This document shows, in pieces, positions 1-26,162 of a stretch of 26,162 nt of DNA; positions within the stretch are counted from its first letter, which is position 1, and every line of letters starts with the position of its first letter. The stretch is from Acrasis kona. Lineage: Eukaryota > Heterolobosea > Eutetramitea > Acrasida > Acrasidae. A program made the position numbers and the translations under genes. The notes below the pieces were generated by a model. It saw only the letters and a program-made list of their open reading frames with translations, had not been told where the DNA came from and did no database searches. The stretch lies in the NCBI GenBank assembly GCA_026419775.2, contig JAOPGA020001421.1:1-26162 (forward strand), written 5' to 3'.

Positions 1-189
1 AAAACTGATTGTGTACTTCGCTACATCAGGGCTATTTGTGGTGCTGCTCAGAATCTATCAGCGTCAATGGGCATGTAATAAAGTTTATTCATTTAAAATT
101 TATCTTGAACTCCTCCTGTTCATACCATTTCACAACTCAGGTTATTATACACATAACCTGGTGAACATTGCTCTTAACCACATTATTTG

Positions 190-425
190 TAAATCCACAA
201 TTGGCATAGTTGGTGACTTAAATCCATTTATTTAATGGTGTCAAATCCACGATTGGTGTAATAAATCCATGATTGGTGTAGTAAATCCACGACTGGTGTT
301 ATCAGTATAGAAATTCAACTAATATTGGTGTCACTAATAAGACACATAAATCCATTTATTAATGGTGTAAAAATCCATGACTGGTGTAGTTAATCCAAGG
401 TTAGCTAGAAATCCATAATTGGTGG
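190..425. repeat. Short-period AAATCCA...GGTGT repeats
   Basis: About nine imperfect copies of a unit near 20 bp, of the form TAAATCCAYGATTGGTGTA, lie one after another, some separated by short unrelated stretches (for example near 310-345). The first 470 bases show no convincing gene; the only long frame (11-235) looks like chance. Confidence 0.7.
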
Positions 426-510
426 TATTATTCTATGACAATTTAAAACCTAAATGAAGTTGTTACATTACAGGTGTTTGTCACAGGGATCTATCAATTG
501 TTATTGATAA

Positions 511-529
511 AGATGCACGAAGTGCATCT
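511..529. repeat. Perfect 8-bp stem hairpin
   Basis: AGATGCAC, three bases, then GTGCATCT: a perfect inverted repeat in non-coding DNA. No T-run or gene end adjoins it, so no role is assigned. Confidence 0.6.
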
Positions 530-657
530 ACTTAAAGTATTGTTAACAGTTTATTCTGTTTTTCAGCTGACTGAGTTTTAGCTATGTCGGCGTGCTATGC
601 CTCTGCTTTTCTCAGGGTCAGGTCATTATAGTGCTTTTAGCATTCTCGGTAAGTGCA

Positions 658-698
658 TTTTGTTAAATTTGCGAATTGAATTAGTATTATAAGGTTAT
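658..698 (+). repeat. 41-bp direct repeat, copy 1
   Basis: Identical over 41 bases to 1150-1190. The second copy lies directly in front of the sedolisin signal-peptide region, so this copy may mark a duplicated 5' gene segment or promoter. Confidence 0.85.
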
Positions 699-865
699 TA
701 TCACTGTTTCCATAGGACTAACAGTAGTAACCTTATACTAATTAAATGAGCTTTTATTGTTGCTCAACGAGTTTACAATATTCTGGGTATAAATTGGGTG
801 TGTGAAACATATGTGTTAAATTGTTCGAAAACAATACTTTCACACACACACCATCATCATTCATC

Positions 866-979
866 ATGGCCTCTGCTTCTGGTTCTGCTATTTCTACTCT
901 TGATGCCTTCAACGCTCTAGAGCCAAAGAAGGGCATGACTCTATTCCCTCCCTCACCACCCGAAGATTCGCAAATTTAG
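866..979 (+). CDS. Possible 37-residue protein
   Basis: A short open frame starts MASASGSAISTLDAF and ends SPPEDSQI. Its Ser/Ala-rich start and Pro-rich end read like real protein, and it sits between the two 41-bp repeats and about 200 bp before the sedolisin. It could be a first exon or a decayed gene copy. No homologue recognised. The flanking GC-rich GAGCGTAGCGAGC at about 990-1003 is a short imperfect palindrome. Confidence 0.25.
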   Translation: MASASGSAISTLDAFNALEPKKGMTLFPPSPPEDSQI

Positions 980-1149
980 CACCCGTCCGCGAGCGTAGCG
1001 AGCCCGTCCCGCAGCCTTATGTTCTTATACCTAAAACACTTATCGCAAACGCAAGTTTATTTGATAAACTGCTCAAGATCTGATCACTTTAGTCATAATT
1101 GTACAATTATTATAAATAAACAGTACGAGCTGAAAGCCGTAGCATTTTG

Positions 1150-1190
1150 TTTTGTTAAATTTGCGAATTGAATTAGTATTATAAGGTTAT
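1150..1190 (+). repeat. 41-bp direct repeat, copy 2
   Basis: Second copy of the 658-698 repeat. Its last bases run into the ATA AAG ATT ATC reading that encodes the hydrophobic signal-peptide-like segment of the following protease. Confidence 0.85.
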
Positions 1191-1227
1191 AAAGATTATC
1201 ATCCTGTCGACATTGTTATTATGCGCC

Positions 1228-4026
1228 ATGACTCAAGAAGCGTATCGTACGTTCCGTAAAGTTAGATCTGCCCAGAAGAAGACCAGAGAAACTCTCGTTG
1301 ATTTTACTCCTCAAAGTTTAGCCGAGTACTACAATGTTCCTTGGTCTCCCACCGCTGGTCAAGGGAAAACAATTGCAATTGTGGTATCCGGCCTATGTAA
1401 TAGAACAGAAGAATTACTTGGCTATTTCAACGACTACTACAATTTACCCGCCTGTACAACAGCGAATGGATGCTTCAAGAAGGTAGACCAAAACGGAGGA
1501 CAAAATTATCCACCTGATGAAGATAGTAACGCAGCAGCGGAGAGCTATCTTGACACACAGTGGGCTCATGCGTTTGCACCAGGAGCTAAAATCTTATTAG
1601 TTTTAGCCAACTCAATTTACATTGAAGATATGTACCAAGCCATTGTATACGCAGGAAATAACGCCGAATACGTTTCAATGTCTTTTGGGTTTCCCGAGCT
1701 TAGTCACCCACTCAATGATCAATTGAACTTGTATTTTGCATCCAAACCGTTAGTGTCGTTTTTCGCAGCAGCAGGAGACACATCTGGTCATGTCTACTAT
1801 CCAGCAACATCACCTCATGTTACTGCAGTTGGAGGTACAATTGTAGTTAGAAACAACGGTGTTGATAACGAAGAGGCGTCATCTTATTCAGGAGGAGGCT
1901 GCAGCACACTTTATTCACCTTCGTTGTTCCAATCTGCTGCGCCAGAATATAGCTCCCTTGGATGCAACAATAAAAAGGCCACACCAGACGTTGCTATCAT
2001 CTCACAAGAGGTTTATTTTGTTAGTGATATAAGATGCAAGTATACTCTAGATAACATCTTTACATATCCGACATACTGTGGACAATACGCGTCTGGTACC
2101 AGCCTTTCTACGCCATTATTAGCTGCTAAAGCAGCAGCATCGAACGAGATATTTAACCAACAAGCTATTTATTCAGACAATAGATTTATCTTCAAAGACA
2201 TTGTAACAGGAGGATGGAGCCCTTTTGTTGCAAAGATTGGTTTAGATTTAGTAACTGGAAGAGGGGTGTGGATCAATACAACATCTGTTGTCGATGTTGG
2301 ATCTCTAACTTTACCACCTGATACCACATCTGCTTCGGCGGAAACTCAATCGCAACAAACTGCATCTGCTCCAACAACTAGCTCACCAATAACATCATCT
2401 GCACCGACTACGAGTTCATCAGCTATATCAACAACTACACAGGTACTTCAAGCAACCACTTTATCGCCCACATCTACCTCCCAGTCAACTATTGAATTGC
2501 TCACCACTAGACCACAGACAACAACGATATCAGCAACAACATACACACCTACTATCACTGACGTTCTAAGTACTGCTCGTTCACCTCAAACAACATCTGC
2601 TGCTATTTTAGCGCCTATAACTACTTCCGTGCTAATCTCAACTGATGCACCAACTACTAAATTATCCAGCACTAATGAGTTATCTACAACATCTCCACCT
2701 GTAATTACCTTGGCACCTGCTTCAACAAAAACATCTGTTACTAGCACTGATACTTCATCAACTACTTTATCACCAGTCACTGTATCTTCAACCATAACAA
2801 CGTTTATTCCAATCACTAATGAATTATCTACAACATCTCCGCCTCTAACTACTCTAGCACCTGTGACAACACAAACACTCCATTCGACCTCTAGTCCTAA
2901 CACCTTATCAACTAGTTCAACACAAGAAACAACTTCTTCTCCTACAACAACGTCTATTCCAGTTACTACATCTTCACCTCTAACTACGTTAGCACCTCAG
3001 ACCACCGCTTTACCTCCTTTTTTAAATACTGCAGCGCTACAGACCACTACTGAACCAAGTATAACTAATTCACCAGCTGCCACATTGTCACCAATTACAA
3101 CAAGTGCATCAGACGCCACCACGTCGCCACAAACTACTAGTTCTATCACGGTAGAACCAATAACTACAGCTCCACAAACAACAAATGTGCCATATGAATC
3201 CCAATCTATAAAAACAACTTCTGCGGGTTTTACAACTTATTCTCCACAAAGTACTCCACCTACCACAATGGCCGCAATCACTACTAAAACTCCACAAGCT
3301 ACTTTAACGCCAGCTACAGTGACTGTACCAATCAATACACAAGTGCCTCAAACTACCTCATTATCACCAGAACCAGTAACTCAATCTGTACCAACTGCAT
3401 CTCCATCTTCTAATGCACAAACTACAACACAACCACCCATTAGCGCAACCACTACGACAATTTCAACTACTACCACTATGAGTGCAACATCGCAATCTCC
3501 CACATCAACTACAACTGATGTAAAACAAACTACATATACACCTACTGCTTGTCCAGCCTGTGCGTGTGGAACTCTTGGTAGACGCAGAAATACACCGAAT
3601 GGTTGTCAAATATGCAGAGTTTGTTCAACTAGCACATCTCAGCCTATTTGTGCGGGTTGTCCTTGTGGCTCATATAATATTAGTAAACGAAATGGATGTC
3701 CAGTTTGTGCACTATGTACTTCATCATCTCCTTTTACAACCACTACTATGTCTACAACTAACTTGCCCCAAACACAAGTGAACACACCACTTGCGTCCTC
3801 CACACAAAGTACTTGCCCAATATGTGTTTGCGGATCCAATATCAGAGAGAGTGGCAATTGCCCAATATGCATCCGATGTACAACGGAGCAGCCCACAACT
3901 AATGTAAAGGCACCTGGCGCAAATGAATCAGGAGAGGACAATGCTAGAGGAAGTTCAGGTTCAGTTCGCACTGCCACTGTGGGAACACTGGTGACTGGTA
4001 TCGCTGTGGCTGTGGCTGTGATTTAG
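1228..4026 (+). CDS. Sedolisin (S53) protease with mucin-like stalk, Cys-rich modules and GPI-type tail
   Basis: A secreted serine-carboxyl peptidase (MEROPS S53), expected to cut proteins at acid pH outside the cell or in a vacuole. Numbering from Met 1228, the catalytic Glu105 and Asp109 lie in AESYLDTQWAHAFAPG, the oxyanion Asp184 in AAAGDTSG, and the nucleophile Ser292 in SGTSLSTP; a Ca-site-like DIVTGG...GLDLVTGRG follows at 324-346. Residues ~365-770 are Thr/Ser/Pro repeats, probably O-glycosylated. Three modules of the form CxxCxCG...CxxCxxC follow, then NESGED and a short hydrophobic C-terminus (VTGIAVAVAVI) typical of GPI attachment. The usual Pro-kumamolisin prodomain (~150-200 residues) is absent: FTPQSLAEYYNVPWS, the normal mature start, begins at residue 26. 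The frame stays open upstream to 1183 and encodes a signal-peptide-like KIIILSTLLLCA right before Met 1228, but without an ATG (see findings). No intron is needed. Confidence 0.9.
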   Translation: MTQEAYRTFRKVRSAQKKTRETLVDFTPQSLAEYYNVPWSPTAGQGKTIAIVVSGLCNRTEELLGYFNDYYNLPACTTANGCFKKVDQNGGQNYPPDEDSNAAAESYLDTQWAHAFAPGAKILLVLANSIYIEDMYQAIVYAGNNAEYVSMSFGFPELSHPLNDQLNLYFASKPLVSFFAAAGDTSGHVYYPATSPHVTAVGGTIVVRNNGVDNEEASSYSGGGCSTLYSPSLFQSAAPEYSSLGCNNKKATPDVAIISQEVYFVSDIRCKYTLDNIFTYPTYCGQYASGTSLSTPLLAAKAAASNEIFNQQAIYSDNRFIFKDIVTGGWSPFVAKIGLDLVTGRGVWINTTSVVDVGSLTLPPDTTSASAETQSQQTASAPTTSSPITSSAPTTSSSAISTTTQVLQATTLSPTSTSQSTIELLTTRPQTTTISATTYTPTITDVLSTARSPQTTSAAILAPITTSVLISTDAPTTKLSSTNELSTTSPPVITLAPASTKTSVTSTDTSSTTLSPVTVSSTITTFIPITNELSTTSPPLTTLAPVTTQTLHSTSSPNTLSTSSTQETTSSPTTTSIPVTTSSPLTTLAPQTTALPPFLNTAALQTTTEPSITNSPAATLSPITTSASDATTSPQTTSSITVEPITTAPQTTNVPYESQSIKTTSAGFTTYSPQSTPPTTMAAITTKTPQATLTPATVTVPINTQVPQTTSLSPEPVTQSVPTASPSSNAQTTTQPPISATTTTISTTTTMSATSQSPTSTTTDVKQTTYTPTACPACACGTLGRRRNTPNGCQICRVCSTSTSQPICAGCPCGSYNISKRNGCPVCALCTSSSPFTTTTMSTTNLPQTQVNTPLASSTQSTCPICVCGSNIRESGNCPICIRCTTEQPTTNVKAPGANESGEDNARGSSGSVRTATVGTLVTGIAVAVAVI

Positions 4027-4503
4027 GCGAGCGTTTCGTTTCTCTGTTGTAGAGGTTAACATGAGATTACTATTGGATAATTGCACCCATGAATGCTACA
4101 AATACTGTTAATATAACAATTAAACACAACTTTTTGTTTCATTCAGATTAAATTCTTTTAATGTATTTCGAAATGACAGACAAGAGTGGCGAGACTAAAT
4201 GCAGGTCGAAATCAATATAGTTTTCACAAAAGAGGTCATTGAAAAGAACGAAAATTTTCCGGGATACTTTTCATGTAATTAAGGAATCAAGATGTGAATT
4301 AAAATAAAAGTGATTGCTGTTGTGCTTTAATTTATTCACAACTGTTTGTTTCCAAGTTGTAATCATACCACTAAACTATTGTTACATTAAAACCATCACC
4401 GAAATTGACTTACGACTGAAGATCAACTCCGAGTATACGGTTTCAGCTCACTACGGGCGCACGTACCATGTGTGATTTGAACAGCAAACATGATTCGAAT
4501 AGA
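4027..4503. other. Non-coding stretch with one intron-like segment
   Basis: No convincing gene. On the minus strand 4376-4412 reads like an intron (GTAAGTCAAT... branch-like TAATGTAAC ...AATAG) and its middle (GTGATGGTTTTA) matches the intron at 8942-8982, so a decayed relative of that minus-strand gene may lie here. Confidence 0.4.
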
Positions 4504-4783
4504 TTACTGTCCGATCTGAATTCTATCCACACCATAAATGCTTCTTGTGACACGACTATTTGAATTGTCTTTTTTATACTCTTCGCACGTATCACGGCAG
4601 AAATATTGATATGTGGTGCAGTTTTTGTTTAGACATTGATGAATTGTTGTTTAGCGTCGTTGTTTCTGGGTCTGTCTTGTTGTTTTCTCTTGCCGAAATT
4701 ACTAAAATATTTTCCGATATCGCATCAAATCGTATCGTTTCGTTGACTAGTGGTACTTTAAAAAGAGTTGATGCGATTCTCAT
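4504..4783 (-). CDS. Possible small spliced gene, 79 aa
   Basis: Exon 1 is 4783-4596 (ATG, polar Ser/Asn/Lys-rich protein) and exon 2 is 4555-4504. A 40-nt segment 4556-4595 with GTGATA at its start and AATAG at its end would join them in frame (CC|T), ending ...GQ-stop. The intron size matches the others in this window, but no clear branch motif is seen. Exon 1 is also open on the opposite strand (4560-4796), so the strand is not certain. No family recognised. Confidence 0.3.
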
Positions 4784-4912
4784 TCTTATTTGCTGATTGA
4801 TAATTCGAGAATGTGTTGGAGCCTATTACTTGTATTTGAATGAGGACTAGTTCATAAATTTCAAATCGTGTATCCTGTAATTACTAAATACATTTTAACG
4901 ACAACTAATTCC

Positions 4913-5314
4913 ATGACCAAAACATTTCCGATCATTAACCTCCACATTATCAAACTCTACATAGCCTGCAACAGATACGTGGTCGTTCCTACATTGACTT
5001 CTGTCACATCCATTCTTTTACTTGAGCTGGCAAGGTTGGCAGATAACAATACGAAACGGTACCGCAGCGACAGTAGACATTATTCCCAATTGGTTTCACA
5101 TACTATGAAGTACTCTGCTGGAACAGAAGAGAATAAGACGTCGACTGTTACCCCCGAAGGATGTGGCGTTCTAAGCTGCAGAGGGGAAAATATCGCACGT
5201 TTACAATTTGATTTGAACAATAACACAACACAAAGAGTACAATACAGCAACACAGGCTTCATTTCGTTTTTTATGAAGATATCAAGAGTACACAAGTGGC
5301 CTCCTTCTTCATAA
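4913..5314 (+). CDS. Hypothetical protein, ~133 aa
   Basis: From the first in-frame ATG the frame is open for 133 codons (it is open from at least 4868). Such a length is unlikely by chance in DNA this AT-rich. The N-terminal third is hydrophobic (IINLHIIKLYI, VTSILLLELARLA), possibly one or two membrane helices; the remainder is polar. No domain recognised and no clear promoter. The opposite strand holds only a shorter frame (5080-5295). Confidence 0.35.
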   Translation: MTKTFPIINLHIIKLYIACNRYVVVPTLTSVTSILLLELARLADNNTKRYRSDSRHYSQLVSHTMKYSAGTEENKTSTVTPEGCGVLSCRGENIARLQFDLNNNTTQRVQYSNTGFISFFMKISRVHKWPPSS

Positions 5315-5375
5315 AACTTCTCCTTTAAAAAATGTCAGGGGTCAATAAGATTTTATTGTCAAGAACAAGAGGATT

Positions 5376-5600
5376 TTATTTTTTTCTGCGTTTATTACGG
5401 GATCGATATTGAACCAAGGAGAGTTGTATCTCCAAATTCTTCCTCTCCCTTTCCTCTTTATCTGCCCTCTGTTCCGCCTCCTCTGCCCTCTGTTCCGCCT
5501 CTTGAATACGGCGTTCATATTCCCTTCTCTGGGCGTCCCACTTTTCCTCTTTATTAGGCTCTTTAGAGGCTCCAGACTTTACATTTAGTATGAGCACCAT
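5376..5600 (-). CDS. Charged coiled-coil protein, 74 aa
   Basis: After an N-terminal MVLILNVKSG the protein is almost wholly Glu/Arg/Lys/Gln-rich and helical, with a repeated EAEQRAE unit produced by a perfect 21-bp tandem duplication at 5461-5501, and it ends NKRRKK, a nuclear-localisation-like tail. A CATACTAAATGTAAAG stretch just inside the start resembles the 3' end of introns in this window, so the true gene could have an upstream exon and start later. Function unknown. Confidence 0.45.
   Translation of the reverse strand: MVLILNVKSGASKEPNKEEKWDAQRREYERRIQEAEQRAEEAEQRADKEERERKNLEIQLSLVQYRSRNKRRKK
5461..5501. repeat. 21-bp tandem duplication inside the coiled-coil ORF
   Basis: TCTGCCCTCTGTTCCGCCTCC occurs twice in tandem (second copy lacks the last base), adding seven residues, one heptad, to the coiled coil. 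Confidence 0.85.
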
Positions 5601-5910
5601 AATTAAAATTATGCTTTATAATATGGTTGGTGAGAGTATTAGTGGTTGACCTCAAGTTTAAGTGCTTACGATGTCATGATGTATGATTAATTGATCCTTG
5701 GTCATAGAAGTATCACCTCTCGCTACAAACAGTTCAACTGAGCCAAAAAGAAAAAAATTCGAGTTCGTGGACCTTGGGTTTCCTACAATATCTCGAACGA
5801 AGTGAGCGATGGTTATGAGACTTGTGGTGAAGAGAGTGTTGGACTTTGTCGGAGCGGTAGCGACTAGTGAAGTGAACTCTTAATTTCTAGATAAACAATT
5901 TTACTTACTT
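5601..5910. other. Intergenic, no gene seen
   Basis: AT-rich with short near-palindromes (CGAACGAAGTGAGCGA near 5792, and CGGTAGCGACTAGTGAAGTG near 5855). No open frame worth calling. Confidence 0.4.
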
Positions 5911-6178
5911 ATGGTATGACACGTAATGTGTATGGTATTACATACTCTGTGGAGAGTAGGTTGGTAACGAAATGGGATTAATGGGAGGAACAAGAACATC
6001 TCAGGAACATGCTGGATCGAATCTGTTGTAGGTCTTGGTTAATGATGATGGGAAGTGCTTGTCATGATTATAATTGTTTGTTCCTTCATGGGATTGATTG
6101 TTGTTAATGTATTTGTTAACGTCTATGTGAGACAATGCTCTCGGTTTTGTTTGTGAAAAGGTAATTTCGCGGTCAGTG
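5911..6178 (-). repeat. ~270-bp dispersed direct repeat, copy 1
   Basis: Matches 9508-9760 in the same orientation over nearly its whole length, with indels (for example about 18 extra bases near 6061-6079). The minus strand is open in parts and encodes ...VPPINPISLPTY..., also present in copy 2, so the duplicated block was probably coding. Confidence 0.8.
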
Positions 6179-6240
6179 GGTTTGCGACATCTCTCTCTAA
6201 CGTGGAATGGGCTTGTGGATGGATGAAAGTTCTCTACATG
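6001..6240 (-). CDS. Exon-like open frame without a start codon
   Basis: Open for about 80 codons on the minus strand (HVENFHPSTSPFHVRE... to ...YNRFDPACS-stop), with no ATG; it begins right after a CATAGTAG, so it may be an internal or terminal exon. Polar and His/Asn-rich. It overlaps the duplicated block, in which a second minus-strand frame is also open, so either the block is decaying or it is alternatively read. Function unknown. Confidence 0.25.
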   Translation of the reverse strand, partial: HVENFHPSTSPFHVRERCRKPTDREITFSQTKPRALSHIDVNKYINNNQSHEGTNNYNHDKHFPSSLTKTYNRFDPACS

Positions 6241-6804
6241 CTACTATGTCGTTTCTGGTAATTTGATTGGTTTACCACTACAAAATGCTCAAGAACTTTG
6301 CGAAAGTAGTAAGATTTACCAGGCTGTCATTTGTGATTCTCTTCTTGAGAATGTTCATTAACGGCTTTCCTCTCATCTTTTTTCAGCCTCATGCATGAAC
6401 TCAATCTCTTTTGCGCTATTTTCTTTGTACTATCTTGGTGCAATTGTGCATGGATGGTACAAATTTGAACTCCATCTTATTCAAGTCATTTTTTGTGACA
6501 GGTTTCTTTTCATTTTGAACTGTTGATTTGCTCAACAGAAACCAGCCCTTGAAACGAAAGTTCATGTATCTTGTTTTGTATTTCTTGCGTCCATTCACCT
6601 CAGAGTTGTCCAGTATGAAGGCGTTAGTTGACTACAGCATCTCCACCAATTTCAATTTCTTCCTCCAACCTGTTGTGGACAGAGTTGGTGTCATTTCGGT
6701 CCTTCTCTCGTTCCTCATCTTCGTCATCGTTCTCAATGTCGTTGTAATCGTCCAGTAAACTTGACCGGTAATTGACCAAACAAAGAAATTTTGAAGTCTG
6801 AAAG
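6241..6804. other. Unresolved stretch upstream of the next gene
   Basis: Several short minus-strand frames (for example 6598-6416, Lys-rich, 60 aa) and a plus-strand hydrophobic frame (6528-6758). None has a clear start, splice pattern or recognisable family, and I call none as a gene. Confidence 0.3.
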
Positions 6805-7460
6805 ATGAGCGAAGAGAGCGGAGAAAATTTTAATAGCATCAAACAATACTTCGAGGATAAAATTAATAATCTTGAAAAGAAGCATGAAACGGAAATAAGA
6901 AGTGTGAAGAATAATCTTGAAACGGAAATAAGAAGTGTGAAGACTAGATTATCTAGATTAGAATCAAAAGTTTGCTTCTCCCAAGCTGTCCAATATTCGT
7001 ATGAGTTATTGCAGGGCTTTGCCATATATTGCTCTAACAGCCAGAAAAGTGAGTTTCAATTACGACTATTATTTAACAAACAGTATTTCATCATGTCGAA
7101 TTCGCATACGACGACTACATTAACCCCCACCAAGACCTTAAAAAAAGGAACGAAGTGGTCCATAATGGTCCACTCCTGAATTGGAGAAGTTGCGACACGG
7201 AGGACTTATTCGTAGTATTATCGAATCAAGCCAGAGAACGAAGACACGAAGAAGCCACAGAACTCACCATCAAGAACATCTTGGACACCGAAGACCCCGT
7301 CCTAAAAAATTCTACAATAAAGGTGGTGAGAGAAATTCGTAGAATATGTGGAAGACAATGTAGAGATAAGACAGATGTTGGAGAACAAATTGACAACTAC
7401 ATAAGAAGATGTAAAGAAAATGATAAAGAATCCAGTAGAAAAAGAAGGAAAACTGAATAA
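6805..7460 (+). CDS. Spliced coiled-coil protein, 206 aa
   Basis: Exons 6805-7048 and 7084-7460. Removing the 35-nt intron 7049-7083 (GTGAGT...ACAAACAG) joins codon A|TA and turns two separate frames into one continuous protein that otherwise would stop or lack a start. Residues 1-55 form a coiled coil with two 31-33-nt tandem duplications (ETEIRSVK twice, 6886-6945). The middle is mixed, with VHNGPLLNWR, and residues ~115-200 are helical, Arg/Lys-rich, ending SSRKRRKTE, a likely nuclear localisation signal. Polyadenylation-like AATAAA follows the stop. No family recognised; a DNA- or chromatin-associated role is only a guess from the basic tail. Confidence 0.7.
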
Positions 7461-7614
7461 TAAAATGTTCGTTCAATAAATTTGTTTTTAACTAACAAAG
7501 TTGTTCATTCAATGTAATATTAACTAATTGTGAAGTCTCTAACAGTAACGTTTATAATACGATCTCCAACCATCATTTCAGGATGTGAACTAATCGTGTG
7601 TGTTACCATTTGAA

Positions 7615-8465
7615 ATGCGCACAACCAGCAAACCACAGCAAATACAGGACAACGCAATGTATGTTATTATTGCTGATGTAATGTCTTTCTGTATTGATAA
7701 GAAAACAGCTGCAGTTGAACTTCATTCACAAAAAGACGCTTCTGCTGGACTATCAGAGGAACGCTCATGCACCTCTGCAGGTTGGTTGAAAAGTGCTTTC
7801 TGTACCTGCACCTGTGTTTTTAGAAATACTACCTAACATATCGTCTTTTCTTCAAGCCTTGTTTTTTAAAAAAAGATTTGCAAAAAAAGAACTGGGTCCC
7901 ATTTTTCAACAACTTGATCTTCGAAGGATGACCATTCTGACAGAGTTAATATGCGAAGCCCTCATTCTCTCGATGATTAGTAGAGAAGTGTATAGCAACC
8001 CAATCCCTTGTGAAGGCGCGTCAGCCGGACGCATTAAATCATTGGAGTATAACAAGCGCCCTTCGGACTCGCAAGCGAATTACCATTAGTTTGCTTAAAC
8101 ATTTGCAGCGACTCGAGGTATATTTAAAAAATGGTACTATATCTTTTTTGAGCACGAATTTGGTAGTGAGTGTAATTTATGGATGTCATAATGAAGTCGA
8201 CGATTTTTATCCAGAATTATGCAGCAGAGGAATTTACAAGTTCTATCCGGACGTTTGTGTTGTTGTTTTTTGTGACGAACCGAATTTTACATGTCATTTT
8301 TATACTATTCTCCTTCCTACTTTCTACAGTACTATGGAGAGGTTGAGTTCTATAAAATTAGAAGCAAGTTTACAAATTGAGTCAACGTTCATAGTGATCC
8401 CCTCCAGTTGCAATCAAGACATTATTCGGATGTTGAGAAAGAATGATGCAAGTCACAAATTTTGA
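7615..8465 (+). CDS. Three-exon hypothetical protein, 254 aa
   Basis: Exons 7615-7780, 7824-8046 and 8090-8465. The two introns, 7781-7823 and 8047-8089, are both exactly 43 nt, begin GTTGGT and GTATAA and end TTTTTAG and CATTAG; they join in frame as G|AA (Glu) and GA|T (Asp). The result is one uninterrupted protein of 254 residues spanning three overlapping frames. The middle (ILPNISSFLQALFF, then ILTELICEALILSMI) is leucine-rich and helical, and the C-terminal half has several Cys and aromatic residues (ELCSRGIYKFYPDVCVVVFC). No signal peptide. I recognise no family. Confidence is in the gene structure rather than any function. Confidence 0.65.
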
Positions 8466-8632
8466 TAAATGTAAATTTTATTACGTACAGATTTGAATCA
8501 GTACAAGTAATGGACAAACTAGTCTCCGCTAGATTTCCGTCTTTTGACATTGAAAATCAAATGTCAAAGGTCATAGTTGTAGTATTAAAATACCAATGAG
8601 TCTAAAAGTAATCCACTCCTCTTCATGTATCA

Positions 8633-8890
8633 TTAAATTGATGCATCCATCGCATCATGTTCTTCTGCTTGTACTTGTCCATTTAAACGTTCTAAGTATC
8701 TTATAGCGAATCTCACGAGATGTGCTGTTGTGTTCTCATTCAAACTACCATTACATTAGAATGCAAAATGTCTACTTACGGCGTTGTATAGTTTTGTTCT
8801 GGTCATCATGTGCATTCTCTTAATAACTCTCTGCTTACATGCGATGAGACAATTTAACAATCTTTGCAATGAAAATGTTTTGGATCAGAG
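8633..8890 (-). CDS. Partial spliced gene, helical C-terminus
   Basis: A 35-nt intron-like segment 8745-8779 (GTAAGTAG... TCTAATGTAATGGTAG) separates an upstream frame ...LLNCLIACKQRVIKRMHMM... (to 8780) from a terminal frame ...TAHLVRFAIRYLERLNGQ... ending at 8633. The two parts do not join in frame with the TAG acceptor; they do if the acceptor is the AG at 8735-8736. The basic helix plus amphipathic helix is faintly bHLH-like, but that is weak. The 5' end is not found. It may be downstream exons of the 8929-9201 gene or a decayed gene. Confidence 0.35.
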
Positions 8891-8928
8891 GTGGCGACAA
8901 TGGGATAAAAATTAATGTTCTTGTGTGA

Positions 8929-9201
8929 TCATAATTGTTCACTAAAACGTTATAAAACCATCACATCAATGTATTGACTTACACGATTGGATATTGAAAG
9001 CATTTAACACTGTGTGGATGTAATTGTGCTGATCTTTTCACAAAAATGTTGATGGTCAAAGTGCTTTCCTTGATTGAAAGTTGTAAGATGGTTGGTTTGG
9101 TTGTTATCTTCTTCATGTTGCCATGCCTATTCGTTACGTTAGAAAAAACAATAATAAGGTACTTACGGCATGCCTAAGATGGTGATGAGAATTCTTTGCA
9201 T
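8929..9201 (-). CDS. Small three-exon gene, copy B of a tandem pair
   Basis: Exons 9201-9167, 9126-8983 and 8941-8929; introns 9127-9166 (40 nt) and 8942-8982 (41 nt), both starting GTAAGT with TCTAAC or TATAAC before the acceptor. Phases agree (CC|G and GT|T), giving 63 residues from the first in-frame ATG; the frame is open further upstream to 9290. The exon-2 segment QLSIKESTLTINIF matches QLSIKEKILTINSF in the neighbouring gene at 9294-9597, so the two are tandem paralogues. The protein is basic; no family recognised. Confidence 0.45.
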
Positions 9202-9293
9202 GTAAGATCGTCGGTCATGGTGCCCCTGTGGAGCTCTAGATTTTTCGGAGTTTAATAATGTGGCGGAATTTGTTGTATGTGTTGGTCGTTCCT

Positions 9294-9597
9294 TCAATTA
9301 TTTAATGTATGTGTGATCCATTTCTCAAAGTAATCTTGTGTAAAACTGTTGATGGTCAAAATTTTCTCCTTGATTGAAAGTTGATTGTTATCAACAAGAC
9401 TATTCGTTACATTAGAAAAAACAATAATAAGGTACTTACATCATATGTCGGTGATGGTGATGTCTGTTCACAAATGGAATTATCGGTCGCGGAGCCCTAT
9501 ATTTTTGGTATGACACGTAATGTGTAATGATCACTACCGTACTCTGTGAATAGTAGGTTGGTAACGAAATAGGATTAATGGGAGGAACAAGAACATC
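9294..9597 (-). CDS. Small spliced gene fragment, copy A of a tandem pair
   Basis: Upstream frame 9597-9440 (DVLVPPINPISLPTYYSQS... NRHHHHRHM) joins exon 9399-9294 across the 40-nt intron 9400-9439 in frame (AT|T), ending ...WITHTLNN. The 5' end is unresolved because no ATG precedes the PPINPIS part; an in-frame ATG lies only at 9444. The 5' half lies in the 270-bp block also present at 5911-6178, where the same frame stops early (PQSM-stop). The His-rich run and the QLSIKE.LTIN motif are the only landmarks. Confidence 0.4.
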
Positions 9598-9760
9598 TCA
9601 GGAACATGCTGGATCGAATCTGTTGTAGGTCTTTGTTAATAATGATGGGAAGTGCTTGTTCCTTCATGGGATCGGTTGTTGTTAAAATGTATTTGTTAAT
9701 GTCTATGGGAGACAATACTGTAGTCGGTTTTGTTGAAACGGTAATTTCAGATCAGTTGGT
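9508..9760 (-). repeat. ~255-bp dispersed direct repeat, copy 2
   Basis: Second copy of the 5911-6178 block. Here a further minus-strand frame (SEITVSTKPTTVLSPIDINK... to ...RCSCSSH-stop) is open across the block, so the coding frame of the ancestral block is uncertain. Confidence 0.8.
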
Positions 9761-9769
9761 GACCATGTT

Positions 9770-9990
9770 AATGATCAAATATTTGAGAAGCCTTCGCAGC
9801 AGCCTCAATAAATTGCAAATAACTGTGCAACAGAAATTCTGTCCCAATTTGTTATTTTATCCTTTCCCGCTGTTATTAATAAATTAGAAGAGTGAATTTC
9901 CAAACATAAGTTCGGTGCAATCAAACAACGTGTGTTGACGAACGACGCACTATTATACCACCCATACAAATAATACACATCCACATTTAA
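9770..9990 (+). repeat. Inverted-repeat arm 1 (decayed gene spacer)
   Basis: Reverse complement of 10375-10567 in two blocks (9770-9886 and about 9942-9990). Read on the plus strand it holds, in order, the 3' end of the zinc-ribbon gene (DQIFEKP), a spacer, and a broken 5' end (TNDALLYHPYK then stop). Confidence 0.8.
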
Positions 9991-10147
9991 ATACACTTAA
10001 ATTTTATTAAAGGTAGATTTAATCTGAATTAAGTATAAAATCTCCATCTTCGTGGTTCTCAAGGTCATCTCACCTTGGAATTGTCATCGTAAGTATGCTG
10101 CTATCAACATCAGGATCCATGTCCTCTTTTGCATTTGAGGGTATAAA

Positions 10148-10423
10148 TTAAGGCTTCTCAAATATTCGATCAATGTGTCTAAAATCAGCATCTTCGTTGA
10201 TGGATTTGCGAGCCATTTGTACAGTTACAGTATTGATCTTGCTCTTAAAGCGATGCTTTTTGCTTCGGCATGTGGAACACTCTGATCCATGCGATTTCAT
10301 ATCCTTCAGGCATGTTTTACACTGTTTTAATGCAGGTGTGGTTTTCTGTGTATTTTGTCCTGCATATGTAAATGTGGATGTGTATTGTTTGTATGGGTGG
10401 TATAATAGTGCGTTGTTCGTCAT
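10148..10423 (-). CDS. Small zinc-ribbon-like protein, 91 aa
   Basis: Chosen start MTNNALLYHPYKQYTSTF, because the same 5' sequence recurs in arm 1 of the inverted repeat; the frame is open to 10465. The centre carries CKTC-x10-CSTC (C-x2-C-x10-C-x2-C), a likely zinc knuckle or ribbon, followed by a basic stretch RSKKHRFKSK and a C-terminal DRIFEKP. Fragments of its 5' and 3' ends recur at 9770-9990 (plus strand) and 10545-10567 (minus strand), so it belonged to a small tandem family, one copy of which was inverted. Nucleic-acid binding is plausible from the Cys motif and basic patch; function unknown. Confidence 0.5.
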   Translation of the reverse strand: MTNNALLYHPYKQYTSTFTYAGQNTQKTTPALKQCKTCLKDMKSHGSECSTCRSKKHRFKSKINTVTVQMARKSINEDADFRHIDRIFEKP

Positions 10424-10567
10424 TTTGTTTGATTTTTTAAAATCGAAGTTCAAATAAAAGAACAATTTATTAATAACAGCGGGAAAGGATAAAATAACAA
10501 ATTGGGACAGAATTTCTGTTGCACAGTTATTTGCAACTCAGAGAAGGCTTCTCAAATATTCGATCAT
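10375..10567 (-). repeat. Inverted-repeat arm 2
   Basis: Pairs with 9770-9990. It covers the first codons of the zinc-ribbon gene, its upstream spacer and the 3' end of a former upstream copy. Confidence 0.8.
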
Positions 10568-12296
10568 TATAATCACACACTTTGTATATTGTTCTTGTTG
10601 ATTCTCTGATTATGACTCGCATTTATTATAACTAACTAACTATTAGATAGGGTAAATAAACTTTACAATGTTTTTGTATTCCTTGTTCAACTGTTATTAC
10701 AATTATTTAACAAATCAAATGATTCCGGAACTGAAAATTTTTATTTATTACCGGTTGTCTCATCGTATCAACCGCGGTTCTAAAACTCATCAAATGGAGG
10801 TTTGATTCGTTGCATATTCACACAAAAGTTCAGCCCAGTGCTATTCCGCATCTTCCCTCGATTCTGACTCATCACACTCTACCTGAATAATCTGCTCTCA
10901 ATCCTTTGCGTTTGGGCCTTGTTGTCCATGTGGTCTCAGGGCGGGGCTGGTGAATCTGTTAAGAACCTTCTTCTTTTGTTGTATATGTCACCTCAATGAC
11001 TTATGGCAGGTCTACATTGGCCAATTCATGTTGTAGTACGTATAACAGTTCTTTGTTGTGCAATCTGTTCCACATGGCGTTCTCTCTGATGTAGGTCTCA
11101 TAGTCATCTCCAAATGATTTAATGTAAAAAGAATGCAACTAAAATGTCAGTTACCTCTTTCTCAGACATATTCTCTTGATTGTCAATGAGGTATTTTAGA
11201 ATCTCAAGGTACCCAATTATGTCTTTATGTATGTTGTATTTTTTGTCTTTTATAATCTATTTTATTATCTTCTTAGTCCAGGCAATGACTGTTTCATTTG
11301 ACAACATCATTGTTGTTTTGCTTTTTTAAATAGTTAGTGGTCATAACATCCTTCTTTTCTACTTGAAAACATTATTTTTTTTAAAATTTTCTTGTATAAT
11401 TTAATTTATAATAATTGAAAAATCTTTATATAAATTTATATAATTATTTCTTTTTTTTTCTTTTACTTGTTACTTCATAATTTTCTAAAATTGTTTCTAA
11501 ATTTACAAAAGCTGGAGTATTAGATCATACTGTTGTAATTTGACTATTGTGTTCTTTAAATTGGGACGACCATATTTTTTAAAGTGTTTTATTTCTATAT
11601 GATCAAGTATCTATATCAAATCGTCAATGAATAAAATCTGTGTAAAACAATACAGAATTGTAATCACGTGGTTTGGACCAGCTGGACCAGCACTTGTTGT
11701 TTCACACAGGAATCATTCAACTTTATTATTTTTTTTACAATCCACTGGTGTAAGAAGTTTGTATTATAAACTATCTTTATAAATCATTCTGAAAGGAGGA
11801 TGTTGTAGAGAATACTGAGATGAATCGATAGAGTATTTTTTCAAAATATTGTCCAGGCAAATCAATATAACATAACTATTTTCTGGATGTTGTAGGTTTT
11901 GGCTTATTACAACAAAATTACCTTGGCGGGTCATAAAGAGATTGCATCTGTGACATTATCTTTTCCTTTTTGATACTATTTCATTAGTATGTTCGGTATA
12001 CCAAAAAGCAGGGGCTGTATTGATTTGTAGTGATTTTAAGCCTGTGGTAGACAAGTAAAAGAACCTACATTGTAATATAAAAAATAATTTCTCTAATCCT
12101 CAATGATCCTCTTAATTGTGTCAGTAAATAACCTCTGTTTAAAAAAAAAGCATTTGTGAAGAAATTAAGAGATATGAACAAGAAGGACTGACTTTTTGTG
12201 GGCGTGTTGGCAACATAGACAAAGCACAGAAAGAGCATAACATGTGCTGAACTATATCCCTTACAAATCTAAAAGACAACTTAGCGGATATCTGAA
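10568..12296. other. AT-rich stretch, no gene seen
   Basis: Long A/T runs (for example 11378-11470) and no frame of note on either strand. Nothing else recognised. Confidence 0.5.
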
Positions 12297-12500
12297 ATGA
12301 AGTACCGTTACCTAGGAAGCCCGTACAAGGACAAGAGGGGGATCAATAAGAGGACAGTATTGCAACTGCTGCTGATATTAACAGTGACAGTGCAACATTC
12401 TCAGACCTTCATACAACACATTCTCGCTGTGCATCAATCGATGGTGTTGAAGTGGAACATTCATAATCGGAAGCACCGAAGTGAACTGATAGAATAATCA
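12150..12500 (+). pseudogene. Possible decayed coding remnant
   Basis: Fragments in different frames read like protein: EEIKRYEQEGLTFCGRVG...AQKEHN from about 12158, and ATAADINSDSATFSDLHTT near 12365, with stops between them. A 66-codon frame from 12297 is also open. No family recognised; it could equally be chance. Confidence 0.2.
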
Positions 12501-12837
12501 AAGCTGGGGATGTCCTCTGAAAGATCAATGAGATAAAAAAATAAATGTCAAAATTAAATTAAATGTCAATTTGCACTTTGATTCTCATCCAACACTACTT
12601 TAAGTGTAATGCACTTTAATAATGATAATTGTCATGACCTACGTACATTCCTGCACTTTTTAAACGCGTTCTGATTGGTTAAGAATATTCCGAGGTGAGG
12701 ATGAATAAATTCCGATGGAATGTGATCATGAACATCTTGGTATATGGCACACATCATTCGAAAGANCGTGCAAAACTGTGTTAGTNATGTTAAAAAATGG
12801 TCTTCATATAAGGTATTCAGCGACCTGTGTACCTTGT

Positions 12838-12895
12838 TGTACATTTCAGATAATTATTTGTACATTTCAGAAAACCTTTGTACATTTCAGATATC
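12838..12895 (+). repeat. Three tandem TTGTACATTTCAGA units
   Basis: Three units about 20 bp apart, each with TTGTACATTTCAGA. Two ambiguous bases (N at 12766 and 12786) lie just upstream, so the assembly may be imperfect here. Confidence 0.8.
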
Positions 12896-13384
12896 CGCGA
12901 CGACTTAAGTTGTATTTTAGGCTTTTTGCACTTTAGACCCCTGACATAATAAGTGATGATTTTTAATATAGAATCAAAATAAAAAATTTTCAGTACTCAA
13001 AGGGATATGTGCGTCATTAGTCAAACTGTTTAAACCAAGAGCAAGGCTTGAGTATGATTAAGAATTTATAATAAAACAATGACGAATTTTCAATGAATTT
13101 AGACTTCAATAAAAGTATCATAAAATTATCTACACCAAAAATGAATTCAACATTGTTTTACAACTCTACAGGTACTCAGGTGTCACCAAAGATGGACATG
13201 ATTTTTTCACAGACCGAAACTTTTATAAAAAATTAGCTCTAAACTCAAGTCTACAATGTAAGTCAACATTTCGCGAGTAAATTTTGAAAGACTGTTTCTT
13301 CCAATTGGCGTTTGCTGCACTGTATTTGTACTAGATATTGTCTCATAAACTTACCGTCTTTGTGCAGGACAATATTGCTGCTTG
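12896..13384. other. No gene called
   Basis: AT-rich. On the minus strand a GTAAGTTT donor-like site near 13350 and a short open stretch at about 13340-13215 suggest decayed exons downstream of the recombinase remnant, but nothing that can be assigned. Confidence 0.35.
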
Positions 13385-13781
13385 TTACCTCTTGGCGGTT
13401 GGGAAGTAGATTCTAATGTCCCTATTTGGCAGTTTCACCACAGTGTCAAACTTGAGACTATCAATTTCTTTAACTCTCAGAAGACCGTTGAATGACAATG
13501 CCAGGAAGACCTTTAACAACAGCTGCCTTCCTGATGGTTGAAGTTGTTTATAGAGACCTCGTACCATTTCTTTTGTAAAAACCCCACATTGATGAAGGCA
13601 TGTAATGTTTGCTTAAAAATGTGAAGAAAAGTGCGTATGTCTTTTCATCATAACCATATGATAAATCTCTCTTCAAAAAGTCTTCAAACACTCCGATTTT
13701 CTTTGTGTACAATTTGCTTGTTGATTCCGAGACATTTTTGTGTTTTTTAATAGACAAGTTGTGTCTATTTAATGCTTTCAA
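13385..13781 (-). pseudogene. Tyrosine recombinase remnant (N-terminal and first catalytic part)
   Basis: Two overlapping minus-strand frames make one decayed protein. The first (13781-13548) has the core-binding (SAM-like) pattern: ESTSKLYTKKIGVFEDFLKR...YALFFTFLSKHY. The second (13567-13385) continues with PSGRQLLLKVFLALSFNG and LLRVKEI, where Arg is the first catalytic residue, then the KF-TVV...YFPTAKR strands. A one-base shift in the G4/T5 run near 13580-13590 separates them. The frame stops at 13385, before the HxxR and Tyr motifs. It is of the same family as the intact frame at 16565-17416, whose coding begins just where this one fades. Confidence 0.75.
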
Positions 13782-13954
13782 CGTCCAATAGATCTTTGTG
13801 ACGGTTTATTGGTACCTGATAACCACATTCCAACTACAAGTAGTTGTATCCACACATGGACTTTGATTCAATCGATTGTTTGTTGTAATTTTAAATGCAT
13901 TTTACAAAAACCTCTTTATTGTACCCATTCATGAACTTACTGTCTTTGGTTTTT

Positions 13955-14404
13955 TTACATTAGATCCAATCTATCTTGATGGATTTTAAAGAACTCTTCA
14001 TCATAATATTGAACTTTTCTTTTGCACCTGTGCTCTTTTCTTTTGTTGATCTCAAAGATACACTTTTGAACTTCTCTATTCCATTTCTTTGTTAGAACGT
14101 TTCTTCTTAAGGCCCACATTCCAAAATCTTCAATTTCAACCATGTTTTAATTGTACCTTGGAAGACCATATAAATTGAACAGATTGATCCACTCATTAGC
14201 TACTTTCTCAACCTGACCAGCCCCTTGAAACTCAAATAGTATAGATAATTTGTAAGCTAGTTTATTAATTGCCTCCTTCTTTTTCTACTTCAGTTCTTCT
14301 TTAGTTGGTTGGAATACCACTCCATTACCAAGGTCTAGTCCAATCTCCTTTTCTAACTCTTTACAATATAGTTCTCCATAATTTTCTTTTCTTTTTCCTC
14401 CTGA
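13955..14404 (-). pseudogene. Decayed coiled-coil gene, downstream part
   Basis: Minus-strand frames read ...CKELEKEIGLDLGNGVVFQP..., then NKLAYKLSILFEFQGAG...EWINLFNLYGLPRYN-stop, then from 14143 MVEIEDFGMWALRRN...HQDRLDLM-stop, with stops or shifts between them. An ATCTAATGTAA...AAAGACAG segment at the end resembles an intron 3' end. Across the mobile element this continues the frame at 18337-18425: deleting the element and one TA restores one helical reading, so this is one disrupted gene, perhaps a partner ORF of the recombinase remnant next to it. Confidence 0.55.
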
Positions 14405-14406
14405 TA

Positions 14407-14691
14407 TTGTCAATTTCCAATAACCTTTGCCCTTTTTTCTTCTGCTTCGACTTGTTTAACTCCGCATTGCTCCTGCTTTATTAATAACTGCTCGATTGTG
14501 TTTTGTCTTAATTAATGATGTCTTTGCTTAAACCTGTCAAAAAGATTCTTGCTCCGATGAATTGATTCTTGCTCCGATGAATTTATTCTTGCTCCGACAG
14601 ATTGATTCTTGCTTTGACAAACTTTATTCTTGCTCCAAATAACTTTATTCTTGCTTCGACAAACTTTATCTTCGCTCCAACAAACTTTATT
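14407..14691 (+). repeat. Left terminal inverted repeat
   Basis: Matches 18056-18334 in reverse complement. From 14545 it contains seven tandem ~20-21-bp units of the type ATTCTTGCTCCGATGAATTG, possible transposase-binding sites. A ~20-base extra segment near 14472-14492 (with CTGCTC twice) is absent from the right repeat. Confidence 0.85.
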
Positions 14692-14891
14692 TACGACATG
14701 CCAAGGAAAACAAACACGACACTTTCTAAACAGAGGAAAGAGAAGGACAAGATTGCAGCTCGATGTGTTTACAAGGCAAACTGTGAACACGAGCAATCAC
14801 CTTCTCGGTGATTTGTATATATAATTTTTTGTGTAAGGTAACTCATCAATAACTATTGACGGGGGTTGTAAAACTACCAATAAACTTTCAG

Positions 14892-15835
14892 GCTTATCCC
14901 TGTTTTCTAAAAAGAAGGACAAGATTGCAAAGGTCCAGCTTTCAAACTACTTTAATAAGATAGCCCAACCAGTGTTATGTCAACGTTATACCTTGACATC
15001 AATAGCACTGTACATTGTGAAGTTCTTCACTGAATGTTTTTCAAAATCAGATTTATTTGAAGAACACAATTTTACTTTTTATAGCACCACAACCAGCCAG
15101 ACCACTCTTGACAAGAGTGTTGAAATTTATAAGTTGTACTTTACAGATTTGAATCAAGTATGGTCTGATGCTGATGACTACTTTGTTGTTGAAACTAACA
15201 ATGGAAAGTCTCAAAAGAACAAGAAGCGATCTTTGGATGATATGCGAGTTGAAGCCCTTGAAAAAATCCAAAACAACAAGTCATTTAGCCTGAAAAAACA
15301 AAAAATACTTCAGGATACAAGGGATTTCAACTCGCATGCAAAGCAGGTTGAGAATTACAATGAGAACATCATTGAGGACATTGAGGACATTATTGAAGAC
15401 GAGAGCTCAAACAATCCTGATAATGATCCTTATCAAATTGAAAACCATTTAAAGTTTGCAAATAGTGGTCATGAAGAGCTCCGTGTGGCAAAGATCAAAG
15501 ATTTAGTTAGCAAGCAAGTCTCCGCAACTTTACATGTTACAAAACTTTTCCATACAAACAATAAAAGTGTTATTGAGAACATTGGAATTTTGCAGACGGA
15601 GATTGATGAACTTGAGAAGAAAAAGCTAGCCCTTACATCAATTCACGACATTTATTCAAAATTGACTACTATAGGGAAAGGACAATACAAAGAGGTCCTC
15701 AAATACAAGGAACAGTGCAATAATGGCAATGATGATTACACCCCCATTCAATCAGCACCCAGACCTTTCGTATCCGGAACCTTCTCAAGGAGTCTTTATA
15801 CCAAACACACCAGACAACATAGCAAGTCAAGATGA
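14892..15835 (+). CDS. Element-encoded coiled-coil protein of unknown function
   Basis: The frame is open from an acceptor-like AACTTTCAG ending at 14891. There is no early ATG in this frame, so an upstream exon is likely. A 53-nt segment 14839-14891 (GTAACT...TTTCAG) looks like an intron, and the ORF at 14698-14811 (MPRKTNTTLSKQRKEKDK) is a candidate first exon, although joining it in frame would need a longer, 109-nt intron from 14783. The protein is acidic and helical with Lys/Glu coiled-coil parts (LQTEIDELEKKKLALTS) and IEDIEDIIEDE. Near its end a C5 run at 15741-15745 marks a likely frame shift: the other frame continues to 15881 with a Pro-rich, acidic end (NTPDNIASQDDVDD...EELFD-stop). 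No family recognised. Confidence 0.6.
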
Positions 15836-15902
15836 TGTAGATGATTTGGCTCCCGTTTCGGATGAAGAACTTTTTGATTAAAAACGTTATCCATTTAATT
15901 TG

Positions 15903-16251
15903 TTACATTGCATCACTCATCCAGTTTCTAATACAGTGCATAGTGTTGTTTTTTATATGATCGTTGGTAATCAAACTCACACCTCTCTCAATGGCATCGC
16001 ACATCTCTTCCTCATCCTCATAATCAACATTGTGCTCCGAAGTTTGAATATGTGCCTTAATTATTGAAAAACTTAACTCTATAGGGTTGTAGTCTGGTGA
16101 GTATGTTGGTAAAAATAAGTACACTATTCCACTATTATTCAAATAATTAATGACACTCTTAGCATGATGCATTGCTGCATTATCAAATATAAGAATGGAG
16201 TCATCATCAATATTCTCAATTACTTTCTCTAAAAAATACAAAAAGTCCTCT
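15903..16251 (-). pseudogene. Tc1/IS630-like transposase, C-terminal part
   Basis: Carries the second and third catalytic residues: FDNAAMHHAKS (Asp) and LPTYSPDYNPIELSFSIIK (Glu), with 34 residues between them, that is DD34E. It is the continuation of the 17379-18044 part, cut off by the 1.1-kb insert; upstream of the FLYFLEKVIEN segment the frame meets a stop inside the insert. Joining the two parts at the 6-bp duplication leaves a one-base frame offset, so a small indel has also occurred. Confidence 0.85.
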
Positions 16252-17372
16252 TGTTATCAACAAATTCATTTTTGATGATCATTAGTATTTTACTGCCCTG
16301 TTGTACGAAGAACAAGTATAGTTACGATTACGAGTAACGGAGTTACGAGTCAATCTAATTATGGTGTTTTGAGCTACAAACAGGCAGTATGACCTTATCC
16401 TCTACCGAGGAATATTCGAGAATGTTTTGAATATTCTGTATGCCCAAGATGAGATCACTAAATAAAGATTAAATAATAATTTTAAATAACCGTTACGTAG
16501 TAAAAAACGACGTTCCTTTTTCTATAAAAAGAGTTGAACTATCTTATGAATACTACTAACAAAAATGAATCTAGACATGAACGAATGTTATAGTGAAGAC
16601 TATTGCGAAAGCCCACCAGAAGAAGCTCCTGATCTGATAGAGCAGTACCAAGATGAGATCGACAAGTTAGTCAACAATGAGATCGATCAAGATGATTTGG
16701 AGTTTGACGAATTTGAGCTGGACGAGCTCGATGAGTTTGAACTGAACGAGCAGATTCAGTACATGAAACCTAGGAACAACGGAATTGACCAACTGACATT
16801 CAGTACAGTCATTGTTATGGAAAATGGAAGTGTAAAAGTCTGTCTCCCAAAAGCAAAGACAGACCCAAATGGTGTTGGTTCATCAATAATGATTGCAGCT
16901 TTGAAAGATAGCCCCTACTGTCCAGCGGCTCCGATTAAAAGGTACATTGAAGCTGTTCCAGAACACATCAAAATGACGAAAGGCGGAAAATTTTTCAGAT
17001 GTGCCAACAAGAAAGACGAGTTTACTTGTCTACCAATTGGAAGGAACACACTCGGTAAATTTACAAGAGAGATGGCGGGCCTAATCATAGACCTATTGCC
17101 ACAAGATGTGCAACAAGAAGTCACCACTGGAGAGGCAAGTACTCAAAGATCTAGTATGGCAAATAAAAAAATCGGATTGAAGAGGTACAGCGGTAGATCA
17201 GGTCGTCGTACAGGTGCAACGTTACTAGCAGGCAGCGAAGCTAGTTTTGGAGATATCATGAGAGCTGGGAGATGGTTAAATCCCAAAACAGTCAATAGAT
17301 ACGTGGAGGAAAACGATAGAAGAAGAGAATCAGTATCACAAGTACTGACTCATGAGATAGTTGGTGCTTCAT
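16252..17372 (+). mobile_element. ~1.1-kb insert carrying a tyrosine-recombinase ORF
   Basis: Interrupts the transposase between its first Asp and second Asp, at a point where the two halves otherwise adjoin with nothing missing. It is flanked by TCCTCT on both sides (16246-16251 and 17373-17378), a candidate 6-bp target duplication. No terminal inverted repeats were seen. It holds its own TATA-like box and the 283-codon frame at 16565. Confidence 0.6.
16523..16530 (+). promoter_or_regulatory. TATA-like box of the inserted recombinase gene
   Basis: TATAAAAA about 35 bases before the ATG at 16565, comparable to the box before the surface-protein gene at 18951. Confidence 0.45.
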
Positions 17373-17416
17373 TCCTCTACCTTTTGATGTATCTCGAATA
17401 TATTTATAAACAATAG
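16565..17416 (+). CDS. Tyrosine recombinase catalytic domain with acidic N-terminus
   Basis: An intact 283-residue frame. Residues 1-65 are strongly acidic (DQDDLEFDEFELDELDEFEL) and unlike an integrase. From ~75 the protein matches a tyrosine-recombinase catalytic domain, starting just after the first catalytic Arg: strand segment LTFSTVIVMENG, CLPKAKTDPNGVG, PYCPAAPIKRYIEA, then GRSGRRTGAT (R211/R214 at the HxxR positions), DIMRAGRWLNPKTVNRYVEE (Tyr246 as nucleophile, R236/W237 at the H/W position). The core-binding domain and the first Arg are missing. The last ~15 residues run past the insert boundary (17372) into antisense transposase sequence. It may be a truncated integrase or a new gene built from one; without Arg-I, normal strand exchange is not expected. 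Confidence 0.75.
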   Translation: MNLDMNECYSEDYCESPPEEAPDLIEQYQDEIDKLVNNEIDQDDLEFDEFELDELDEFELNEQIQYMKPRNNGIDQLTFSTVIVMENGSVKVCLPKAKTDPNGVGSSIMIAALKDSPYCPAAPIKRYIEAVPEHIKMTKGGKFFRCANKKDEFTCLPIGRNTLGKFTREMAGLIIDLLPQDVQQEVTTGEASTQRSSMANKKIGLKRYSGRSGRRTGATLLAGSEASFGDIMRAGRWLNPKTVNRYVEENDRRRESVSQVLTHEIVGASFLYLLMYLEYIYKQ

Positions 17417-18044
17417 TGTCATGAGTTTGAGCCATTATCATTGAATATGACTTTCTTGATACATGTCCTGCTGGCCATTGTGCAGGCACACCACGCTTAA
17501 ATGATGCATATCTTTTATTAAAGTTTCGATAGTCGAAGTGTGACTCATCAATATATACAAATTTTTCAATAGGGAAACCAAAAATTCTTGACCTCCAATA
17601 TGCCCTCCTTACTTGCACATCCTCACATAATCTATTCCGAGCAATGTGTGTGATGCGTTTCTGTCTGTAAGTTAATGTCTTTTTGATTTTGCAAATTTGT
17701 GAGAGCGATACCTCCAAATCAAGTTCCTGTAAGAGTTCTTGTTGTATATCACGCAGTAATCAAAGAGGATTTTCTAAGGTAAGGATATCTATTACTGCAA
17801 CAACATAAGAGTTGGTTGTATTACCTGATCTTTTCATTCTTCCTTGTCTTTTAATAATTTTGCTCCTCATTAGCACATCTATGTACTTTTGTACTGTTGG
17901 TTTTGTTAGACCCAGTCTTTTCATAATGTCTGTTTGTCTAACCCCTGAGCTGAACAGATTCCAAATTGACACAATAATACTCTCTGGTAATGCTGAACCA
18001 TTAACGTAAACACGTTGTGACTTTGATACGGAGTAGGTAACCAT
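17379..18044 (-). pseudogene. Tc1/IS630-like transposase, N-terminal part
   Basis: Starts at ATG 18044 (MVTYSVSKSQRVYVN), since the frame before it is only terminal-repeat DNA. Helix-turn-helix: LFSSGVRQTDIMKRLGLTKPTVQKYIDVL, then ILTLENPL, a TGA at 17762-17760, and in the same frame LLRDIQQELLQELDLEVSLSQICKIKK, a second HTH-type domain. The first catalytic Asp is in FVYIDESHFDYRNF. The single in-frame TGA would be one base change from an Arg codon. Downstream the gene is cut by the 16252-17372 insert. Confidence 0.85.
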
Positions 18045-18055
18045 TTGTATAAATG

Positions 18056-18334
18056 AGAGAACAAAGTCTGTTGAAGCAAGAATAAAGTTTGTCAAAGCAA
18101 GAACAAAGTTTGCTGAAGCAAGAATAAAGTTTGTCAAAGCAAGAATCAATCTGTCGGAGCAAGAATAAATTCATCGGAGCAAGAATCAATTCATCGGAGC
18201 AAGAATCTTTTTGACAGGTTTGAGCAAAGATAAAACTAATTAAGACATACAAATTTAAAAATACAATCGAGCAATGCGGAGTTAAACAAGTCGAAGCAGA
18301 AGAAAAAAGGGCAAAGGTTATTGGAAATTGACAA
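18056..18334 (-). repeat. Right terminal inverted repeat
   Basis: Reverse complement of 14407-14691, almost identical over its outer ~215 bases and more diverged inwards, with seven tandem GAGCAAGAAT-type units from about 18064 to 18210. Confidence 0.85.
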
Positions 18335-18336
18335 TA

Positions 18337-18425
18337 CTGTTGGGCTTTTAACTGCTCCTGTAGGGGTACATTAAACAAAATGTCATCTTCGTTGAAGATT
18401 TGATAACAGTGCAGATAAAAACTAA
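18337..18425 (-). pseudogene. Disrupted coiled-coil gene, upstream part
   Basis: After an acceptor-like TGTTTTAG the minus strand reads FYLHCYQIFNEDDILFNVPLQ then EQLKAQQY, where the transposon interrupts it. Removing the element and one TA continues as QEEKEKKIMENYIV at 14404-14360, a smooth helical sequence, which supports the precise insertion site. Further on the frame shifts and stops. Confidence 0.55.
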
Positions 18426-18540
18426 AACATAATGATTAATAATGATGTTTGTTTTTTTACTTTCTTTCACATTTTACATGTTGCTATTAATTATACATAC
18501 AAAGTACAACTAATAATTTGGCTATATTTAAAAGTAAAAA

Positions 18541-18625
18541 AGGACGCAACCAGGTTTGAACTGGTGACCTGACGATCTGCAGTCGCCTGCTCTAAAGCTA
18601 AAAACAACCGCTGAGCTATACGTCC
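18541..18625 (-). tRNA. tRNA-Cys(GCA) with a 12-nt insertion in the D-loop
   Basis: Cloverleaf on the minus strand: acceptor GGACGTA/TGCGTCC with discriminator U73 (a Cys identity base), D-stem GCTC/GAGC, anticodon stem GGCGA/TCGTC with loop CTGCAGA (anticodon GCA), T-stem ACCAG/CTGGT. No anticodon-loop intron. A T-run follows the 3' end, fitting Pol III termination. The D-loop is 12 nt too long (18594-18605, GTTTTTAGCTTT on the tRNA strand) just after GGTT; without it the D-arm becomes GCTCAGCGGTTAGAGC, the usual form. Confidence 0.93.
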
Positions 18626-18894
18626 GATTTCAAGGCAGGTAAATCTTTAAATCTCATTTACAATTAAAGTACCCATATCAGGATACACATAAAACATTCA
18701 TGATGTGTCTTACCCTCAGAATAATAGTACCTAAAAAACGGATAATGTATCAAGATACCCAGACTTCATATAATTTACAAGTTATGGTTCAGCACGAATC
18801 CTGGGCTTACAAAATCGTCGAATTTTACATTTTATTTATAGACATCAATTACCATCTTAAGGATTGACAAGATATTAATGTCATGTGACTTGTG

Positions 18895-18902
18895 TATAAA
18901 TA
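18895..18902 (+). promoter_or_regulatory. TATA box of the surface-protein gene
   Basis: TATAAATA, 48 bases before the ATG at 18951, with an A/C-rich leader (ACAAACAAATCAGAACAACA) between. Confidence 0.6.
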
Positions 18903-18950
18903 GGATATAGTTTCAAGACTTTATTCACAAACAAATCAGAACAACACAAC

Positions 18951-20570
18951 ATGAGAATACTCATTTCATTATGCGCACTAGTTGCCTTGACTTATGCAGC
19001 CTCCGTCGATCTCTTGATCGCAAAGGACTTGTTGTCAAACCCTGCCAATGGAGGTCCATCCACCTACCACAACAAGGATCAGTACTCCATTTCTTGCTGT
19101 TCCGCCAGCAATGCAGCATATTTATTCACTGCCTACAACGTTGCATCGCTCTCTGGTAAACAAATCACAAGTGCCAACCTATACGTGAGCGTACTTTCCA
19201 ACACACCACCCCAACGTGTTTCCGAGAACGACAATTCAAGAAATCCCAACGTTCAATTCTTCAATGCAACAGATTTTTCAGAGACACCAACCACCAACAT
19301 TGGTGAGTTCCCTGACTTTGGAAGCGACATCACCACCCTCTACTTGAACAACCAACAAGTATCAAGCTTTGACGTTACTTCTTTCGTTAAGGACGCTGTT
19401 GCCTCCAAAAAGGAATTCTTCAACGTTGGATGGAACCCAACCGGTGGTATTGGAGCATCCGTTACCGTTCAAGCCAGAGAAGCAAACAGCAGATCATCAT
19501 TCTTAAGAGTTGTTTATGAAGATGCTTCAATTGCACCAACATGCCCACCATGCCCATGCGGTGAGGTCAACCTTTCAGGTGACAACAATGCATCACCAGC
19601 AAGACATATCAGAACAACATGCCCAGTATGCAAACAATGCCCATCATCTGCTGCACCAACCACTGCTGCACCAACTGTCAACTTGACCCCAAGACCAACA
19701 ACATCCGCACCATCAACCAGTGCACCAACCACCACCTGTCCACCATGCCCATGTGGTGAGACCAACCTATCTGGAGAAAACAACGCTTCACCTGCAAGAA
19801 GACTACGCACTACTTGCCCAGTCTGCAAGCAATGCCCAACCACCAGCGCACCAACAACTAGTGCACCACCAGTTAACTTGACTCCAAGACCAACAACATC
19901 CGCACCAACTACCTCTGCACCAAAACCAACCACCAGCGCACCAACCACTTCTTCACCACCAGTTAACTTGACTCCAAGACCAACAACATCTGCTCCTCAA
20001 ACTTCACAATCACTCAAACCAACCCTACCAGTCTGCAATGCCAACCTCTCAGGTGACAACAACGCTTTACCAGCAAGAAGAGTCAGATCCAACACTTGCC
20101 AAGCTAACTTATCTGGAGACAACAATGCATCACCAGCTAGAAGATTCAGAAACGTATTCGCTCAAGAATGCAATGGAAATGGATACTGCAGTGGTGGATC
20201 ATGCGTATGTAAGCCAGGATATCAAGGAGCTGATTGCGAAGAAGAATGCTTACAAGTCAACCCATGCTGGACATGCCCAAGTGGATTTGTTCACTGGTAT
20301 GAAACTGAGTTGACCAAGGCACCTGGTGATGATAGATGTGCTTGTGTTCCAGGTTCATCAACTTCCGCTGCACCAACTACCTTGCCACCAGTCAACTTGA
20401 CTCCAAGACCAACCACTAGTGCACCAATTACTTCTGCACCAAAACCAACAACTAGAGCCCCTACTCAAAACGAGTCTGGAGACGATTTGTCAAGAGAGAA
20501 CAACTCTGCAGCTCAAAAATCATTCTTCGTTGGAGTTGCAGTTGCAGTGATTGTCGCTTTTGCCATGTAA
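18951..20570 (+). CDS. Secreted GPI-type surface protein: DNRLRE-like domain, Cys-rich modules, EGF-like domain
   Basis: A 539-residue protein with signal peptide MRILISLCALVALTYA (cleavage likely near residue 17). Residues ~18-192 resemble a DNRLRE/CBM96-type domain, a beta-sandwich often binding polysaccharide: ITSANLYVSV, FDVTSFVKDAV, FLRVVYED. Then two full modules CPPCPCGE...CPVCKQC (198-230 and 263-295), each around NLSG[DE]NNASPAR, two further copies of that unit without the Cys frame, and an EGF-like segment CNGNGYCSGGSCVCKPGYQGADC. Between them are Thr/Ser/Pro stretches with VNLTPRPTTSAP four times. The end, NESGDDLSREN...FFVGVAVAVIVAFAM, is a GPI-type signal. The Cys module and NESG-D pre-anchor tail are shared with the sedolisin at 1228-4026. 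Many N-glycosylation sequons. A cell-wall or adhesion role is inferred. AATAAA-like signals follow the stop. Confidence 0.85.
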   Translation: MRILISLCALVALTYAASVDLLIAKDLLSNPANGGPSTYHNKDQYSISCCSASNAAYLFTAYNVASLSGKQITSANLYVSVLSNTPPQRVSENDNSRNPNVQFFNATDFSETPTTNIGEFPDFGSDITTLYLNNQQVSSFDVTSFVKDAVASKKEFFNVGWNPTGGIGASVTVQAREANSRSSFLRVVYEDASIAPTCPPCPCGEVNLSGDNNASPARHIRTTCPVCKQCPSSAAPTTAAPTVNLTPRPTTSAPSTSAPTTTCPPCPCGETNLSGENNASPARRLRTTCPVCKQCPTTSAPTTSAPPVNLTPRPTTSAPTTSAPKPTTSAPTTSSPPVNLTPRPTTSAPQTSQSLKPTLPVCNANLSGDNNALPARRVRSNTCQANLSGDNNASPARRFRNVFAQECNGNGYCSGGSCVCKPGYQGADCEEECLQVNPCWTCPSGFVHWYETELTKAPGDDRCACVPGSSTSAAPTTLPPVNLTPRPTTSAPITSAPKPTTRAPTQNESGDDLSRENNSAAQKSFFVGVAVAVIVAFAM

Positions 20571-20807
20571 AAAAATTAATACATAAATAAATATTTGAAT
20601 TAAAAATTAATGAATGACCTCATTTTTGTTGCGGTGAAACACAGGAGAACGAAGAGAGCATATTATCTTTTGGAACAAATTAAAGTCCACTTCGATCGCA
20701 ATACTCGACATGACAACCACATACTTTTGAAAATCTGAACTTCACACTGCACTCAATCTAACTTAGAGAATTCACAAATGAATTTTTATTATGTCAAGAT
20801 AAAAAGC
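20571..20807. other. 3' flank and intergenic
   Basis: Polyadenylation-like AAATAAATAAA near 20584, then no feature up to the tRNA except its T-run terminator (TTTTT on the minus strand at about 20801-20805). Confidence 0.5.
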
Positions 20808-20902
20808 TGTTCGAACTGGGGATTGAACCCAGGACCCTAAGTGAACTTACAGATTGTAAGACTTATGATCTTTGTAGATAAAAACCACTGATCTATCCGA
20901 AC
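20808..20902 (-). tRNA. tRNA-Val(UAC) with anticodon-loop intron and D-loop insertion
   Basis: Minus-strand cloverleaf: acceptor GTTCGGA/TTCGAAC, discriminator A, D-stem GATC/GATC, anticodon stem TAAGT/ACTTA, T-stem CTGGG/CCCAG. An 11-nt canonical intron after position 37 (20844-20854) pairs CTTACA with TGTAAG, and its removal gives loop CTTACAC, anticodon TAC. In addition 11 nt (20872-20882, TTTATCTACAA on the tRNA strand) enlarge the D-loop right after GGTT; without them the arm reads GATCAGTGGTTAGATC. The tRNA is followed by TTTTT. Tyr(GUA) was considered because of the intron, but G1-C72 and the loop position favour Val. Confidence 0.85.
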
Positions 20903-21224
20903 TTCGAAAAAAAATTGATCAACATATTAGTACACCTTAGAAACAAATATTTAAAGCTCGAACTGTACTTCATGGTCACTCGGTTTAAATTTCGCATCCA
21001 CCATGCTCGCTTTTCGCTTGTTGTGAGATGAACAGAATGACAACATTGACATGTTCCGATTTCAACGAACCATCATGAGTCTTATGAGGTTTTCATGGTT
21101 GGCATCCGAAACTGTTAACGGAGCCGCAAGGTTTTATATTAACTAGCTAATGTAGAGCAAGATTCTTCTAATCTTAACGAAACACACTGCTAACAGTACA
21201 GGTTCAATAGAAATTGTCATTTAT
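20903..21224. other. Intergenic, nothing seen
   Basis: No frame or repeat of note between the tRNA and the TMEM208 stop. Confidence 0.5.
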
Positions 21225-21837
21225 TTACTTGGCATAGCGAGCTTGAAGTTTTTCTTCCCTTGCCCTCAACTTTTGACTTCTTTTTGACTCTACAAGTGGT
21301 TCCTCTTGCTGTTGCTGAGCCAACTGAGCCATCATGTTTCTGTTGTTCAAAAATGGTCTAAGGATGCCTGTGTATGCTTTATAGAATGCAAAAATTGGGA
21401 CGACCAAGTAAATGTACCAAACATAGGAAGTGATTATGGAGGTGAGCGAAACAAACCAAGAGATGTACAGGATATCGAAAATGTATTCTGTGAGCCCTCC
21501 TTTGTTCAAGACTTCTAGAGAATTAACCTCGCCAGATGATAGTGGACGTCCGTAGGCGGATATCCATTTGAAGCATAGCAGGTAAATTGAAACTAGTCCG
21601 CTAAAGTAGATAATAGGCCAGGTAGTAAACGACTCCCAATTGAAGTATACACGATATATAGAATAGATCGCCTACATTTGATGAGGATTAGAGTCAAAGT
21701 GAACCAACATACCATTGTTACAAGAGTTATGATTGCATGTCTCTGAATGATTTCATTGTTTTTCTTTGCTTTTATTTTATGTTGTTGACCTGCCTATAGT
21801 GTGTTTAGTTACGCCGCGACAAGTCATCTCTCACCAT
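21225..21837 (-). CDS. TMEM208: TMEM208/SND2-like ER membrane protein, three exons
   Basis: Exons 21837-21835 (ATG only), 21793-21713 and 21671-21225; introns 21794-21834 and 21672-21712, both 41 nt (GTGAGA...CTAAACACACTATAG; GTATGT...AATGTAG). The 176-residue protein starts MAGQQHKIKAKKNNEIIQRH, then has membrane segments at about 21-31 (AIITLVTMAIY), 45-60 (WPIIYFSGLVSIYLL) and 90-125 (FDILYISWFVSLTSIITSY, YLVVPIFAFYKAY), and ends with the family's basic tail SKRSQKLRAREEKLQ. TMEM208 (yeast Snd2) is an ER protein of the SND route that inserts tail-anchored and other membrane proteins. The order of N-terminal Lys/Asn motif, paired hairpins and KRQ-KL-like tail fits the family. It is divergent from HAUS4. 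Confidence 0.82.
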
Positions 21838-21877
21838 TTTTTTCAACTGAGCCGGTGGTCAACTCTTTTACAATTCG
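21838..21877. promoter_or_regulatory. 40-bp divergent promoter/leader between TMEM208 and HAUS4
   Basis: Only 40 bases separate the two start codons. No TATA box is seen in it. Transcription of each gene must start within this gap or inside the other gene's 5' end. Confidence 0.6.
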
Positions 21878-22945
21878 ATGGATGCATTCCACTTATCAAC
21901 TCTCCTCCCAATCACAATAAATGACAACGACCTTCATCAGTGCCCTCAATTATCAAAGCTTTTACAGAAATTATCCGAAAAATTATCACCCATTGGTTTA
22001 GATCATGCCAAGACAGAGGATTTAAAAAGGATGAATCACACACTCAATAATGAGAAACAATTATACTTTCAAAGCAAATTAGTGATAGATGCGACAAAGG
22101 AGGTATTGGATAACTTACAAAAACAACCGCTCAATAACGACCAAGATGTAGAGCAGAGAATACAATCTTTGAACCTTTCCAAACTTATACATTTATCAGA
22201 AACAGAAAGCCTTCTTAGCATCTCTGATGAGCATGAGAAAAACCTATATGGGCTAACACCGGAGAATATATACCAGTGCAATGCCCCCACAGACATTCAA
22301 AACATTGAACAGTTTATTCAAACAAACATTTATCCAGAAGTAGAAGAGAAGTTACAACAAAAGTATGATTCTTTGGTCCAATTTTTCAATCCAGGTTCTC
22401 ACTCGGACATTGACGAACTCAACCAATCGCAAATCCTCAACATCACAATGTCTGGTAGGTACACACTTCCAAATGAAATCAACAAGATGAAAAAAAAGAT
22501 TCAAACGGACAAGGACAATGTTCAGAGGGAATGTGAAAAGACTTTTTTGAACTACTGGGCCTACTTTAGGTGCTTAGCCGAAAGTATTGATGTACTAATT
22601 ACTATTCTTGAAGATTATAAATTAAAATCATTTCATGAGTTTGATGAAGTTTACTTGTTACATTTACGTCAAACATCTCACACTATGAGGTTAAAATTAA
22701 AAGTAATTGAGTATCAATGTATCAACAATACGTATAATTTGAACGCGGTTCAGTCCTTGAAGGAGATGAGAGCGCTTCTAGAGAAGGAATATGAGAGTTG
22801 TCTGCAACAATCGGATTTGGTTGATAAGGAGTTGGAACAATATAATGTGGTTGGTGCTAATTTTGGTAAACTAGTGGAAGAATATACTCAACTGTGTCAA
22901 AAGATCAAACTCAAGAAGTGGGAGCTTGAGCAACTTGAAGAATAA
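21878..22945 (+). CDS. HAUS4: HAUS augmin-like complex subunit 4
   Basis: A 355-residue, intronless, helical protein. Augmin binds existing spindle microtubules and recruits gamma-tubulin to nucleate branches. The length is close to the family's (~360). Recognisable parts: an N-terminal CPQLSKLLQKLSEKL segment, the central KYDSLVQFFNPGSHSD, and the C-terminal block YNVVGANFGKLVEEYTQL...KKWELEQL, which is the best-conserved part of HAUS4. The rest is coiled coil, as expected for a subunit that pairs with HAUS5-like coiled coils. AATAAA overlaps the stop codon. Presence of HAUS4 implies that this organism keeps augmin-dependent spindle assembly. Confidence 0.9.
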   Translation: MDAFHLSTLLPITINDNDLHQCPQLSKLLQKLSEKLSPIGLDHAKTEDLKRMNHTLNNEKQLYFQSKLVIDATKEVLDNLQKQPLNNDQDVEQRIQSLNLSKLIHLSETESLLSISDEHEKNLYGLTPENIYQCNAPTDIQNIEQFIQTNIYPEVEEKLQQKYDSLVQFFNPGSHSDIDELNQSQILNITMSGRYTLPNEINKMKKKIQTDKDNVQRECEKTFLNYWAYFRCLAESIDVLITILEDYKLKSFHEFDEVYLLHLRQTSHTMRLKLKVIEYQCINNTYNLNAVQSLKEMRALLEKEYESCLQQSDLVDKELEQYNVVGANFGKLVEEYTQLCQKIKLKKWELEQLEE

Positions 22946-23271
22946 ATATTTAATGTAATGAATTTTCCCCTCTTCACCCTATTTGATACCAGTCGTCTGT
23001 TTTGTTGTAATAATCTCGGTAAACTGAAATAATTGCAAGAGGTTATATGAAGAGCGACATGTATAATTGTAAATACGTATTTATGCGTTCATGCAATATA
23101 ACATATACAGCGCAGACATTCAAACACAGCAGGGTAAAAAAAATTTCCGTCCGTAGAAATTATTTAATTGGTTGAAAAATAATAGCAGAACAACAGGACA
23201 TACGAATATTAATCAACAATGTAGACCACCTTAACAACATAATAAAAATTTCTGAACAGCAGTTTCACGCC
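22946..23271. other. Intergenic
   Basis: AT-rich. The frame of the next gene is open back to about 23178 without an ATG, and a GTAAAAAAAA donor-like site is near 23134, so an unseen 5' exon is possible. Confidence 0.4.
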
Positions 23272-23778
23272 ATGTTCAACACATCGACAGCAACAAGGAC
23301 AATACCGGTTGGAAATAAAACAAGACTGCACCTTCCTGTTGAGAAAACATTCTTCGAGGTGGATGAACAACAGTACAAAAACATCTTCGGTGAATTCGCT
23401 ACATCCGCCGCTGTCAACACCGACAAAGCCATGGAATACGAGACTCGACTGGCTTTTCCTCTTACAGTATACCTGCAACAGAGCAAAAAAGTACAAGGTA
23501 AACCAACAACTACCAAACTTTGCTTCCATGAAGTGCCTGTTACTGCCCTAGACACTGCAACCGGAAGGCCTGTTCCTACTTCTGATGGTGGTACTATGGC
23601 AAGATGTGTGCGAGCGACGAAAACGTTAGGCATCAACCATGTCAAACAAGTGCCCAATCCAAACAACATAGTTTTACCGAAAATACATTTTCCTGTCATG
23701 GAATCAAATCCGGAGAGGGAAAGAATATACATGGAGAGACTACGCGAAAGTCTTAAACGTCTTGAAAAGAAGAAATAA
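23272..23778 (+). CDS. Hypothetical protein, 168 aa
   Basis: First ATG of a long frame that is also open ~30 codons upstream (IRILINNVDHLNNIIKISEQQF), so the true start may be in an earlier exon. Residues 1-100 look like a beta-rich domain (TRLHLPVEKTFFEVDEQQY, RLAFPLTVYLQQ), then a Gly/Pro loop, and a C-terminal charged helix MESNPERERIYMERLRESLK. The opposite strand is also open for 155 codons, but its protein is Cys/Val-rich low-quality sequence; codon choice and the helical end favour this strand. No family recognised. Confidence 0.6.
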   Translation: MFNTSTATRTIPVGNKTRLHLPVEKTFFEVDEQQYKNIFGEFATSAAVNTDKAMEYETRLAFPLTVYLQQSKKVQGKPTTTKLCFHEVPVTALDTATGRPVPTSDGGTMARCVRATKTLGINHVKQVPNPNNIVLPKIHFPVMESNPERERIYMERLRESLKRLEKKK

Positions 23779-23866
23779 ACTTATTACATTCACTGTCTTA
23801 TCGTTCTTCTTGTCATCATAAGCTATTGTTATTGTAACCGAACCTTTCAAATGTCTAACATCTGAC

Positions 23867-24492
23867 ATGCCCAATGAACACGACCCCATAGATACTGTGT
23901 TGCAGCAGTATAGCATTGTGCGTGATCGTGTAGAAGGTCGATACAGATATGATGTGTCATTGTACTTTAGTAACCTAACGAAATCAAAGCAGAGTTTCTA
24001 GGAATTATGAGATCAAAAGGATGTCACAACTACATTGTTATTATTGAAACCGCAGTAGGCTTAAGAAAAGAGAAAGACATTATCATTTCACATCAAGTAA
24101 TAATGGCTTGGATTTACGACGGATCCGACGATGAATTGTGGCGTGCTTGTTCTACTCTTGATATGAACAGAGGTATGCCTGTTGGCAGACCTGCCAGAAA
24201 TGTACGTAATGAGAACGTCGATTTTGGACCGATATCAGATGAGGATTTACTATTGCATCTGCACATCAAAATTTTAACAAACACACATGTCAAGACAAGT
24301 CCGCACCAAGAAACAAGTCACCGCCATGGAAATGTACGACAGCATCATGGCTTCTGTAAGGGAAGCAGGGGATACTTGCGTTGTGGTGAAAGGACGCATC
24401 ATACCACAGCCCAATATGTTGTACGTGCCGTCGGAACATTGGGAGACCGTTTGCAAACCATTAATACAAAATGTTTGCAAGACAACCTTTGA
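23867..24492 (+). CDS. Spliced hypothetical protein; 3' end uncertain
   Basis: Exon 1 is 23867-23953 (MPNEHDPIDTVLQQYSIVRD...YRYD) and exon 2 begins 23995. A 41-nt intron 23954-23994 (GTGTCA...CCTAACGAAATCAAAGCAGAG) joins them at a codon boundary to FLGIMRSKGCHNYIVIIETAVGLRKEKD...MAWIYDGSDDELWRACSTLDMNRG. The frame then runs to 24492, but after about 24285 it overlaps the next frame and turns His/Thr-rich, so the real end may come earlier, through another intron. No family recognised. Confidence 0.5.
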
Positions 24493-24541
24493 ACTTGAGG
24501 TTACTTTGATCAATATTGGAAGACTTAAGAAAGAGTTTTAA
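24287..24541 (+). CDS. Hypothetical protein, 84 aa, overlapping frame
   Basis: MSRQVRTKKQVTAMEMYDSI...VVVKGRIIPQPNMLYVP...FELEVTLINIGRLKKEF. Its composition reads more like protein than the overlapping C-terminus of the preceding frame. ATG context ACAAACACACATG is favourable. It may be a separate small gene or the last exon of the preceding one (branch-like TTTTAAC with AG at 24296-24297), though no donor at the usual ~40 nt was found. Confidence 0.45.
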   Translation: MSRQVRTKKQVTAMEMYDSIMASVREAGDTCVVVKGRIIPQPNMLYVPSEHWETVCKPLIQNVCKTTFELEVTLINIGRLKKEF

Positions 24542-24612
24542 CTTTATAAACACAGGTGATGGTAATTGCCTAATTTTGTTTGTTGAAACTTCTTTGTATT
24601 GGTTACAATGCA

Positions 24613-25492
24613 CTATCCAATATTTCTATAGTCCGCATTAAGAGTGTTTGGTGGCCGCAAGAATGCGATCGAGTCAAATCCTATAGGCACAGTTCCAAAG
24701 ACACTTATGGTATTATCAGAAAACTTTAGAGACCATATGTCGTCCGCATATTGAGCGATAACTGCATACACATTTATATAAAGTGCAGGTGGAAGTGCGA
24801 CCACTGGAGCAATGACAACACCAACATAGTTGGTATACTGGCTAATAGGGCCACCAGGATATTGTGCATCAATTAGACTAAGATTATAGGGGGTATTCCA
24901 AAATCTAGTCCTTCTGATGTATTCCAGCCTCCGAAAATGTATCATCATGATAGCCGCAAAGAGGTTTATTCTTCTTGCTGAACGGTGGTGTACTTTCATG
25001 GCAACAACCCAGTTGTTACCAAGAGCAGGTAGCCCTTCTCTTAATCTCTTCCTCCTCAGCCTTCCCGCTATCTGATTCTCATTTCTATAGACAGAGATCT
25101 GTCCCAATAACTCGAAACACAGTTGCAACTGTTATTGTTTTCTACTCGCTTTGCATGCGCTTTCGCATTCCTAATGTATCGTTTTGTTTCATCACCATTA
25201 ATAGCAGGTTTGTTTATCTCCTTTATACAGTCTTTGACCCTTGCGTGGCGCAATGTATACTCATTGAAAAGCAGGTGGTATTGCTCTTTAGTCATGTCTT
25301 TTTCATTTCTGGGTATCTTTTTCTTTTCACCAGTTTGTTTAACACCGAACCAACATTTGATAACACCCTATGCTTTCCATCATCTGTTTTCACCGGAGAA
25401 AAATGTGTAACGCCATTATCTTGTGTGTCTAGATACTCCAAAGTATATGTCGCCATTATTGCGCTATTGCTATGTGTTATCGCCCATTGCAT
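24613..25492 (-). CDS. Three-exon hypothetical protein, 262 aa
   Basis: Proposed exons 25492-25367, 25322-25146 and 25098-24613, with introns 25323-25366 (44 nt, GTGTTA...GTTAAAC...GAAAAG) and 25099-25145 (47 nt, GTAGAA...GGGACAG), both at codon boundaries. They merge three frames that otherwise break. A second in-frame ATG at 25456 (MATYTLEYLDTQD) could be the start. The middle is Arg/Lys-rich (KDMTKEQYHLLFNEYTLRHARVKD; LRRKRLREGLPALG) and the last ~100 residues are hydrophobic and aromatic (YVGVVIAPVVALPPALYINVYAVIAQY). No family recognised. An alternative to the first intron is a one-base indel in the A-run near 25298. Confidence 0.5.
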
Positions 25493-25791
25493 TCATCGCC
25501 AGACCTTGTTCGATGCGATTCGGGCTGTGTTTATCGTCCAATTAATGATTTTGGAAGACGGGAAATTCAAACAACCTGGAGTGATCACAACAAAGAGTTA
25601 CTCATAGAACCTAACCGCACAAGTGAATTCATGCTTTCCTAGTTCTTTCCAGTTGTTGTTTCAATCAACCTGATTTATTCCTTACAACAACATAGAGTTC
25701 TCACTGGAACTCCCTCTGCTAAAAGCCATTTATGTTGCTTATTCTAAAGAATTTTAAAACCAAGATATCAACAGTAACAAGTTTCGCCTCA

Positions 25792-26162
25792 ATGTCATCG
25801 ACTGGAAGTTTCAGAAAATCACACTCATACAATAACAGAAGGCCACATTCTTCTCAACAAAGCAACAACAATCCAAATAAGCAAATTAACGCATCACTAA
25901 AATCACCCTACCCCATTATAGACATTGGTGCCAACATCAACAAGGCGAATTACAAGCACGACTTAGATCGGGTTTTGGATAGATCTTTAGAAGCTAATGT
26001 CACAAATATTATAATCACCGGAACAGATATGAAGAATAGTGGTTTAGCTGTGAGAATCTGTCAAGACAACAAATCAAAGGTGAAACTATACTGTACAGTC
26101 GGGGTACATCCCCATTACTCAAAAGATTTCAACGACGACACCATCAACNTAATGAGGGGTAT
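25792..26162 (+). CDS. TatD-family hydrolase (TATDN1-like), 5' part, cut by window end
   Basis: Starts MSSTGSFRKSHSYNNRRPHSS, a Ser/Asn/Gln-rich ~45-residue leader, then the TatD fold: YPIIDIGANINKANYKHDLDR, NVTNIIITGTDMKNS, and YCTVGVHPHYSKDF. TatD proteins are metal-dependent 3'-5' nucleases of the amidohydrolase (TIM-barrel) class. The first metal motif is D-I-G-x-N, as in eukaryotic TATDN1, in place of the bacterial D-x-H-x-H; HPH follows at the second site. An ambiguous base (26149) lies near the edge. The leader could be a mitochondrial or disordered tail. Confidence 0.85.
   Translation, partial: MSSTGSFRKSHSYNNRRPHSSQQSNNNPNKQINASLKSPYPIIDIGANINKANYKHDLDRVLDRSLEANVTNIIITGTDMKNSGLAVRICQDNKSKVKLYCTVGVHPHYSKDFNDDTINXMRG

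Follow-up and report, generated by a model that had tools for sequence, protein, structure and literature searches.

Short inserts in the D-loops of Acrasis kona tRNA genes are probably introns at position 20/21

In the usual teaching, a eukaryotic nuclear tRNA gene that is interrupted has a single intron, at position 37/38. Two tRNA genes in the nuclear DNA of Acrasis kona, a heterolobosean of Discoba, carry extra bases in the D-loop, and the question raised by this locus is whether such bases are introns or belong to elongated D-loops, the two possibilities named in the original prediction. The genes lie in a stretch of 26,162 nucleotides (the window), which is contig C737 of the assembly of 37.35 Mb and 1021 contigs that was searched here. 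We consider it probable, at roughly 85%, that the inserts are tRNA introns at 20/21 that would be removed by the tRNA splicing endonuclease (TSEN); the places of cutting, the enzyme and the subsequent ligation are all inferred from the genes. The features of the two genes are as follows.

18541..18625, minus strand: tRNA-Cys(GCA) gene; RF00005, 52.4 bits, whole model (cmscan); 16 genes with an identical body in the genome
18594..18605, minus strand: D-loop insert of tRNA-Cys, proposed intron at 20/21, 12 nt; read from the sequence; sequence and length vary among the 16 Cys genes
18610..18612, minus strand: AGC, bases 14-16 of the Cys D-loop, proposed as the exon side of a helix with the intron; partner GCT at 18596-18598
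18596..18598, minus strand: GCT, intron strand of the proposed Cys helix, followed by the bulge TT/A21; from sequence and pairing score
20808..20902, minus strand: tRNA-Val(UAC) gene with two insertions; RF00005, 45.3 bits, whole model (cmscan); 12 genomic places
20872..20882, minus strand: D-loop insert of tRNA-Val, proposed intron at 20a/21, 11 nt; boundary from the insert-free sister L053 (loop TTA)
20885..20888, minus strand: G15 T16 G18 G19 of the Val D-loop, proposed as the exon side of the helix; 4/4 pairs with CTAC at 20874-20877, the same in the MFE fold
20874..20877, minus strand: CTAC, intron strand of the proposed Val helix, followed by the bulge AA/A21; from pairing score and MFE
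20844..20854, minus strand: tRNA-Val intron at the standard position, 37/38, 11 nt; missing from the Val copies L054, L055, L056 and L058

Both D-loop inserts were found where and at the length originally predicted, in genes that match RF00005 over the whole model, and the surplus bases fall in the D-loop of that alignment. The Cys insert would measure 13 nt and reach 18606 if the second T after GG were intronic, a choice that an insert-free Cys gene would be needed to decide. The predicted 37/38 intron of tRNA-Val was likewise confirmed, since sister genes without it show its boundary; by eye, its GTAAG can pair with CTTAC (bases 32-36), followed by a bulge TT/C38. The anticodons GCA and UAC, and all isoacceptor names used below, were read by eye from the anticodon loop. 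ARAGORN, run with the bacterial code, listed neither tRNA (18541-18625, 20808-20902), a sign that genes of this kind can escape annotation.

The neighbourhood also holds three open reading frames of note. The one between the two tRNAs (18951-20570, 539 aa) has EGF-like matches, a sub-threshold CBM96 match and many Thr-Pro repeats, and its product is probably secreted. The frame at 21878-22945 (355 aa) encodes HAUS augmin subunit 4 (PF14735) and is 100% identical over 80% of its length to the A. kona protein AKO1_013815 (285 aa). The frame at 16565-17416 (283 aa) resembles by eye a tyrosine recombinase of mobile elements and gave no Pfam match.

How far the inserts extend beyond this locus was assessed by BLAST with each of the two tRNAs, followed by A-box/B-box patterns with long and short spacing; RF00005 over the genome scored 63 of 2352 candidates, 59 of them listed, and the census was built on the patterns instead. 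BLAST with tRNA-Cys found 16 places, all with an insert, and with tRNA-Val 12 places (L047-L058), one of which, L057, is truncated at the 5' end. We observed a D-loop insert in 128 of the 183 genes counted, in 16 isoacceptors, and 55 genes without it. These numbers are a lower bound, as Ala, Gln, Pro, Phe and Tyr are among the isoacceptors beyond the reach of the census. Chance is excluded, because the insert recurs at the D-loop site in 128 genes. Genes with and without the insert are distributed as follows.

Ile-AAU 20/0, Cys-GCA 16/0, Asn-GUU 15/1, Thr-UGU 10/1, Glu-UUC 10/10, Ser-GCU 10/1
Val-UAC 10/1, Arg-ACG 6/6, Lys-UUU 5/0, Asp-GUC 5/16, Ser-UGA 5/6
Ser-AGA 5/4, Arg-CCU 4/0, Ser-CGA 3/0, Arg-UCG 2/1, elongator Met 2/8

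Short-spacing patterns recovered Trp (4), Arg-UCU (2), Thr-CGU (3), a second Met family (9) and His (8) without any insert, and long-spacing patterns recovered Leu-UAG (5) and Ile-UAU (5, with a 37/38 intron) equally without one. The BLAST and pattern searches of the genome turned up no insert-free gene for Cys, Ile-AAU, Lys-UUU, Arg-CCU or Ser-CGA, so these tRNAs must either be spliced or be used as they are. The 55 insert-free genes comprise 24 tabulated rows with Asp raised from 1 to 16, 10 Glu genes (one with a single change) and 6 Arg-ACG genes: in an earlier tabulation of inserts the 16 insert-free Asp genes had been entered once, and those of Glu and Arg-ACG were not then known. The additions made by hand came from the short-spacing patterns (6 of 13 rows for Arg-ACG, 26 of 40 rows for Asp and Glu). 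Rows were dropped from the first long-spacing pattern (15 of 74: 7 not tRNA, 5 Ile-UAU with a 37/38 intron, 3 unclear tRNA-like), the second and third (15 of 30 and 17 of 28), the fourth (11 of 66: 6 not tRNA, 5 Leu-UAG without insert) and the first short-spacing pattern (25 of 35: 18 tRNAs of insert-free families, 5 tRNA-like repeats, 2 not tRNA). A GATCGA B-box pattern gave 3 rows over the genome, none of them tRNA. A few counted rows have single changes elsewhere in the body, e.g., Thr on C521 and Asn on C130.

Several sequences met during the census are recorded here in their own right. The Asn-family copy with an insert at G000:C130:49087-49150 has the anticodon ATT in place of GTT. Genes that by eye resemble tRNA-Ile(UAU), on contigs C604, C633, C785, C822 and C830, combine a 37/38 intron with a normal D-loop. 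A repeated tRNA-like sequence on C211, C296, C408, C676, C801 and C347 has blocks like the A- and B-box and does not resemble a normal tRNA; it is perhaps a tRNA-derived repeat or organellar. Unclear tRNA-like sequences on C69, C557, C698, C379, C543 and C973 are perhaps mitochondrial or of mitochondrial origin.

The families that mix genes with and without the insert are informative about its nature. Insert-free sisters exist in 11 isoacceptors and match the insert-bearing genes in sequence around the site. Measured against these sisters, the insert is 10-21 nt long in 80 of 80 genes, exactly 10 nt in 34 and 1-9 nt in none; the long and short spacing ranges for the TAGC, TGGC and TAGT genes jointly cover this empty interval, and the other 48 insert-bearing genes, which are without such a sister, stand outside the comparison. 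The Cys bodies are identical outside the insert in all 16 genes and the inserts differ; in five duplicate pairs recognised by their flanks the inserts are 0 or 1 base apart, so that they seem to drift. The 11 Val genes have a common core body, with an acceptor stem in L052 (G000:C931) that is altered on both sides and still paired. Six of them combine the D-loop insert with the 37/38 intron, four have the D-loop insert alone and one has the 37/38 intron alone (the latter intron is thus present in 7 and absent from 4 genes of identical core body), and the sisters lacking one or the other insertion define both boundaries. For every one of 56 unique inserts from nine isoacceptors some cut restores the exact loop of the sister. 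An interruption at a fixed site whose removal would restore a normal tRNA is the pattern expected of a protein-spliced non-canonical intron, and that is the pattern these genes present. T-runs, the expected terminators of pol III, lie downstream of 25 of 27 insert-bearing or sister Cys and Val genes (0.174 at random positions) and of 18 of 18 insert-free genes from three families.

The original prediction had the end of the insert pairing with the 3' strand of the D-stem. We did not find this partner to exceed shuffled inserts (mean 2.48 vs 2.28, sd 0.26; 109 unique inserts), and it was rejected. The partner that stands out is the D-loop's 5' half. Towards its 3' end the insert tends to pair with bases 14-19 of the isoacceptor in which it lies, and a bulge remains in front of A21. 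The best 4-bp pairing between the two averaged 6.88, compared with 5.09 (sd 0.20) in shuffled inserts (z 9.1; 109 unique inserts). The own D-loop was better than foreign D-loops in 16 of 16 isoacceptors and better than shuffles in 15, Thr being the exception (4.12, below its shuffles at 4.65). Full 4-bp helices were formed by 67 of the 109 inserts, as against 41.6 on average and 55 at most after shuffling and 27.8 with foreign D-loops; among them are AGTG with CACT in Asp, AATG with CATT in Arg-ACG, GTGG with CCAT, CCAC, TCAC or CTGC in Ser and with CTAC or CTGC in Val, and AGCG with TGCT in 6 of 13 unique Cys inserts. The Cys copy at 18541-18625 makes 3 of the 4 pairs and is not among the perfect copies; its MFE fold favours a neighbouring helix one step on, where the 3' gap is again 3 nt. 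For 95 of 109 inserts the MFE fold kept the D-stem together with three or more exon-insert pairs (61 when shuffled, sd 4.2), and most folds close in a loop after the helix, i.e., as bulge-helix-loop, the 3' bulge and helix being common.

Covariation points in the same direction. Among unique inserts from five isoacceptors, a C at base 16 is opposed by G in 16 of 16 and a T there by A in 17 of 18 (Fisher 1.5e-8, uncorrected for kinship and in a register picked after inspection of the data), and Arg-CCU holds both states, with three genes C16/G and one T16/A. Such p-values are too small, because paralogous inserts are not independent. When D-loop types were swapped between groups, the true assignment came first of 120, narrowly (35.03 vs 34.89).

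We also asked whether a fixed cutting rule would return the sister loop. In this rule each cut falls after the second base of the bulge. Built on the textbook motif, in which a 4-bp helix goes with bulges of 3 nt (PMC4090602), it returned the exact loop (TA, TTA, ATA or TAGA) for 40.3 of 56 unique inserts, compared with 7.4 (sd 2.4) after shuffling, in the nine isoacceptors whose sisters were then known and with ties counted as fractions. By isoacceptor the outcome ranged down to 3 of 12 in Asn and 0 of 4 in Ser-AGA. A rule with a helix of free length succeeded for 20 of 56 (4.8 shuffled), a weakness due to wobble pairs of G19, which extend the helix in Thr and Asp. This outcome was known when the 4-bp rule was applied; the 4-bp scoring itself is older and comes from the pairing test. 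Among sisters seen after the rule and compared by hand, Arg-ACG (loop AA) fits for 4 of 5 inserts and Glu (loop TTA) for 2 of 9. Overall, a helix between exon and intron beside a 3-nt 3' bulge is predicted above the level of shuffles, not in every isoacceptor, with Ser-AGA failing and Thr falling below its shuffles. The non-uniform motif (Ser-AGA, Asn, Glu, Thr), the weak free-length rule and the narrow swap rank count against the intron reading.

These data suggest how the inserts could be removed. The intron would follow base 20 or 20a, and in most isoacceptors the next base would be A21. Within the primary transcript its 3' part would pair with D-loop bases 14-19 in a short helix, which a bulge, usually of 3 nt and ending in A21, would part from the D-stem; the resulting bulge-helix-loop would look like a tRNA splice site and have the layout of the 37/38 intron in the same Val gene. 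TSEN would make one cut in the bulge and the other in the loop opposite, and ligation would then free G15, G18 and G19 for the tertiary fold.

The main alternative is that mature tRNAs keep long, freely varying D-loops, bulged at a site after base 20 that tolerates differences in length. The natural length variation at this site makes retention conceivable, G18 and G19 are preserved, and the variation of the inserts is equally expected of an unconstrained loop. Against it stand the absence of lengths between 0 and 10, the insert-free genes that share the sequence around the site, and the helix itself, which engages A14, G15, base 16, G18 and G19 in varying registers. In mature tRNA A14, G15, G18 and G19 make the 8-14, 15-48, 18-55 and 19-56 contacts. 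The pairing and covariation with bases 14-19 would lock these bases, and since the mature tRNA needs them free, their complementarity to the insert fits a precursor rather than a finished tRNA. We therefore regard retention as unlikely; of the two possibilities originally put forward, introns are favoured by the mixed sisters, the 10-nt floor, the isoacceptor-specific pairing, the covariation and the pairing of bases that the mature tRNA needs free.

The enzyme that the intron reading calls for appears to be encoded. The PF01974 profile found two genes in the genome, L089 and L090, which match the Sen34 and Sen2 chains of PDB, respectively. Aligned with 8iss_C, L089 matches the three residues (Tyr, His and Lys) that PMC10539383 gives as the triad of human TSEN34, and both catalytic subunits, TSEN2 and TSEN34, are thus predicted from the genome. 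It counts against TSEN that the human enzyme is described as sensing the mature body, including the D-loop region (PMC10539383), because a D-loop intron would disturb the body so sensed. Hence the inserts could be introns cut by another nuclease or by an enzyme dedicated to the D-loop, to which the lack of a clean bulge-helix-loop in some isoacceptors (Ser-AGA) would also be suited. We consider this very unlikely, as TSEN2 and TSEN34 are present and the Val gene itself repeats the helix and 3-nt bulge at its 37/38 intron. That the genes are pseudogenes, as has mostly been assumed for short D- or T-arm insertions found in one of many synonymous eukaryotic genes (PMC4090602), or carry footprints of an element inserting into tRNA genes, is scarcely credible, since all 16 Cys genes have the insert in an intact body and none is insert-free, the changed acceptor stem of Val L052 is still paired, and footprints would neither pair with the D-loop of their own isoacceptor nor keep a 10-nt floor. 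Decayed bodies accompanied by working insert-free genes elsewhere were not what we found, although one of the 12 Val places is truncated, and the silent pair of pseudogenes among insert-free genes that would have refuted the original prediction did not materialise.

A further and tentative idea is that the inserts are tRNA introns caught while spreading. A recurrent process would insert a short intron at 20/21 in gene after gene, with the insertion mechanism or selection tuning its 3' end to each D-loop; families mixed for presence would be snapshots of gain and loss, and the endonuclease might have shifted from the 37/38 ruler to any bulge-helix-loop. We hold this to be possible, though doubtful.

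The proposed D-loop introns concern the majority of the genes counted for 16 isoacceptors, in a member of Discoba that is free-living, and two introns, one of them in the D-loop, would be present in 6 of 11 Val genes. Gene finders build in the single intron at 37/38, and the tRNAscan-SE 2.0 paper states that eukaryotic tRNA genes are limited to one (PMC8450103). The tRNA annotation of such genomes may be incomplete. If confirmed, D-loop introns would not be confined to archaea, algae and nucleomorphs, a considerable shift of TSEN specificity would be possible, and mixed families, e.g., Asp with 5 genes with and 16 without the insert, would make the gain and loss of tRNA introns directly testable. 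In a literature search with most subscription papers and all preprints outside its scope we found no report of D-loop introns in Discoba, and in the main text of the Acrasis genome paper "tRNA" occurs twice, each time for synthetases. As far as these searches show, the lineage, the one dominant site, the scale and the families mixed for intron presence are new.

Introns in the D-arm as such have been described in archaea, in nuclear genes of the red alga Cyanidioschyzon merolae and in nucleomorphs. C. merolae resembles what is proposed for A. kona in that its nuclear tRNA genes have D-arm introns and may hold more than one intron each (PMC9602550), with motifs that PMC6379350 describes as relaxed bulge-helix-bulge; it differs in having introns in the D-, anticodon and T-arms together with permuted genes (PMC9602550, PMC3978253), whereas A. 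kona, a non-photosynthetic amoeba, has one dominant site and mixed sisters. Among archaeal non-canonical introns the site 20/21 is listed, and a helix and 3-nt bulge define the splice site (PMC4090602); relaxed forms of the motif exist (PMC6379350), but the strict form has two 3-nt bulges around a 4-bp helix and an outer helix within the intron, in contrast to the mostly single bulge, helix and loop of A. kona. In the nucleomorph of Guillardia theta, D-arm insertions of 3-24 nt occur in 9 genes and their excision was confirmed by RT-PCR (PMC4090602); that nucleomorph is a reduced endosymbiont genome, and many of its introns are without a defined BHB motif (PMC3978253). The standard eukaryotic 37/38 intron differs in position, and its recognition by human TSEN includes the D-loop region (PMC10539383), but it shares the exon-intron helix and the 3' bulge, and it occurs in A. 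kona itself, in the Val-UAC and, by eye, the Ile-UAU genes.
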